Source of the DNA: Archangium lipolyticum
Lineage (GTDB): Bacteria; Myxococcota; Myxococcia; Myxococcales; Myxococcaceae
DNA: 64,000 nucleotides
NCBI RefSeq assembly: GCF_024623785.1
Contig: NZ_JANKBZ010000007.1
Span: 310,001 to 374,000 of the forward strand
Direction: 5' to 3'
Positions 1 through 64,000 of the stretch are shown piece by piece. Under the pieces are notes generated by a model, which was given only the letters and a program-made list of their open reading frames with translations, made no database searches and was not told where the DNA came from. The number at the start of each line of letters is the position of its first letter. Within the stretch, counting starts at the first letter, position 1. The position numbers and the translations under genes were made by a program.

Positions 1-918
1 CTCGGGGCGCTCGCCGCGCTGGGCACCGGGGGCGGGTGGCTCTACTTCGTCGGCAACCACACCCGCAAGGAAGTGCGCCGTGTGCTGAAGCTCCGGCGCG
101 ATGCGCTGGAGTCGCTCGTCAGCCGCGGTGGGGGAGGGCGGCGCGCGAAGCAGGCGGAGTTGCAGCTCGTGGTGCGCCGCAAGCGTGCCCGCCGGGGTGC
201 CATCCTCGCCCTGGAGAACGCCGTGGCCCGGTTGCAGGCCGTTCGCCGCGCGCTCCTGGAGGCGAGGGATCGCAAGCGCCAGGAGCTTCAGGCGCTCGGG
301 GTGAACCCGGCCGCCGAGGCCCGGTTGGATGACCTCGGGCCGCTGCTCGGCGCGGGGGGACTGCTCCATGGCTCGCTCATGCCTCCGGAGGTCCTCAGCC
401 GGTGGATCGCCGCCCGCCGGGAGATCTCCGAGGACCGTGTCTGGGCCGACCGGCTCCTCGAAGGTGCCTGGCCCGAGGGCGGGCTGCTCGAGGACGTCCC
501 GTGCGGCGACCCCGAGCGCATCACCGAGCTGAGCCGCCGTCAGGTACGGCCTCTCGCCGAGCGCAGCGTGCTGGATGACGCCGAGGGCGGACAGCAGGCG
601 GCGGACGTGCTGCGGGACTTCGGCTCGCGGATGGGGGCGATGCTCGCTCCTCCGTGCCAGCCGTTGAACGCCCATGGAGATCCGGTGCTCGGCATCCGTC
701 CCGGCGAGGGTTTCGTCATCGCTCCGTCGGCGGGGCGCGAGTCGCTCGACGCCGGGCTGCGGGACGTGCCCACCCGGCTCCCCGTGCTCTGGTCTCCCTC
801 GAAGGCCGCGCGCGTCATCTTCCTCCGCACCTGGGAGGGCCTCTCCGTGGAGGAGGTCGTTCGAGGCGCTCGTTCCATGCCGCAGCCGGCCGTGGCGGCC
901 CCGCGAGGTACGCGATGA
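1..918 (+). CDS. membrane-anchored coiled-coil protein, 5'-truncated, unknown function
   Basis: The reading frame is open from the first base, so the N-terminus lies outside the window. The visible part begins with a hydrophobic stretch (LGALAALGTGGGWLYFVG) that looks like the end of a membrane segment. About 90 residues rich in Arg, Lys, Ala and Leu follow and probably form a helical coiled coil, then a mixed domain of about 180 residues. A GTG at 73 could start a shorter protein, but the in-frame hydrophobic stretch upstream argues that translation starts earlier. The stop overlaps the start of the next gene (ATGA, 915-918), so the two are probably translationally coupled and work together. 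I do not recognise a family. Confidence 0.7.
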   Translation, partial: LGALAALGTGGGWLYFVGNHTRKEVRRVLKLRRDALESLVSRGGGGRRAKQAELQLVVRRKRARRGAILALENAVARLQAVRRALLEARDRKRQELQALGVNPAAEARLDDLGPLLGAGGLLHGSLMPPEVLSRWIAARREISEDRVWADRLLEGAWPEGGLLEDVPCGDPERITELSRRQVRPLAERSVLDDAEGGQQAADVLRDFGSRMGAMLAPPCQPLNAHGDPVLGIRPGEGFVIAPSAGRESLDAGLRDVPTRLPVLWSPSKAARVIFLRTWEGLSVEEVVRGARSMPQPAVAAPRGTR

Positions 919-3689
919 CCTTGCAACTCCCCCATCCGGCCGTCCTGGCGACGGTCGCCTATCTGATGGTGTGGGGCCTCGTGCTCATCACGCCCGTGTT
1001 CGCCTGGGCCCTGGCGGCGCTGGTGGTGGGTCCCGGTCCCAACTCCCGCTGGCGCCGTGCCGCCCTTCCCGTGGGCAAGGGCGTCCTCTTCTCCCTGGCC
1101 CTGGTGCTCGCCACCCGGCTGGTGGAGGCCGCCAGTGCCTCCATGCATGACGGGCCGCTCGGCTGGCTCTCCGCGCTCGAGCAGGCGCTGACCCACGGCG
1201 CCACCGCGATGACGTGGTTCCCCGTGGATGCCGTCCTGCTGCTGGCACTGCCTCATGCCGCCCTCTTCCTGCTCGCGGTGGCGGTGTTCGCGTTCCAGGA
1301 GGCGAACCGCAAGTTCGGCATACCCTTCCGTGTGCCGCTCGCGGATCCGCTGGCGTTGGTCCTGGTCGTGGTGCCGGTGCTGGCCCTCATCGCCGTGGAC
1401 GGAGCGTGGCGGCAGGCACGGCCTCGCGCGCTGCTCGACGTGGCCGCCGTGTTGCCCATGCTGTGCATGGCGCTCGCGGTGTGGACGCGCGCCGAGCGTC
1501 TCTCGCCTCCTCCCGTGAAGGAAGAGGCTCCCCGTCCGCAGGTGCCCGCTCCCGTGCGCGCGGATGTCCCGGCGCTCTGGCGGAAGCTGGGGGCCCTCGA
1601 CGCCAGCGCGCGCCCGCTGCTCGCGACACAGGGCGCGAGCAACGCGGATGCCGCTCCGGCCTGGAGCGCCGCCGCGTGGCGGGATGCCGGTGCACTCGGG
1701 GCTCCTCCCCGGGCGCTGGAGGAGATCGCCAGTGCCTGGGGGTCGCCCCAGCAGGGCTGGCTGGTGGGCGACCTGCCCGATCCGACGGAGCGGCACTTCC
1801 TCACCTCGTGCGTGCTGCTCGCGCTCCAGCGCGAGGGTCTGCCGTGCCTCGTCATCAGCGATGAGCCGGAGGCCCTGCGCGACGCGGTGCTCGAGGCCAT
1901 CTCGCGCAGTGGCTCGTGGCCCTCGGGGCCGTTGCTGGCCGGCGAGGCGGCGATGCGTGAGGCCTTCGCGGGCAACCGGATGCCGGCCGCCGTCTTCCTG
2001 GACGTGGAGCAATTGTCCGCCGGGGGCATCCGCGCGCTCGCCGAGACGCGCGGGGGTTGTGGCCGCTCGTGGGCCCGCTCCGTGGGGCTGGTGCTGTTGT
2101 CTCGCGTGGACCGGGGGACGCCGCTCGCCTCCACGCACCGCATGTTCACCCTGCGGCGGCTGGAGCTGGCGCTGTCGGCGGCCGGGGCTCGGTGGAACGT
2201 GCTGGCCACGGGCGTGGGGGGCGCGGGCACGCGCGGACTGGTGGAGCAGATGTTCCCGGGCATCTCCGTGCGCGAGGTGCCCTTCGCTCCGCGCGCCGCG
2301 GCCCCGGTGCGCGTCTGGCGCGTGGCCGAGGGCTTCCGGGCCCAGCCGGGCACGCCCTGGGTGCGCCGGGCCCTGGAGCCGGTGGTGGGGGCGAAGCTGC
2401 CCGCGGCGGTGGGAGACCCGGGTGGGGCCTTCGACCTCAAGGCCGTGGACTTCTGGGGCGGCGAGCTGCGCTTCGTCCGCGACGTGTCCCTCTTTGGGGT
2501 GGCCTCGGTGGGCACGCTGGACGAGGCGTGGCTGGTGGCCGCGTACCGGGCGCTCCCGCACCGGGTGCCGCTGGCGGACGGGCAGGCCCATGACGCGCTG
2601 TGGGGCCTCGCGGACAACCCGGTGACACGCTTCCTCACGCGGGACGGCAACCTGGATGGGCTGGCTCGCCACGGCATGCTGATGCCGCCGAGGGCGCTCG
2701 TGGGCTACCACAATGGAGCACTGGCCACGGCCCACCTCAAGGCGGCGATGCAGGAGGGCACGCAGGACGTGGAGTCCCTGGCGGCCGTCTTCGGCCGCTC
2801 GCGCGTGGAGCAGGTGCTGGGGCCGAAGTTCCGTCCCGAGCGTCACGTGGTGCGGCTGGCGCAGGGCCGCGAGCCCGTGCGCAGCCCCGTCGTCCCGGCC
2901 GGAGTGGCCGAGGCCGTCAACCCGCTGCGGCGCACCGTCAGCGAGCAGGTGGTGCGCATCCTCGACGTGCACAGCGGCCAGCTCCTCACCGAGGTGGACC
3001 GGCTGCTGGTGGAGACGCGCTACTACCCGGGCCGGGTGTTCGCCGTGGGCGACGCGCGCTACGAGGTGCCCCTGCACTCGCTGGACACCAAGCGCAACGA
3101 GCTGCGCGTCAAGCCGGTGCCCAACGACCGGCCCCTCACGAAGCCGCAGCTGCGCATCCAGTTCGAGTCCGCCCACGTGGTGGAGTCCCCGCAGACGGTG
3201 CGCACGGGGCGGTGCGTGTACCAGGTGTGCACGCTGGACGCGACGGTGGTGGAGAGCGTCACCGGCTACTCGCAGGTGGGGCGGCCGGGCAGGGTGGACG
3301 TGGGGGCGGTGAGCTGCCGCTACCGCACCCGGGTGCGCGGCGTCTTCTTCCCCGCCGCCACCACGCCGAATGTCCTCTTCCACCTGGCGCGCTCGGCGGA
3401 CGGGGTGCTGGTGGCGCACCTGCTCTCCAACGACGAGGACATGGACGTGGTGCCGGTGGGGGCGGGGATGTTCCCGGAGGCCCCGGCCGGTATCGTGGTC
3501 GTGGACCGGCACCTCCAGGGCATGGGCGTGGCCGAGGCGCTGGACCTGGCGCTCGTCGATGACACGTTCAAGTGGGTTCGTGCCATCCTGGCCAACTGCA
3601 AATGCCCGAACGGGTGTCCGGAGTGCACGCCCCAGGACGTGCTCGCGTCCGGGCCCGACAAATCCGGCGTGCTCGGGCTGTTGGGATAG
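915..3689 (+). CDS. multi-pass membrane protein with degenerate DUF1998/MrfA-like helicase region
   Basis: 924 residues. The start is the ATG at 915 that overlaps the upstream stop. Roughly the first 195 residues hold about five membrane helices, followed by a Pro-rich linker. From about residue 285 the sequence follows the order of a DEAD/DEAH helicase of the MrfA/DUF1998 type, but the position of Walker A reads VGDLPDPTERHF and the position of DEAH reads LVLLSRVDRG, so no ATPase motif is left. The second RecA lobe looks shortened. The C-terminal part keeps DUF1998 hallmarks: a DNPVTRFLTRDGNL-like segment, YYPGRVFAVGDARYEV, VTGYSQV and a terminal cysteine cluster CKCPNGCPEC (Cys 895, 897, 901, 904) that probably binds a metal. 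The family link is my inference from motif order. It suggests a non-catalytic, membrane-tethered nucleic-acid or protein scaffold. Confidence 0.6.
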   Translation: MTLQLPHPAVLATVAYLMVWGLVLITPVFAWALAALVVGPGPNSRWRRAALPVGKGVLFSLALVLATRLVEAASASMHDGPLGWLSALEQALTHGATAMTWFPVDAVLLLALPHAALFLLAVAVFAFQEANRKFGIPFRVPLADPLALVLVVVPVLALIAVDGAWRQARPRALLDVAAVLPMLCMALAVWTRAERLSPPPVKEEAPRPQVPAPVRADVPALWRKLGALDASARPLLATQGASNADAAPAWSAAAWRDAGALGAPPRALEEIASAWGSPQQGWLVGDLPDPTERHFLTSCVLLALQREGLPCLVISDEPEALRDAVLEAISRSGSWPSGPLLAGEAAMREAFAGNRMPAAVFLDVEQLSAGGIRALAETRGGCGRSWARSVGLVLLSRVDRGTPLASTHRMFTLRRLELALSAAGARWNVLATGVGGAGTRGLVEQMFPGISVREVPFAPRAAAPVRVWRVAEGFRAQPGTPWVRRALEPVVGAKLPAAVGDPGGAFDLKAVDFWGGELRFVRDVSLFGVASVGTLDEAWLVAAYRALPHRVPLADGQAHDALWGLADNPVTRFLTRDGNLDGLARHGMLMPPRALVGYHNGALATAHLKAAMQEGTQDVESLAAVFGRSRVEQVLGPKFRPERHVVRLAQGREPVRSPVVPAGVAEAVNPLRRTVSEQVVRILDVHSGQLLTEVDRLLVETRYYPGRVFAVGDARYEVPLHSLDTKRNELRVKPVPNDRPLTKPQLRIQFESAHVVESPQTVRTGRCVYQVCTLDATVVESVTGYSQVGRPGRVDVGAVSCRYRTRVRGVFFPAATTPNVLFHLARSADGVLVAHLLSNDEDMDVVPVGAGMFPEAPAGIVVVDRHLQGMGVAEALDLALVDDTFKWVRAILANCKCPNGCPECTPQDVLASGPDKSGVLGLLG

Positions 3690-3704
3690 GCGGAGGCAAT
3701 CCCC

Positions 3705-5159
3705 ATGACGGGTGAGCGTAGAAGGGGTGACATGAACCTCCTCCAGCCGGGAACGCAGCTGGATGGTCGCTACGAGGTGGTCCGGCTGCTCGGGCAGGGC
3801 GGCATGGCCGCCGTGTATCAGGTGCGCCACCTGGGGCTGCACAGCACACACGCACTGAAGGTCCTCAACGAGGACCTGGCCCGCAGTGACGACATCCGCG
3901 GACGCTTCCTCGCCGAGGGCCGCATCCAGGCGAGCCTGCGCCATCCCCACATCGTCCAGGTGACGGAGATCGTCACCACCCCGGTGGCGGGTCTGGTGAT
4001 GGACTACATCGAGGGCCCCACGCTCAGTGACTTCTGCCGTGGCCAGGGCCTGGCGCCCAAGCTGCTCCTGGACGTCTTCCTGCCCGTGCTGGACGCCATC
4101 GAGGAGGCCCACAAGCACAACGTCGTCCACAGGGATCTCAAGCCGGACAACATCATCATCGGCAAGGACAGCCGGGGCCGGCTCCAGCCCAAGGTGACGG
4201 ACTTCGGCATCGCCAAGCTGCTGCAGGGGGATGGCTCGGAGGGCAAGGCGCGCACCCAGACTGGCGCGCGCATGGGCACGCTGCTGTACATGAGCCCGGA
4301 GCAGATCCGCGGGGCCGCCGAGGTGGACGCACGGACCGACATCTTCGCGTTGGGTGCCATCCTCTACGAGGCCGCCACCGGGCGCGTCGCCTTCCATGCG
4401 GAGAGCGAGTACGACACGATGAAGCGCATCGTGGAGGGCACCTACGAGCCTCCCGAGCGCGTCGTGGGGGGCCTGCCGCCCGTCATCGCCGGCTGCATCC
4501 GCAAGGCGCTGGCCGCGGACCCGGCCGAGCGCTTCCAGGACTGTGCTGCCTTCCGCGAGGCCCTGGAGAAGGCGCTCGAGCCCAACGCCGAGGCACCTGC
4601 GAAGCCCTCGCGCTCCTACGGGGTGACGCAGGTGGGGAGTACCCCGTCCGTACCGGAGCCCGAGCCCGAGGCGGCCTTCGCTCCAACGGCGATCTCCGGC
4701 CGGTTTCCTGTGAACACCGCGCGCCTGCCATCCGTGCCGCCCCCTCCCGTTTCGGCGCCTCCGGTGCCCACGCCCCCTCCGGCGCCCATGGCGTCCCCGG
4801 TTCCTCCCGTAGCCCCGGCCCGGCCGGCGAGCCCCGCGCTTCCGGTGGTGGTTCCGCCCCGGTCGATGGGTCCCGTGCCGCAGCCGCCCCGTCCGGGTGA
4901 GATTGGCCCCAGCACCACGACCTCTCCCGGTCTGGCCCTCGCGCTGAGCCTGTTCTGCTTCGGCGGGCTCGGACAGATGTACAACGGGCAGGTGTTCAAG
5001 GGCCTGTGCGCCCTGGGCCTGACGATCTTCATGGTGACGACGACGGGGGCGGGCCTGTGTGTCGTGCCCATCGTGAATACCGTGTTGGCCATCGATGCGT
5101 ACTCCATCGCGTCCAAGCGCCGGAAGGGCCGCTCGGTAGGTACCTGGGAGTTCTTCTAG
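3705..5159 (+). CDS. Ser/Thr protein kinase with C-terminal TM2-like membrane domain
   Basis: 484 residues. It is a Hanks-type kinase of the PknB group with glycine loop LGQGGMAAVY, ATP-binding Lys52, catalytic loop HRDLKPDN (Asp144), DFG at about 166-168 and activation segment ending MSPEQIRG. A Pro-rich linker (about residues 300-400) follows, then a C-terminal hydrophobic domain beginning LALALSLFCFGGLGQMYNG, which resembles TM2 domains (two helices joined by a short turn). The kinase is therefore probably cytoplasmic and anchored by its C-terminus. The start at 3705 has GGAGG eight bases upstream. An in-frame ATG at 3732 preceded by AAGGGG is an alternative and would match usual kinase N-termini. 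It lies 15 bases downstream of the pseudo-helicase gene. Confidence 0.92.
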   Translation: MTGERRRGDMNLLQPGTQLDGRYEVVRLLGQGGMAAVYQVRHLGLHSTHALKVLNEDLARSDDIRGRFLAEGRIQASLRHPHIVQVTEIVTTPVAGLVMDYIEGPTLSDFCRGQGLAPKLLLDVFLPVLDAIEEAHKHNVVHRDLKPDNIIIGKDSRGRLQPKVTDFGIAKLLQGDGSEGKARTQTGARMGTLLYMSPEQIRGAAEVDARTDIFALGAILYEAATGRVAFHAESEYDTMKRIVEGTYEPPERVVGGLPPVIAGCIRKALAADPAERFQDCAAFREALEKALEPNAEAPAKPSRSYGVTQVGSTPSVPEPEPEAAFAPTAISGRFPVNTARLPSVPPPPVSAPPVPTPPPAPMASPVPPVAPARPASPALPVVVPPRSMGPVPQPPRPGEIGPSTTTSPGLALALSLFCFGGLGQMYNGQVFKGLCALGLTIFMVTTTGAGLCVVPIVNTVLAIDAYSIASKRRKGRSVGTWEFF

Positions 5160-5177
5160 CTGGAGTAGAGTCGCCGC

Positions 5178-6743
5178 ATGTTGAGCCCGGGGAACGTGGT
5201 CGAGCGCTATGAGGTGGAGCGCGAGCTGGGCGGCGGCGGCATGGCGCGCGTCTACAAGGTGCGCCATGTGGCCCTGGGCAGCGTCCATGCCCTCAAGGTG
5301 CTCGACCCGGAGCTGGTGGGGAACGCGGAGCTGCGCGCCCGCTTCCTGGACGAGGGCCGCATCCAGGCGCGTCTGAAGCACCCGAACATCCTGGGCATCA
5401 CGGACGTGGTCGCCGCCCCCGGTGTCGCGGGTCTGGTGATGGACTACCTGGAGGGCGAGTCGCTCGACCGGTACCTGGCCCGCATCCAGCAGCCCCCGTC
5501 CGCGGACGAGGTGCGCGACATCTTCCTGCAGGTGCTGGAGGGCATGGGCTTCGCCCACGAGCAGGGCGTCATCCATCGAGACCTCAAGCCCTCCAACATC
5601 TTCCTGGAGCAGGTGCGCGGCCGGCGGGTGGTGCGCATCCTCGACTTCGGCATCGCGAAGGCCGCCAGCGACGAGGACAGGCCGACAACGCGCACGGGCG
5701 CGCGCATGGGCACCCCGCAGTACATGAGCCCGGAGCAGATCCGCGGGGCCGAGAACGTCACCGTCCGCTCGGACATCTTCTCGCTCGGGATCACCCTGTA
5801 CGAGCTGGCCACCGCGCAGCCGTGCTTCCTGGGCGAGAGCGACTTCAACATCATGGAGAAGATCGTCCGGGCCGAGTACGTGCCTCCACACGTGGCGCAC
5901 CCGGGCCTCGAGCGCCAGCTCGCCGCGACGATTCTCCAGGCGATGGAGCTGGACCCGGAGCGGCGCTTCGCCTCGTGCCGCGAGTTCGCCGCCGCGTTGG
6001 TGGCCGAGCCCCCGATCGAGCGAGCCGAGATTCCGGTCTCAGAGGCCCCGACCCCGCCCAGGGTGGAGACGCCCGCCCCGGTCCCCGAGTCCCAGGCGGC
6101 GACGCTCTTCCAGATAGCGAAGAGCCAGCGGCTCCCCAAACCGCAGAACCCGTCCGGCCCTGTCGTGGCGATCCCGCCGGCGCCGGTCGCTCCCATCCAG
6201 CAACCCGAGCTGGAACCCGTGCGGACTCCTGCCGCTCGAATCCCGGTGGTCCGGCAGGAGTCTCCCGCCGTTGCTGTCCAGGAGCCCGGGCCGGAACCCA
6301 TGAGGGAGCCCGTGCGGACGCCGGCTGCTCGCGTCCCGGCGGTCGTGCAGGCTCCTCCCGCCGTCGTCGTTCAGACGCCCGTTCCTGAACCCAGGCGGGA
6401 GTCCTCGGCCCGCGTCGTGGCGGTTCGCGAGGCCGCGGCCCTCGTCATCAAGGAGCCCACGCCGGCCCCCATCGTGCAGAAGGAGCGCACCGTGACGCCG
6501 GCACCGGCCCGTGAGCGCCCCGTCCCGGTGAAGCCCGCGCCTCGTCCGGCGGTGGATGCCGAGCCGCCTCGGGGGCGCAGGGCCTGGCGCTGGGTGCTGC
6601 TCTTCGCGCTCGGGGGAATGGCGGCCATGTTCGGCTCGGGGCTCATCGGGATGCTGAGAGGGGAGGGACGGCCGCCGAACCCGCCTGTGCAGAGGAGGAC
6701 GGCGGGCGGTGCTCCGGTGACGCAGCCCAGGGGCTCACCCTGA
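5178..6743 (+). CDS. Ser/Thr protein kinase with Pro/Val-rich linker and C-terminal membrane anchor
   Basis: 521 residues. The Hanks kinase domain is in the first 265 residues: LGGGGMARVY loop, HALKVL lysine, HRDLKPSN (catalytic Asp135), DFGIAK and MSPEQIRG. A linker of about 200 residues contains imperfect repeats built on VRTPAARxPxV. One membrane helix near residues 472-492 (WVLLFALGGMAAMFGSGLIGML) is followed by a short polar tail, so the tail is probably periplasmic. Only 18 bases separate it from the preceding kinase, and the domains are clearly paralogous, which suggests tandem duplication and one transcript. The substrate is unknown. Confidence 0.92.
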   Translation: MLSPGNVVERYEVERELGGGGMARVYKVRHVALGSVHALKVLDPELVGNAELRARFLDEGRIQARLKHPNILGITDVVAAPGVAGLVMDYLEGESLDRYLARIQQPPSADEVRDIFLQVLEGMGFAHEQGVIHRDLKPSNIFLEQVRGRRVVRILDFGIAKAASDEDRPTTRTGARMGTPQYMSPEQIRGAENVTVRSDIFSLGITLYELATAQPCFLGESDFNIMEKIVRAEYVPPHVAHPGLERQLAATILQAMELDPERRFASCREFAAALVAEPPIERAEIPVSEAPTPPRVETPAPVPESQAATLFQIAKSQRLPKPQNPSGPVVAIPPAPVAPIQQPELEPVRTPAARIPVVRQESPAVAVQEPGPEPMREPVRTPAARVPAVVQAPPAVVVQTPVPEPRRESSARVVAVREAAALVIKEPTPAPIVQKERTVTPAPARERPVPVKPAPRPAVDAEPPRGRRAWRWVLLFALGGMAAMFGSGLIGMLRGEGRPPNPPVQRRTAGGAPVTQPRGSP

Positions 6744-6762
6744 GCCATTCCGGACCCGAGGA

Positions 6763-8169
6763 CTACGCGGCCTGTAGCTCCGTCGCGGCCGCGAGTACCT
6801 CGGTCACCACCGTCTGGACGTCCTCCGGCGTGGTGCGGTGGTTCACGAAGCAGGCGCGCAGGGCGAAGTTCCCCGACAGCGTGGCGTTGGAGAGATAGGC
6901 GCGGCCTCGCGCGTTGAGGCGTGCCAGCAGCCTCGTGTTGAACGCATTGCGCTCCGTCTCCGGAATACCCGCGACGTAGCGGAAGCACACCGCGCTCAGC
7001 GGCACCGGCGCGAGCAGCTCCAGCCTGGGCTCCGCGCGCACGAGCTCCGCCAGCCGCCGTGCGTTCGCCATGTCCTTGTGGATGGCCTCCCGGAAGGCCC
7101 GGAGCCCGTGGTAGCGCACGGACAGCCACGGCTTGAGCGCTCGGGCCCGGCGTGACAGCTCGAGGGACTCCTCGAAGAAGGCGAAGCTCTCCAAGGCGTC
7201 CGTGCTCATCGAGCGCACGTAGTCGCCCGAGAAGGAGAAGGCGCGGCGCGCGGCGGCGGCGTCCCGGAAGAGCAGCACCCCGCAGTCCACCGGCTGGTAG
7301 AGCCACTTGTGCGCGTCCATCGAGAGCGAGTCCGCCAGCGTCATGCCCTCGAAGTGCTCGGGGACGGCCAGCGCCGCCAGGGCGCCATAGGCTCCGTCCA
7401 CGTGCATCCAGAGTCCGTGCCGCCGGGCGATGGCCGCCACGTCCTTCAATGGGTCCACCGCGCCGGTGTTCACGGTGCCCGCGGTGGCGACGACGGCCAG
7501 CGGGCGCCTCCCGGCGGAGAGGTCCTCGGTGATGGCGCGCTCGAGCAGCTCGGGGCGCATGCGCCACTCCGGGTCCGTGGAGATGAGGCGCAGGTTCCTC
7601 CGTCCCAGGCCGAGCAGCGCCAGGGCCTTGGGAATGGACATGTGCACCTCGGTGGAGGCGTACACCACGCCCGAGGGAGAGCCCTCCTCGTTGGCGGGGG
7701 CCTTCGCCTCGCGCGCCATCGCGAGGCCCATGAGGTTGGCCGACGAGCCCCCACCCGTGAGGCTCCCGGTGAAGCCGGGGCAGCCCACCGCGGCGGCGAG
7801 TCCCCGCACCACCGCGCGCTCCATGCCCACCAACGTGGGGGCGGAGCGCCACGCGGTGACGTTCTGGTTCAGCACGCTGGCCAGATAGTCCCCGAGCGCC
7901 CCCACCGGCTCCCCCGAGCCGAGCACGTAGCCGAGGAAGCGGGCGTTGCCGGCGCGTGTGCCGGCGATCACGGGGCCGAGCGCATCGAGCGCGGCGTCCT
8001 TCAAGCCCTCTTCGGGCAATCCCTCGGTGAAGAGGGCCTCGCTGGCGGCGCCGGTGGTGGCGGGGGCGATGGTGCGCGCATCCAGCTCCGTGAGCCACTG
8101 CTCGGCCAGGGTGGAGAGACGGTCGGCGAGGCGCCGGAAATCCGCGGGAGACAGTTCGAGCGGGTTCAT
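6763..8169 (-). CDS. PLP-dependent group II amino-acid decarboxylase
   Basis: 468 residues from the ATG at 8169. An upstream in-frame start at 8226 would add 19 Arg/Pro-rich residues and seems less likely. It belongs to the aromatic-L-amino-acid/glutamate decarboxylase family (fold type I). The PLP lysine is Lys288 in DAHKWLYQPVDCG. HVDGAYG carries the Asp that contacts the PLP ring nitrogen, and ATAGTVNTGAVDPL is the conserved strand before it. Length and motif order match tryptophan/tyrosine/DOPA decarboxylases. The substrate cannot be read from sequence. It converges on the kinase pair, with stops 20 bases apart, and diverges from the secreted BNR protein. Confidence 0.88.
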   Translation of the reverse strand: MNPLELSPADFRRLADRLSTLAEQWLTELDARTIAPATTGAASEALFTEGLPEEGLKDAALDALGPVIAGTRAGNARFLGYVLGSGEPVGALGDYLASVLNQNVTAWRSAPTLVGMERAVVRGLAAAVGCPGFTGSLTGGGSSANLMGLAMAREAKAPANEEGSPSGVVYASTEVHMSIPKALALLGLGRRNLRLISTDPEWRMRPELLERAITEDLSAGRRPLAVVATAGTVNTGAVDPLKDVAAIARRHGLWMHVDGAYGALAALAVPEHFEGMTLADSLSMDAHKWLYQPVDCGVLLFRDAAAARRAFSFSGDYVRSMSTDALESFAFFEESLELSRRARALKPWLSVRYHGLRAFREAIHKDMANARRLAELVRAEPRLELLAPVPLSAVCFRYVAGIPETERNAFNTRLLARLNARGRAYLSNATLSGNFALRACFVNHRTTPEDVQTVVTEVLAAATELQAA

Positions 8170-8300
8170 GGGGCGGCGTCTTACCAGAACCCGGCCGGGA
8201 GCAGCCGGGCGCTCGGGGTATCCCACTGCCTCGGCCCCGACGCTTCTCTCCTGCGGCAGGGTGCTTTAGCTTGCCCCTCGGGACATGGGGGAGGGACGGG

Positions 8301-10082
8301 ATGGTGGGGTTCTCGACGGCGCTGCTCGCGGCCTTGCTCGCGAGCGCGGCGCCTCTGCTTCCGGTGCGCGCGGGCAATGCGCTCACCTTGCCGGCTCAAC
8401 GTCACGCGGTGCGCATCGACACGGAGGAGGGGCGGCCGCCTACCTGGCTGCTCGCCGTCCAGCAGGAGGGGGCTGGAGGGCGGGGCTTGTCCCTCTTCCG
8501 CTCGGAGGACGGGGGACGCACGTTCCGCTTCGCCGCCGCCATCCAGCCGGACGGGAGTCACCACGACCGGGCCGACATGCTCGTGGTGGGCAGGGACGTG
8601 GCACTCGTCTATTCGTGGGAGTCGCCGGGCCTGAAGCCCTCGCGCAAGCACGACGTGTACTTCCAATGGTGGCGCTACCGGCCGGACACCCACGACTGGG
8701 CTCCCCAGCCAGCCGTGCGCGTCTTCGATGCGGATGACTCCACGGCCTACACACGGGCGCTGCTCGCGCGTGACTCTCGAGGCCGGTTGTGGGTGCAGGC
8801 CTTCCGCCTGGACCCGGATGGCGGCTCCACCGCCGTGGTGTCCGTCTCCACCAATGGCGGGGCGAGCTTCCAGCGCCAGTCGAACCTGGGCCGCGTGAAG
8901 CGCCGCGGGGGCGGACGGCTGCTGAGCCTCGGCTCGAAGCTCGTCTTCATCTACGCCATGCACGACGGCTTCGAGCCCACGCGCATGCGCATCCGCGATG
9001 ACGGCGACCCGCTGGACATCTGGAGCTCCGTGCGCAATGCCTTCTCCGATGGCATCTACCACGGGGCCGCGCTGAGCGCGGTCGCGGACGGCCGTGGGGG
9101 CATGCACCTCGTCTACAAGGACGAGACCGAGCGCCTCTACTACCGGCACTTCAACGGAAGCACGTTCGGCTCGCGCACGCTGTTGGAGGACTCGAGGGAC
9201 TGGGCGATGCAGTCCGCGATCACCCGCGTCGGGGACAGGCTGTACGTCTTCTACAACGTCATGCGCGAGCCCAACACGGACTACGAGCTGCACGCCCGGG
9301 TGTGGGAGGGCGGGCGCTTCAGCGAGCCGGTGGTGCTCGACTCGCGTGCGACCTTCAAGGGCTACCTCAACGCCCTGGAGACGTTGCCAGAAGGGACGTC
9401 CGAGGTGCCCTGCTTCTTCGGGGAGTCTTCCGACAGCGTGCCCGCCCGGGTGGCTCGCGTGGCCCTCTCCGTGGAGGGCGCGGGAGGGGAGGGGACAGGT
9501 GGGTCCGAGGAGCCCGAGCCGGCGCCGGAACCCGGACAACTGCTCTTCGGTGACGGCTTCTCGCGCACCTCGTCGGACAGCCTCGGGCGTGACTGGGAGC
9601 TGAGCGGGCTGTGGCTGACGAATGGCCGGTACGCGGTGAGTGACCTCGACCATCCGGACGGGGACGATCTCGCCCTCGCGCTGCCCTCACGCTGTGACGA
9701 CTGCCAGGTGCGGGCGTGGTTGCAGGCCTTCGCCGCGGACGAGGCGGGGGTCGTGCTGCGTGCCCAGGGCGATGCGCGCTACGCGCTCGTGTTCCTGCCG
9801 GACGGGCGCATTCAAATCCGCCGCTACCGGGACGGCCGCTTCACCGTGCTCGGCGAGGCCCGGAGCGGCCAGGCCTCGGCCTGGGAGCCCACGTCACTCT
9901 CCCTGTCCGCGTGGGGCTCGGGTCCGGTGCGGCTCTCCGCCTCGGTGAATGGGCAGGTCCGCCTCTCGGTGACGGACTCGGACGCGGCCGCCATCACTGG
10001 CCCGGGGCTCGCGGGGCTGGCCACGCCCATCGCAGGCGTCTGGTTCGACGACTTCCAGGTGCGCACGGTGGAGTCGCCGTAG
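8301..10082 (+). CDS. secreted BNR/sialidase-like protein with C-terminal lectin-like domain
   Basis: 593 residues. The ATG at 8301 follows GGGAGGG with good spacing; a TTG at 8271 is in frame but would put extra residues before the signal peptide. Residues 1-24 (MVGFSTALLAALLASAAPLL...) are a signal peptide. The next 380 residues contain repeated SxDGGxTF-like elements (RSEDGGRTFRF, VSTNGGASFQR), typical of BNR beta-propellers as in exo-sialidases. After a Gly/Glu/Pro linker near residue 410, the last 180 residues (LLFGDGFSR onward, with GLWLTNGRYAV) look like a concanavalin-like sugar-binding domain. Catalytic sialidase residues were not identified, so it may bind rather than cleave glycans. 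Confidence 0.75.
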   Translation: MVGFSTALLAALLASAAPLLPVRAGNALTLPAQRHAVRIDTEEGRPPTWLLAVQQEGAGGRGLSLFRSEDGGRTFRFAAAIQPDGSHHDRADMLVVGRDVALVYSWESPGLKPSRKHDVYFQWWRYRPDTHDWAPQPAVRVFDADDSTAYTRALLARDSRGRLWVQAFRLDPDGGSTAVVSVSTNGGASFQRQSNLGRVKRRGGGRLLSLGSKLVFIYAMHDGFEPTRMRIRDDGDPLDIWSSVRNAFSDGIYHGAALSAVADGRGGMHLVYKDETERLYYRHFNGSTFGSRTLLEDSRDWAMQSAITRVGDRLYVFYNVMREPNTDYELHARVWEGGRFSEPVVLDSRATFKGYLNALETLPEGTSEVPCFFGESSDSVPARVARVALSVEGAGGEGTGGSEEPEPAPEPGQLLFGDGFSRTSSDSLGRDWELSGLWLTNGRYAVSDLDHPDGDDLALALPSRCDDCQVRAWLQAFAADEAGVVLRAQGDARYALVFLPDGRIQIRRYRDGRFTVLGEARSGQASAWEPTSLSLSAWGSGPVRLSASVNGQVRLSVTDSDAAAITGPGLAGLATPIAGVWFDDFQVRTVESP

Positions 10083-10256
10083 TGGCCCGCGCAAAGTTTC
10101 TCCGCCTTTCCTTCCCCGGACGCAAATCCTGCACTGCGTCAGCAGCTTTTCCGCCCGTCACCTGCCCGTACACCCCTGGCCCGGGAATTGAAGCCCCGGG
10201 TCTCGGCTCAAGGCGAGCCGGCGGTGGACGCGGTGCGAGGAGAAGGGTGTGCGGCC

Positions 10257-10784
10257 ATGAAGCGCGAGGCGGAAGGGACGGTGGGGAGGGGCTCGAACGC
10301 CCGGACCTGGCTGTTCATCACGCTGGGCGCGTGCGTGGGTCTGGCCATCGGCATCGGTGGCTTCACCTTCACCTACGCGAAGGGCTACGCGTACCTCGCC
10401 AACGATCCCGCCGCCTGCGCCAACTGCCACGTCATGCGCGAGCAGTACGAGGGTTGGCAGAAGTCGAGCCACCATGCCGTGGCCACCTGCAATGACTGCC
10501 ACACGCCCCCGGGCCTGGTCGGGAAGTACGCGACCAAGGCATCCAATGGCTTCTGGCACTCGTTCTATTTCACCACCGGCGACTTCCACGAGCCCATCCA
10601 GATCCGCCCCGGCAACCGGGAGGTGACGGAGCGGGCCTGCCGCAAGTGCCACGGCGACCTGGTGGAGCCCCTCGAGGCCTCCCACGGCGCGCCAGAGACC
10701 TCATGCCTTCGCTGCCACAACTCGGTGGGCCACCCGGAAGGGCTCGGCCGGCCGGACGCGAGGGCTCAGGAGACCCGACCATGA
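10257..10784 (+). CDS. nrfH: cytochrome c nitrite reductase small subunit NrfH
   Basis: 175 residues from the ATG at 10257 (GGAGAAGG upstream); a TTG at 10188 is an unlikely longer start. One N-terminal membrane helix (LFITLGACVGLAIGIGGFTF) anchors a tetraheme cytochrome of the NapC/NirT family with four CxxCH sites: CANCH, CNDCH, CRKCH and CLRCH. NrfH oxidises the quinol pool and passes electrons to NrfA on the outer face of the cytoplasmic membrane. The stop overlaps the nrfA start (ATGA, 10781-10784), which confirms a coupled nrfHA unit. Confidence 0.95.
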   Translation: MKREAEGTVGRGSNARTWLFITLGACVGLAIGIGGFTFTYAKGYAYLANDPAACANCHVMREQYEGWQKSSHHAVATCNDCHTPPGLVGKYATKASNGFWHSFYFTTGDFHEPIQIRPGNREVTERACRKCHGDLVEPLEASHGAPETSCLRCHNSVGHPEGLGRPDARAQETRP

Positions 10785-12205
10785 GCAACCCCACGACACA
10801 GCCGGAGCCCTGGCTCCGGAGGTACCGGCTCGTCATCCTCGCGGCGCTCGTCTCGGCCGTGGGCGCGGTGGCGGCCACCGCCCTGCTGGTGAACATCTCC
10901 GAGCGCAAGCAGGAGGCGCGCAACCCCTTCTACCGGGTGGTGGAGCTGGACGACACCATCGAGGACCCGGCCGTCTGGGGGAAGAACTTCCCCCTGCAAT
11001 ACGACGACTACAAGCGCACGGTGGACCAGGTGCGCACGAAGTACGGCGGCAGCGAGGCAGTGCCGCGCACGCCCACCTCGGTGGATCCGCGCTCGGTGGT
11101 GGCCCAGTCGCGCATCGAGGAGGATCCGCGTCTGAAGACGATGTGGGCTGGCTACGCCTTCGCCGTGGACTTCCGCGAGGAGCGCGGTCACGCGTACATG
11201 CTGGACGACCAGACGTTCACGGAGCGCCAGCACGTCACGAAGCAGCCCGGTACGTGCATGCACTGCCACGGCTCGGTCTTCCTGCCCTACAAGAAGCTGG
11301 GAGACGGCGACCTCATCAAGGGCTTCGAGAAGATGAACCAGATGCCCTACGTGGAGGCGCGCAAGCTGGTGGACCACCCGGTGGCGTGCATCGACTGCCA
11401 CGAGCCGAAGACGATGGCGCTCCGGGTGACGCGCCCCGGCTTCATCGAGGGCATGCGCGCGCTCAAGGCGGGCCAGGGCGTTCCCGACTACGACGTCAAC
11501 GCCCAGGCCACGCGCCAGGAGATGCGCTCGTACGTCTGCGGCCAGTGCCACGTCGAGTACTACTTCAAGGGTCCGGAGAAGCGGCTGACGTACCCCTGGG
11601 CCAAGGGCCTGAACATCGATGGCATCATGGCCTACTACGAGGAGAACGGGCACAAGGACTGGGTCCACGCCGAGACGGGCGCCCCGGCGCTCAAGGCCCA
11701 GCACCCCGAGTTCGAGATGTACAACCAGGGCATCCACGCCCGCTCGGGAGTGGCCTGCGCCGACTGCCACATGGCCTACAAGCGTGAGGGCGCGATGAAG
11801 ATCTCCGACCACCACGTGCGCAGCCCGCTGCTCAACATCAGCCGCGCCTGCCAGACGTGCCACAAGTGGTCCGAGGAGGAGCTGAAGGGGCGGGTGGAGA
11901 CCATCCAGGACCGGCACCACAAGCTGCGCAACACGGCGATGGACGCGCTGGTGGACCTCATCCAGGACATCAAGGAGCGCAAGCTGGCTGGTGCTACCGA
12001 CCTCCAGCTGGCCGAGGCCCGTGGCTTCCAGCGCAAGGCCCAGTTCTACCTGGACTTCGTGGAGGCGGAGAACTCCAACGGCTTCCACGCGCCCCAGGAG
12101 GCGGCCCGGATTCTCGGCGACTCCATCAATTTCTCGCGGCTCGGTCAGAACGCCCTGCGCAAGCAGTCCGCGCCGCCGCCGACGGAGGCTCACAAGGCGG
12201 AGTGA
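10781..12205 (+). CDS. nrfA: cytochrome c nitrite reductase catalytic subunit NrfA
   Basis: 474 residues. It is a pentaheme c-type cytochrome that reduces nitrite to ammonium (EC 1.7.2.2) in the periplasm, with electrons from NrfH. An N-terminal helix (VILAALVSAVGAVAATALL) serves as uncleaved anchor or signal. Five heme sites are visible: CMHCH (Cys159-His163), CIDCH, CGQCH, CADCH and CQTCH. The first corresponds to the catalytic heme, which in Escherichia coli has CxxCK; here it is CxxCH, as in some epsilonproteobacterial enzymes. The active-site Tyr is probably in CHVEYYF and the active-site His in QHPEFEM. No nrfBCD genes follow. The next gene is convergent. Confidence 0.95.
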   Translation: MSNPTTQPEPWLRRYRLVILAALVSAVGAVAATALLVNISERKQEARNPFYRVVELDDTIEDPAVWGKNFPLQYDDYKRTVDQVRTKYGGSEAVPRTPTSVDPRSVVAQSRIEEDPRLKTMWAGYAFAVDFREERGHAYMLDDQTFTERQHVTKQPGTCMHCHGSVFLPYKKLGDGDLIKGFEKMNQMPYVEARKLVDHPVACIDCHEPKTMALRVTRPGFIEGMRALKAGQGVPDYDVNAQATRQEMRSYVCGQCHVEYYFKGPEKRLTYPWAKGLNIDGIMAYYEENGHKDWVHAETGAPALKAQHPEFEMYNQGIHARSGVACADCHMAYKREGAMKISDHHVRSPLLNISRACQTCHKWSEEELKGRVETIQDRHHKLRNTAMDALVDLIQDIKERKLAGATDLQLAEARGFQRKAQFYLDFVEAENSNGFHAPQEAARILGDSINFSRLGQNALRKQSAPPPTEAHKAE

Positions 12206-12275
12206 GCGCTCCCCGGCGTTGGATGATGATCACCTACCTGCTCGAGGGCCGCAGGAACTGAGCGGCCGGAGCGGC

Positions 12276-12914
12276 TCAGCCGGTGGCTTGCACGGTGCTG
12301 GCGCCGCGCTCGGCGGCCGTGTGCAGGGCGGGCCAGAAGTGCTCCGCCATGCGCATGTAGCCCACGTCCGAGGGGTGGAAGCCATCGGGCGAGAAGTAAT
12401 CAGGGCTCCGGGGCAGCTCCTCCCGGCTGGGGGTGTGGAGGTCCACGCCGATGAGGCCGTGGCGGGACACCACGCGTGCCACCGCCTCGTTGAAGGACGC
12501 GATGCGCGCCGAGATGAGCTCGATGGGCAGGAAGTGGGTGGCCAGCCGCGCCACGGGCGCGAGGGACATGTCCGGCAGGTTGGCGAGCACCACCGGGGCG
12601 CCCGTGCCCACCAGTCCGCGTGCGAGCTGCTCGAGGTTGGACTCGAACTGGTGGGGCTCCACGCCGCGCCACAGGTCGTTGATGCCCACGGCGAGCGTCA
12701 CCACGTGGGGACGGGCGCGGGTGGCCTTGGGGAGCTGTCCGGAGAGGACGGTGGCGCTGGTGGCCCCGCTCACGGCCAGGTTGAGCAGGCCCACGCCCGC
12801 GCGGACGCGGCGCAGCCGCTGGAAGAGGTGTTCCACGTAGCCCCCATTGCGCGCTCCCACTCCGACGCCGGAGGAGTCGCCCAGGGCTACGTATCTCAGG
12901 GAGAGTGCGCTCAT
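12276..12914 (-). CDS. GDSL/SGNH-family lipase or esterase
   Basis: 212 residues; GGAGAG sits six bases before the ATG at 12914. Block I reads VALGDSSGVG with the nucleophilic Ser, block II has a Gly in NLAVSGAT, block III is GINDLW (Asn), and block V is DGFHPSDVGY with the catalytic Asp and His. This is the full SGNH set. There is no clear signal peptide, so the enzyme is probably cytoplasmic. The substrate is unknown (lysophospholipid, thioester or acetyl-sugar are all known in the family). It is transcribed divergently from the KAS III-like gene. Confidence 0.85.
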   Translation of the reverse strand: MSALSLRYVALGDSSGVGVGARNGGYVEHLFQRLRRVRAGVGLLNLAVSGATSATVLSGQLPKATRARPHVVTLAVGINDLWRGVEPHQFESNLEQLARGLVGTGAPVVLANLPDMSLAPVARLATHFLPIELISARIASFNEAVARVVSRHGLIGVDLHTPSREELPRSPDYFSPDGFHPSDVGYMRMAEHFWPALHTAAERGASTVQATG

Positions 12915-13028
12915 AGGTCGCTCTCCATAGCGGCCAGGAGCCGGCTTCGCAGCGGCGCCCGTCTTCCTCCCCGCCCGGCAGGCGGGAGAGAGACCACATG
13001 AAGGCCGGGGTGTACTCTCTTCGAGGTG

Positions 13029-14000
13029 ATGACGCGTCCTTCGATCTCCTTCCTGGGTTTTGGTGCCGCGCTGCCGGAGCGGGTGCGGAGCAGCGATGAT
13101 CCCCTCTTCGAGCGGACCCGCGAGGCGGCCCGGGCCCAGGGCGTGTCCGAGGCTTCACTCTTCTACGGCAACCGTGAGCACCGCTGCCTGGGGCCGGACG
13201 AGTCGCTGGCCTCGCTGACCGCGAGGGCGGGGCTCGCGGCGCTGGAGGCCTCGGGGGTGCGGAGGGAGCAGGTGGATCGGCTCTACGGCTACGTCTCCGT
13301 GTCCGAGTTCATCTCCCCCAACGCGCTGTACGAGGTGCATCGGGAGATGGGCCTGGGCTCGCACACGCTGGTGGTGCCGGTGCAGTCCGACTTCGCCAAC
13401 TTCGTGATGGGTGCCGTGCTGGCCTGGGAGGCCCTGCTCGCCGGACACTCGGAGCGGGCGCTGGTGGCGGTGGGGGCGGGGTGGACGCGCAACGTGGACT
13501 ACGCGCAGGGCCACGCCTTCGGCATTGGCGATGGGGCGGGCGCGGCCGTGCTCGGGCCCGGGGAGCGGCTCGTCCTGGTGGACTACGCCGCCGACACCTT
13601 CAGCGACGAGTACGGGGCCATGACCATGCGCCCCCGCCCCGAGTCGGGCTTCGACACGCCGGTGTATGGGCTCGAGCCGTCCCGGGGCGTGCGGGCCTTC
13701 CTGAGCTCCGGAATGGATGGGCCGCCGAGGCTCGTCGAGCGGCTGCTGCGCAAGCATGGTCTCACCGGGGAGGACATCACCCTCGTGTCGCACCAGGCCA
13801 CGCGCAAGCTGCTCGACCACTGGAACGAGAGGATCCGCCCGCGCGAGTACCTGCACACGCTCGAGGACCGAGGGAACATGGTGATCGCCTCGATTCCCGT
13901 CACCCTGGCCCGCCACTACCGCGAGCTGCGCACGAAGTACCTCGTCCTCGTCGGCCTGGGCATCGGCGCGCACCAGATGGCCCTGCTGGTGCGCGTGTAG
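13029..14000 (+). CDS. ketoacyl-ACP synthase III-fold protein lacking the catalytic Cys
   Basis: 323 residues from the ATG at 13029 (a GTG at 13026 directly precedes it). The thiolase fold of FabH-type enzymes is recognisable: GIGDGAGAAVLG, a His in SHQATRKLLDHW (His255) and an Asn in GNMVIASIPVTLARHY (Asn283). These are two of the three catalytic residues. Counting back from the conserved glycine-rich segment, the position of the active-site Cys is occupied by Phe122 (QSDFANFVMG). Without Cys it cannot form the usual acyl-enzyme, so it may be a degenerate partner, an acyltransferase of another kind, or use a different nucleophile. No ACP or polyketide gene is nearby. Confidence 0.75.
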   Translation: MTRPSISFLGFGAALPERVRSSDDPLFERTREAARAQGVSEASLFYGNREHRCLGPDESLASLTARAGLAALEASGVRREQVDRLYGYVSVSEFISPNALYEVHREMGLGSHTLVVPVQSDFANFVMGAVLAWEALLAGHSERALVAVGAGWTRNVDYAQGHAFGIGDGAGAAVLGPGERLVLVDYAADTFSDEYGAMTMRPRPESGFDTPVYGLEPSRGVRAFLSSGMDGPPRLVERLLRKHGLTGEDITLVSHQATRKLLDHWNERIRPREYLHTLEDRGNMVIASIPVTLARHYRELRTKYLVLVGLGIGAHQMALLVRV

Positions 14001-14018
14001 GGCGGTGGGCTCGCGGTG

Positions 14019-14552
14019 CTACGGACCGCTGGTGCCGCGCTGCTGCTGGCGCTGCATCCGCTGCTGTCTGCGCTGCTCGCGTTGGGCCTCGCGCTCGGCC
14101 TGCTTCAGCAGCCGCACCATCTTTCCCTCGTTGCGGGCCATGAAGATGGCGAGCCGCGCCCGCTTCTGCGGAGGCAGGTCCTTGGCGAGCACCTGGTACA
14201 TGTCGCGATCCAACGTCGCGAGCTGTATCCGCGCATCGAACACCCGCTGTACGGCCTGCTCCACCTGGGAGTTCGCCGACGCGTCCCCATCCGCCGCCCG
14301 CTTCAACACCCGCGCGGACTCCTGCACCTGCGCCACCAGCGGCCGACGCCGCTCGTCGAACTGGCGCATCGTCTCCGCCATCTTCAGGGCCTGGGCCTCG
14401 TCCAGCTCCAACTCCTCCGCCAGTCCCAGCACCCGCATCATCCGCGCCTTCTTCTCCGCGCGCTCCACCGCGTCACCCTCGTTGGGTGGAGCGGCCAGCG
14501 CCATCACGGGAAGCAGGGAGAGGGTCAGCACCGCCAGTCGAAAGGGCTTCAT
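14019..14552 (-). CDS. periplasmic helical protein, CpxP/Spy-like, in ECF sigma operon
   Basis: 177 residues. Residues 1-21 (MKPFRLAVLTLSLLPVMALA) are a signal peptide. The mature part is almost all helix-forming and highly charged, and ends in a Gln/Arg-rich tail. Its layout resembles small helical periplasmic proteins such as CpxP/Spy, CnrX or LTXXQ proteins that chaperone or sense envelope damage. The family call is inference from composition and context. The ATG shares its A with the stop of the anti-sigma gene (TGATG), so it is coupled to the sigma/anti-sigma pair. Confidence 0.6.
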   Translation of the reverse strand: MKPFRLAVLTLSLLPVMALAAPPNEGDAVERAEKKARMMRVLGLAEELELDEAQALKMAETMRQFDERRRPLVAQVQESARVLKRAADGDASANSQVEQAVQRVFDARIQLATLDRDMYQVLAKDLPPQKRARLAIFMARNEGKMVRLLKQAEREAQREQRRQQRMQRQQQRGTSGP

Positions 14553-15100
14553 CACAGCGAGTCTCCTGGATTGAGGGAGGGCAGGAAATCATCCAGCTCG
14601 GAGTCCAGCGCCTCGTCGCCGGGCTCGGACTCCTCGGGTTGCGTTTCGGTCAGGTCGAGTACCTCGGTCAGCGGATCCGCCAGGGCCCATTCCTCGAGAG
14701 CGGAGCGGGCGTCCTCCGTGAGGCTGTCGGGCAGCTCCACCTCGACGGAGGGTTGTATGGGCACGGCCGTGCGGTGTCGCACCACCGGCCCCAGCACCAG
14801 CAGGACCGCCGCGGCCACCGCCAGCAGGGCCCCAGCGGTTCGCATGCGCGCCGCCTGTTGGACCAGGGTCCTGCGCCAGCGGCTGAGGGTGGTTCGAGGC
14901 AGTGCCTCCAGCGCCGCCTCCTCCCGAGCGGACGGTGGTGGCAACGCGGCCAGGGAGAGCACCTCGCGATGGGCCTCCACCTCTTCCCTGCACGCCGCGC
15001 AGGACTCCAGGTGCGCGAGCACCCGTGCCTCCTCCTCGGGCTCCAGCGCTCCCGCGGCATGGAGGGTGAGTGATTCTTCGTAGTCCCGGCACGTGGCCAT
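14552..15100 (-). CDS. membrane anti-sigma factor with zinc-finger (ZAS) domain
   Basis: 182 residues. The N-terminal 50 residues carry the zinc-binding anti-sigma signature: an early Cys, then HLESCAAC (HxxxCxxC). A single membrane helix lies near residues 92-110 (GALLAVAAAVLLVLGPVV), followed by an acidic, probably periplasmic tail. This is the standard layout of a protein that sequesters its cognate ECF sigma factor at the membrane. Start and stop overlap both neighbours by one base (TGATG), so all three proteins of the operon are made together. Its likely partner is the sigma factor encoded immediately upstream. Confidence 0.88.
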   Translation of the reverse strand: MATCRDYEESLTLHAAGALEPEEEARVLAHLESCAACREEVEAHREVLSLAALPPPSAREEAALEALPRTTLSRWRRTLVQQAARMRTAGALLAVAAAVLLVLGPVVRHRTAVPIQPSVEVELPDSLTEDARSALEEWALADPLTEVLDLTETQPEESEPGDEALDSELDDFLPSLNPGDSL

Positions 15101-15714
15101 CAGTGTCCCTCCTCGGACGTGCCCGCCACCTGCGCCCGCAGGCGCTTCACGGCGTGATGAAAGTTCACCTTCGCGTTCGTCTCGGTGATGCCGAGCGTCT
15201 CGGCGATGTCCCGGAAGCCCAGCCCCGCGTCCACCCGGAGCGTCAGCACCTCGCGCTGGCGGCGGGGCAGGGTGAGCACCGCCGCTCGTACCTGGCGCTC
15301 CCGCTCGCCTCGCTCCAGTGCCTCTTGTGCGGATTCTTCTGGCGCCGTGGGCTCTGGCACCTCGACCAGTGTCATCCGGCGCCAGCGCAGCCCCTGGCGG
15401 GCATGGTTCTTCGCCAGGTTCAGCGCGATGCGGATCAGCCAGGCCCGGAAGGGCGCGGGGCCCGAGGGGCTCCAGCGTGAGAAGACGCGGCGCGAGGCCT
15501 CCAGGGCTCGCAGGAACGCCTGCTGGGAGAGATCCGCCGCGTCCTCGGGCCGGGCCGTGTAGCGCCGCATCAACGTGAAGACGAGGGCCCGATGCCGCTC
15601 CACCAGCGTGCCGAAGGCCGCCTCGTCACCGGCCAGGAAGGCACGGCACAGCGCCTCGTCGCTCGGTTCGGTGTCGGTCTCCGCCACCGCCAGGGATGTC
15701 TCCGCGCCCTTCAC
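15100..15714 (-). CDS. RNA polymerase ECF sigma factor
   Basis: 204 residues from a GTG at 15714. Region 2 is visible as FGTLVERHRALVFTLMRRY with DAADLSQQAFLRAL (the D-AxD/E-TF type core-binding helix). Region 4 contains LPRRQREVLTLRVDAGLGFRDIAETLG, a helix-turn-helix for the -35 element. A linker rich in Glu/Pro joins them and there are no extra domains. It is first in a three-gene operon with a zinc-finger anti-sigma factor and a periplasmic helical protein, so it probably responds to envelope stress. A possible self-regulated promoter lies directly upstream. Confidence 0.93.
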   Translation of the reverse strand: MKGAETSLAVAETDTEPSDEALCRAFLAGDEAAFGTLVERHRALVFTLMRRYTARPEDAADLSQQAFLRALEASRRVFSRWSPSGPAPFRAWLIRIALNLAKNHARQGLRWRRMTLVEVPEPTAPEESAQEALERGERERQVRAAVLTLPRRQREVLTLRVDAGLGFRDIAETLGITETNAKVNFHHAVKRLRAQVAGTSEEGH

Positions 15715-15735
15715 GCCCCTACAAACCCCGGAGCC

Positions 15736-15758
15736 GACGAAAAGTTAAAAGGGGTTTT
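15736..15758 (-). promoter_or_regulatory. candidate ECF-type promoter for the sigma operon
   Basis: Read on the minus strand, an AAC-containing -35-like element (15754-15758, within an A-rich run) is followed after 14 bases by CGTC (15739-15736), the -10 core seen in many ECF promoters. It lies about 22 bases before the sigma start codon. The spacing is one or two bases shorter than usual. This is a weak, pattern-only call. Confidence 0.3.
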
Positions 15759-15920
15759 TCCCTGTGGGTGTCCAGACCTCGGGGTGTTCTGAGGAGTAGT
15801 GGGAGGAGACCTACTTGAAAGGTTAGAAAAAGGTTCGCTTCGTCGGAGCGTTCCGTTATCTTGCACGTGGTGGGCCTGGACGGCTCACGGTGCGCCCAGG
15901 AGGGCGAGGAGGGAGAAACA

Positions 15921-16814
15921 ATGGCGGAGACGATGGGCGGCGACATTGGCATGCAGATCCTGCAGGCCGTGCAGGGTCTGGGTGTCCGGATGGACAGGCT
16001 GGAAGCGCGGATGGAGGGTCTGGAAGTCCGGATGGACAGGCTGGAAGTGCGGATGGACAGGCTGGAAGCGCGGATGGACAGGCTGGAAGCGCGGATGGAT
16101 GCGCTGGAAGTCCGGATGGGCAAGGTGGAGGCCCGCCTGGATGCGCTGGAAGTCCGGATGGACAAGGTGGAGGCGCGCCTGGATGCGCTGGAAGTCCGGA
16201 TGGGCAAGGTGGAGGCCCGCCTGAATGCGCTGGAAGCGCGGATGGACAGGCTGGAAGCGCGGATGGATGCGCTGGAAGTCCGGATGGGCAAGGTGGAGGC
16301 CCGCCTGAATGCGCTGGAAGTCCGGATGGGCGAGGTGGAGGCCCGCTTGGATGCGCTGGAAGTCCGGATGGGCGAGGTGGAGGCCCGCTTGGATGCGCTG
16401 GAAGTCCGGATGGGCAAGGTGGAAGCGCAGGTGAGCAGCCTGTGCGTCCGGATGGACAAGGTGGAAGCGCAGGTGAGCAGCCTGTGCGTCCGGATGGACA
16501 AGGTGGAAGCGCAGGTGAGCAGCCTGTGCGTCCGGATGGACAAGGTGGAAACCCAGGTGAATGGCCTCAGTGCCCGAATGGTCGGGCAGGAAGGCTGGCT
16601 GGAGCGTCTGGTGAGAGAATTCTTCCAGTCGCGCAATGAGTTGCGAGATCAGGACCAGCAGGTACGAACGGAGCTGTCGGCGGGCGTTCGCCAGGCTCAC
16701 GCCCGTATCTCGCAGACGAATGGCACGGTGGTCCTGATGGCCTCGGTGTTGCGCAGGCCGACGGAGCTTGGCGAGGAGTTGGAGAAACGCCTGCGAGAGC
16801 TCGAAACGCACTGA
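15921..16814 (+). CDS. long heptad-repeat coiled-coil protein
   Basis: 297 residues. The ATG at 15921 has GAGGAGGGAG ideally placed upstream; a TTG at 15861 would add 20 residues without clear purpose. After about 22 residues comes an uninterrupted run of 28 heptads, mostly RMDRLEA, RMDALEV, RMGKVEA or RLDALEV (residues 23-218), which should form a long rod-like coiled coil with Met/Leu/Val cores. Three late repeats read QVSSLCVRMDKVEA and put a Cys every 14 residues. The last 80 residues form a separate helical domain (VREFFQSRNELRDQDQQ ...). There is no signal peptide or membrane helix, so a cytoplasmic structural or tethering role is likely. Function is unknown. Confidence 0.8.
   Translation: MAETMGGDIGMQILQAVQGLGVRMDRLEARMEGLEVRMDRLEVRMDRLEARMDRLEARMDALEVRMGKVEARLDALEVRMDKVEARLDALEVRMGKVEARLNALEARMDRLEARMDALEVRMGKVEARLNALEVRMGEVEARLDALEVRMGEVEARLDALEVRMGKVEAQVSSLCVRMDKVEAQVSSLCVRMDKVEAQVSSLCVRMDKVETQVNGLSARMVGQEGWLERLVREFFQSRNELRDQDQQVRTELSAGVRQAHARISQTNGTVVLMASVLRRPTELGEELEKRLRELETH
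15987..16574 (+). repeat. 21-bp tandem repeat (minisatellite) coding for 28 heptads
   Basis: The DNA repeats in 21-base units around CGGATGGACAGGCTGGAAGC, with higher-order 42-base units (RLDALEV-RMGKVEA and QVSSLCV-RMDKVEA). Near-identity between units, including at third codon positions, indicates recent expansion by slippage or unequal crossing-over. All units keep frame. Confidence 0.9.
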
Positions 16815-16926
16815 CGGCGCTCGCGCTGGAAATCGCATGTCATGAGATTTCGAGGTCCCCCGGTTGAGTTGCCGTCAGCCGTTGTCGGCTGACAGAATGG
16901 AACACCTCATCGGGGGGACCAGCAAC

Positions 16927-17508
16927 ATGCCATCGGATGGCGCGGCCGCACGCATCAAGGGAAGTGTCCTCATCACACGCCTCAATCTCTTGAGAAAGCA
17001 GGGGGGCGTGGAGCGCCTCCACCAGGTGTTCCAACGGTTGTCGGCTGCGGACCGCAAGGTGCTCGAGGGGGTCATCATGCCCATCGGCTGGTACCCGTTG
17101 GAGTTGAACCTCCGTCTCGATGACGCCATCGCCGGGGCTCTCTCCCCCAAGGACCGCGCCAGGGCCTTCGTCGAGATGGGCCGGGCCTCCGCGGAGGAGA
17201 ACCTGCAGGGCCCCCACCACGTCTTCATCCGCAAGGGGGATCCGCACTTCCTCCTCAGCCATGCGCCGGAGATCTACCGGCTCTACTACGCGGTGGGCTC
17301 ACGCACCTACGAGAAGGCCGGCGCCCGGAGCGCGGTGCTGCGCACCGTGGGCGCGGAGAGCGTCACCGAGGCGGACTGTCTCACCATCATCGGCTGGCAC
17401 CAACGCGCCATCGAAATGAGCGGTGGCCGCGACGTGCGCGTCGACCATCCAAAGTGCCGCGCCCGCGGCAACGGTTACTGCGAGTACCTCTGCTCCTGGG
17501 CTTCCTAG
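16927..17508 (+). CDS. TIGR02265-like myxobacterial protein of unknown function
   Basis: 193 residues from the ATG at 16927 (GGGGG upstream); longer starts at 16864 or 16897 are possible. The order IKGSVLITRLNLL, WYPLELNLRLDDAIA, GPHHVFIRKGDPH, IYRLYYAVGSRTYE, GWHQRAIEMSGG and the ending CRARGNGYCEYLCSW matches what I remember of TIGR02265, a family of about 200-residue paralogues nearly confined to Myxococcales. Function is unknown. The ending recalls small-molecule-binding V4R/HNOB-type domains, which is speculation. Its stop codon shares four bases (CTAG, 17505-17508) with the stop of the convergent peroxiredoxin gene. Confidence 0.6.
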   Translation: MPSDGAAARIKGSVLITRLNLLRKQGGVERLHQVFQRLSAADRKVLEGVIMPIGWYPLELNLRLDDAIAGALSPKDRARAFVEMGRASAEENLQGPHHVFIRKGDPHFLLSHAPEIYRLYYAVGSRTYEKAGARSAVLRTVGAESVTEADCLTIIGWHQRAIEMSGGRDVRVDHPKCRARGNGYCEYLCSWAS

Positions 17509-17969
17509 GTGCCCGCTGGCAGCGGGTGCTCCCTCAGGTAGCGCAGCACGTCATCCAGGTGCTTGTAGACGCGCACCTCGTGGCGGATGACGGATTCGAT
17601 GATGCCGTTCGGATCGATGATGTAGGTGACGCGCCGGTCCACTTTCAGCACGGGCCAGAGCACGTCATAGGCCTTGCTGATGGTGCGGGCCTCGTCCCCC
17701 AACAGCGAGAAGTGGATGTCCTCCTTCTCCGCGAAGGCGCACTGCGTCTTCACCGTGTCCACCGACACGCCCACCAGCTCCGCTCCGAGTGACTGAAGGT
17801 GCTCGTGGTTGTCCCGGAAGTGCCGCGTCTCCTCGGTACAGCCGATGGTGAAGGCCTTGGGGAAGAAGAAGAGCACCACCCGCCGGCCCCTCAGCGCGGA
17901 GAGCGAGAAGGCGCGTCCCTGGCAATCGGTCCCGGTGAACTCCGGGGCGGCTTGTCCCACTTCGAGCAT
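17505..17969 (-). CDS. peroxiredoxin, Bcp/AhpC-TSA family, probably 1-Cys type
   Basis: 154 residues from the ATG at 17969, preceded by AGGAGG. It has a thioredoxin fold with the peroxidatic Cys in FPKAFTIGCTEETRHFRD, the PxxxTxxC motif. The position five residues after that Cys, where Bcp proteins often carry a resolving Cys, holds Arg-His instead. No other nearby Cys is obvious apart from one in KTQCAF, so an external or atypical thiol probably resolves it. It reduces hydrogen peroxide and alkyl hydroperoxides in the cytoplasm. It diverges from the ycaO gene across 80 bases. Confidence 0.88.
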   Translation of the reverse strand: MLEVGQAAPEFTGTDCQGRAFSLSALRGRRVVLFFFPKAFTIGCTEETRHFRDNHEHLQSLGAELVGVSVDTVKTQCAFAEKEDIHFSLLGDEARTISKAYDVLWPVLKVDRRVTYIIDPNGIIESVIRHEVRVYKHLDDVLRYLREHPLPAGT

Positions 17970-18049
17970 CTTCTTCGGCCTCCTGGGCCCCGTCTCCCCT
18001 AGCATGCTTCTCCCGTTGCGCCCACGCCTCCCCGCCTCCGAGCTCCACC

Positions 18050-19216
18050 GTGCCCCTTCCGCCTGCCCCCTCGCTGACACCTGGCTTTCTCGATCGGCTC
18101 GCCCGTGCGCTGGGCGTCACCCGGGTGGCGCGGGTGACCGGGTTGGATCGCGCCGGTGTGGAGGTGGCCGCCGCGGTGCGTCCAGGCGGCTATGTGCTGC
18201 AGGTGTGCAACGGCAAGGGGTTGGAGTTCCAAGCAGCGTCGGCCGGGGCCCTCCTGGAGACGGCGGAACTGTGGGCCGCCGAGACGGTGCCCCTGGAGCG
18301 GCTCGTCTGGGGAACGCTGGAGCGCCTGGAGGCCCAGGGCCATGTCGTCTGGAGCGCCGACACCCTGGGCACCCGGGGGGGCGTGGTGGTTCCCCGCCTG
18401 TGGAGCCGGGAGGTGCGCTGCGCGTGGCGCGAGGCATCCGAGCTGTACTCCGGCCGCCCCGTGCTCGTCCCGGCGCAGGGCGTGTACTGCCCGCCCTCGG
18501 GGGCACCAGCGCTCGGGCCGATGAGCGTGCAGTGGACGAGCAACGGCTCGGGTGCGCACCCCGAGCGGGCGCGGGCGCTGCTGCATGCGCTGCTGGAGGC
18601 GACGGAGCGCGATCAGCTCGCGCGCATCCTCCCGGACGGGTGGTCGGAGGAGGTGCTCCGTGCCCGCCTGCTGCGCCCCGGTGGACTGGAGCAGGGCGCG
18701 CCTCGGACGGCGGCGCTCGCGAGCGCATTGCGTCAACGCGGCTTCGACGTCCACCTCTTCGACCTCACCCCTGGCGCTCGGACTCCTGGTGCCGCGGCCC
18801 TGCCCGTGGGCGGGGCCCTGCTCGTGGACAAGGACCAGGGGCCGGTGCCACTGGCGGCCGGCTATGCGTGCGGGCTGGGGCGTGACCAGGCCCTGCTCGG
18901 AGCCCTGCTGGAGGCGGCGCAGTCCCGTCTGACCGACATCCATGGTGCGCGCGAGGACGTGGCCGCGGCGGACCGCGAGGCCTCCCTGGCCCTGGCCACC
19001 GCCTGTGCCGAGGTGCGTCCGCGACGTACCGTGGACTCCATGCCCGACCTCTCCGACGAGGTGTCCTCGCCGGAGGAGGCCGTGCGCGAAGTGCTGGCCC
19101 GGCTCGCGAAGGCGGGTTTCTCCCGGGCCGCGGCCGTCGAGCTGGAAGCCCCTCTCCCCGGACTCCACGTGGTGCGCGTGGTGGTGCCGGGCCTGCGCGT
19201 CTCGGAGCTGCTGTGA
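18050..19216 (+). CDS. YcaO-domain cyclodehydratase/thioamidation-type enzyme
   Basis: 388 residues from a GTG at 18050. The N-terminus LARALGVTRVARVTGLDRAGVEV is a typical YcaO opening. NGKGLEFQAASAGALLETAE and LWAAETVP match the ATP/Mg-binding segment (SAxxExxE), and TSNGSGAH followed by LLHALLEATERDQLA matches the second one (ExxERD). YcaO enzymes phosphorylate peptide backbone amides to make azolines, amidines or, with TfuA, thioamides. No E1/ocin-ThiF partner is present, and the next gene overlaps by GTGA and encodes TfuA, which favours thioamide-type chemistry. No substrate peptide is evident next to it. Confidence 0.9.
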   Translation: MPLPPAPSLTPGFLDRLARALGVTRVARVTGLDRAGVEVAAAVRPGGYVLQVCNGKGLEFQAASAGALLETAELWAAETVPLERLVWGTLERLEAQGHVVWSADTLGTRGGVVVPRLWSREVRCAWREASELYSGRPVLVPAQGVYCPPSGAPALGPMSVQWTSNGSGAHPERARALLHALLEATERDQLARILPDGWSEEVLRARLLRPGGLEQGAPRTAALASALRQRGFDVHLFDLTPGARTPGAAALPVGGALLVDKDQGPVPLAAGYACGLGRDQALLGALLEAAQSRLTDIHGAREDVAAADREASLALATACAEVRPRRTVDSMPDLSDEVSSPEEAVREVLARLAKAGFSRAAAVELEAPLPGLHVVRVVVPGLRVSELL

Positions 19217-20403
19217 AACGCCGTCCGATCTCCTCCCGTCCCGATGACCTCGTCGTCTTTCTCGGCCCCTCGTTGCCGGAGGACGAGGCCCTGGCGCTGG
19301 CGCCATGCCGCGTGCTGCCACCGGCCCGTCAGGGGGACGTGTGGCGGGCGCTCTCCCTGCGCCCGAGGGCCATCGCCCTGGTGGATGGCGTCTTCGAGGC
19401 GCAGCCCTCCGTCTGGCACCACGAGCTGCTGGCCGCGCTCGATGCCGGGGTCGCGGTGTTCGGCGGCGGCAGCATGGGGGCCCTGCGCGCGGCGGAGCTC
19501 GCTGAACATGGCGTGGTGGGCGTGGGCCACATCTTCGAGGCGTACCACCGGGGCGAGCTGGTGGACGACTCCGAGGTGGCGCTGCTCCATGCCGACGCGG
19601 AGCACGGCTTTCGTCCCTTCACGGTGCCGCTCGTCAACGTGCGGCACGCGGCCCGGCTGGCGCAGCGCGCGCGGGTGCTCGCTCCTCGCGAGGCCCGGGC
19701 CCTGGTGGACGCGGCGGCGGCGCTCTTCTACCAGGACCGCACGTGGCCCCGGGTGCTGGCGGCCGTGGCGGAGGCCTGGCGTCCGGCCACCCGGGAGAAG
19801 TGGGAGGCGTGGGCCGCTGGGGGCATCGAGGATCTCAAACGTGAGGACGCGCGTGCCTGCATCCAGGCGGCCGCGGCCTTCGTCGCCTCCGGAGCACGAG
19901 CCCCCGTGAGCGAGCGCACCGGCCGTGCTCCACCGTCCTCGTACGTGCGCCGCCGCCGCCTCTTGGAAGGACTGTGCGAGACGGAGGCGGGGCTCGTGTC
20001 CTCGGAGGACGTGCTCGCCGCTCTACGGGAGACTCCCGGCGCGGTGGAGTTGGCCGAGGCGGGGTTGCGGCGGGCGTTGCTCGCGGGGTGGGCCCGGACG
20101 TTGGGCCTCTCACCCACCGCCGAGGAGGTGGCGTGGGCCGAGTCGGAGTGGTGGGCGCGCCTGGACGTCCCTCCCGCGGAGCGCGAGGCGTACCTCGCCG
20201 CCTGCGGCCTGGACGCGCACGAGCTGCGGCGCCTGTGCGAGGAGCGTGCGCTGGAACGTCTCACGCTCGAGCACGCGTCGCGGTTGCTGCCGGATGGGCC
20301 CTCGTGGGACGAGGCGCTCGCGAACGAGGCGCGTCTCCAGGGCCGCTGGGTGGAGGCAGCCGGGAGGCTCGGCACTCCGAGGCGTCGCCGTCGCAAGCGG
20401 TGA
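19213..20403 (+). CDS. TfuA-like partner of YcaO
   Basis: 396 residues from the GTG at 19213, which overlaps the ycaO stop (GTGA). The TfuA core occupies about the first 190 residues: DDLVVFLGPSLP, LPPARQGDVWRAL, IALVDGVFEAQPSVWHHELL, VFGGGSMGALRAAEL and GHIFEAYHRGELVDDSEVA. TfuA proteins were first found in trifolitoxin production; partners of YcaO are thought to deliver sulfur for thioamidation, as in methyl-coenzyme M reductase. The C-terminal 200 residues are helical and Arg/Ala-rich, ending in a basic tail (RRRRRKR), and are longer than the minimal domain. Coupled translation implies a complex with the YcaO protein. Confidence 0.88.
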   Translation: MKRRPISSRPDDLVVFLGPSLPEDEALALAPCRVLPPARQGDVWRALSLRPRAIALVDGVFEAQPSVWHHELLAALDAGVAVFGGGSMGALRAAELAEHGVVGVGHIFEAYHRGELVDDSEVALLHADAEHGFRPFTVPLVNVRHAARLAQRARVLAPREARALVDAAAALFYQDRTWPRVLAAVAEAWRPATREKWEAWAAGGIEDLKREDARACIQAAAAFVASGARAPVSERTGRAPPSSYVRRRRLLEGLCETEAGLVSSEDVLAALRETPGAVELAEAGLRRALLAGWARTLGLSPTAEEVAWAESEWWARLDVPPAEREAYLAACGLDAHELRRLCEERALERLTLEHASRLLPDGPSWDEALANEARLQGRWVEAAGRLGTPRRRRRKR

Positions 20404-20417
20404 GCCGGGGAGCCCTC

Positions 20418-20813
20418 TCAGTCGCACATCTGCCGGCAGGCGGCGGGCGCCAGCTTGGGATCGTTCTGCTGGTTGACGTAGTCCTGGCAGGAGAGCTTGC
20501 CCAGGGCCTCCTGGCATTCCTCGAACCCGCTGGCGCTGAAGTTGTCCTTGCCGGCGTTGTAGCCGACGCAGTTCTGCGAGTCCTCGGTGCGCCCGGCACA
20601 GCCGTTGGAGGTGTAGAACCTGGACTTGCACTCCTCCGCGTTGGCGCCGTAGGCGTACTGGAACACCGCCGTGTCCTTGTCCGTCCGGCACTCGAAGTTC
20701 CGCTGACACAGCTGGTCGACCATCTGGCGGCAGACCTCATCGGGTGACGCGGACGCGCAGCCAAGGGTGGTGAAGGCGAGCAGCACACTGCCCGCGAGCA
20801 GGGTCGAACGCAT
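20418..20813 (-). CDS. Cys-rich small lipoprotein, unknown function
   Basis: 131 residues. The signal peptide ends in a lipobox (TTLGC, lipidated Cys19). The mature part has ten further Cys (for example VCRQMVDQLCQRNFEC and CQEALGKLSCQDY, ending CRQMC), probably paired in disulfides. Small Cys-patterned lipoproteins of this kind are common in myxobacterial genomes. No function is known to me. It converges on tfuA with 14 bases between the stops, so it is not part of that operon. Confidence 0.75.
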   Translation of the reverse strand: MRSTLLAGSVLLAFTTLGCASASPDEVCRQMVDQLCQRNFECRTDKDTAVFQYAYGANAEECKSRFYTSNGCAGRTEDSQNCVGYNAGKDNFSASGFEECQEALGKLSCQDYVNQQNDPKLAPAACRQMCD

Positions 20814-21045
20814 GGGAGTTCATCTCCGGGGAGAGAGGGTCCTCGTCCGAGTTAGCACCGGCTTCTCTGGCATGGCCGTGACCCGGCGGGCGCGTGGCCC
20901 CGGGTGTGTGTCAGCCAACGGCCCCTGGCGGAACAGCACCCAACGGTCGACATTGTGAGGGGCCATTCCGGCGGGCGGGGGAGCGGTGGCCGCGTTACGC
21001 TGGACGGACACGGCGTGAGGGCCGCGCCGGAGGTGGCGAGGAGAG

Positions 21046-21288
21046 ATGACCCGGATCTGCCAGGACGAAGTAGGCCGCTGTGACTTCATCGACGTGCTCG
21101 AGGAGGCGGTCCTGCGGCACCGGCCGGTGGCGGTCCAGCTGCGCGAGGGCGAGGCCTTCATCGACGAGGTGCTGGACGTGGTCACCGAGCAGGGGGATGA
21201 CTTCGCCGTCTTCAAGTCCCACGAGCGGGTGCCGGTGGGGGACATCCTCGCCGTCACGAGGGCGGTGCCTGTCGAGGCGCGGTGGTGA
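21046..21288 (+). CDS. small Rof-like (Rho-binding antiterminator-like) protein
   Basis: 80 residues with GAGGAG just before the ATG. The order CDFIDVLEEAVLRHRPVAVQL, REGEAF, DVVTEQGDDFAVF and VPVGDILAVTR resembles the small beta-barrel Rof/YaeO family, which binds Rho and prevents termination. An Sm-like or SH3-like fold with another ligand is equally possible. The protein is acidic, as Rof is. It lies 31 bases before the DNA methyltransferase gene and could share its transcript. Confidence 0.45.
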   Translation: MTRICQDEVGRCDFIDVLEEAVLRHRPVAVQLREGEAFIDEVLDVVTEQGDDFAVFKSHERVPVGDILAVTRAVPVEARW

Positions 21289-21319
21289 AGCGGGGAGGCT
21301 GGGGTAGGGTGCGCGCCGG

Positions 21320-22153
21320 ATGAATCCTCACGACGAGATCGACTCCTACCGCTGCGTGCGGGCCGACGCGCGGGAACCCGAGGGCTACCGGGCCGTGCTG
21401 GGCGAGGCGAAGGCTTCCTTCCTGCACACCGACCCGCCGTACTGCCTGCTCACGAGGCGCCGCAAGGGCGGAGACCTGAGGGACCCGCGCGCGAACAAGA
21501 AGATCGACCGCAACCCCATCGTCCGCTTCGAGACAGTGCGCGACTACCGCGCCTTCACCGAGGCGTGGATGACGCGGGCGGTGGCGCACCTCACCCCGGA
21601 CGCGACGCTGGCCATCTGGACGAACCTTCTGGGCAAGGAGCCCATCCTCGCGGTGGCGCGCTCGCTGGGCTACGGCCACCTGCGGGGCGAGTACGTCTGG
21701 GGCAAGCGCACCACGGACAAGAACGCCAACGAGCAACTGCTGCGCGTCTACGAGGTGGCGCTCGTCCTGTCACGCACGCCGGAGCCCCCGTTGGACCCCG
21801 CGGGCCTGCCCACCGTCTGGGCGGTGGTGGGGGGCTACGATGACGACGCCGAGGCGGCGCGCTGGGGCAATCACCCCCACCACAAGCCCTTCTCCGTGCT
21901 GGAGCCCCTGGTGCGCACCTGGAGCCGGCCGGGGGACCGGGTGTTGGATCCATTCGCGGGCAGTGGCTCGATGCCGGCGGCGGCGCTGCGGCTGGGGCGT
22001 CAGCCGGCGTGCCTGGAGGTGGAGCCCGAGTGGGCCGAGCGGGTGACCCGGCGGCTCCGCGAGACGGCGAGCGAGCTGGCCCGGGAGGCGAGGAGTCGGC
22101 CGGAAACCAACACACCCGCTGACAAGGTATCCGCCACCGGGAATCATCGGTAG
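21320..22153 (+). CDS. DNA methyltransferase, beta class, probably N6-adenine; solitary
   Basis: 277 residues. The catalytic motif TDPPY (Asp38-Tyr41) comes before the SAM-binding motif DPFAGSGSMPAAAL (about residue 213), the motif order of beta-class amino-methyltransferases. DPPY favours N6-adenine. A charged insert (RRRKGGDLRDPRANKKIDRN) directly after DPPY probably contributes to target recognition. No restriction endonuclease or specificity gene is nearby, so it is an orphan, possibly epigenetic, enzyme. The target sequence cannot be read from the gene. Confidence 0.85.
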   Translation: MNPHDEIDSYRCVRADAREPEGYRAVLGEAKASFLHTDPPYCLLTRRRKGGDLRDPRANKKIDRNPIVRFETVRDYRAFTEAWMTRAVAHLTPDATLAIWTNLLGKEPILAVARSLGYGHLRGEYVWGKRTTDKNANEQLLRVYEVALVLSRTPEPPLDPAGLPTVWAVVGGYDDDAEAARWGNHPHHKPFSVLEPLVRTWSRPGDRVLDPFAGSGSMPAAALRLGRQPACLEVEPEWAERVTRRLRETASELAREARSRPETNTPADKVSATGNHR

Positions 22154-22217
22154 GCTGCGGAACCCCCCTGGGTCTCGAGGGGTTCGTCTCCCCAGCCACA
22201 TGCGAAGAGGCACTCGG

Positions 22218-23504
22218 ATGAAGCAGCACCAGAAGATGCTCCTGGGCATCGTCATCGGCACCGTGGCGGGCATCGCCGCCAACACCCTGGCCGCGGGGGC
22301 GCCATGGCTCGACTGGGTGGTGACGAACATCACCGCCCTGGCGGGGCAGCTCTTCCTGCGGTTGCTGCTGATGCTGGTGGTGCCGCTGCTCTTCTCCGCG
22401 CTGGTGATGGGCGTGTGCGAGCTGGACCTGAAGCAACTCGGCCGGCTGGGCCTGCGGACCATGGGCTACACCGTGGTGGTCTCCAGCATCGCGGTGCTCA
22501 TCGGGCTGCTGCTGGTCAACACGCTCAAGCCAGGCCTCGGACTGAGCGAGGAGGCCCGCGCGCTGGCGGTGAAGGGCACCTCGGTGCAGGCGGCCCCCAC
22601 CCCGAGCAACACCTCGGTGCCCTCGCTCATCGCCGCCATGATTCCCAGCAACCCGCTGAAGGCGGCGGCGGACGGGGACATGATCGCCCTCATCGTCTTC
22701 TCGCTCATCTTCGGCCTGGGGCTGGCCCTGACGCCCACGGAGGGCGCGCAGCGGCTGCGGGAGACGATCCAGGGCCTGCACGACGTGATGATGAGGCTCA
22801 TCGACGGGGTGCTGAAGCTGGCGCCCTACGGCGTGGGAGCGCTGCTCTTCAGCATGATGGCGCGCCTGGGCATCGGCGTGCTGATGCAGGTGGCCTCCTA
22901 CGTGGGCGTGGTGCTGCTGGCGCTCGGGCTGCACATGTTCGGCGTGTACTCGCTGTCGGTGCGTTTCCTCGGCGGGCGCAACCCGCTGACCTTCTTCCGC
23001 GACTGCCGCCTGGCCATCGTCACCGCCTTCTCCACGGCGTCCTCCAGCGCCACGCTGCCCACCGCGCTCAAGGTGGCCGAGGAGAACCTCAAGCTGCCGC
23101 GCAACGTGTCGCGCTTCGTGCTCACCGCCGGCTCGGCGATGAACCAGAATGGCACCGCGCTCTTCGAGGGAGTCACCGTGCTCTTCCTGGCGCAGGTGTT
23201 CGGTGTGCACCTGAGCCTCGCGGACCAGGCGGTGGTGATGTTCATCTGCGTGCTGGCGGGCATCGGCACCGCGGGCGTGCCGGCCGGCTCCATCCCGGTC
23301 ATCGCGATGATCCTGGGCCTCTTCAAGATTCCTCCCGAGGGACTGGCCCTGGTGCTCGGCGTGGACCGCTTCCTCGACATGTGCCGCACCACGCTCAACG
23401 TGACGGGGGACCTGGCCGCCGCCGTCTACGTGTCCCGCGGTGAGCCCGCGCTCGCGGCCGAGGCCGAGGAGGCCCGGCTCGAACCCGACTCGTCAGCCTC
23501 CTGA
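22218..23504 (+). CDS. dicarboxylate/amino acid:cation symporter (DAACS family)
   Basis: 428 residues from the ATG at 22218 (GAGG upstream); an ATG at 22200 is also in frame. Hallmarks of the GltP/DctA/EAAT family are present: the Ser-rich hairpin STASSSATLPT, NQNGTALFEG (family NMDGT), the second hairpin GIGTAGVPAGSIP and DRFLDMCRTTLNVTGD, whose Asp and Asn coordinate substrate and cation. About eight membrane helices plus two re-entrant loops are expected. It imports C4-dicarboxylates or Glu/Asp with Na+ or H+. The NQNGT variant may shift cation or substrate preference. Confidence 0.93.
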   Translation: MKQHQKMLLGIVIGTVAGIAANTLAAGAPWLDWVVTNITALAGQLFLRLLLMLVVPLLFSALVMGVCELDLKQLGRLGLRTMGYTVVVSSIAVLIGLLLVNTLKPGLGLSEEARALAVKGTSVQAAPTPSNTSVPSLIAAMIPSNPLKAAADGDMIALIVFSLIFGLGLALTPTEGAQRLRETIQGLHDVMMRLIDGVLKLAPYGVGALLFSMMARLGIGVLMQVASYVGVVLLALGLHMFGVYSLSVRFLGGRNPLTFFRDCRLAIVTAFSTASSSATLPTALKVAEENLKLPRNVSRFVLTAGSAMNQNGTALFEGVTVLFLAQVFGVHLSLADQAVVMFICVLAGIGTAGVPAGSIPVIAMILGLFKIPPEGLALVLGVDRFLDMCRTTLNVTGDLAAAVYVSRGEPALAAEAEEARLEPDSSAS

Positions 23505-23577
23505 GCGTGCCAGGGGGCAAGGGTTGCCCCTCGCCTCCTTGTCGTCCCATACCCGTAGCAAAGAAGGAGCAGCCACT

Positions 23578-24060
23578 ATGAAGGTGTCCAAGGACAGCGT
23601 CGTCTCATTGGAGTACCGGTTGCACCTCGGTGACGGGAAGGTCGTCGACGAGAGTGAGCCCGGGCAGCCGCTCTCCTACCTGCATGGCCGGGGGCAGATC
23701 GTCCCGGGGCTCGAGGGGCAGCTGGAGGGCATGGGCTCCGGTGAATCGAAGAAGGTGGTCGTGGCTCCCTCCCAGGGGTACGGCGAGCACGATCCGCGCG
23801 GCCTCCAGACGGTGCCCCGCGACATGTTCCCCCCCAATGCCCAGCTCCAGCCGGGCATGACCATCTCCGCGCAGACGGAGGGCGGGGACGTCATCCCCAT
23901 CACCATCCGCGAGCTGAAGGGCGATCAGGTGGTGGTGGACCTCAACCACCCGCTGGCGGGCAAGACGCTCCACTTCGACGTGACGGTGCGTGAGGTGCGT
24001 CAGGCCACCACCGAGGAGCTGGAGCACGGTCACGCCCACGGTCCGGGCGGCGCTCACTGA
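23578..24060 (+). CDS. FKBP-type peptidyl-prolyl isomerase, SlyD-like
   Basis: 160 residues; AAGAAGGAGC lies eight bases before the ATG at 23578. The FKBP half-sites flank an inserted-flap domain as in SlyD: VSLEYRLHLGDGKVVDES, GRGQIVPGLEGQLEGMGSGE, then the flap, then DLNHPLAGKTLHFDVTVREV. The C-terminus (EHGHAHGPGGAH) is His-rich, a shortened version of the metal-binding tail of SlyD. It is a cytoplasmic folding catalyst or chaperone, possibly with a nickel-handling role. Confidence 0.93.
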   Translation: MKVSKDSVVSLEYRLHLGDGKVVDESEPGQPLSYLHGRGQIVPGLEGQLEGMGSGESKKVVVAPSQGYGEHDPRGLQTVPRDMFPPNAQLQPGMTISAQTEGGDVIPITIRELKGDQVVVDLNHPLAGKTLHFDVTVREVRQATTEELEHGHAHGPGGAH

Positions 24061-24129
24061 GCGGGCGGTCCGGAAGGGCGAGATACCCACTCGTGGGGTA
24101 GGGGGTGTTCCGGTAAGGTGGCGCTCCCC

Positions 24130-26022
24130 ATGAGCCAGCCCGTTTCGCCCTCGCCCCAGCAGCTCCAGCTCAAGCCCGAGCCCGATTCCGCGCCCCCCCG
24201 GGCGCCCGCCACGGCCGCCCAGGATCCGGAGCGGTACTGGCTCGAGAACGTCTACAAGGCCGGCGTGCGCCAGCTCACCGTGCGCGCCGTCATCGCCGGT
24301 ATGCTGATCGGCGCGGTGATGTGCCTCTCCAACCTGTACGTCATCCTCAAGACGGGCTGGAGCCTGGGCGTCACCATCACCGCGTGCATCCTCTCCTTCG
24401 CCACCTTCGGCGCCCTGCGGGCCGTGGGGCTGGTGAAGACGGAGGTCAGCGCGCTCGAGAACAACGCCGTGGGCTCGGTGGCCTCGGGGGCGGGGTACAT
24501 GACGGGCGGTGGCAACATGGCCGCCGTGCCCGCGCTGCTGATGCTCACCGGAGCGCTGCCCTCCACCGGGTGGCTGGTGGCGTGGTTCGCGGTGGTGTCC
24601 GCCCTGGGCGTCTTCGCCGCCATCCCCATCAAGCGCCAGCTCATCAACATCGAGCAGCTCCCGTTCCCCACGGGCACCGCCACCGCCGAGACGCTCCAGG
24701 CGCTCCACGGACATGACGCGCGCTCACGCGGCAAGGCGCGCTACCTCGGCGTCGCGGGCCTGATCGGGGCCGTCATCGCGTTCTGGCGGGACGCCAAGGC
24801 CTCGTGGCTGGCGTGGAACCTCCCCGCGAAGGTGAGCCTGCCCTTCACCATCGGCGGCAAGCCCGCGGGGGCGTGGACGCTCTCGTTCGACCTGAGCCTG
24901 CTGCTCGTGGGCGCCGGGGCGCTGGTGAGCTTCAAGACGGGCTGGTCCATGCTGCTGGGCGCCTTCCTCACCTACGGCTTCCTCGCCCCGGAGATGGTCA
25001 GCCGCGGCGTCATCCCCGAGGTGTCGTACAAGGCCATCAACTCCTGGGCGCTGTGGACGGGGGCCTCGGTGCTCGTGTCCTCGGGCCTGCTGTCCTTCGC
25101 CTTCCAGTGGCGCAGCGTGGCCAGGTCGTTCAAGGCGCTCTCGGGCCTCTTCGGGAAGAAGGGCGAGGAGGAGAAGGATGTGCTCGCCGACGTCGAGTGC
25201 CCGCCCACCTGGTTCCCCCTGGGCTTCCTGGTGCTGGGCCCGGTGGCCGTGTTCCTGATGGCGTACCTCTTCCAGATTCCGTGGTGGGCGGGCGTCATCG
25301 CCATGCCGCTGTCCGTGGTGATGGGCGTCATCGCCGCGCGTGTCACCGGAGAGACGGACACCACGCCCACCAAGGCGCTCGGGCCGGTGACCCAGCTCCT
25401 CTATGGCGGCCTGCTGCCCGGCAATCTCGCGGCCAACGTGATGAGCGCCAACGCCACGGGCGGGGTGGGCCTGCACGCGGCGGACCTGCTCACGAACCTC
25501 AAGACCGGGTGGCTGCTCGGCGCCGACCCGCGCAAGCAGTTCTTCGCGCAGCTCTTCGGCCTGGTGGCCGGTGCCGCCGTGGTGGTGCCCGCCTTCAACC
25601 TGCTGGTGCCGAGCGCCGAGGTGCTGGGCACCGAGGAGTTCCCCGCGCCTTCCTCGCTGGTGTGGGCCGGCGTGTCGAAGATGCTCGTCAACGGGGTGGG
25701 CTCGCTGCACACGTCCTCGCGCATCGGCGCCCTGTGCGGCCTGGCGCTGGGCGTGGCGCTGGTGCTGCTGGACCGCTGGGCCCCGAAGAAGGCCAAGCCG
25801 TTCATTCCCTCGGCGTCGGGCCTGGGGCTGGCCATCGTGATTCCGGGCGCCAGCTCCATCAGCTTCTTCATCGGCGCGGCCATCGCCGAGGTGCTGCGCC
25901 GCAAGAAGGCCCAGCTGGCCGAGGCCACGGTGCTCCCGGTGAGCTCGGGCTTCATCGCGGGTGAGAGCCTCATGGGCATCGCCGTGGCGATGCTCAAGGC
26001 CTTCGGGGTGATGCCCAAGTAG
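24130..26022 (+). CDS. OPT-family oligopeptide transporter
   Basis: 630 residues from the ATG at 24130. A Pro/Ala-rich cytoplasmic N-terminus is followed by about 14 membrane helices. Conserved OPT segments include AVIAGMLIGAVMCLSNLYV, SALENNAVGSVASGAGYMTG and PFPTGTATAETL. The prokaryotic OPT branch imports small peptides or metal-chelate complexes, driven by protons. There is no ABC ATPase nearby and none is needed. The substrate cannot be inferred. Confidence 0.9.
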   Translation: MSQPVSPSPQQLQLKPEPDSAPPRAPATAAQDPERYWLENVYKAGVRQLTVRAVIAGMLIGAVMCLSNLYVILKTGWSLGVTITACILSFATFGALRAVGLVKTEVSALENNAVGSVASGAGYMTGGGNMAAVPALLMLTGALPSTGWLVAWFAVVSALGVFAAIPIKRQLINIEQLPFPTGTATAETLQALHGHDARSRGKARYLGVAGLIGAVIAFWRDAKASWLAWNLPAKVSLPFTIGGKPAGAWTLSFDLSLLLVGAGALVSFKTGWSMLLGAFLTYGFLAPEMVSRGVIPEVSYKAINSWALWTGASVLVSSGLLSFAFQWRSVARSFKALSGLFGKKGEEEKDVLADVECPPTWFPLGFLVLGPVAVFLMAYLFQIPWWAGVIAMPLSVVMGVIAARVTGETDTTPTKALGPVTQLLYGGLLPGNLAANVMSANATGGVGLHAADLLTNLKTGWLLGADPRKQFFAQLFGLVAGAAVVVPAFNLLVPSAEVLGTEEFPAPSSLVWAGVSKMLVNGVGSLHTSSRIGALCGLALGVALVLLDRWAPKKAKPFIPSASGLGLAIVIPGASSISFFIGAAIAEVLRRKKAQLAEATVLPVSSGFIAGESLMGIAVAMLKAFGVMPK

Positions 26023-26088
26023 GAAACTTTCGTGGGGCGGGTCCGATAATGAGTCCCGGATACCCTGCCTTCACGAAAGGACCCCCCC

Positions 26089-27357
26089 GTGAGCTTCGTC
26101 TCGTCCACCAGGAAGCCCGTTTCCATCCCCTCGCCCGAGATCAGCTCCAAGTCCAAGGCGGCTGGTGGCGAGGCGCCCGTCACCGCCAAGACGGGCAATC
26201 AGGTGAAGGCGGAGAAGGCGCCCGCGCCCCAGACGGTGTTCCGCGATGGCTTCGAGGGGGCCGGGGCCGGTGCGAAGGCGGCGAAGGCCGGCGGCGTCGC
26301 CCAGGTGGGCAATGACCCGGCGTACCGGGAGGCCCTGAAGACCCAGCGCGAGCTGTCCGGCCTGCGCCAGGAGCTGGGCCGTGTGCAGCTCGAGCTGGAG
26401 AACCGCAACCCGCTCGAGAAGGCCCGGGATGCCATCACCGGGGGCGACAACGACGAGGAGAAGAAAATCAACGAGCTGAAGGCTCGGATCTCCACCCTGG
26501 AGAACGTGGAGCGGGCCCAGCCCGCCGAGGCCGTGGAGCGTGCGCGCTTCACCGTCTTCATGGACCGGATGGGGGAGCTCGAGAAGACGATGGGGAAGAG
26601 CGCGGCGGCCACCATCGCACGGCAGACCTATTACAACAGCCCGGTCTGGAACGTGGGCGGGGGCACGCCGTTCGGGGCCTCGGAGGGAGCCATCAACGCC
26701 GCGGGCCTGCCGCATTCCCCGGACTACAGCAGCGGCGTGGCGGTCGGCGGCTACAGCGGCCGCATGCGTACGCCGGACGGGCAGGAGGTGGACATGGGCC
26801 ACGTGGCCTGTGCGCTCGACTGGCAGGTGAACGAGAAGCGCGTCCCCGACAACTACCTGCTCCCGACCCTTCCTCCGACCCGCATCCCGAACCCCTTCAA
26901 CCTCCAGACCGTCACCCTCACGGGCGATGTGGCCTCGGCCATCAAGAACACCGCCCGGGGTGACAACGCGGCCGCTCGCGCCGACACCGCCATCGGCAAC
27001 GAGGGCAAGGAGGACTGGTACGGCGACATCGACGGGCTCAACCTCGCCAACCGTCTGGCGCAGAACCCCAACCAGAGCCTCACCCAGGTCCTGGGGGACT
27101 ACTACGGCAAGGGCCAGTACCAGAACCGCATCGACGAGTACGCCACCCACAGCCGCTACATCCAGCGGGATGACAGGGGGCAGCCGCTGCGCGACGCCCA
27201 GGGGCACTACGTCGTGGACAAGAAGAAGCTGGAGTCCGAGGCCTACACCTTCGCCAACATCCTCAGCCCCAAGTCCATCAACAACCCGTCCGGCGAAGTG
27301 GTGGACGCGTGGTCCCGCTGGTTCAACCAGGAGCAGGACGCGGCTCGGAACAACTGA
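26089..27357 (+). CDS. large protein of unknown function with disordered N-terminus
   Basis: 422 residues from a GTG at 26089 (GAAAGGA upstream). Residues 1-75 are low-complexity (Lys/Ala/Pro/Ser/Gly). Residues 80-150 look like a coiled coil (LRQELGRVQLELENRN ... KINELKARISTLENV). The remainder is globular with several Trp/Tyr/Gly-rich strips (YYNSPVWNVGGGTPFG, EVDMGHVACALDWQ, EDWYGDIDGLNLANRL). There is no signal peptide or membrane helix. The disordered start followed by a globular end recalls proteins exported by specialised secretion, but that is speculation. Its stop is one base from that of the convergent lipoprotein gene. Confidence 0.65.
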   Translation: MSFVSSTRKPVSIPSPEISSKSKAAGGEAPVTAKTGNQVKAEKAPAPQTVFRDGFEGAGAGAKAAKAGGVAQVGNDPAYREALKTQRELSGLRQELGRVQLELENRNPLEKARDAITGGDNDEEKKINELKARISTLENVERAQPAEAVERARFTVFMDRMGELEKTMGKSAAATIARQTYYNSPVWNVGGGTPFGASEGAINAAGLPHSPDYSSGVAVGGYSGRMRTPDGQEVDMGHVACALDWQVNEKRVPDNYLLPTLPPTRIPNPFNLQTVTLTGDVASAIKNTARGDNAAARADTAIGNEGKEDWYGDIDGLNLANRLAQNPNQSLTQVLGDYYGKGQYQNRIDEYATHSRYIQRDDRGQPLRDAQGHYVVDKKKLESEAYTFANILSPKSINNPSGEVVDAWSRWFNQEQDAARNN

Positions 27358-27358
27358 C

Positions 27359-28036
27359 TCACTTCTTGTCCGGGATCGGCTCCTGCGCCTTCGGGGTGGC
27401 AGGAGCCTTCTCGTTGATGTTGACGACGACGGGGACGGTCTTGTTCTCGGTGTTGGGAGGACCCGGCTCCACCAGCACCTGATGGAACGTCCCCAGCTTG
27501 GAGACGCTCGCCCGGATGTCCTCGAGCGTCCGCACCGTGCAGGCCTTGTCCTTGGGGAGCGCGCTCCTGGCCGTCTCGATGACGCGGTCGGGAGACACCG
27601 TCGCGTTCCTGTCCAGGGTGACCCAGATGATGGTGTCGACCTGATAGGGCGCCCCGAGCTGGACATTCAGGCGGGGCTGGGCGGCGGGTGAGCTGGCCTC
27701 GCCCTGAAGCATCACGCGAGCTTCCATCCAGCAGAGTCCGCGAAGCCGGTCCTCGAGGAGCCGGGCGGCGGCCTCCTGGCACTGCGCGGACTTCGTGCTC
27801 CCGACGGCTTCCAAGGGGAGCTCCGCGAGCAGCCGGTCTCGAAGGGACCTGGGCAGCCCGTCGAGCCCGGAGACCTGGTCATGGGCGAGGGAGGCCGTGC
27901 GCGTGGGCTGGCACTGTTCCCGGGTGAGGAACCTCTTGTCGACGCGCTCCATCACCTGACGGGTGTTGCCCTGCTGGGTGGTGGAGCAGGCGGACAGGGT
28001 GAGGCTGAAGAGGGCGAGCGAAGTGCGGCGGAGCAT
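27359..28036 (-). CDS. lipoprotein of unknown function
   Basis: 225 residues. The ATG at 28036 starts a signal peptide with lipobox LSACS; an open stretch further upstream has no lipoprotein character and is not included. The mature protein has a Gln/Thr-rich start, four Cys in the middle (REQCQ, SAQCQ, LRGLCW, KACTV) and an acidic/Pro-rich tail ending PDKK. It contains two segments that look like paired beta-strands (NVQLGAPYQVDTIIWVTLD, VPVVVNINEKAP). I do not recognise a family. Confidence 0.65.
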   Translation of the reverse strand: MLRRTSLALFSLTLSACSTTQQGNTRQVMERVDKRFLTREQCQPTRTASLAHDQVSGLDGLPRSLRDRLLAELPLEAVGSTKSAQCQEAAARLLEDRLRGLCWMEARVMLQGEASSPAAQPRLNVQLGAPYQVDTIIWVTLDRNATVSPDRVIETARSALPKDKACTVRTLEDIRASVSKLGTFHQVLVEPGPPNTENKTVPVVVNINEKAPATPKAQEPIPDKK

Positions 28037-28265
28037 ACGAGGCTTGTAACCCACCGACGTACCCCGCGCATGGGCGGAGTCGTGTCGTTCCCGAGGGGGG
28101 CAGGGGAGCCGGGAAGAAATGGGCGGTCTGGCGTTCTCACGGTGCAGGCAGGTGGTCAGGCCTCCGTGCTCCGGCGAAGCCTGGGTCACAATCCAAGAGG
28201 TGTGACTCCCTCCTGCGCAAGCAGCGTCAGTGCCCTCGTGCCGGACCGCGTGACAGGAGACCCGT

Positions 28266-29003
28266 ATGACTCCCTCCCCGATGCTCGAACTGAAGCTGCC
28301 CACGCTTCACGAGCTGCCCACCTATGTGTTCGATACCCTTCTTTCGTGGAACATTCCGGGCCTCAACCGCTCGCTCGTCGGCCTCTACGGCCGGCCGGAC
28401 GGCTGGCTCGGGCGTCTGATCGGCCACGTCATGAGCTTCGAGCACGGCCCGGTGACGCAGTGGACGCTGGAGCAGATGGACATCCAACCCGATGATCGGG
28501 TGCTGGATGTCGGCTGCGGGGCTGGCAAGGCCCTCGAGTTCCTGGCGCACCTGGCGTCGCGTGGCTCCGTGGTGGGCCTCGACCACTCCGAGACCATGGT
28601 CTTCCAGGCCCTCTCGCGCAACCGGGCCCGGGTGCTCACGGGCCAGCTGTCGGTGCGCATGGGCGATGTGGGCCACATGCCCTTCGCGGATGCCTCCTTC
28701 GACAAGGTGTGCGCCATCGAGACGCTCTACTTCTGGCCCGATCCGAAGGCGGCCTTCGAGGAGATCCACCGTGTCCTGGTCCCCGGAGGCCGGGTGGCGA
28801 TCTCCCTGGAGTACACCCGGGATGCCTCCCGCTCGGGGGACCTGTCAGACACCCTGGAGTCGTCGGCGGGGGTTCGCGTCTACTCGAGCGCCGAGGTGGT
28901 GGGGATGCTGGACGCGGCTGGCTTCACCGAGCTGCGCCTCGAAGCACAACCCACGCGCAGCAACGGCTGGCTGTACGTCGAGGGCCGCAAGCCCGGCCAT
29001 TGA
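28266..29003 (+). CDS. class I SAM-dependent methyltransferase
   Basis: 245 residues with AGGAGA six bases before the ATG. SAM-binding motif I is VLDVGCGAGKALEFLA (about residues 79-94), then VGLDHSETMV (acidic loop), GDVGHMPFADASFDKV and HRVLVPGGRVAISLE. This is the UbiE/MenG-like small-molecule methyltransferase fold. The N-terminal 60 residues (with WNIPGLNRSLVGLYG) are an amphipathic helical cap. The substrate is unknown. It is monocistronic and convergent with the ABC-F gene. Confidence 0.85.
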   Translation: MTPSPMLELKLPTLHELPTYVFDTLLSWNIPGLNRSLVGLYGRPDGWLGRLIGHVMSFEHGPVTQWTLEQMDIQPDDRVLDVGCGAGKALEFLAHLASRGSVVGLDHSETMVFQALSRNRARVLTGQLSVRMGDVGHMPFADASFDKVCAIETLYFWPDPKAAFEEIHRVLVPGGRVAISLEYTRDASRSGDLSDTLESSAGVRVYSSAEVVGMLDAAGFTELRLEAQPTRSNGWLYVEGRKPGH

Positions 29004-29011
29004 GCCGGGCT
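28990..29011. terminator. possible hairpin between convergent genes
   Basis: An 8-bp perfect inverted repeat (AGCCCGGC / GCCGGGCT) with a six-base loop encloses the methyltransferase stop codon, between two convergent genes. There is no T-run on either side, so it may only assist termination or stabilise transcript ends. Confidence 0.35.
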
Positions 29012-29020
29012 CGCGGACTC

Positions 29021-30643
29021 TCAGCTGCGCAGGCCGGGGGCCTCGTGGCCGGTGCGCGCCACGTACTCCGTGTAGCCACCGCCGTACTGGTGGATGCCCT
29101 CGGGCGTCAGCTCGAGCACCCGGTTGGACAGCGAGGCCAGGAAGTGCCGGTCGTGGCTCACGAAGAGCATCGTGCCCTCGTAGTTGGCCAGCGCCGCGAT
29201 GAGCATCTGCTTCGTCGCCATGTCCAGGTGGTTGGTGGGCTCGTCCAGCACCAGGAAGTTGGGCGGGTCGTAGAGCATCTGCGCCAGCACCAGCCGCGCC
29301 TTCTCTCCTCCGGACAGCACCCGGCACTTCTTCTCGATTTCATCGCCCGAGAAGCCGAAGCACCCCGCCAGCGCGCGCAGCGAACCCTGCGAGGCCCGGG
29401 GGAACCTGTCCACCAGCGAGTCGTAGACGGTCTGCTCCGGCTTCAGCAGCTCCATCGCGTGCTGCGCGAAGTAGCCCATCTTCACGCTGCCGCCGAGCGA
29501 CACCGCTCCATCGTCCGGCCGCGACTCGCCCGCCACCAGCTTCAGCAGCGTCGACTTGCCCGCGCCGTTCACGCCCATCACGCACCAGCGCTCGCCTCGC
29601 CGCACCAGGAAGTCCAGCCCGCTGTAGATGCGCCGCTTGCCGTACCCCTTCACCACCCGCTCCAGCTTCGCCACGTCGTCGCCCGAGCGCGGCGCCGGCT
29701 GGAACTCGAACACCATCGTCTGACGGCGCTTCGGCGGCTCCACCTTCTCGATCTTCTCCAGCTTCTTCACCCGGCTCTGCACCTGTGCCGCGTGCGAGGC
29801 CCGCGCCTTGAACCGCTCGATGAACTTCAGCTCCTTGGCGAGCATCGCCTGCTGGCGCTCGTACTGCGCCTGCTGGTGCTTCTCGTTCAGCGCCCGCTGC
29901 TGCTCGTAGAAGTCGTAGTTGCCCGAGTACGTCGTCAGCTCGCCGCCGTCGATCTCGATGATCTTCGTCACGATGCGGTTCATGAACTCGCGATCGTGGC
30001 TCGTCATCAGCAGCGCGCCCTCGTACCCCTTGAGGAACGTCTCCAGCCAGATGAGCGACTCGATGTCCAGGTGGTTGCTCGGCTCGTCCAGCAGCATCAC
30101 GTCCGGCCGCATCAGCAGGATGCGCGCCAGCGCCACGCGCATCTTCCAGCCGCCCGACAGCGCCCCCACGTCCCCGTCCATCATCTCCTCGCTGAAGCCC
30201 AGGCCCGAGAGGATCTCCCTCGCCCGCCCCTCCAGCGCGTACCCGCCCAGCTCCTCGTAGCGCCCCTGCACCACCCCGAAGCGCTCCACCAGCTTGTCCA
30301 TCTCGTCCATGCGGTCCGGATCCGCCATGGCCGCCTCGAGCTGCTTGAGCTCCGCCGCCACCTCCGACACCGGCCCCGCTCCGTCCATCACCGCCGCCAC
30401 CGCGCTCTGCCCCGACATCTCGCCCACGTCCTGGTCGAAGTAGCCGATGGTCACGCCGCGATCGACGGACACCTGCCCCTCGTCCGGATGCTCCTGCTGC
30501 ACCACCATCCGGAACAGGGTGGACTTGCCCGCTCCGTTCGGGCCCACCAGGCCCACCTTCTCGCCCTTGTTGAGCTGTGCCGAGGCTTCAACGAAGAGGA
30601 TCTGCTGTCCGTGCTGCTTGCCGATGTTGTCGAGACGAATCAT
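29021..30643 (-). CDS. ABC-F family ATPase (ribosome-associated), YbiT-like
   Basis: 540 residues with two nucleotide-binding domains and no membrane part. Domain 1: GPNGAGKST, signature LSGGWKMR, Walker B LLDEPSNHLD. Domain 2: GVNGAGKST, LSGGEKAR and LVLDEPTNHLD. A charged linker (KARASHAAQVQSRVKKLEKIEK) joins them and is the arm that reaches the P-site tRNA in this family. ABC-F proteins rescue or regulate stalled ribosomes. It lacks the C-terminal coiled coil present in the neighbouring Uup-like protein. Confidence 0.92.
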   Translation of the reverse strand: MIRLDNIGKQHGQQILFVEASAQLNKGEKVGLVGPNGAGKSTLFRMVVQQEHPDEGQVSVDRGVTIGYFDQDVGEMSGQSAVAAVMDGAGPVSEVAAELKQLEAAMADPDRMDEMDKLVERFGVVQGRYEELGGYALEGRAREILSGLGFSEEMMDGDVGALSGGWKMRVALARILLMRPDVMLLDEPSNHLDIESLIWLETFLKGYEGALLMTSHDREFMNRIVTKIIEIDGGELTTYSGNYDFYEQQRALNEKHQQAQYERQQAMLAKELKFIERFKARASHAAQVQSRVKKLEKIEKVEPPKRRQTMVFEFQPAPRSGDDVAKLERVVKGYGKRRIYSGLDFLVRRGERWCVMGVNGAGKSTLLKLVAGESRPDDGAVSLGGSVKMGYFAQHAMELLKPEQTVYDSLVDRFPRASQGSLRALAGCFGFSGDEIEKKCRVLSGGEKARLVLAQMLYDPPNFLVLDEPTNHLDMATKQMLIAALANYEGTMLFVSHDRHFLASLSNRVLELTPEGIHQYGGGYTEYVARTGHEAPGLRS

Positions 30644-30664
30644 GGGACCTCAGTGGGGGCGAGA

Positions 30665-30700
30665 TACCCTCACCCCAGCCCTCTCCCAGAGGGAGAGGGG
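30665..30700 (+). repeat. dispersed palindromic repeat, copy 1
   Basis: The element has the form TACCCTCACCCC plus a 9-bp perfect hairpin, CCCTCTCCC-AGA-GGGAGAGGG (stem 30679-30687 / 30691-30699). It lies between the two ABC-F genes. Confidence 0.85.
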
Positions 30701-30723
30701 GCATACACAGTTTCTTGAAAGAT

Positions 30724-32646
30724 TCAGGCTCCGGCGGCCAGGTTCTGCAACTCCTGCCAGCGCGTGTAGAGGCGCTCCACTTCCGCCGCCGTCACGTCCA
30801 GCTCCTTCTGCACCTCCGCCGCCTTCGTTCCGCTGGAGTAGACGCTCGGATCCACCAGCTGCGCTTCCAGCTCCGACTTGCGCGTCTCCGCCGCCTCGAT
30901 CGCCGCCTCCATCCCATCCAGCTCTCGCTGCTCCTTGTACGAGAGCTTCCCTGGCTTGCGCGTCGGCCTGGCCTCCACCACGGGCTCCGCCTTCTTCGCC
31001 ACCGGAGCCGGGGCCGCCGCCGCGGCTCGTGCCTGGGCCTGCTCCTTCAGCCGCCGGTACATCGCGAAGTTGCCCTCGTACCGCACCACCTTGCCGTCTC
31101 CCTCGAACGCCAGGATGGACGTCGCCACCTTGTCCAGGAAGTACCGGTCGTGCGTCACCAGCAGCACGCTCCCCGTGAAGCCCAGCAGCAGCCCCTCGAG
31201 GATGTTCAGCGTGACGATGTCCAGGTCGTTCGTCGGCTCGTCCAGCACCAGGACGTTGGCGCCCTCCAGGAAGAGCCGCGCCAGCAGCAGCCGGTTGCGC
31301 TCGCCGCCCGACAGCGCCTTCACCTTCATCCGCTGCATGGGCACCGGGAAGAGCAGGTCATCCAGGTAGTCGCGCAGCGCCACCCGTTGATCACCCAGCT
31401 CCACCCAGTCGTCCCCACGAGGCGAGGCCGCCTCGTACACCGTCTGCTCCGGGTCCAGCGAGGCGCGCGTCTGGTCGTAGTACGCCACCTTCGTGTTCTT
31501 CCCGATGACCACCTTGCCGGCGTCCGGCGGCAGCTCCCCGAGCAGCACCCGCAGGAAGGTCGTCTTCCCCACGCCGTTGGGGCCCACCAGGCCCACGCGC
31601 TCGCCGCGCTGGAGCAGCAGGTCCACGCCCTTGAGCACGTTGCGCTCGCCGTAGGACTTGCGCACGCCCTCGGCCTCGATGACGGTGTGGCCCAACCGCG
31701 GCGCCTGCATCACCTGCAACCCCGCCACCTTCGGCCGCTGGAAGCCCTTCTCCTCCATCAGCTTCCGCGCCCGCTCGATGCGCGCCTTGCTCTTGGTGCG
31801 CCGCGCCTCGGGGCCCTTGCGCAGCCATGCCACTTCCTGGGCGATCCAGCGCTCGCGCTTGTGCTGGGCGACGGCCGCGTTCTCCTGCGCCACCAGCTTC
31901 TGCTCCACGTACGCTTCGTAGTTGCCCGGGTACGAGATGACGCCCCCGCCCGGTTGGATCTCCACGATGCGGTCCACCAGGCCATCGAGGAAGTACCGGT
32001 CGTGCGTCACCAGCAGCAGCGAGCCGGGCAGCTTGTCCAGCTCGTCCTCCAGCCAGTCCACCGTGTCCGCGTCCAGGTGGTTGGTGGGCTCGTCCAGCAT
32101 CAACATGTCCGGCCGCGTGAGCAGCGCGCGGGCGATGGCCACGCGCTTGCGCAGGCCTCCGGAGAGCTCGGCCACGGGCCGGTCCCAGTCCTTCACGCCC
32201 AGCCGGTCCAACAGCGTCTTCGCGTGGTGCTCCGTGTCCCAGCCGCCCAGCTGCTCGATGCGGTCCGACAGCGTCGCGAGCTGCTCCATCAGCTTGCCCT
32301 GCGCCTCGGCGGGCGTGGTCTCCAGGCGGCGGGTGAGCTCGGCCTGCGCGGCCAGGGCCTCCTTGAGGGGACCCTGGGCCACGCTCAGCTCCGAGGCCAC
32401 CGTGGCGCCCGGGGGGAACTCGGGCTCCTGCGGCAGGTAGGTGACGCGCGCGCCCCGGCGGAGCTGCAGCTCCCCCGCGTCCGCGCGCGCCACGCCGGCC
32501 AATATCTTCATCAGCGAGGACTTGCCGGAGCCGTTCACTCCCACGAGGCCCACGCGCTCACCTTCTTCGATGGTGAGCGTCAGGCCCTGGAAGACGGTAC
32601 GGCTGCCGAAGGAGAGTTGGACGTCGGCGGCGCGGAGCAGGGTCAC
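30724..32646 (-). CDS. uup: ABC-F family ATPase Uup-like
   Basis: 640 residues. Domain 1: GVNGSGKSS, LSGGLRKR, MLDEPTNHLD. Domain 2: GPNGVGKTT, LSGGERNR, LVLDEPTNDLD. The C-terminus has an Ala/Pro linker, then KLSYKEQRELDGMEAAIEAAE and a helical hairpin, the DNA-binding coiled-coil domain typical of Uup. Uup limits tandem-repeat deletion and transposon excision and helps ribosome function in other bacteria. It is separated from the other ABC-F gene by 80 bases that contain one palindromic repeat. Confidence 0.92.
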   Translation of the reverse strand: MTLLRAADVQLSFGSRTVFQGLTLTIEEGERVGLVGVNGSGKSSLMKILAGVARADAGELQLRRGARVTYLPQEPEFPPGATVASELSVAQGPLKEALAAQAELTRRLETTPAEAQGKLMEQLATLSDRIEQLGGWDTEHHAKTLLDRLGVKDWDRPVAELSGGLRKRVAIARALLTRPDMLMLDEPTNHLDADTVDWLEDELDKLPGSLLLVTHDRYFLDGLVDRIVEIQPGGGVISYPGNYEAYVEQKLVAQENAAVAQHKRERWIAQEVAWLRKGPEARRTKSKARIERARKLMEEKGFQRPKVAGLQVMQAPRLGHTVIEAEGVRKSYGERNVLKGVDLLLQRGERVGLVGPNGVGKTTFLRVLLGELPPDAGKVVIGKNTKVAYYDQTRASLDPEQTVYEAASPRGDDWVELGDQRVALRDYLDDLLFPVPMQRMKVKALSGGERNRLLLARLFLEGANVLVLDEPTNDLDIVTLNILEGLLLGFTGSVLLVTHDRYFLDKVATSILAFEGDGKVVRYEGNFAMYRRLKEQAQARAAAAAPAPVAKKAEPVVEARPTRKPGKLSYKEQRELDGMEAAIEAAETRKSELEAQLVDPSVYSSGTKAAEVQKELDVTAAEVERLYTRWQELQNLAAGA

Positions 32647-32694
32647 GGGTGGTGCCTCGAGGGGAATGCGGAGGTTCTCGTCGCGGGTGCTTCT

Positions 32695-34155
<1,461 letters not shown>

Positions 34156-34212
34156 AGGTTCTCGGGGAAGCCCCGGAAGGGCCCGGCGGACAACGGGGAA
34201 AGCCGGGCCCGG

Positions 34213-34250
34213 GAAAATAAAGAAGGCGCCCCCGGGGGAGGCGCCTCCTT
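34213..34250 (-). terminator. Rho-independent terminator of the EF-G gene
   Basis: On the minus strand a GC-rich hairpin (AGGCGCC ... GGCGCCT around a C/G-rich loop) is followed by TTCTTTATTTT, a clear U-tract. It lies 37 bases after the EF-G stop codon and before the helicase gene. Confidence 0.85.
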
Positions 34251-34286
34251 CAACAGCCTGGAATTGTCAGGCCTTGGCGCTCTTCA

Positions 34287-36401
<2,115 letters not shown>

Positions 36402-36692
36402 GAGAGTCGGTCCTTCTGCTGTATTGAAGTCCTGCGAGAACAGGGCAGGGGGCGCCCTTACTTCCCGCCGCTTGAAGTTTCCAGCCAAATCGGCATGGAG
36501 CCGGGGAGCCGTCTACTCCCTCTCAAGCCCAAGGGGAAGCCCCCCCGGGTGCTGGGCCGCTGGAGGAGCCCCGCCTACATTCGCCGTGTCATAACCCTGA
36601 AGCCACCTGAATACTTCTGTCGCCCCCAGGGATTTCCGGGGGTAAGGGTAGGAGGACACCCCCGGGTGGCTGCCTGGGAGGGGAGGAGTCAC

Positions 36693-37037
36693 ATGGCGAA
36701 GCCGAGTGGATTCGATAGGGACATTGGCTACCTGATGCCCTTCCTGGAGCGGCTCACCGCCGCGGCCGGCGAGCTGCAGGACGCCAGCGCCCGCGAGGAG
36801 CTCCAGCGCCTCATGGCCGAGGAGAAGGTCCGTTGGGCGCGAATCCAGGAGTTGCTCGGGGGCGCCTCCGGGCAGAGCCCGGCGTCCGCGCCCTCCGCTC
36901 CACGGACCCCTCCGGCCGCGAGCGCGCGGGCTCCTTCCAGTGCTCCGGCGGTGGCCCGTTCCCGGGCCGATGAGATCAACCGGGTGCAGCCTCGTGAGGC
37001 GGGCCTCACCGTGGGCAGCCTGAAGCGGCAGTCCTGA
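36693..37037 (+). CDS. small hypothetical protein with helical N-terminus and disordered tail
   Basis: 114 residues; GGGAGGAG lies close upstream of the ATG at 36693. Residues 1-55 are helical (GYLMPFLERLTAAAGELQDA, EELQRLMAEEKVRWARIQELL). Residues 56-95 are Ala/Pro/Ser-rich and disordered, and a conserved-looking end reads RADEINRVQPREAGLTVGSLKRQS. The family is unknown. It diverges from the EF-G gene across 291 bases that contain nothing else I can identify. Confidence 0.65.
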   Translation: MAKPSGFDRDIGYLMPFLERLTAAAGELQDASAREELQRLMAEEKVRWARIQELLGGASGQSPASAPSAPRTPPAASARAPSSAPAVARSRADEINRVQPREAGLTVGSLKRQS

Positions 37038-37068
37038 GGACGGACTCGGAGCGGGGTTCGCAGGGGTA

Positions 37069-37104
37069 GACCCTCACCCTGGCCCTCTCCCAGAGGGAGA
37101 GGGG
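37069..37104 (+). repeat. dispersed palindromic repeat, copy 2
   Basis: Same element as copy 1: ACCCTCACCCT followed by the hairpin CCCTCTCCC-AGA-GGGAGAGGG (37083-37103). It lies just after the small hypothetical gene. Confidence 0.85.
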
Positions 37105-37130
37105 ACACGCACGGTGAGGAACCAGGTTGG

Positions 37131-37166
37131 ACCCTCTCCCCCTGGGAGAGGGACGGGGTGAGGGTA
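37131..37166 (-). repeat. dispersed palindromic repeat, copy 3 (inverted)
   Basis: Hairpin CCCTCTCCC-CCT-GGGAGAGGG (37132-37152) followed by ACGGGGTGAGGGTA, the reverse complement of the copy 1 flank. It faces copy 2 across 26 bases, so the two copies together can form a larger stem. Confidence 0.85.
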
Positions 37167-37225
37167 TGGGGTGCACTCGGGTTCCCCCAGTCCCTCCGCT
37201 CCACGGGTTGGAGAACGGGGGCAGG

Positions 37226-37267
37226 TACCCTCACCCTAACCCTCTCCCGGAGGGAGAAGGGATGGGG
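37226..37267 (+). repeat. dispersed palindromic repeat, copy 4, overlapping a gene end
   Basis: TACCCTCACCCTAA followed by CCCTCTCCC-GGA-GGGAGAAGGG. The minus-strand pseudouridine synthase gene ends inside it: the repeat supplies the last ten residues (TPSLLPPGEG) and the TAG stop at 37236-37238. Confidence 0.85.
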
Positions 37268-38060
37268 TGTAGCGGAGGCCCTCGGAGACCTCGGCGTCGG
37301 TGAGGAGCCGGAAGGCGCCCTCGGGCACGTCCAGCTCCACGCCTCCCACCGCCTCGCGATGCAGGGCTCGCACGGGCAAACCCACCGCTCCCAGCATCCG
37401 CTTCACCTGGTGGTTGCGGCCCTCCGTGACGGTCACCTCCACGGTGTGCGCATCGCGTACCCGCACCTTCGCCGGCCGGGCCGGGCCATCCTCCAATTGC
37501 ACCCCCCGGCGCAGCGGCTCCACCCGCTCCTCGTCCGCCTCGCTGAAGACCGTGGCCACGTACCGCTTCGTCAGGTGCGTCTCGGGTGAAGTGACGTGGG
37601 TCACCAGCTTGTCGTCATTGGTGAAGAGGAGCAGCCCAGTGGTGCCCCGGTCCAACCGGCCCACCGCGTGCCAGGTGAAGCCGGCCAGCTCCGGGGGCAG
37701 TTGGGGCAGGAGCCTCTCGTAGACGGTGCCCACCCCGTGCTGGCCCACCGTGGAGGTGAGCAGCTCAGCCGGCTTGTGGAAGACGAGCACCCGGGTGGGC
37801 GCCTCGAGCGACACGGGCAGACCGTCCACGCGTACGCTGGCCCCCTGGGGGACCGGGGCCAGGGGCTGTTTCACCACCCGCCCATTCACCGAGACCCGGC
37901 CCGCCTGGATGGCCTCCTCCGCTTCTTCTTGAGGAAGCACCCCGGCCCGCGCGAGTGCACGCGAGAGCCAGTCCGGTTTCGCCTTGCCCTCCCATCGTCC
38001 GGGGTGGACGTGCTTGGAAGGGGAGGCAGGGGGGCGGCGGGCGGGTGGTTTGCGGGGCAT
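37236..38060 (-). CDS. pseudouridine synthase, RsuA/RluB/RluE family
   Basis: 274 residues. An N-terminal basic extension is followed by an S4 RNA-binding domain (LSRALARAGVLPQEEAEEAI, VSVNGRVVKQP) and the catalytic domain: RVLVFHKPAELLTS, catalytic Asp in GRLDRGTTGLLLFTND, KRYVATV and EGRNHQVKRMLGAVGLPV. It isomerises one uridine in rRNA (16S U516-type or a 23S site); which one cannot be decided. The last ten residues are encoded by a palindromic repeat that seems to have moved the original stop. Confidence 0.92.
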   Translation of the reverse strand: MPRKPPARRPPASPSKHVHPGRWEGKAKPDWLSRALARAGVLPQEEAEEAIQAGRVSVNGRVVKQPLAPVPQGASVRVDGLPVSLEAPTRVLVFHKPAELLTSTVGQHGVGTVYERLLPQLPPELAGFTWHAVGRLDRGTTGLLLFTNDDKLVTHVTSPETHLTKRYVATVFSEADEERVEPLRRGVQLEDGPARPAKVRVRDAHTVEVTVTEGRNHQVKRMLGAVGLPVRALHREAVGGVELDVPEGAFRLLTDAEVSEGLRYTPSLLPPGEG

Positions 38061-38086
38061 GCTCGGGGCACTGTAACGGCCGCCAG

Positions 38087-38314
38087 TCAGTGCCGCGACG
38101 GTTCGTCGAACGCACCGCCTTCGGCCGAGCCGGGAGTCGGGCCGGGCTCGCCCTGGGGCATGCGCCGCTCCCCGCCATCGGTGCCCTCGGCGGCGTTGGG
38201 GGTGCGCTTCGGCCCGTTCTCCTTCTCGGCGGGCGCCTCCCGGCTGGGGGGGTTCTCCGGCGTGTCGTCCGCCCCGTCCCCCACCACCATCCGCTCATAA
38301 GGCATGTGCCGCAT
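38087..38314 (-). CDS. small acidic, disordered hypothetical protein
   Basis: 75 residues. The ATG at 38314 is preceded by GGAAGGAG at ideal spacing, the main support for a real gene. Composition is Pro/Glu/Gly-rich with no hydrophobic core (DDTPENPPSREAPAEKENG, GAFDEPSRH), so it should be unfolded. No family is recognised. It lies 26 bases downstream of the pseudouridine synthase start, on the same strand, and could be co-transcribed with it. Confidence 0.5.
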   Translation of the reverse strand: MRHMPYERMVVGDGADDTPENPPSREAPAEKENGPKRTPNAAEGTDGGERRMPQGEPGPTPGSAEGGAFDEPSRH

Positions 38315-38480
38315 GGTTCGCTCCTTCCCGTGTGGAATCTTCAGAGAAGGTAGGGACCTGGAGCCCGCTTCACGGGGGACGCTTCCTGGCTGCTCGCCGG
38401 ATGGCCGGGAGGAGGAGCCGGCTTGCCTCCGGACGCCCGCTCGCCCAGGCTCCCCGGCCCCCATCCCTGGAGGTCACCTG

Positions 38481-39464
38481 GTGCGCTCCATCCTGCCGCT
38501 CATCCTGCTCGCGGTGCCGGCTCTCGCCGCCGAGCCCGCTCCTGTTCCCAAGCGTCCCGTTCACACCTACTCCATCGTGGCGCGCGACCCCGAAACGGGA
38601 GAGCTGGGCGTGGCGGTGCAGTCGCACTGGTTCTCGGTGGGCTCGACGGTTCCCTGGGCCGAGGCGGGCGTGGGAGCAGTGGCGACCCAGTCCTTCGTGG
38701 ATCCGACCTACGGGAAGCTTGGGTTGGACCTGATGCGCGCGGGCCGGAGTGCCACCGAGGCCCTGGCGGGGCTGCTGGCCGCGGACTCGGCGAGCCAGGT
38801 GCGGCAGGTGGCGATGATCGACGCGCAAGGCAAGGTGTCGGCCCACACGGGGGAGAAGTGCATCACCGCCGCGGGCCACGTCGTGGGGGAGAACTTCTCC
38901 GTGCAGGCCAACATGATGGAGAAGGACACCGTGTGGCCGGCGATGGCCAAGGCCTTCCGGGAGGCGAAGGGCGACCTGGCCGAGCGGATGTTGGCGGCGC
39001 TCGAGGCGGCGGAGGCACAGGGAGGCGACATCCGGGGTCGGCAGTCCGCTGCGCTCATCGTGGTGTCGGGGAAGCCGACGGGGCGTCCCTGGGCGGACCG
39101 CCGGTTCGACCTGCGGGTGGACGATCACCCCGCGCCACTCAAGGAGCTGCGCCGGCTGGTGACCCTGCAGCGGGCCTACAACCTGATGAACGAGGGGGAC
39201 CTGGCCGTCGAGCGCAAGGAGACGGACGCGGCGCTCAAGGCGTACTCGGCGGCGGAGGCCTTGGCGCCGGGGAACGCGGAGATGGTGTTCTGGCACGCGG
39301 TGTCGCTCGTCAACGTGGGGAAGGTGGACGAGGCGGTGCCGCTCTTCCAGAAGACGTACAAGATGGACGCGCGTTGGAAGGAACTGCTGAGGAGGCTGCC
39401 GAAGGCGGGGCTGATTCCGGACGACCCGAAGCTGCTGTCGAAGCTCCTGGGAACGGGGCGCTAA
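38481..39464 (+). CDS. DUF1028 family protein, secreted, with C-terminal TPR-like part
   Basis: 327 residues from the GTG at 38481, with GGAGGT six bases upstream and a signal peptide directly after it (VRSILPLILLAVPALAA). Residues 30-230 match DUF1028, an Ntn-hydrolase-like family: HTYSIVARDPETGELGVAVQ, WAEAGVGAVATQSFVDPTYG, GENFSVQANMM and DLRVDDHPAPLKEL. The last 85 residues form helical repeats (MNEGDLAVERKETDAALKAY, AEMVFWHAVSLVNVG) of TPR type. The reaction is unknown. A palindromic repeat follows the stop immediately. Confidence 0.85.
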   Translation: MRSILPLILLAVPALAAEPAPVPKRPVHTYSIVARDPETGELGVAVQSHWFSVGSTVPWAEAGVGAVATQSFVDPTYGKLGLDLMRAGRSATEALAGLLAADSASQVRQVAMIDAQGKVSAHTGEKCITAAGHVVGENFSVQANMMEKDTVWPAMAKAFREAKGDLAERMLAALEAAEAQGGDIRGRQSAALIVVSGKPTGRPWADRRFDLRVDDHPAPLKELRRLVTLQRAYNLMNEGDLAVERKETDAALKAYSAAEALAPGNAEMVFWHAVSLVNVGKVDEAVPLFQKTYKMDARWKELLRRLPKAGLIPDDPKLLSKLLGTGR

Positions 39465-39502
39465 CTCCCTCTCCCTCCGGGAGAGGGCCAGGGTGAGGGT
39501 CA
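39465..39502 (-). repeat. dispersed palindromic repeat, copy 5 (inverted)
   Basis: Hairpin CCCTCTCCC-TCC-GGGAGAGGG (39467-39487), then GGGTGAGGGTCA. It fills the whole gap between two convergent genes; its last bases include the stop codon of the TrmJ-like gene (39500-39502). Confidence 0.85.
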
Positions 39503-40237
39503 CCCCCCCGAGCCCCTCGAGCGAAGCCGTTTCGCCAACGTATGCAGGGCGGCGAGCCACAAGCGCGCCTCCTTGCGCGTGAGCCGGGAGCGCCGGAGTG
39601 GGGCGAACAGGTCCCGGAGCCCGGTGCGGCCCTGGGGATTCTCATCCACGAGGAACTTCCCGGCGACGAGGGTCTCCTCCAGAGCGGACTCCACCAGCGC
39701 CAGCTCGGTATCCGTGGCGGCCACGGGGAGGGGAGCGGCCGGAGGAGGCGAGGCGGCCAGCGAGGCCATCCGCAGCTCATAGGCGTACAGCAACACGGCC
39801 TGGGCGAGGTTGATGGAGGGCTGCTCGGGAGCGGTGGGGACGGCGGACAGGTCGTGGCAGCGCTCGACCTCGGCGTTGGTGAGCCCGCTGCGCTCATCCC
39901 CGAAGACGAGCGCCACCGGGCCCTGGGCGGCGCGTTGCACCATCTCCTCGGCCACGGCCCGGGGGGACAGCCGCCGCTTGCCCTCGACCTTGCGCGAGCT
40001 GGTGCCCACCACCCAGACGCAATCGGCCACGGCGGCATCGAGCGAGTCCGCGCGGCCAGCGGCCTCCAGCACGTCCTCGGCGTGGACGGCGAGCCGGCGC
40101 GCGGGGGCGAGGTCCTCGGCCTCGGGGTGGACCCAGGTCCACTCGGACAGCCCGCAGTTCTTCATGGCGCGGGCGGCGGCACCGAGGTTCTCCGCGTTGC
40201 GTGGGCGCAGCAGCACGAGTCGGATGGGCAGGGGCAT
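39500..40237 (-). CDS. TrmJ-like tRNA/rRNA 2'-O-methyltransferase (SPOUT family)
   Basis: 245 residues. The SPOUT (SpoU) motifs are clear: LLRPRNAENLGAAARAMKNC (motif 1), ALVFGDERSGLTNAEVERC (motif 2) and PSINLAQAVLLYAYEL (motif 3), which together form the trefoil knot that binds SAM. The helical C-terminal extension (LRDLFAPLRRSRLTRKEARL) is characteristic of TrmJ, which methylates position 32 in the tRNA anticodon loop. The gene ends against palindromic repeat copy 5. Confidence 0.92.
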   Translation of the reverse strand: MPLPIRLVLLRPRNAENLGAAARAMKNCGLSEWTWVHPEAEDLAPARRLAVHAEDVLEAAGRADSLDAAVADCVWVVGTSSRKVEGKRRLSPRAVAEEMVQRAAQGPVALVFGDERSGLTNAEVERCHDLSAVPTAPEQPSINLAQAVLLYAYELRMASLAASPPPAAPLPVAATDTELALVESALEETLVAGKFLVDENPQGRTGLRDLFAPLRRSRLTRKEARLWLAALHTLAKRLRSRGSGG

Positions 40238-40434
40238 GGGGCGCGCACCTTAACGCGGCCTCTCCCGTCGTTGACCTCCCCCCACGAGCCGCCCTAGCGT
40301 CTCCACTGATTTCCAATGTCCCACCCAGGTCGAGCCGGGCCAAGGCTCGCCGGCCACCGTGTGGGCGCTCGGACGCGTGGGGGGACGCGCTCGGGCCGTG
40401 TGCTTCCATCCACATCCCCTCTACATGAGGTTCC

Positions 40435-43400
40435 ATGGGTCCGCGGTCTGTCCCGATCCCGAAGTCGTCCCGCGCGAGCAGGGCATGTTGGTTGTTGGCG
40501 GCACTGCTGGTGGGCGCGCTCGCCGGTTGCAAGAAGGACGAGTCCAAGAACACCCCGCAGCCGTCCACTCCGGCCTCCACGCCGGGTGCCTCGGCCAGCG
40601 GCACGTCCACGCCGAGCACCCCGCCCTCGGCCGAGTCCCTCTCCCCCGTCATCCGTGAGCTCGGCTCCGAGGGCATGGTGCCGCGCGAGGTGGTGCTCGA
40701 ATTCCCCCGCGCGGTGGCTCCCGAGGACAACGAGGTGCGCAAGGGCACCGTCGTCACCGTCACGCCGGACGTGCCGGGCTCGCTGACCTTCCGCAGCGGC
40801 TCCACGCTCGTCTTCACCCCGCGCGACAGCTTCGCCTTCAAGACCGGGTACACCGTCTCCCTCGACGCGCTGGAGCTGGGCGATGGCACCGTGGTGAAGC
40901 CCAAGGCCTCGGGTGAGTGGAGCCGCTCCTTCACCACGCCCGCCTTCACCTTCCTGCGCCTGTCTCCCCGGCAGATGGACGTGAAGAAGGGCAAGGTGGA
41001 GACGGACCTCGTCTTCTCCGGCCCCGTGGACGTGGCCACCGTGCGCCGCTTCATCGCCTTCTCCGTGGACGGCAAGGCGCTGTCCGACGTGAAGCTGCGC
41101 ACGTTGCCCACGGACCGGAACACCGTCGTCGCCGCGCTCGGCGGCGCGAGCCTCAAGCCGGGCTCCGAGGTGCGCTTCTCCCTCAAGCCGGGTCTGACCT
41201 CCACCGTCCGCAACGGGGGCACCGCTCCCGCGGGCGAGGGCTCCTTCAAGCTGCTCGTCGGCAAGCGCCTCGACATCACCAACGCCTATGTGCAGGAGGG
41301 CGCCACCGGCCACTACATCGAGGTCCGTTGCCGCGAGGTGGCCAGCGAAGCGGAGCGCAGCCAGGAGGAGGGCGAGGAGGATTACGACTACTACGGCAAC
41401 GGTGGGGACCGTTGCAGCCTGGATGACGACGTGGCCGAGGAGGCCATCCACTTCAACCCGCCGGTGAAGCTCTCCGTGTCACCCTCGCGCTGGGGCTTCC
41501 GCGTCTTCGGTGATTTCAAGCGTGGCTCCTACGCCATGCGCATCGACGCGGGCGCCGTCTCGACGACGGGGGGCACCCTGCTGTCCACCTACGAGCGCTC
41601 CTTCTCCATCTCCGCGCGCAGCCCGCAGCTCAGCTTCGGCACCACCGGCCGCTACCTGCCGCGCAGCGCCTGGCGCAACCTGCCCCTCAACCACCTCAAC
41701 CTGGATGCGGTGGAGCTCGTCGTGCGGCACGTGCCCCAGGAGAACCTCCTCTTCTGGATGAGCTCGGACGGCCAGGAGGCCGCCGACGAGCGCACCTCCA
41801 ACGTGCTGCTGCGCAAGCAGATGCCGGTGCAGGGTGCCCAGGACACGCTGGCCACCACCTGGCTCGACGTGGGCAGCCTCGTGCCCGCCAGCACCAAGGG
41901 CCTGGTGGAGATCACCGCCTCGGGCCATGGAGGAAAGTCGGCGGCCTCGCGCATCCTCCTCACGGACCTGAGCCTCGTGGCCAAGCGGGGCCTGGCGCCC
42001 AGGGGCTCGGACGCGAAGGAGGAGGTCTGGGTCTGGGCGCTCGGCATGGAGACCACCGAGCCGCTGTCCGGCGTCGAGGTGTCCCTGGTGAAGAAGAGCG
42101 GCCAGGTGGTGACCCGCTGCACCACCGGCGGCGCCGACGGCTGCAAGCTCACCGTCCCCGCTCCGGGCGTGGACACCGCCGAGCCCTTCGCCCTGCTCGC
42201 GCGCAAGGGCGACGAGTTCACCTACCTCAAGTACAGCGAGCTGAAGACGGAGATCGCCAACTCGGACGTGCAGGGCGAGCCGTACCGCTCCGACAGGCCC
42301 TACCGCGCCTCCGTGTACTCGGACCGCGGCGTGTACCGCCCGGGAGACACCGCGCACGTGGTGGCGGTGCTGCGCGGACAGGACGACGTGGCGCCGCCCG
42401 CGGGCATGCCGGTGGTGCTGAAGGTGGTGGACCCTCGCGAGCGCGACCTGAAGAAGGTGACGCTGAAGACGAACGAGGCGGGCCTGGTGTCGCTGGACGT
42501 GCCCTTCGAGGCCTATCAGGACACGGGCGCCTACCGCGTGGTGCTGAGCGTCGCCGACAAGCAGGTCGCTTCGTACGGCCTCAACGTGGAGGAGTTCGTC
42601 CCCGAGCGCATGAAGGTGACGGCGCGCGCCGAGAAGCCCGGCTACCTGCAAGGCGAGGAGGTGCCGCTGACGGTGGAGGCCGCGTACCTCTTCGGCGGCT
42701 CGGCGGAGAGCAGCCCGGTGGAGGTGACGTGCCGGCTGGTGCCGTCCGTCTTCAGCCCGAAGGACAATGCCCAGTACGCCTATGGCGTGTGGCGTCCGGA
42801 GGGCACGGAGGTCAAGGCCACCGTGCTGGGGCAGGTGAAGGGCGAGCTGGACGCGAAGGGCCGCACGCTGGTGCGCTGCCCGGCCCAGCAGGACGCGGGT
42901 GGCTTCAAGGGCCCGGCGAGGCTGGTGGCACAGGCCAGCGTCTTCGAGGCCGGCAGTGGCCGCTCCACGGTGGGCGAGGCCTCCGTGCCGGTGCACCCGG
43001 AGGCGTATTACGTGGGCCTCCAGGCCAACGTGGACAAGGTGAAGGCCGGCCAGCCCTTCACCGTCACCGGTGTGGTGGTGGACTGGCAGGGCGCTCCCTA
43101 CGGCAAGGCGGTGAAGCCCCTCGAGGTGGAGTACCTGCGGCTGGACGAGGAGTACGGCTACTTCTACGACGAGGAGTCCGGTGAGGAGCGCTACCAGCGC
43201 CACCTGCGCCCCGTGCGCGAGGGCCGCACCACCGCGAAGCCCGAGGGGGGCAAGTTCTCCTTCCAGGTGACGCCGTCCACGGACGCCGCGGGCTACCTGG
43301 TGCGCGTGAAGTCCGGCGCGGCGCAGACGGACCTGCAGCTCGAGGGCAACGGCCGCTACTACTGGTCGGACGAGTCCTCCTCGCGGGTGGACCAGACGCC

Positions 43401-46149
43401 CCGTCCGGCCCGGCCCACGTCGCTCGCGGTGGAGCTGCCGCGCTCGGCGAAGGTGGGGGACTCCATCACCGTGAAGGTGAAGGCGCCCTACCGCGGCCGC
43501 ATGCTCTTCACCGCCGAGACGGATGGGGTGCAGGCCGCCGAGTGGAAGGCGGTGGAGCCGGGTGAGGTGTCGTGGAGCTTCAAGCCCTCGGCCTTCGCGC
43601 CCAACGTCTACGTCAGTGCCTTCCTGGTGAAGGATCCGCACCTCGAGTCCGCCCAGGCCTTCATGCCGGACCGGGCCTTCGGTGTGGCCAGCATGAAGCT
43701 GGAGCCGGTGGATTACGTGCAGTCCGTCACGCTCAACGTGCCCAAGGAGGTGCGCTCCAACGACAACCTCCCCGTGGACCTGGAGCTGGGCTCCGTGGAG
43801 CCGGGCACCTTCGCCACCGTGGCCGTGGTGGACGAGGGCATCCTCTCGCTCACGCGCTTCCAGAGCCCCGATCCCATCCAGGATCTCTTCACCAAGCGGG
43901 CCCTGGGCGTGCAGACGTACGAGACGCTCGGGTGGACGCTGCTGATTCCGCCCGCGGGCGCCAGCCGCTCCACCGGTGGTGACGAGGGCGGTGACGCCTC
44001 GGGCCGCGTACAGCCGGTGAAGCCCGTGGCGCTCTGGAGCGGCGTGTTGCCCGTGCCCTCCAACGGCAAGCTGCGCGTCCCCTTCAAGCTGCCCCAGTAC
44101 CGCGGCGCGGTGCGCGTCATGGTGGTGACGAGCGGCCCCAAGCGCATCGGTCACGCCAGCGCGCAGGTGCTCGTGCGCGACCCGCTCGTGCTCCAGACGA
44201 CGCTGCCCCGCTTCCTCAGCCAGGGCGATGAGATCCAGATCCCCGTCTTCGTCACCAACCTCTCCGGCAAGCCGCAGGACGTGAAGGTGTCCCTCTCCGC
44301 GGAGAACCTCCCCGTGCCGGGCATGGCCATGCCCGCGTCCATGGCCTCACCGCTGCAACTGCTCGGCAAGAGCGAGGGCAAGGTGCGGCTGGAGAATGGC
44401 AAGGCGGCCACGCTCGTCTTCCAGGCCAAGGCCGTCCAGGCCGTGGGCGCCGCCCGCCTCAAGGTGACGGCCGAGGGCGGTGGACACACCTCCTTCGAGC
44501 AGCTCGACGTGCCCTTCCTCCCCGCGGGCCCGCGCGAGCGCAAGGTGCAGCGCATCGAGCTGGCCGCTGGCACGCTGGACCTGGCGCCCTACATGGAGGG
44601 CTGGATGCCCACCAGCGAGCGCTCGACGTTCTGGGTGACCACCAACCCCTACGCCGAGTCCTTCCAGCACCTCTCGTACCTGGTGCGCTACCCGTACGGC
44701 TGCATCGAGCAGACGACGTCCTCCACCCGTCCGCTGCTCTACGTCTCCGGGCTCATCGACAGCGTGGACCCGACGCTCACCGCCAGCGCGAAGCTGGAGG
44801 ACATGGTGATGTCGGGCGTGAACCGGGTGCTCTCCATGCAGACGCCCTCGGGCGGCTTCAGCTACTGGCCGGGCGCCACCGAGCCGGTGGAGTGGGGCTC
44901 GGCCTACGCCGCGCACCTGCTCCTGGACGCGCAGAAGCTCAAGTACGCCGTCCCCCAGGACCGCATCGACAGCGCGCTCGAGTGGATGAACCAGCAGGTG
45001 ACCCGCCGCGAGGGCCGCTCCGGTCCGGGGTCCTATAATGATGGCTCCGAGGCCTACATGCACTACGTGCTGGCCATGGCCGGCAAGGGCCACAAGGCGC
45101 GCGTGCAGAAGCTCATCGACCAGCTCGGCAACCAGAAGTTCTACAGCAACAGCCAGCGCGCGGAGCAGGACTTCATGCTCAAGGCCGCGCTGTACATGGC
45201 GGGAGACCGCCGCTACGAGAAGGACCTGCGCAACCCGGACGTCTCGGCGGTGGTGGAGGAGCGGTGGAATGGCTGGTCCTTCTACTCGGACCGGCGCCGG
45301 CGCGGCTTCATGCTGAGCACGTTCCAGGACCTGTTCGGGGAAGACCCGGCGGGCGAGCCGCTCGCGCAGCGCGTGGCCGAGGCCCTCAAGGCTCAGAACA
45401 GCGGCTCCTACACCACGCAGGAGCTGGTCTGGGGCATCACCGGCCTGGGCAAGCGCGTGGCGGGGGCTGCCTCCAAGTTCTCCCCGCCCGTGCTGTCGGC
45501 GGACGGCAAGGAGGTGGCCACCAAGGACGGCGGGAAGCAGCGTGCCTCGGACCGCACCTGGGCGCTGGTGCGCGCGAGCGAGCGCAAGGGCCTCAACCTC
45601 AAGGTGCCGGAGAAGGGCGAGGGCAAGCTCTACCTGGTGATGGCCAGCGAGGGCGTGCGCGCGGACGGGCAGTACCGCACGGGCGGAGAGGGCCTCACCC
45701 TCGAGCGCACCTACCGCAACCTGGAGGGCGACACGCTCGACGTCCAGGGCGGCGGCCCGGTGAACCTGGCGGACCTCGTCTACGTGCAGGTCCGCATCAA
45801 GAACACCTCGGGTGAGCGCATCCAGAACATCGCCCTGGTGGACCGGCTGCCGGCGGGCTGGGAGATCGAGAACGCGCGGCTCGGACGCGGGGGCCAGGTG
45901 GAGTGGGCCTCCAGCGAGGAGCAGTGGAGCGCGGACTACGTGAACCTCCGGGACGACCGGGTGGAGGTCTTCGGCGCCCTGGACGCGGGCGAGACGAAGA
46001 CGGTCATCTACGCGGTGCGCGCGGTGACGTCCGGGAAGTTCACGCTGCCGCCCGTCGAGGCGGAGGCGATGTACGACCCGCGCATCTGGGCGCGCGAGGC
46101 GGGAGGCTCGGTCGAGGTCTCCGGTCCCTGGGCGGACTTCCTGCTGTAG
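40435..46149 (+). CDS. bacterial alpha-2-macroglobulin, thioester-containing lipoprotein
   Basis: 1904 residues. The signal peptide ends in a lipobox (ALAGC), then a Lys/Ser/Thr/Pro linker. A series of macroglobulin beta-sandwich domains follows (for example VYSDRGVYRPGDTAHVVAV), then a TED domain with the thioester motif GCIEQ (Cys1423-Gln1426) and a C-terminal receptor-like region (IALVDRLPAGWEIENARL). Such YfhM-like proteins sit in the periplasm, trap attacking proteases and bind them covalently through the thioester. In enterobacteria the gene is paired with pbpC; here a pbpC-like gene lies 11.8 kb away. The ATG follows GAGGTT. Confidence 0.93.
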   Translation: MGPRSVPIPKSSRASRACWLLAALLVGALAGCKKDESKNTPQPSTPASTPGASASGTSTPSTPPSAESLSPVIRELGSEGMVPREVVLEFPRAVAPEDNEVRKGTVVTVTPDVPGSLTFRSGSTLVFTPRDSFAFKTGYTVSLDALELGDGTVVKPKASGEWSRSFTTPAFTFLRLSPRQMDVKKGKVETDLVFSGPVDVATVRRFIAFSVDGKALSDVKLRTLPTDRNTVVAALGGASLKPGSEVRFSLKPGLTSTVRNGGTAPAGEGSFKLLVGKRLDITNAYVQEGATGHYIEVRCREVASEAERSQEEGEEDYDYYGNGGDRCSLDDDVAEEAIHFNPPVKLSVSPSRWGFRVFGDFKRGSYAMRIDAGAVSTTGGTLLSTYERSFSISARSPQLSFGTTGRYLPRSAWRNLPLNHLNLDAVELVVRHVPQENLLFWMSSDGQEAADERTSNVLLRKQMPVQGAQDTLATTWLDVGSLVPASTKGLVEITASGHGGKSAASRILLTDLSLVAKRGLAPRGSDAKEEVWVWALGMETTEPLSGVEVSLVKKSGQVVTRCTTGGADGCKLTVPAPGVDTAEPFALLARKGDEFTYLKYSELKTEIANSDVQGEPYRSDRPYRASVYSDRGVYRPGDTAHVVAVLRGQDDVAPPAGMPVVLKVVDPRERDLKKVTLKTNEAGLVSLDVPFEAYQDTGAYRVVLSVADKQVASYGLNVEEFVPERMKVTARAEKPGYLQGEEVPLTVEAAYLFGGSAESSPVEVTCRLVPSVFSPKDNAQYAYGVWRPEGTEVKATVLGQVKGELDAKGRTLVRCPAQQDAGGFKGPARLVAQASVFEAGSGRSTVGEASVPVHPEAYYVGLQANVDKVKAGQPFTVTGVVVDWQGAPYGKAVKPLEVEYLRLDEEYGYFYDEESGEERYQRHLRPVREGRTTAKPEGGKFSFQVTPSTDAAGYLVRVKSGAAQTDLQLEGNGRYYWSDESSSRVDQTPRPARPTSLAVELPRSAKVGDSITVKVKAPYRGRMLFTAETDGVQAAEWKAVEPGEVSWSFKPSAFAPNVYVSAFLVKDPHLESAQAFMPDRAFGVASMKLEPVDYVQSVTLNVPKEVRSNDNLPVDLELGSVEPGTFATVAVVDEGILSLTRFQSPDPIQDLFTKRALGVQTYETLGWTLLIPPAGASRSTGGDEGGDASGRVQPVKPVALWSGVLPVPSNGKLRVPFKLPQYRGAVRVMVVTSGPKRIGHASAQVLVRDPLVLQTTLPRFLSQGDEIQIPVFVTNLSGKPQDVKVSLSAENLPVPGMAMPASMASPLQLLGKSEGKVRLENGKAATLVFQAKAVQAVGAARLKVTAEGGGHTSFEQLDVPFLPAGPRERKVQRIELAAGTLDLAPYMEGWMPTSERSTFWVTTNPYAESFQHLSYLVRYPYGCIEQTTSSTRPLLYVSGLIDSVDPTLTASAKLEDMVMSGVNRVLSMQTPSGGFSYWPGATEPVEWGSAYAAHLLLDAQKLKYAVPQDRIDSALEWMNQQVTRREGRSGPGSYNDGSEAYMHYVLAMAGKGHKARVQKLIDQLGNQKFYSNSQRAEQDFMLKAALYMAGDRRYEKDLRNPDVSAVVEERWNGWSFYSDRRRRGFMLSTFQDLFGEDPAGEPLAQRVAEALKAQNSGSYTTQELVWGITGLGKRVAGAASKFSPPVLSADGKEVATKDGGKQRASDRTWALVRASERKGLNLKVPEKGEGKLYLVMASEGVRADGQYRTGGEGLTLERTYRNLEGDTLDVQGGGPVNLADLVYVQVRIKNTSGERIQNIALVDRLPAGWEIENARLGRGGQVEWASSEEQWSADYVNLRDDRVEVFGALDAGETKTVIYAVRAVTSGKFTLPPVEAEAMYDPRIWAREAGGSVEVSGPWADFLL

Positions 46150-46158
46150 TCACCCAGG

Positions 46159-46200
46159 AAAAACGACCGGCGCGGCGCCAGGACTGGCCGCCGCGCCGGT
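46159..46200 (-). terminator. Rho-independent terminator of the M4 protease gene
   Basis: A perfect 11-bp stem (ACCGGCGCGGC / GCCGCGCCGGT, 46166-46176 and 46190-46200) is followed on the minus strand by CGTTTTT. It lies 28 bases beyond the protease stop; its hairpin may also help end the convergent macroglobulin transcript. Confidence 0.8.
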
Positions 46201-46227
46201 GTGGGGGGGATTGGGTGCTGCCCGGGG

Positions 46228-48015
46228 TTACTGCGCGGAGCTCACCTTGAGGGTGACGCCGGAGTAGGCCGAGTAGCCGCGGATCATGACGTAGTACGTG
46301 CCCTGCTTCGCCGGGTTGAAGGTGCAGGTCTCGTTGTTGCCGGAGGCGTAGGGCCGGCAGTCGTAGCTGGTGGTGGTGGGCGCGCTGCCGAACTTCACGT
46401 ACAGGTCGGCGTCACCCGAGCCGCCGGACATCTCGAACTTGATCGCGGTCGCGCCGGCCGGCGTGACGTAGCTGAAGTTCGTCGAGCTGCTCCGGGCGCC
46501 GGACAGGTTGCTCTGGGTGGCGAGCGTCGTGAACACCGGGGCGGGGGTCACGCCCACCGCGCTCCACGCCTCGTTGACGGAGGTGACGGCGGCCGAGCCG
46601 TAGAGGTCGGCGGCGGCCTTCGCCGTGGCGTTGCGCGCGTCCCCGAACGTGCTGCTCGGGGTCAGGTAGACGGTGTTGGCCCGGTAGAAGATGGCCGCGC
46701 CCTTCATGATGCTGCTGTAGGGGTTGGCATCGAGCGCCGGCACCACGTTGCTCGTCTTGCCGCGCGGGTGGCTGCCGCCGGACACCATCAGCTGGAAGGC
46801 CAGGTTGGCGATGCCCGAGTTCCAGTGCACGCCGCCGTTGTCCGAGGTGCCCGTGTAGCGGGTGGGGTAGTAGTCGTAGTCACCAGCGATGGCAGGGTCG
46901 TTCATGTAGCGGAGCGCGTCGCCCGGGGTGGCCGGGGTCCAGCACTCCTCGCCAATCTTCCAGGTGTTGCCGCTGACGGCTCCATCCCGGAAGGCCTCGA
47001 TGGAGGCGCCGAAGATGTCGGACATGGCCTCGTTGAGGGCGCCCGACTCGTTCGAGTAGATGAGGTCCGACGAGTTGTCGGTGACGGCGTGGGTGAGCTC
47101 GTGGGCCACGACGTCGAGCACCGTCAGCGCGGAGGAGTCCACCCCGTTGCCGTCGCCGTACACCATCTGCGTCCCGTCCCAGTACGCGTTCACGTAGTCC
47201 CTGCTGTAGTGCACGGACGAGCTGAGGGTGGCGCCAGCGCCGTTGTAACTGTCACGCCCGAACATGCTGTAGTAGAAGTCGTACGTGAAGCCCGCGTTGT
47301 CGTGCGCCTGGTCCAGGACGGCGTCGCCCGAGGGCGCCTGTCCCTCGGAGCGCACCAGCGTGCCGGGCAGCGTCGTCCGGTTGCCCGCGGTGTAGGTCCT
47401 GCGGTTGCGGCTGGTCTGCAGGTTGTCGAACTGCTGGACGAGCTCGCCCGTGTGCGCGTCGATGAAGAGGTTCGGCATCGAGGGCTCGCCCCTGGCCGTG
47501 ACGGTCTCGAGCCGCACGCGCCAGGTCAGCCGGGCGCCCTTGCTCCCGGGGAGGATCTGCAGGTCCGACTTCGGCTCGCCCACCAGGGTGCTCGCGCCGC
47601 CCACCTGGGAGATCGCCAGCTGTGTGGCCTCGTCGGCCCGGAGCCTGGGGGTGGTGTCCACCCGGATGTCGCGGGCCAGGCGGTCGGTGACCGACCCGAT
47701 GGAGCCGTCCTCCTCGAAGTGGATGATGGCCTGGGTGCCGAACACCGAGACGCCGTTGATGCTCTGCGTCAGGCGCTCGTGGCTCCTGCCGCGCATGTCG
47801 ACCAGTGCGCGCTTGAACGACAGCTCACCCGCCCCGCGGAGGAACTCGGGCCGCTGCGCCTTGAGCTGCTGCAGGCCCCTCCCTCCAGCGACGGAGGACA
47901 GGCCGCTGTCAGTCGTCCCCGGGGTGGCCTGAGCGTCGACGTCCGTGGTGTCGACGCCGCAAGCGGTCCCGAGGAGCACGAAGGGGAGGATGGAAACGAG
48001 TCGGCGAATGCGCAT
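46228..48015 (-). CDS. thermolysin-like metalloprotease (M4) with PPC domain
   Basis: 595 residues; GGAGGAA lies six bases before the ATG at 48015. It has a signal peptide or lipobox (LLGTACG), a FTP/PepSY propeptide of about 180 residues, then the M4 catalytic domain: HELTH (His305, Glu306, His309) and the third zinc ligand in NESGALNEAMSDIFG, with GVHWNSGIANLAFQLM and the active-site His later. The C-terminal 100 residues (SGGSGDADLYVKFG, GTYYVMIRGYSAYSGVTLKV) are a bacterial pre-peptidase C-terminal (PPC) domain, which is usually cleaved off. It is a secreted enzyme for degrading prey or bulk protein. Confidence 0.95.
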   Translation of the reverse strand: MRIRRLVSILPFVLLGTACGVDTTDVDAQATPGTTDSGLSSVAGGRGLQQLKAQRPEFLRGAGELSFKRALVDMRGRSHERLTQSINGVSVFGTQAIIHFEEDGSIGSVTDRLARDIRVDTTPRLRADEATQLAISQVGGASTLVGEPKSDLQILPGSKGARLTWRVRLETVTARGEPSMPNLFIDAHTGELVQQFDNLQTSRNRRTYTAGNRTTLPGTLVRSEGQAPSGDAVLDQAHDNAGFTYDFYYSMFGRDSYNGAGATLSSSVHYSRDYVNAYWDGTQMVYGDGNGVDSSALTVLDVVAHELTHAVTDNSSDLIYSNESGALNEAMSDIFGASIEAFRDGAVSGNTWKIGEECWTPATPGDALRYMNDPAIAGDYDYYPTRYTGTSDNGGVHWNSGIANLAFQLMVSGGSHPRGKTSNVVPALDANPYSSIMKGAAIFYRANTVYLTPSSTFGDARNATAKAAADLYGSAAVTSVNEAWSAVGVTPAPVFTTLATQSNLSGARSSSTNFSYVTPAGATAIKFEMSGGSGDADLYVKFGSAPTTTSYDCRPYASGNNETCTFNPAKQGTYYVMIRGYSAYSGVTLKVSSAQ

Positions 48016-48125
48016 GGCGGTTCCTCCGGTTCGACAGAGTGTCGAACTCTTTCCTCGTTTTCCCATAAAATGAGGATATCCGTCAAGGCGTAATCTTTCG
48101 TTGTTCCAGTAATTTCCTCCTTGCT

Positions 48126-50126
48126 CTACCTGCCGGTTCCGCCGAGCAGCTCCCGTGCCAGCTGCTGGAGTTCCTGGGTGGAGAAGGGCTTCTCGAGCCG
48201 AGGGTTCTCGATCCGCTCCAGGAACGCGCGGGCATCGGGCGTGAAGGCCCCACCCGTCATGAACACCATGCGCTCCGTCATTCCGGGCAGGTGGAGGGAG
48301 AGCTCCTGGTGCAGGTCCATTCCGCTCATCTCCGGCATCATGAGGTCGCTCAGGATGAGGTCGAAGTGCTCCCCGCCCTGGAGCCGCGCGAGGGCTTCAC
48401 GCGCGCTCGTCAGCGTGACGACTTCGTGGTGGCGCTGGAGCGAGCGGCGGACGGCCACGCCGATCATCGGTTCGTCATCCACGACGAGGATGCGGCCCCG
48501 CGTGGGCGCCGCGTGGGCCTGCTCCGGGGGCGCGCGTGGGGCCTGGAGGGGCGCGGTGGCGGCGCGCAGGATGATCCGGAAGGTGCTTCCCCGTCCCACC
48601 GTGCTCTCCACCTCCATGCGTCCACCGAAGCTGGTCACGATGCCGTGGCAGATCGACAGGCCGAGCCCCGTCCCCGTGCCCACGGGCTTGGTCGTGAAGA
48701 ACGGCTCGAACACCTTGGCGAGCAGGTCCGCCGGGATGCCCGAGCCCGTATCGCGCACTTCGATCATCACCCCCTCGGGGTGGCGCCGCGTGACGACGCG
48801 GATCTCATTGCGCTCCACGTTCCCTTCCGGGATGGCGTGCGCCGCGTTCACCAGCAGGTTCAGGATGACCTGCCCGAGCTGGCCCTCGTTCGCCTCGGCC
48901 AGGAGCGGCTCCGCGTAGTCGCGCACCAGCCGTGCGCGGTGCCGGAGCTCGTTCCAGGCCATTCGGATGGAGCCCTCGAGCACGTGCCGGACGTCCACGG
49001 GCTCGGGCCGCGCCTGCTCCTCCGCGCGCGTGAACATCTTCAATTGCCGGACGATGTCGCGCACGCGGACGAGGCCCTCCTGGGCATCGGAGAGCAGCTT
49101 GCGGATCTCCTCGTGGTCGCCGCCGGAGGGCACCAGGCGTGGGAGCACGTCCGCCTCCAGGTGGCTGAGGTTGGTCATCACATAGGAGAGCGGGTTGTTG
49201 ATCTCGTGCGCGACCCCCGCGGCGAGTGTCCCGAGCGAGGCCATCCGGTCCGAGAGCAGCAGCCGGGCCTGCATCTGCTTGCGTTCGGTCTGGTTTCTCA
49301 CGATGCGGACCAGGCTCGGCTGGCCATCGAACACCACGGAGAGCTGGGCGATCTCCACGGGGACGATGCCGCCCTCCTTGCGCAGCAGGCGCAGCTCACA
49401 AGGGGGAACCGGCCTTCCTTCCCGCTGGGCCTCGCGGAACTCGAGGGTGAGGCGCGCCTGATCCTCCGGGTGGAAGAGGCTCTCCTCCAGCTCGCGCACC
49501 GAGCGCCCCACGAGCTCGTTCGGGGAGTGCCACCCGACCAGCCTGACGAGCGCGGGGTTGGCGTAGACGAGCTGCTCGTTCTGGAGCACGCAGATGCCAT
49601 CGGGCAGCCGCTCGATGAGCTCACGGAAGCTGGCCTGTGACCGGCGCAGCGCCTCCAGCATCCGCGCGTGCTGCAGGGTGTAGCGGATCGACCGCTCCAG
49701 CAGCTCCGGGGTCAGCTGCGCCTTCATGAGGAAGTCGGCGGCTCCGGCCTCCATCGCCCGGTAGTCGACCGCCTCATCCACCGCGCCGGTCAACAGGATG
49801 GCCGGGATCTGCCACCCCTTGCTCCGTGCCTGCTCGAGCAGCTCCAGCCCCGTGCTCGCGCCGAGGCGGTAGTCGAGCAGGCAGACGTCGTAATGCCCCA
49901 GCTCCATCTCCGCGAGCGCCTGCTCGCAGGTGTCCACCCACTCGAGCACCATCCGCTTCGGGAGGAGGGACGTCAGGGCATCGCGCACCAGGACGAAGTC
50001 ATCCTCGTCATCCTCGACGAGCAGGACCCGGATGGGGCGCGTGTCTTCCTCATGCCTCGTCAGGGACGTGGGGGCGGGGGAGTTCGACGAGCTGGAACCA
50101 GTGTTTGTCGAGCACCTTGACGACAT
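48126..50126 (-). CDS. hybrid histidine kinase, REC-PAS-HisKA-HATPase-REC
   Basis: 666 residues with no membrane helix, so it is cytoplasmic. The N-terminal receiver (VLLVEDDEDD, CLLDYRLGAS with phospho-acceptor Asp) is followed by a PAS domain (FRELIERLPDGICVLQNEQL), the dimerisation/phospho-acceptor helix GVAHEINNPLSYV, an ATPase domain (NLLVNAAHAI, DTGSGIP, FFTTKPVGTGTGLGLS) and a second receiver (ILVVDDEPMIG, ILSDLMMPEMSG). The start ATG at 50126 overlaps the upstream CheY-like gene by 77 bases, so they are co-translated and probably form one phosphorelay. Its C-terminal half is paralogous to that of the divergent kinase at 51007. Confidence 0.93.
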   Translation of the reverse strand: MSSRCSTNTGSSSSNSPAPTSLTRHEEDTRPIRVLLVEDDEDDFVLVRDALTSLLPKRMVLEWVDTCEQALAEMELGHYDVCLLDYRLGASTGLELLEQARSKGWQIPAILLTGAVDEAVDYRAMEAGAADFLMKAQLTPELLERSIRYTLQHARMLEALRRSQASFRELIERLPDGICVLQNEQLVYANPALVRLVGWHSPNELVGRSVRELEESLFHPEDQARLTLEFREAQREGRPVPPCELRLLRKEGGIVPVEIAQLSVVFDGQPSLVRIVRNQTERKQMQARLLLSDRMASLGTLAAGVAHEINNPLSYVMTNLSHLEADVLPRLVPSGGDHEEIRKLLSDAQEGLVRVRDIVRQLKMFTRAEEQARPEPVDVRHVLEGSIRMAWNELRHRARLVRDYAEPLLAEANEGQLGQVILNLLVNAAHAIPEGNVERNEIRVVTRRHPEGVMIEVRDTGSGIPADLLAKVFEPFFTTKPVGTGTGLGLSICHGIVTSFGGRMEVESTVGRGSTFRIILRAATAPLQAPRAPPEQAHAAPTRGRILVVDDEPMIGVAVRRSLQRHHEVVTLTSAREALARLQGGEHFDLILSDLMMPEMSGMDLHQELSLHLPGMTERMVFMTGGAFTPDARAFLERIENPRLEKPFSTQELQQLARELLGGTGR

Positions 50127-50517
50127 CGACGAGCCCCTCGAAGGAGACCGGCTTGGTGATGAAACAGTTCGCTCCCAGGTTGTAGCTGCGCAGGATGTCT
50201 TCCTCGGCCTTGGAAGTCGTCAGCACGACCACGGGAATGTGTCTGAGCGTCGGGTCGGACTTGATCTCCCGCAGCGCCTCGCGGCCATCCTTGCGAGGCA
50301 TGTTCAGGTCCAGGAGGATCAACCCGGGCCGCGGAGACTCCTTCGGGTCGGCATGGCGGCCCCGGCGGTACAGGTAGTCGAGCAGGTCCTCTCCGTCCTC
50401 GACGCACCGGAACTCGTTGGCGAGCCGGCTCTCGCGCATCGCGCAGCGGGCGAACTCCCGATCATCTTCATCGTCATCCGCCATCAAGATGGTGACGGGT
50501 TTGCGTGATGGCTCCAT
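50050..50517 (-). CDS. single-domain response regulator, CheY/Rcp1-like
   Basis: 155 residues made only of a receiver domain: acidic pocket ADDDEDD, phospho-acceptor Asp in ILLDLNMPRKDG, switch Thr in VVVLTTSK and Lys in FITKPVSFEG. The longer loop before LLDLNMP (GRHADPKESPRPG) is typical of Rcp1-type regulators that pair with hybrid or bacteriophytochrome kinases. There is no output domain, so it signals by protein contact or as a relay to the hybrid kinase whose gene overlaps its end. Confidence 0.92.
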   Translation of the reverse strand: MEPSRKPVTILMADDDEDDREFARCAMRESRLANEFRCVEDGEDLLDYLYRRGRHADPKESPRPGLILLDLNMPRKDGREALREIKSDPTLRHIPVVVLTTSKAEEDILRSYNLGANCFITKPVSFEGLVDVVKVLDKHWFQLVELPRPHVPDEA

Positions 50518-51006
50518 GGACTCCTACCTGGCTACGAGTGGGGCAATCATTTGCATCAATTCCTGGCGTGTCGTTTCGCCGGTCGGGTCCGCGCCGGATG
50601 CGCTCTCGCTGCCCTGGGTCTTCACATCCGCCTCTCGGTTCTCGTCCAGGAAGACCCCGCTTGCGACCTCCACCCGGTCACAGGATTACAGTGTGGGGTC
50701 AAAATCTCAGCAGCACTCTACCATGAGGCGACCGGTAGATGACAGTTGGGGCCGGTCGAGCCTTGCTCGCGGAAGAAAGAGCTTGCTTATCCGCCAAGAG
50801 CTGGATTCGCGGCCCGTATTCCCTGTTTGACCTTTGTTTCAACCGGACCCCGGGTACGTTCATCTCTCTCAATGTGTGCAGGCTTTCGTTGAGAGATGAA
50901 GGAATTCCGCTGCTGCCCTGGCAATGGAACGGGAATGCTCGGATAAACTGAAAGCTCAAATCCAGGTCAGGGTCCTGGCCACAAGGGAAAGAGAAAGAGC
51001 CCGCGC
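50518..51006. other. 489-base intergenic region between divergent signalling genes
   Basis: This is the longest gene-free stretch in the window and is less GC-rich than its surroundings, most clearly from 50670 to 50990. It must hold the promoters of the two divergent two-component genes. Short open frames occur (such as 50739-50951) but have neither a ribosome-binding site nor GC-biased third positions. I see no convincing hairpin or known regulatory motif. Confidence 0.5.
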
Positions 51007-53235
51007 ATGTCTCTCAAGACACGGTGGCTCGCAAGCATGTTGGGGGTCGTGCTTGCTGGGACAGTCATCACCACGCTCATCAGCTCCAGCATCAGCTTCT
51101 ATGTGGCCGCGAGGACCGCCTCCGCGTGGTTGGGCGGCACCCAGAAGAACGTGCACGCCTCCATCCACCAGCAGATCTTCACGCGGCTCGAGGTGCAGGC
51201 CCGGCTCCTGGCGGGGCATCCCGTGCTCGTGGACGCCATCTCGACCGGGCGGTCCTCGGAGCTCCACTCCCGGATGGACTCGCTCGTGAAGCTTCCGGAG
51301 GGGGATTTCTGGGCCGTGGTGGGTGAGAGCGGCACGGTGCTCGCCACCAGTCTGCCCGGCTGCCAGCTGGAGGGAGCGGGGGGATGGCCGCCGCCCGGGG
51401 CCGCGCCCGCGCGGTCATTCGTGATGTGCGGCCGGGTCCCGGCGTTCGCCGTCACGACCGCGGTGGGGACGGAGGCCGGTGCCCGGAGCTGGCTCGTCCT
51501 GGGCTTCCTGATGAGCGATGCCTACGTGGATCTCGTCTTCACCGCCACGGGGGTGGAGGTGACACTCCTCGACCGGCAGGGGCTGCTCACCAGCTCCTTT
51601 CACGACACCGAGGGCAAGCGCATCACTCCTGGCCTCGGAGCGGTTCCCCCCGAGGCCTTGTGGAGCGCCGAGCCCCACATCGGGAAGTTCGTGCTCGAGG
51701 TTCCGCGCTACCGGGGTTACTTCGGGGTCGTGCCGCCACTCGAGCCGGGAAACGCCTCCCTGCCGTGTTTCGTGCTCTCCCTCCCCCTGCTGCCCGAGGA
51801 ACCAGGGATTCCGGTCAGGCTCGTGCTCACCAACGCCAGGACTGTCTCGGAGAGCGGTGCGGTCTACAGCACGGTGATCATGATCACCTGCGGCCTGCTG
51901 TTGCTGCCGCTCCTGGGGGTCGTCGTGTGGCGGCTCGTCACCGGCTTCGTGCGGCCCATCTCGCGGCTCGGGAAGATGGCGGCCCGGGTGGCGGAGGGCG
52001 ACCTGGAGTCCGTGCTCCCCGTGTCGAGCCAGGACGAGCTGGGCCAGCTCACCCGGGACTTCAATGACATGGTGCGCAAGCTGCGGGAGACCCATCGCCG
52101 GCTCATGCATACGGAGAAGATGGCCGCCGTCGGCCAGCTCGCGGCGGGCGTGGGGCATGAGATCAACAACCCGCTCGCCTATGTCACCGCCAACATCGGC
52201 TTCGCGACGGAGGCGCTGTCGTCCCTGCCGCCGGACCTGCCTCCCGACGTGGTCCTGGAGCTGCGCGAGGTCTCCCAGGTGCTGAATGAAGCGCAGGACG
52301 GAGCCAGACGGGTCGCCCGGATCGTCCGGGACCTGCGCACCTTCGCCCGCGACGACAAGGACGAAGAGAAGCAGGTGTTGAGGGTCCGCCAGGTCGTCGA
52401 GGCGGCGTTGAAGTTCGCGTCCACCACCCTGAGGTACCGGGCGCGCGTCACCTGGGACTTCCAGGAGACGGCCCGGGTGGAGGCCAACGAGGCCCGGCTG
52501 GTCCAGGTCTTCATCAACCTGCTCGTCAACGCGGCCCAGGCCATCCCCGAGGGGCATGCGGACGAGAATGAGATCCGTGTCACCACGGCCATGGAGGAGG
52601 GCGGCTTCGTGGTGGTGGAGGTGAGCGACACCGGGAAGGGGATGGGGCCGGAAGTGCTCGAGCACCTCTTCGAGCCCTTCTTCACCACCAAGCCCATGGG
52701 CGAGGGCACGGGCCTGGGGCTGTCCATCTCCCGCAACATCATCGAGGGGCTCGGAGGAAGCCTCACGGTCCGGAGCACGCCAGGAAAGGGCAGTACCTTC
52801 CGTGTCACCCTGCCCGCGGCCCGGCGGGAGTCCACGGCGAGCCAGTCGAAGCCCCGGGCTCCTGTCACCGGACAGAAGGGCGGCTGTGTCCTCGTGGTGG
52901 ACGACGAGCCGCTCGTCGGAGCCTCGGCGCAGCGAATCCTGCGGTCCTTGTGTGACGTGGTCGTCGTCACCAGCTGCCGGGAGGCCCTCGCGCTGGTGGA
53001 GGCGGGGCGGCGGTTCGATCTCGTGCTGTGCGACCTGATGATGCCGCAGATGACGGGCATGGAGCTGCACGAGGAGCTCTCGCGCCGTGCCCCGGACGTC
53101 GCCGCCAGGATGCTCTTCCTGACCGGCGGAGCCTTCACGCCGGACGCGCAGCGGTTCCTCTCGAAACGGCGGTGGCTCGAGAAGCCCATCGACAACGAGG
53201 CCCTCCGGACCTGCGTCGCCGAGTGGCTGCGGTAG
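51007..53235 (+). CDS. membrane hybrid histidine kinase, sensor-HAMP-HisKA-HATPase-REC
   Basis: 742 residues. One membrane helix at residues 8-32 and a second at about 282-305 (VIMITCGLLLLPLLGVVVW) enclose an extracytoplasmic sensor of about 250 residues, probably a dCache/sCache-like domain. Then follow a HAMP linker (RPISRLGKMAARVAEGDLES), the phospho-acceptor segment GVGHEINNPLAYV, an ATPase domain (NLLVNAAQAI, DTGKGMG, FFTTKPMGEGTGLGLS) and a receiver (LVVDDEPLVG, LCDLMMPQMTG). The kinase and receiver halves closely resemble those of the divergent hybrid kinase, for example TGGAFTPDA in both. The signal is unknown. Confidence 0.93.
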   Translation: MSLKTRWLASMLGVVLAGTVITTLISSSISFYVAARTASAWLGGTQKNVHASIHQQIFTRLEVQARLLAGHPVLVDAISTGRSSELHSRMDSLVKLPEGDFWAVVGESGTVLATSLPGCQLEGAGGWPPPGAAPARSFVMCGRVPAFAVTTAVGTEAGARSWLVLGFLMSDAYVDLVFTATGVEVTLLDRQGLLTSSFHDTEGKRITPGLGAVPPEALWSAEPHIGKFVLEVPRYRGYFGVVPPLEPGNASLPCFVLSLPLLPEEPGIPVRLVLTNARTVSESGAVYSTVIMITCGLLLLPLLGVVVWRLVTGFVRPISRLGKMAARVAEGDLESVLPVSSQDELGQLTRDFNDMVRKLRETHRRLMHTEKMAAVGQLAAGVGHEINNPLAYVTANIGFATEALSSLPPDLPPDVVLELREVSQVLNEAQDGARRVARIVRDLRTFARDDKDEEKQVLRVRQVVEAALKFASTTLRYRARVTWDFQETARVEANEARLVQVFINLLVNAAQAIPEGHADENEIRVTTAMEEGGFVVVEVSDTGKGMGPEVLEHLFEPFFTTKPMGEGTGLGLSISRNIIEGLGGSLTVRSTPGKGSTFRVTLPAARRESTASQSKPRAPVTGQKGGCVLVVDDEPLVGASAQRILRSLCDVVVVTSCREALALVEAGRRFDLVLCDLMMPQMTGMELHEELSRRAPDVAARMLFLTGGAFTPDAQRFLSKRRWLEKPIDNEALRTCVAEWLR

Positions 53236-53390
53236 TCACCGCGGGCCTTCCGCGAACCTCGGGGCACGGGAGGGCCGGGCTCACCTGCTCGCTCGCTCAG
53301 CGGGACCCGGGCCGCGTCACATCCACCGGGGTGGCACTCCATCCATGCGCTTGACGTTCCACGCTCGGGTGGGACCCACCAGGTGCATTC

Positions 53391-55358
53391 ATGTGTTCAT
53401 CTCACGACCAGATCGTCTCCTGTGCCATCTATCCCGCCATCGGCATCGCCCGGGTCGGCAGCTCGTTGACCGAGCACTTTCTCGGCCCGGAGGTGCCCGG
53501 TGCCAGACCTCCCCCGGATATGCGCTTCAAGGATGAGGAAGGGCGCATCAAGCGGCAGGCCGCGCGCTTTCGCATCTATGGCTTCGACGCCCAGGGGCGG
53601 GTGGTGAAGGAGCTCACCGCGGATGAGGCGCAGATCGAATGGCGCGTCCACCTGGCCAACCGCAAGGCTGCCTGGTACGAGTTCCACAACGCGATGGACC
53701 TCGGGCCGCTGGCCCTGCAGGCCCCCCGGCGCAACGCCAACTTCCCGCTTCCCCGCGAGGTGCTCACCATCGATCCGGGGTCTCGGGCCATCAGCGGCGC
53801 CAACACGCAGGGTCCTGGCTTCCACTTCGACAGCGGCATGTTCGTGAATCGCCAGGTGTACCTGGGCGAGCTGCGCACGGACGACAAGGGCCGGCTCCTG
53901 GTGCTGGGTGGGCGTGGCCAGTCGGGCGCGTCCGATGGCTCCAATCCCACCACCTTCGCCAACAACAACAACTGGTTCGACGACACCTCGGATGGGCCGG
54001 TGCGCGCGACGGTGCGGCTCGGCGACCGGACCCTGGAGGCGGAGCCCGCGATGGTCGTGGTCGCGCCGCCCAACTACGGCCCGGGCCTCTACGGGGTGGT
54101 CACCATGTACGACGTGGTGCTGGACCTCCACACCCGTCTGGGCAACCTCCCTCCCGCGCCGGAGCAGCCCTCGTTCTGGCGCGACATCTTCCCCATCTTC
54201 GAGCGGATGGTGAACCTGGGGCACGTCAACCGGGGCATCTTCACCCTCTTCGGGACCGGCTCCCCGAGCGACCTGCTGGCTCCGGCGCTGCTCGCGAAGC
54301 TCGCGGATCCCTCGGATGCGTCGGCGCCCGAGCGCCAGCGCCTGTTCCGCTGGTTCAGGGATCCGGACTCCACCGTCGAGCAGCAGGCCTACCTGCCTCC
54401 CTTCTATGGGGATGCCTTCGGCGAATTCCAGGGCGTGCCGGGCACCGGCCTGTCGGTGACGCGGACCCAGTATGCGATGCTGCGCGCGTGGGCGGACGGC
54501 CGCTTCACCCATGACCCGAAGGAGCGCGCCTGCCCGTCCGCTTCCTTCGAGGCGATCCCCCTGGACGACCAGCCGCACGCGCTCGATCGGGCCAACCTGG
54601 AGGACTGCCTCGGAGGCCCCTTCCACCCGGGGATCGAGCTGACCTGGACGCTCCGCCTCCCGAGGATGTGGCGCAAGCCCTTCCGGCTCAACGTCCTGCC
54701 CGAGGGCCTTCCGGTGAAGATGGACTACGGCGAGGTGCTGACCCCCGAGGTCGCGCTCGGGCCCGGAGGCCCGCACGAGGAGAGTGGTCCCGGGACGCTC
54801 ACCCGGTTCATGGGGGTGCCCTGGCAGACGGACGAGGCGAGCTGCCTGGCGGGTTACGAGCTCGGCACCTACCTGCCCATTCCCAGCTTCTGGGCGGCAC
54901 GGGTTCCCAACCAGGTCCTGCCGGAGACCGCGTACCAGCGCCTCATGAAGGAATCGCTGTCGATCGCCCAGCGGCACAAGCACCTCAACAACCGGCCCGA
55001 CTGGCTGCGCCACCTGTCGGATCAGTACCTGGATCGCATCAGCAACATGGTCTTCCTGTGGGATCGGGTGGGCATCGCCGCCGAGCGGCCGGGGCCCGGG
55101 GACTTCGCGAAGGTGGAGCTGCCGGAGCGCCTCTGGGTGGAGACGGAGATCGGACCGGAGCTGACGGCCAACGACGCGACCTTCACCATGACCCTCGTCG
55201 CCGAGGGCGATGCGCAGCCGGGCATCCCCGCGCCGGTGCCGCTGGCGCTCGTGGCCAGGGCCGCCATCGCCGCCCCGCCCGCGGCCGCCCCGACGGCTCG
55301 CGCGGCCGCTCCGGAGAAGACCCATGGCCGCATCGTCGCCAGACGCGACCAGCACTGA
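53391..55358 (+). CDS. LodA-like CTQ-dependent amino-acid oxidase
   Basis: 655 residues; AGGTG lies six bases before the ATG. The opening CAIYPAIGIARVGSS and the block FMGVPWQTDEASCLAGY are diagnostic of the LodA/GoxA family of quinoproteins, which oxidise the amine of lysine (epsilon) or glycine and release hydrogen peroxide. LodA needs an Asp four residues before the Cys that forms cysteine tryptophylquinone; here Asp481 and Cys485 fit exactly. The partner Trp is probably Trp538 (RPDWLRHL) or Trp557 (FLWDRVG). There is no signal peptide, as in LodA itself. The C-terminal 50 residues are Ala/Pro-rich. The cofactor-making partner follows directly. Confidence 0.85.
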   Translation: MCSSHDQIVSCAIYPAIGIARVGSSLTEHFLGPEVPGARPPPDMRFKDEEGRIKRQAARFRIYGFDAQGRVVKELTADEAQIEWRVHLANRKAAWYEFHNAMDLGPLALQAPRRNANFPLPREVLTIDPGSRAISGANTQGPGFHFDSGMFVNRQVYLGELRTDDKGRLLVLGGRGQSGASDGSNPTTFANNNNWFDDTSDGPVRATVRLGDRTLEAEPAMVVVAPPNYGPGLYGVVTMYDVVLDLHTRLGNLPPAPEQPSFWRDIFPIFERMVNLGHVNRGIFTLFGTGSPSDLLAPALLAKLADPSDASAPERQRLFRWFRDPDSTVEQQAYLPPFYGDAFGEFQGVPGTGLSVTRTQYAMLRAWADGRFTHDPKERACPSASFEAIPLDDQPHALDRANLEDCLGGPFHPGIELTWTLRLPRMWRKPFRLNVLPEGLPVKMDYGEVLTPEVALGPGGPHEESGPGTLTRFMGVPWQTDEASCLAGYELGTYLPIPSFWAARVPNQVLPETAYQRLMKESLSIAQRHKHLNNRPDWLRHLSDQYLDRISNMVFLWDRVGIAAERPGPGDFAKVELPERLWVETEIGPELTANDATFTMTLVAEGDAQPGIPAPVPLALVARAAIAAPPAAAPTARAAAPEKTHGRIVARRDQH

Positions 55359-56451
55359 GCCGCGAGGGCACGCGCGTCTCCCGAGGGTCCTCATCGCCGG
55401 AGGAGGCCCGGGGGGCGCGGCCACGGCCATCGCGCTGGCGGCCCATGGCATCCAGGCGTTGGTGCTCGAACGGGCCGAGCGCCCCCGGTCCAAGCCGGGG
55501 GAGTGTCTCTCTCCTGGCTTCAAGCCGCTGCTGGTCCGTCTGGGATTGTCGGACCTCTTCGAGCAGGGAACGCACCGGCCCTTCACGGGCATGGCCTCCG
55601 CCTGGGAGCGGGCCGAACCGGTGGAGCGCAACCTGCTCTTCGAGGTGAGCGGTGAGGGCTGGCTGCTCGACCGCGCCGCCTTCGAGGCCCGGCTGGCCGA
55701 GGTCGCGCGGGCCCGAGGCGCGCTCTGGCGTCAGGGGGACCGGGTGGCGGGGGTCACCCGGAGCGGGGACGGCCGATGGCGGGTCTCGGTGGAGGGCGAG
55801 CGGGGGAGGTTCGAGGTCGACACCGACTTCATCGTCGATGCGACGGGACGTGCCGCGGCGGTCGCGCGGATGCTCGGAGTGGAGCGCCAGCGGTTCGACG
55901 GGCTCGTCGGAAGTTGGGGGCTCCTGGAGCCCATCGGCGGTGCTCCGCCGCCCGCCGCGAGCCCCATCCACATCGAGGCGATGCGCAATGGCTGGTGGTA
56001 CGTCGCCCGGCTTCCGGATGGGCGCTTCTCCGCCGTGCTGTTCGCGGACCGGGCCGTGCTCGAGCCGGAGGCGTTCCTGGCGGCCCTGGGGGAGGCTCCG
56101 CATGCGCTGGCCCTGCTCGGTGGACGCGCCTTCCGTCTCTCCGGGCCGCCCACGGCGCACCCGGCGCACAGCTCGCGGCTGGAGCGGGCCTGTGGCCCCG
56201 GATGGTTCGCCGTCGGGGACGCGGCGGCGTCCTTCGATCCCCTGTCGTCCTATGGCATCGGCTCGGCGCTCGGGACCGGGTTCTATGCCGCCCAGGCCCT
56301 CGTCTCGGCCTGGGCGGGGGAGTCCTCGAGCCTCGATGCCTACCGCTACCTCATCGACAGCCGATACCCGCACTACCTCGACACCCTGGGCGAGCGGTAC
56401 CGGGCCGTCACCCGGTGGCCGGGCGCGCCCTTCTGGGAAAAGAGGCGATGA
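55324..56451 (+). CDS. LodB-like FAD-dependent maturase of the LodA-type oxidase
   Basis: 375 residues from the ATG at 55324 (GGAGAA upstream), overlapping the lodA-like gene by 35 bases. FAD motifs: IAGGGPGGAATAIALA near the N-terminus and VGDAAASFDPLSSYGIG for the flavin ribityl site, as in tryptophan-halogenase-like monooxygenases. LodB proteins install the cysteine tryptophylquinone cofactor post-translationally and are encoded next to lodA. The overlap supports co-production and a complex. Confidence 0.88.
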   Translation: MAASSPDATSTEPRGHARLPRVLIAGGGPGGAATAIALAAHGIQALVLERAERPRSKPGECLSPGFKPLLVRLGLSDLFEQGTHRPFTGMASAWERAEPVERNLLFEVSGEGWLLDRAAFEARLAEVARARGALWRQGDRVAGVTRSGDGRWRVSVEGERGRFEVDTDFIVDATGRAAAVARMLGVERQRFDGLVGSWGLLEPIGGAPPPAASPIHIEAMRNGWWYVARLPDGRFSAVLFADRAVLEPEAFLAALGEAPHALALLGGRAFRLSGPPTAHPAHSSRLERACGPGWFAVGDAAASFDPLSSYGIGSALGTGFYAAQALVSAWAGESSSLDAYRYLIDSRYPHYLDTLGERYRAVTRWPGAPFWEKRR

Positions 56452-56475
56452 CGTGCTCTGACGTGGAGGCGCTCC

Positions 56476-57708
56476 TCACTCGCCAAAGACTTCCACCTCG
56501 TAGATGGAATACCCATACCCCGTGCTTCGCCGGGTCCCGTGAATCCTCAGGAACCGGCCAGTGGCGGAGAGCCCGGTGTGCTCATCCAGGCCACCATCTC
56601 CAGACACCACCGTGGAGACGGGGGTCCAGGTGGCGGCATCGTTGGAGACCTGGAGCTGGTAGTCCTTGCCGTAGGCCGCCTCCCACTGGATGCGCACGCG
56701 GGTGAACTTCTTCGAGGCGCCAAAATCGAGCAGGAGGTACTGGGGATCGGAGAAGGCGCTGCTCCACCGGGTGCTCAGGCTTCCGTCGATGGCCTTCTCC
56801 GGACCCGTGCCGCTGTTCTCCGCGGACGAGGACATGGCCAGCACGGGCGTCAGCCGGCCCGTCTGCGCGCCAGCGGCGGGCAGGCTGACGTACAGCTGCC
56901 CCAGCTCCGTCAGCTGCCCCGAGGCGCCGAGCAGGTTGATGTTGGGAATCTGGTTGTTGCGGCCGGAGAACCACGCGTAACGGAAGACAGCGGGCTCGTT
57001 CTCCAGATAGGTGACCGCGTCGGTCATGTATTTCTTCTGCACGGCCAGGGTGATCTGATCGTGCGGCATGTCTCCGCAGGCGAACTCGGTCAGCCAGATG
57101 GGCTTGTTGTACTTCTTGAACCGGCCGATGTACCACTGGAGGGCCGGGAGATCGCAGGCGTACCAGTGCACGGCGATGTAATCGACCTTGCAGTTGGTGC
57201 AGGCGGCGAAGAACGCATCCAGATAGGTGACCGGGTCGGAATAGGTCACGCCTCCCTCCGACACGCAGTCCCCGCAGTAGTTGACCGCGGGGGACACCAG
57301 CTTCAGGTTCCGGCGGCGCGCCACCTCTTCCAGGACGGGCCAGCGGGCCGCGGCCTGGCTGGGCGTCATGTTGGCCTGGGAGCGGAAGTTGGGCTCGTTG
57401 AAGCCCAGCAGGTACTCGGCTCCGGCGGGGATGGCGGCGGCCAGTTGATCCGCGTTCGGCGTGCCTCCCCAGACCATGGGCATGAAGGAGACGCCCACGG
57501 ACGAGTAGACGCTGGCGGCTCCCGCCTCGGGAGTGGGGGACCAGTTGTACCACCAGCTCATGCCCTTGGAGAGGGCCTTCATGTCCTCCGCGGAATGGTA
57601 GCCATAGCTGATGCCTCTCTTGGTGCTCCGGGTCTGGGCCTGGGCCGGTTGCCAGGCGAGAACCACCAACAGCAGGGCGGAGAATCCAGCTCGAAGGATG
57701 CTGTGCAT
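56476..57708 (-). CDS. secreted GH128-like beta-glucanase with F5/8 (CBM32-like) domain
   Basis: 410 residues. A signal peptide (SALLLVVLAWQPAQAQ) precedes a TIM-barrel domain of the GH128/Glyco_hydro_cc type: KRGISYGYHS, acid/base Glu in LLGFNEPN, and nucleophile Glu in IWLTEFAC. GH128 enzymes cut beta-1,3-glucan, as in fungal walls. From about residue 280 a discoidin-type sugar-binding domain follows (AIDGSLSTRWSSAFSDPQYL, RVRIQWEAAYGKDYQLQVS), ending VEVFGE. It probably attacks fungal or yeast walls during predation. Weak ribosome-binding site. Confidence 0.85.
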   Translation of the reverse strand: MHSILRAGFSALLLVVLAWQPAQAQTRSTKRGISYGYHSAEDMKALSKGMSWWYNWSPTPEAGAASVYSSVGVSFMPMVWGGTPNADQLAAAIPAGAEYLLGFNEPNFRSQANMTPSQAAARWPVLEEVARRRNLKLVSPAVNYCGDCVSEGGVTYSDPVTYLDAFFAACTNCKVDYIAVHWYACDLPALQWYIGRFKKYNKPIWLTEFACGDMPHDQITLAVQKKYMTDAVTYLENEPAVFRYAWFSGRNNQIPNINLLGASGQLTELGQLYVSLPAAGAQTGRLTPVLAMSSSAENSGTGPEKAIDGSLSTRWSSAFSDPQYLLLDFGASKKFTRVRIQWEAAYGKDYQLQVSNDAATWTPVSTVVSGDGGLDEHTGLSATGRFLRIHGTRRSTGYGYSIYEVEVFGE

Positions 57709-57912
57709 TGTCTTGATTTGCTTTCGGGGGTCTGGGTTTCACGTCGCGACACGCGGGGACGGCGGCGACGCGTCTCCTGGCGTAGCATGAAATCGCTTTC
57801 AAACTGAATACCGCCTTATTCCAGGATTGTTGGAAAATGCGGTGGATGACAGTCGCACGCCCGGCCCGGACAGGGGCGGAGCTGATACCGTGGAGGTGGT
57901 TCTCCAGCTCCC

Positions 57913-60282
57913 ATGCCGTCACTCCGTCTCTCCAGGAAGAGGCTCCTCCACGGAGGCCTCGTCCTCCTGTCCCTCGTTCTCGCCGCCCTCGCCGCGGCAT
58001 GGCTCATCCCACTGCCCGCGCGCCTCTCCTCGCCGCATTCGGTGGTGGTGGAGTACCGGGACGGCATGCCGGCGCACGTCTTCCTGGCGCCGGACGAGCG
58101 GTGGCGGGTGCCCACGGTGCTGGACGAGGTGGACCCGGCATATGTCCAGGCGTTGCTGGCACTGGAGGACAAGCGCTTCCACTGGCACGGCGGGGTGGAT
58201 CCGCTCGCCATCGTCCGCGCGGCGGTGACGAACGTGTCGCGGGGACGGCGGGTGTCCGGGGCCTCCACGCTGACCATGCAGCTCGTGCGGGTGTTGGAGC
58301 CGAGGCCTCGCACGTTCACCTCCAAGCTCATCGAGTCCTTCCGGGCGGCGCAGTTGGAGCTGTGGCTGTCCAAGGAGGAGATCCTCTCGGCGTACCTTCA
58401 GTTCGTGCCCTACGGGAGGAACGTGGAGGGGGTGGAGGCGGCGGCGCTGGCGTACTTCGGGCACCGGGCGACGCACCTGAGCCCGGCGGAGATGGCGACA
58501 CTGCTGGCGGTGCCGCAGAACCCCAACCGGCGCTTCCCCTCGCCGGAGAACGCGGCGCGGCTGAAGGTGGCGCGGGACGACGTGGCGCAGCGGCTCTTCG
58601 ACGCGGGGGCGCTGCCGCTGGGGCCGGCGGGGGCGCGGGTGACGGCGGAGGCCGCGCTGGCCGAGGTCCGGGCCACGCGGGTGCCGGAGCTGCTCACCCC
58701 CTTCCCGCGCGAGGCCCCCCACGCGGCGGTGTGGCTGCGGGCACAGCGGCCGGGACGGGCGCGGCTGCGCACCACATTGGACGCGGGCGCGCAGCGGCTC
58801 GTGGAGCGGGTGATGCGGGACGCCGTTCCGGAGCTGGGCGCCAGGGGCATCCACAACGGGTCGGCGGTGGTGGTGGACCGCGAGCGCGCGGAGGTGATCG
58901 CGCTGGTGGGCAACCTCGACTTCTTCGACAGGGAACACGGCGGACAGCTCGTCGGCTTCGCCACGACGCGCTCGCCGGGCTCGGCGCTCAAGCCGCTCAT
59001 CTACGCGCTGGCCATCGACCAGGGCCTGGCGGGGCCGGAGCAGCTGGTGGCGGACGTCCCCGCCGCGTACGGCACCTATGCTCCGCGCAACTTCGACGGG
59101 CGCTTCCAGGGGCTGGTGCGGCTGGAGGACGCGCTCTCGCAGTCGCTCAACATGCCCTTCGTGAAGCTGCTCCAGCGGATCGGCGTGGAGCATTTCCTGG
59201 GAGTGTTGCGGCAGGCGGGGACGACGAGCCTGCAACCGGATCCAGGACACTACGGGCTCTCGGCGGCGGTGGGGGGCATCGAGCTCACGCCGCTGGAGGT
59301 GGCGGGCGTCTACCTGGCCATCGCCAACGACGGTCGCGCGCGTCCGCTGAAGCTGCTGGAGGAGGGGCAGCCCGAGCCGGGTGCCCAGGTGCTCTTCTCC
59401 CCGGGAGCGGCATGGCTCACCCGGCGCGCGCTGTCGCTGAAGGACCGGCCGGACTTCCCGGCGCGCCGCAAGCTGACGGGACTGCCGTCCCGGGTGCACT
59501 GGAAGACGGGGACGAGCTTCGGCCACCGGGACGCGTGGGCGGCGGGTTCGGGGCCCCGGCACACCGCGGTGGTGTGGTTGGGCAACTTCGACAACACCCC
59601 CAGCGTGCACCTGGTGGGAGCGGACGCCTCGGGGCCGCTCCTCTTCGACATCCTGGAGGCACTGGGGCCCAGGGGGCGGCTCGAGGACGCGGACGCGGTG
59701 GTGCCCTCGGAGCTCACCCAGATGGAGGTGTGCGCCTACTCGGGCCACCTGCCCACGGAGGCGTGCACGCAGCGGCGCATGGTGTTCGCCAGGCGCAGCC
59801 ACGTGCCCACCGAGTCCTGCCCCTACCACCAGCGGGTGGAGGTGGACGTGAAGACGGGGTTGGCGGTGAGCCCCTCGTGCCGGGCCGGGCGGCTGACGGA
59901 GTCTCGCGTGTATCTCTCCTGGCCGGCGAGCATCCGGCGCTGGTTGGTGGATCAGCACCGGCTGCTGCCCCAGCCTCCCTCCTACGCCCCCGGCTGCGAG
60001 CCCGGAGGCGCGCTGCGGGCGCCGGAGATCATCTCCCCCGGACAGGGGCAGGTGTCACTCCTCATTCCGGGGGTGGCGGCGGATCAGCAGGAGGTGCCGC
60101 TGGAGGCCGAGGCCGAGGGAGATCGGCAGCTGACGTGGTTCGTGGACGGGGCCTTCCTGGCCTCGGCGAAGGCGGACGAGCGGGTGTGGTGGGCGCCCTC
60201 GCCGGGCACGCACGAGATTCTCGTCTCGGATGACCGGGGGCTCAGCGCGCGCCGGACGTTGGTGGTGCGCGAGCGGCGCTGA
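57913..60282 (+). CDS. pbpC: penicillin-binding protein 1C
   Basis: 789 residues. N-terminal membrane anchor (GGLVLLSLVLAALAAAWLI), then a GT51 glycosyltransferase with EDKRFHWHGGVD (Glu85), GASTLTMQLVR and KEEILSAYLQFVPYG. The transpeptidase domain has SxxK at Ser357-Lys360 (PGSALKP), SLN at 411-413 and KTG at 531-533, so both activities look intact. A C-terminal BiPBP_C domain (VSLLIPGVAADQQEVPLEAE) marks it as PBP1C. It polymerises and may cross-link murein at the cytoplasmic membrane. Its classical partner, alpha-2-macroglobulin, is encoded 11.8 kb upstream on the same strand. Confidence 0.95.
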   Translation: MPSLRLSRKRLLHGGLVLLSLVLAALAAAWLIPLPARLSSPHSVVVEYRDGMPAHVFLAPDERWRVPTVLDEVDPAYVQALLALEDKRFHWHGGVDPLAIVRAAVTNVSRGRRVSGASTLTMQLVRVLEPRPRTFTSKLIESFRAAQLELWLSKEEILSAYLQFVPYGRNVEGVEAAALAYFGHRATHLSPAEMATLLAVPQNPNRRFPSPENAARLKVARDDVAQRLFDAGALPLGPAGARVTAEAALAEVRATRVPELLTPFPREAPHAAVWLRAQRPGRARLRTTLDAGAQRLVERVMRDAVPELGARGIHNGSAVVVDRERAEVIALVGNLDFFDREHGGQLVGFATTRSPGSALKPLIYALAIDQGLAGPEQLVADVPAAYGTYAPRNFDGRFQGLVRLEDALSQSLNMPFVKLLQRIGVEHFLGVLRQAGTTSLQPDPGHYGLSAAVGGIELTPLEVAGVYLAIANDGRARPLKLLEEGQPEPGAQVLFSPGAAWLTRRALSLKDRPDFPARRKLTGLPSRVHWKTGTSFGHRDAWAAGSGPRHTAVVWLGNFDNTPSVHLVGADASGPLLFDILEALGPRGRLEDADAVVPSELTQMEVCAYSGHLPTEACTQRRMVFARRSHVPTESCPYHQRVEVDVKTGLAVSPSCRAGRLTESRVYLSWPASIRRWLVDQHRLLPQPPSYAPGCEPGGALRAPEIISPGQGQVSLLIPGVAADQQEVPLEAEAEGDRQLTWFVDGAFLASAKADERVWWAPSPGTHEILVSDDRGLSARRTLVVRERR

Positions 60283-60480
60283 GCCTCACGTTCCATCGAA
60301 GCGCGGTGAAGAACAGGGCGGACACCAGGTGGGCGTACATGGCTTCCATTGTCCCTCCCGACTCTGACGGGAAGTCCCTGGCGTTCCGCCCCTTACCCGG
60401 CTGCCTGGCGTCTGCGTCTCCTGTTGCGCCTCTCTTCCATGCTTACCCTCGGAGCGGAGCACCCACCCGAGGTCCGTTCG

Positions 60481-60741
60481 ATGAGACACAGCAGGATTCA
60501 GCCTCTCGTGGCGTTGGCGGTCTCGCTGGTGTCGACGGTCGCGCTCGCCTGCCCGGATTGTCCTACGGCACAGGTGGTGAGGGCCTCCGTCGTGGGCGAT
60601 GACTTCTGGAACAACCTGGTGGTGCTGAGCGTGCCGTTCCTGCTCATCGGCGCACTCAGCGCCCTGCTGTACCGCGTGGGCCTGCCGCCGCGCGACGTGT
60701 CCGCGGCACGTGTCCGCGAGCAATCCGAAATCAGTTCGTGA
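60481..60741 (+). CDS. small membrane protein with exported Cys pair
   Basis: 86 residues from the ATG at 60481 (GAGGTCC upstream). A signal-like helix ends at VALA, followed by CPDCPTAQ and then a second helix (NLVVLSVPFLLIGALSALLYRV) and a polar tail. The CxxC just outside the membrane could bind metal or be redox active. No family is recognised. It lies 12 bases before the DUF2243 gene, so they are probably one operon. Confidence 0.65.
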   Translation: MRHSRIQPLVALAVSLVSTVALACPDCPTAQVVRASVVGDDFWNNLVVLSVPFLLIGALSALLYRVGLPPRDVSAARVREQSEISS

Positions 60742-60753
60742 GGAGAGGGCGTG

Positions 60754-61287
60754 ATGGCGGACAATCCTCGGCATCAGGGAGCGGTCATCTCGGCGGGCGT
60801 GCTGCTCGGCACGGGCATGGGCGGCTTCGTCGACGGCATCCTGCTGCACCAGTTGCTCCAGTGGCACAGCATGCTCTCGTCCCGCCTGCCCCCCACGGAC
60901 CTCGTGTCCATGAAGATCAACATGTTCTGGGACGGGCTCTTCCATGCCTTCACGTGGCTCGTCACGGCCATCGGCCTCGGCCTGCTGTGGCGCGCCGGGA
61001 AGCGCCCCGAGGTGCCCTGGTCCACCCGCACCTTCGTGGGCTCGCTCTCGCTGGGCTGGGGCGCGTTCAACGTGGTGGAGGGGCTCATCGACCATCAATG
61101 GCTCGGCATCCACCATGTCCACCCTGGTGCGAACCAGCTCGCCTGGGACGTGGGCTTCCTCGTCTTCGGGGCGCTGCTGGTGGTCGGAGGCTGGGCGTTG
61201 ATCCGGGCGGGCCGTGAGCACACCCGTCCTCGAGGCGCTCCCGTCCGCCGTGTGCCCGGGGAGCGGTTGGCGGCGGGGCGGACCTAG
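60754..61287 (+). CDS. DUF2243 family membrane protein
   Basis: 177 residues from the ATG at 60754 (a GTG at 60751 directly precedes; AGGAGAGG upstream). Four membrane helices are expected. GTGMGGFVDGILLHQLLQWH near the start, the His-rich segments LFHAFTW and LIDHQWLGIHHVHPG, and the order of helices match DUF2243. The conserved His/Asp residues face one side of the membrane and suggest metal binding. Members often sit near cytochrome oxidase assembly or copper genes; here the neighbours are a small CxxC membrane protein and a flavoprotein. Confidence 0.85.
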   Translation: MADNPRHQGAVISAGVLLGTGMGGFVDGILLHQLLQWHSMLSSRLPPTDLVSMKINMFWDGLFHAFTWLVTAIGLGLLWRAGKRPEVPWSTRTFVGSLSLGWGAFNVVEGLIDHQWLGIHHVHPGANQLAWDVGFLVFGALLVVGGWALIRAGREHTRPRGAPVRRVPGERLAAGRT

Positions 61288-61307
61288 GGACGCACGGGAG
61301 GCCGGAC

Positions 61308-62678
61308 ATGGCGAAGCGGGTCGTCATCGCGGGTGGAGGGTTGGCGGGGCTCACGTGCGCCAAGGCCCTCGTGGATCAGGGCTTCACGGTGACGGTCATC
61401 GAAGGCCTGCCGTACCTCGGCGGACGTGCCTCCACCTTTCGCGACAAGGACGGAGACTGGGTGGAGCAGGGGCTGCACCTCTTCCTCGGTGTGTACTCCG
61501 AGCTCAAGGCGCTCCTGCGGGACGTCGGGAGTGAGCCGGACGCCGCGCTCTTCTGGATGCAGGAGGTGCGGCTGCAGGACCCCGAGGGAGCGCAGGCGAC
61601 GTTCTTCATCAACCCGCTGCGCTCGCCCGTGAAGACGGTGGTGAGCATCGCGGGGCAGAACGATTACCTCGGGCCTCTGGACAAGCTGTCGCTGGTGCCG
61701 ATCGCCGCGCCGGGCGTGCTCTCCATGGAGCATCTGCGCGCCCAGCACGATGGCGAGACCATCGTCGACTGGTGGGAGCGCGTGAGCGGGGACGTCACCG
61801 TGCTGGAGCGCTTCATCCGTCCCTTCTGCCGCGGCATCCAGTTCAGCGAGCCCGAGCAGTTCTCCGCCTACAACTTCCTCGGGTGGATCCACCACATCGC
61901 CTACGACCTGCCCCATGCGCTGCTGGGGGGCTATCGCGGCGCGCGCGAAGAGGTCTTCTTCCAGCCGCTCGCGAGATACTTGAAGGAGCGGGGCGCGACG
62001 ATCCACACCGGCGTGAAGCTGCGGGAGATCCTCTACACCTCCGGGAAGGAGGGCGGGGCGGTGGACGGTTTCGTCCTCGAGAACGGAGAGCGGCTCCAGG
62101 CGGACGTGTACGTGGCGGCGATTCCCGTCTGGGCGCTGGTGCCGCTGGTGCCGGCGCCGCTGCGGCGGGAGCCCTTCTTCGAGCGGCTCGCCGCGCTGCC
62201 GGTGGCCCCCGCCATCTCCGTGCAGCTCTGGTTCGACCGCGACGTCGTGGGCGGCACCGAGGCCTTCACCCTCGTGGCGCACAGCCATGCGTGCGTCTAC
62301 CAGGACCAGTCGCGCAACGCCTACCCCTATGGCGAGGGCAGCCGCCTGTCGGTCATCGTCTCGCCCGCGGATGATCTGCTCGAGGACCCGGACGAGGCGC
62401 TGGTGCGGCGCGTGTGCGAGTCGCTCGGCAAGGTGCAGCCCGCGATTCGCGAGGCGAAGGTGTTGAAGTCCGTGGTGCTCAAGCACCGCAAGCACCTGGT
62501 GCGCCCGCTGCCGGGGGCTATGTCCCAGCGTCCGGCCCAGGCCACCCCCGTGCCCAACCTCTTCCTCGCGGGAGACTGGACGCAGCAGCCCTTCTTCGGC
62601 AGCCAGGAAGGCGCCGTCCGGGGCGGCAATGCGTGTGCGCGGGAGATCCTCCGCTCGCTCTCCGAGCGGAAGGGCTGA
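61308..62678 (+). CDS. carotenoid-desaturase-like FAD oxidoreductase
   Basis: 456 residues with GGGAGG before the ATG. The dinucleotide motif VVIAGGGLAGLTCAKALVD, then VIEGLPYLGGRASTF, and the C-terminal flavin segment LFLAGDWTQQPFFGSQEGAVRGG match phytoene/zeta-carotene desaturases of the plant-cyanobacterial type and the hydroxysqualene dehydroxylase HpnE. It probably acts on a hydrophobic polyene or isoprenoid at the membrane. No phytoene or squalene synthase lies nearby, so the substrate is open. It is last in a same-strand run from 60481, 20 bases after the DUF2243 gene. Confidence 0.8.
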   Translation: MAKRVVIAGGGLAGLTCAKALVDQGFTVTVIEGLPYLGGRASTFRDKDGDWVEQGLHLFLGVYSELKALLRDVGSEPDAALFWMQEVRLQDPEGAQATFFINPLRSPVKTVVSIAGQNDYLGPLDKLSLVPIAAPGVLSMEHLRAQHDGETIVDWWERVSGDVTVLERFIRPFCRGIQFSEPEQFSAYNFLGWIHHIAYDLPHALLGGYRGAREEVFFQPLARYLKERGATIHTGVKLREILYTSGKEGGAVDGFVLENGERLQADVYVAAIPVWALVPLVPAPLRREPFFERLAALPVAPAISVQLWFDRDVVGGTEAFTLVAHSHACVYQDQSRNAYPYGEGSRLSVIVSPADDLLEDPDEALVRRVCESLGKVQPAIREAKVLKSVVLKHRKHLVRPLPGAMSQRPAQATPVPNLFLAGDWTQQPFFGSQEGAVRGGNACAREILRSLSERKG

Positions 62679-62783
62679 GCCACCACGCCCGCCGTGTCCG
62701 GCATCACACGGCGCGCCCGCGCTCTCCACCTCCATCAGACACGACGTCCTCCTTCGAGGACGTCCGCGCCCATGGAGAGAGCG

Positions 62784-62990
62784 ATGCGCAAGACCGACAA
62801 GAAGAAGACCTTCATCGACTACGAGCTGCCCACGAAGGCCCTGGAGCAGGTGCGGGGTGGCCGCGAGAGGGTCACCACGTTGGCGGAGGGTGAGGAGACT
62901 GGCTCCGTCACCACCCAGGCCGTGGGCGAGGAGGGCGGCTGTGGCCGCTTCACGACAGAGGCCGTGGGCGAGGAGAGCGGCTCGTATTGA
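62784..62990 (+). CDS. graspetide-like (plesiocin-type) RiPP precursor peptide
   Basis: 68 residues from the ATG at 62784, five bases after GGAGAG; an ATG at 62772 would add four residues. Residues 1-26 (MRKTDKKKTFIDYELPTKAL ... EQVRGG) look like a leader ending in a double Gly. The rest consists of three repeats of TTxxxxEE: TTLAEGEE (31-38), TTQAVGEE (43-50) and TTEAVGEE (57-64), joined by short Gly/Ser linkers, with one Cys at residue 53. TTxxxxEE is the defining core of plesiocin, an omega-ester peptide in which an ATP-grasp ligase joins Thr hydroxyls to Glu side chains to give a protease inhibitor. No ATP-grasp gene is in the window. Confidence 0.7.
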   Translation: MRKTDKKKTFIDYELPTKALEQVRGGRERVTTLAEGEETGSVTTQAVGEEGGCGRFTTEAVGEESGSY

Positions 62991-63001
62991 GCCGTCGCCG
63001 C

Positions 63002-64000
63002 TCAGCGGCAGCCGGTGACGGAGGGCGGGAGCTTGTAGCTGAAGCGATCGAACACTCCACGCCGCCGCCATCCGTCCCAGCGGATTTCCACCGCGTGCCG
63101 CAGGTCGCGCTCGAAGCTATCGGCGAGCGCGCGGGCGAGCTGGGGATCCTCGACGACGAGGGCCCCCTCCTCGAGCATGGCGTTCGACTGGGGCTCCAGG
63201 TGGGTGGAGCCCACGGCCGTCAGCCGTTCGTCCACGAGCAGGGTGCTGGCGTGCAGGGAAGCCGGTTGGTACTCCCAGAGCCGGACGCCGTTGGCCAGCA
63301 GGCGCTCATAGGTGGCGCGCTGCGCGGCGAGCACGCCTCGGGAGGCTCCGTGGAACAGGCCGGGCACCAGGATGCGCACGTCCACACCTTCCTGGGCCTT
63401 GCGGATGAGCGTGTCCACGGTGGCGGCGGTGGGGATGAAGCAGGCGTTGGTGAGCCACAGGCGCCGCCGGGCGGAGGCAGCCAGCACCTGCACCATGCGC
63501 TCGGAGTGGCTGAGCGTGGGGGAGCCGGAGCTCGCGACGAAGCCGGCGCGGGCCTCGCCCTGGGGCTCGAGTCTGGGAAAGGCCGACTCCGGGAGCAGCC
63601 CGCCGCCCGCCTCCAGCCAGTCCCTGGCGAAGGCCTGCTGCAACTGGCGCACGGCCGGGCCCCGCACGTGGACGTAGGTGTCCCGCCACGCCTCCGTGCG
63701 CTCCTTTCCGCCCCGCCACCAGGACGGCCCCACGCCGGAGCCGCCGGTGAGGCCGCTGCGTCCATCGCGGATGACGAGCTGGCGGTGGTTGCGCGCCTTC
63801 AGCCGCTCGTCATCGAACACCACCGTCTCCCCGATGAGGGGCCGGAAGGTGCGCACCTCGCATCCGGCCTGGACGAGCCGTGACTGCACCTCGTCCACGA
63901 AGTCCGGGCTCTCGAAGTCATCCACCAGCACGCGGCACACCACGCCCGGTGGGCGTTCGGCGAGCGCTCGCAGGAGACGCTCCGAGGCCTCGCCCGGCTG
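63002..64000 (-). CDS. phospholipase D-fold protein lacking both catalytic Lys, N-terminus missing
   Basis: The frame is open to the window edge, so the N-terminus is missing; a GTG at 63943 is an internal candidate only. Two HKD-like motifs of the PLD/cardiolipin synthase superfamily are visible. The first reads NHRQLVIRDGRSGLTGGSG (His codon 63785-63787) and the second LHASTLLVDERLTAVGSTHL (His codon 63251-63253). In both, the Lys two residues after His is replaced (Gln and Ser); the Asp residues remain. Segments RLWLTNACFIPTAATVDTLI and SNAMLEEGALVVED are typical of the family. It ends 12 bases from the convergent peptide precursor gene. Confidence 0.82.
   Translation of the reverse strand, partial: QPGEASERLLRALAERPPGVVCRVLVDDFESPDFVDEVQSRLVQAGCEVRTFRPLIGETVVFDDERLKARNHRQLVIRDGRSGLTGGSGVGPSWWRGGKERTEAWRDTYVHVRGPAVRQLQQAFARDWLEAGGGLLPESAFPRLEPQGEARAGFVASSGSPTLSHSERMVQVLAASARRRLWLTNACFIPTAATVDTLIRKAQEGVDVRILVPGLFHGASRGVLAAQRATYERLLANGVRLWEYQPASLHASTLLVDERLTAVGSTHLEPQSNAMLEEGALVVEDPQLARALADSFERDLRHAVEIRWDGWRRRGVFDRFSYKLPPSVTGCR

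Follow-up and report, generated by a model that had tools for sequence, protein, structure and literature searches.

The gene P0001, which lies in a 64,000-nucleotide stretch of the Archangium source genome G000 (contig C7, 310001-374000; hereafter the window), probably encodes the precursor of a group 2 (plesiocin-type) graspetide, and the enzyme that modifies it is most likely an ATP-grasp ligase, P0002, encoded on a different contig (C18) and acting in trans. The analysis establishes the gene and its conservation, the ligase, the similarity of their leader and core motifs, the co-occurrence of orphan and ligase, and the absence of linkage between them. Under the proposed mechanism, the C18 ligase would most likely recognize the FIDYELP leader of P0001 and, by analogy with plesiocin, phosphorylate the core glutamates with ATP and join them to threonine hydroxyls. 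The predicted product has two esters in each TTxxxxEE unit, six in all, forming three hairpins. The same enzyme would also serve a divergent one-repeat precursor at its own locus. The double glycine would then probably be cut by a C39-type peptidase/transporter that may also export the product, which would probably inhibit serine proteases. Plesiocin itself is a serine protease inhibitor whose potency climbs with the number of cyclized motifs (PMC13097080), and distributive action is described for PsnB and AMdnC (PMC5934393).

The core motif of plesiocin is TTxxxxEE. Translation of P0001 (MRKTDKKKTFIDYELPTKALEQVRGGRERVTTLAEGEETGSVTTQAVGEEGGCGRFTTEAVGEESGSY) bears out the original prediction of a 68-residue peptide with a Lys-rich N terminus, a double glycine, and three such repeats (Table 1). 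Searching the 12.6-Mb genome with a degenerate DNA pattern that encodes T[TS]xAxGEE gave eight matches, compared with three for a reversed-pattern control. Three of the eight are the P0001 repeats, clustered within about 100 bp, and one, at C18:147053, lies beside the C18 ligase, so that chance is a poor explanation. Searches of P0001 against Pfam and NCBIfam gave sub-threshold matches only, ComC and bactofencin A among them, and there was no match in the PDB at E ≤ 10 or among plasmids at E ≤ 1e-3.

A profile built from five orthologs and run on 96 genomes of the family (Myxococcaceae) found full-length relatives of P0001 in seven: G000, G001, G003, G005, G018, G084, and G086 (E 4.6e-26 or better). 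Matches at 1e-5 occurred in 21 of the 96 genomes, the other 14 being weaker (best 8.3e-11) and mostly longer repeat proteins. No variation occurs among the seven orthologs in the F-I-x-Y-E-L-P leader motif, the GG, or the three TT...GEE units, but the repeat alanine and the cysteine do vary; dN/dS is 0.21-0.65 over the 21 pairs. The unique cysteine to which attention had been drawn does not stand as a feature, and a role for it in the product was rejected, because the place and number of cysteines vary among the orthologs.

Table 1. Parts of P0001, its neighbors, and the PsnB-type ligases of the genome (window coordinates unless a contig is named)
Feature	Position	Strand	Basis or remark
Orphan graspetide precursor gene P0001, 68 aa	62784..62990	+	Translation, orthologs, dN/dS
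GGAGAG, likely ribosome-binding site	62774..62779	+	Sequence; ATG 4 nt further on
Leader region, residues 1-26, GG at end	62784..62861	+	Alignments
FIDYELP, conserved leader motif	62811..62831	+	Resembles PFIKFALP of the C18 precursor; putative ligase recognition site
Double glycine, residues 25-26	62856..62861	+	Possible C39-peptidase cleavage site
Core repeat 1, TTLAEGEE, residues 31-38	62874..62897	+	
Core repeat 2, TTQAVGEE, residues 43-50	62910..62933	+	
Core repeat 3, TTEAVGEE, residues 57-64	62952..62975	+	
FAD-dependent amine-oxidase/phytoene-desaturase-like protein	61308..62678	+	Neighbor, unlikely partner
PLD-fold (cardiolipin-synthase-like) protein	63002..64000	-	Extends beyond window edge; neighbor, unlikely partner
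P0002, C18 ligase	C18:145911-146921	-	Best candidate; contig other than that of P0001
PsnB-like ligase	C8:391409-392263		53-54% identical to PsnB
PsnB-like ligase	C17:160915-161766		53-54% identical to PsnB

Graspetides are defined by rings whose formation depends on ATP-grasp enzymes, and group 2 has plesiocin as its prototype (PMC9576775). As in that group, P0001 has a repeated TTxxxxEE core (three units, with TT and GEE invariant in the seven orthologs) and a conserved leader motif ahead of it (FIxYELP in 7/7), and its genome encodes PsnB-type ligases (on C18, C8, and C17). A ligase adjoining the precursor, which is usual in the group and lies outside its chemical definition, was not found within the window or the 16 kb past it. 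On the strength of the shared core motif and the PsnB-type ligases, the original assignment to the plesiocin type holds at the level of sequence. The published graspetide leader motif is Phhx(1,2)h (PMC8939145), and the P0001 orthologs differ from it in having T or S in place of the P. Like microviridin, whose rings are also made by ATP-grasp ligases, P0001 has a GG in its leader, but comparison with a microviridin-type precursor from a separate cluster on C8 showed that it has neither the PFFARxL leader nor the KYPSD-type core.

The statement that no ATP-grasp gene lies near the precursor was confirmed with two home-made HMMs, which found no ATP-grasp ORF (ORFs of at least 80 codons, E ≤ 1) either in the window or over the 16 kb that follow, and genome-wide ATP-grasp searches gave no match on C7. 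A ligase just past the right edge of the window, one of the locations first suggested, was rejected, the 16 kb beyond having been read without finding any. A search of the whole genome for ligases of the PsnB/MvdCD type had also been proposed, and six graspetide-type ATP-grasp genes were found, on C8, C37, C17, and C18. A genome devoid of graspetide-type ligases had been named as grounds for refutation, and that case does not apply.

Of these, P0002 is the best candidate. Its best PDB match is PsnB (7drm; E 3.2e-36), to which it is 33% identical, and its ELNSS and GIDIK motifs align with ELNAS and GMDIK of PsnB. The best NCBIfam family is TIGR04187 (ATP-grasp ribosomal peptide maturase), with a score of 107 bits that falls far below the 350-bit cut-off. 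In a Foldseek search with the predicted structure (mean pLDDT 80.8), the first 14 matches were PsnB chains (TM 0.69-0.74 by query length; 27-31% identity), and microviridin-type ligases and RimK ranked behind them. The C18-type ligases form one clade (100/99) in a tree of the ligases, apart from the clade that holds PsnB and its myxococcal relatives (100/100); many other rows of this tree are long-branched and their placement is unsure. PsnB fragments searched against 195 genomes of the phylum for Plesiocystis gave a best identity of 55%. Compared with plesiocin (PsnA2/PsnB of Plesiocystis pacifica) at the motif level, P0001 is alike in having a repeated TTxxxxEE core behind a leader and in that PsnB ranks first for its candidate ligase in both sequence and fold. 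It is unlike plesiocin in not adjoining this candidate, which belongs to another clade, and in having three repeats as opposed to four units with two esters each (PMC12291112).

A second line of evidence comes from the C18 locus itself, where a precursor divergent from P0002 (VTKTRKGPPFIKFALPKPRKPADKQPSKPDKPKPTDRLTTMAVGEEGGSNR) carries one repeat, TTMAVGEE, behind the leader PFIKFALP and is conserved in G003, G001, and G005. A paralogous precursor with the same leader had been anticipated; this one has a similar leader but lacks the GG and the 'EQVRGG' part, so that recognition of the two need not be identical. A TTxAxGEE ORF was present at 24 of 25 C18-type ligase loci, and 20 of these 24 linked precursors (the exceptions being L080, L081, L082, and L126) have the leader motif [PSQ]F[ITV]x[YF]x[LVTM]P. 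When all loci with ligase matches are taken together, such an ORF lies within the fetched stretch at 28 of 31; it was not seen at L122, where the ligase is at the contig start, or at L084 and L085. In all seven genomes with the orphan, the linked precursor has one or two full repeats and no GG directly before the core. A leader-only profile, from which the four leaders lacking the motif were left out, returned the linked C18 precursor from the genome at E 4.1e-6; the orphan, whose leader motif is short, ranked third, its E of 4.1 falling short of significance when taken alone. P0001 resembles the C18-type-linked TTxAxGEE precursors of Myxococcus, Pyxidicoccus, and other Myxococcaceae, at whose loci the ligases are 61-94% identical to P0002, in the core unit and, for most of them, in the leader. 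It is unlike them in being unlinked and in having three repeats, whereas they adjoin their ligase and have 1-2 or 5-18.

The distribution of the two genes points in the same direction. A C18-type ligase was found in 24 of the 96 family genomes (E ≤ 1e-120) and in all seven that bear the orphan, a co-occurrence with a hypergeometric P of 2.9e-5, not corrected for kinship. Because the seven genomes belong to three genera, this association rests on few independent events. Within the genus Archangium, orphan and ligase are both present in four of six genomes and neither was found in G002 or G004, for which all first-look candidates were scored. The two genes are on different contigs in G000, G005, and G086, and elsewhere they are separated by 669 kb (G003), 5.09 Mb (G001), about 91 kb (G018), and 152 kb (G084). 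The suggestion that the ligase is shared in trans thus draws support from the leader match, from genome co-occurrence, and from the elimination of other enzymes.

The strongest of the alternatives, although it is unlikely, is that P0001 is modified by a PsnB-like ligase of the genome other than P0002, the one on C8 or the one on C17. Both are closer to PsnB than is the C18 ligase and could compete with it, and the 1.5 kb around the one on C8 showed no TTxxxGEE precursor. However, PsnB-like ligases (51-55% identical to PsnB), although present in 26 genomes by tally, occur in just two of the seven orphan genomes (P 0.61, with N taken as 96 although the search results do not name every genome lacking a match), and G002 and G004 have them without the orphan. 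Scoring the best 12 of the 25-33 first-look candidates per genome revealed no PsnB-type ligase besides the C18 type (E ≤ 1e-20) in G001, G005, G018, and G084, which do have the orphan; G086 gave one further match, of 31% identity (best 12 of 25-34 candidates). The same search recovered the C18-type ligase (33-40% identical to the query) in 24/24 genomes having it, and a closer relative of PsnB is therefore unlikely to have been missed, though this is no proof. Leaders also speak against the PsnB-like enzymes: a TTxxxxEE-type precursor was seen at 11 of the 15 PsnB-like loci read (four had no visible precursor), in every case with an LFV or LFI leader, and the precursor at the C17 locus has another leader as well.

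It is very unlikely that the precursor is a relic or remains unmodified. The lack of a linked ligase would fit such a reading, but the seven orthologs have kept the leader motif and core residues invariant at the dN/dS values given above, and orphan and ligase are absent together in G002 and G004. Still less probable is modification by the C8 pair of MvdD-like genes, from the microviridin cluster, or by the C37 ligase. These are graspetide-type ligases of the same genome, and the one member of the pair that was scanned had TIGR04184 (MvdD) as its best family, just under the cut-off; but the pair adjoins its own precursor, with leader PFFARLL and core KYPSD, the C37 ligase adjoins its own GG peptide, and none of the three belongs to the C18-type or the PsnB clade.

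The orphan occurs in two unrelated chromosomal settings, one in Archangium (with DUF2243 and PLD genes) and one in G018, G084, and G086, and apart from weak SDR matches of 27-29% none of the window neighbors tested turned up in both, which makes no neighbor a likely partner. A new pathway involving the adjacent flavoprotein or PLD protein, which had also been envisaged, is scarcely credible and both proteins were rejected as partners on synteny: the flavoprotein adjoins the orphan in G000 and G003 but was not found there in the other two Archangium orphan genomes, G005 and G001, the orphan loci of G018, G084, and G086 showed neither protein (by locus, no flavoprotein at L033, L036, L132, L133, and L034, and no PLD protein at L132, L133, and L034), and G002 and G004 keep DUF2243 and PLD at the Archangium site with precursor matches no better than E 0.66. 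Also in the window, a small ORF at 60481 gave sub-threshold NCBIfam matches only (best E 0.007; 16.5 bits, with the cut-off at 175), which we take to reflect signal-peptide similarity.

The repeat had been described as myxobacterial, and it does occur in myxobacteria, but it was also found in Planctomycetota, cyanobacteria, Pseudomonadota, and Bacillota. A scan of genome contigs revealed 31 loci with TTxAxGEE repeats, up to 20 per protein. At 25 of these the precursor ORF has an ATP-grasp ORF as its neighbor (≤476 nt stop to stop), counting that of L042, which runs off the end of its contig and has a weak score (E 5e-4). Those lacking such a neighbor are the orphan orthologs L033, L034, and L036, together with L040, L043, and L059, the last with only about 7 kb of sequence on one side. 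At L043, from a planctomycete metagenome-assembled genome (G196), the precursor has the leader SFVNYSLP and no ligase was found within 10 kb; a ligase 45% identical to P0002 is on another contig, with no TTxAxGEE within 10 kb of it. The genome of L040 (G195) has a ligase of 34% identity roughly 88 kb off, and that of L059 (G197) a partial ligase match of 38%. Since all three records come from metagenome assembly, they may contain binning errors.

The TTxAxGEEG unit is found on unrelated N termini in several phyla, some of them, by eye, Sec/Tat-like or long N-terminal regions. The evidence is evenly balanced as to whether split graspetide systems are general and overlooked, with a single PsnB-type ligase selecting dispersed precursors by a short FIxY-type leader tag, with multiple origins (the planctomycete of L043 being the further case), and with TTxAxGEEG as a portable ester-hairpin module. 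Two cyanobacterial proteins (L048:9200-10291 and L055:9449-10303) have in common an N-terminal region of ~110 residues, followed by at least 12 TTxAxGEE units, with a ligase downstream. Repeats at L053, L057, L035, and L040 (Neomegalonema, planctomycetes) stand behind what appear by eye to be Sec- or Tat-like signals. The leader KKKxLFIExLExRxS precedes the repeats in both a Sporosarcina metagenome-assembled genome (L045:9965-10255) and a planctomycete (L061:7090-8739), and in one from Myxococcales two ATP-grasp ORFs (L047:8322-9296 and 10352-11344, - strand) surround a single 17-repeat precursor.

Should modification in trans hold true, a single enzyme and a short tag would yield several protease inhibitors from dispersed genes, an arrangement that would be useful for engineering. 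A likeness exists in the prochlorosins, where one enzyme, ProcM, modifies precursors whose genes lie in other parts of the genome; these are unlike P0001 in being lanthipeptides, with other chemistry and many precursors. Among open-licence papers we found no description of unlinked graspetide precursors. Graspetide mining has taken the first and second neighbors of ATP-grasp genes as initial candidates (PMC8939145), and unlinked precursors are therefore easily missed.

The genome holds further graspetide loci. On C8, a microviridin-type precursor with three KYPSD cores (L007:2911-3129, - strand) lies beside the MvdD-like pair, the nearer member of which is ~3.4 kb from the PsnB-like ligase of that contig. 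A small ORF on C37 (L009:1922-2458, - strand), with VTGG and a Thr/Asp-rich tail, adjoins a lone MvdD-like ATP-grasp ligase. On C17, a peptide with a GG leader (L150:4494-4676, - strand), ending in ITTFACGEEPPGCQAC, adjoins the PsnB-like ligase, a C39-peptidase ABC transporter, and a VKOR/thioredoxin-like protein.
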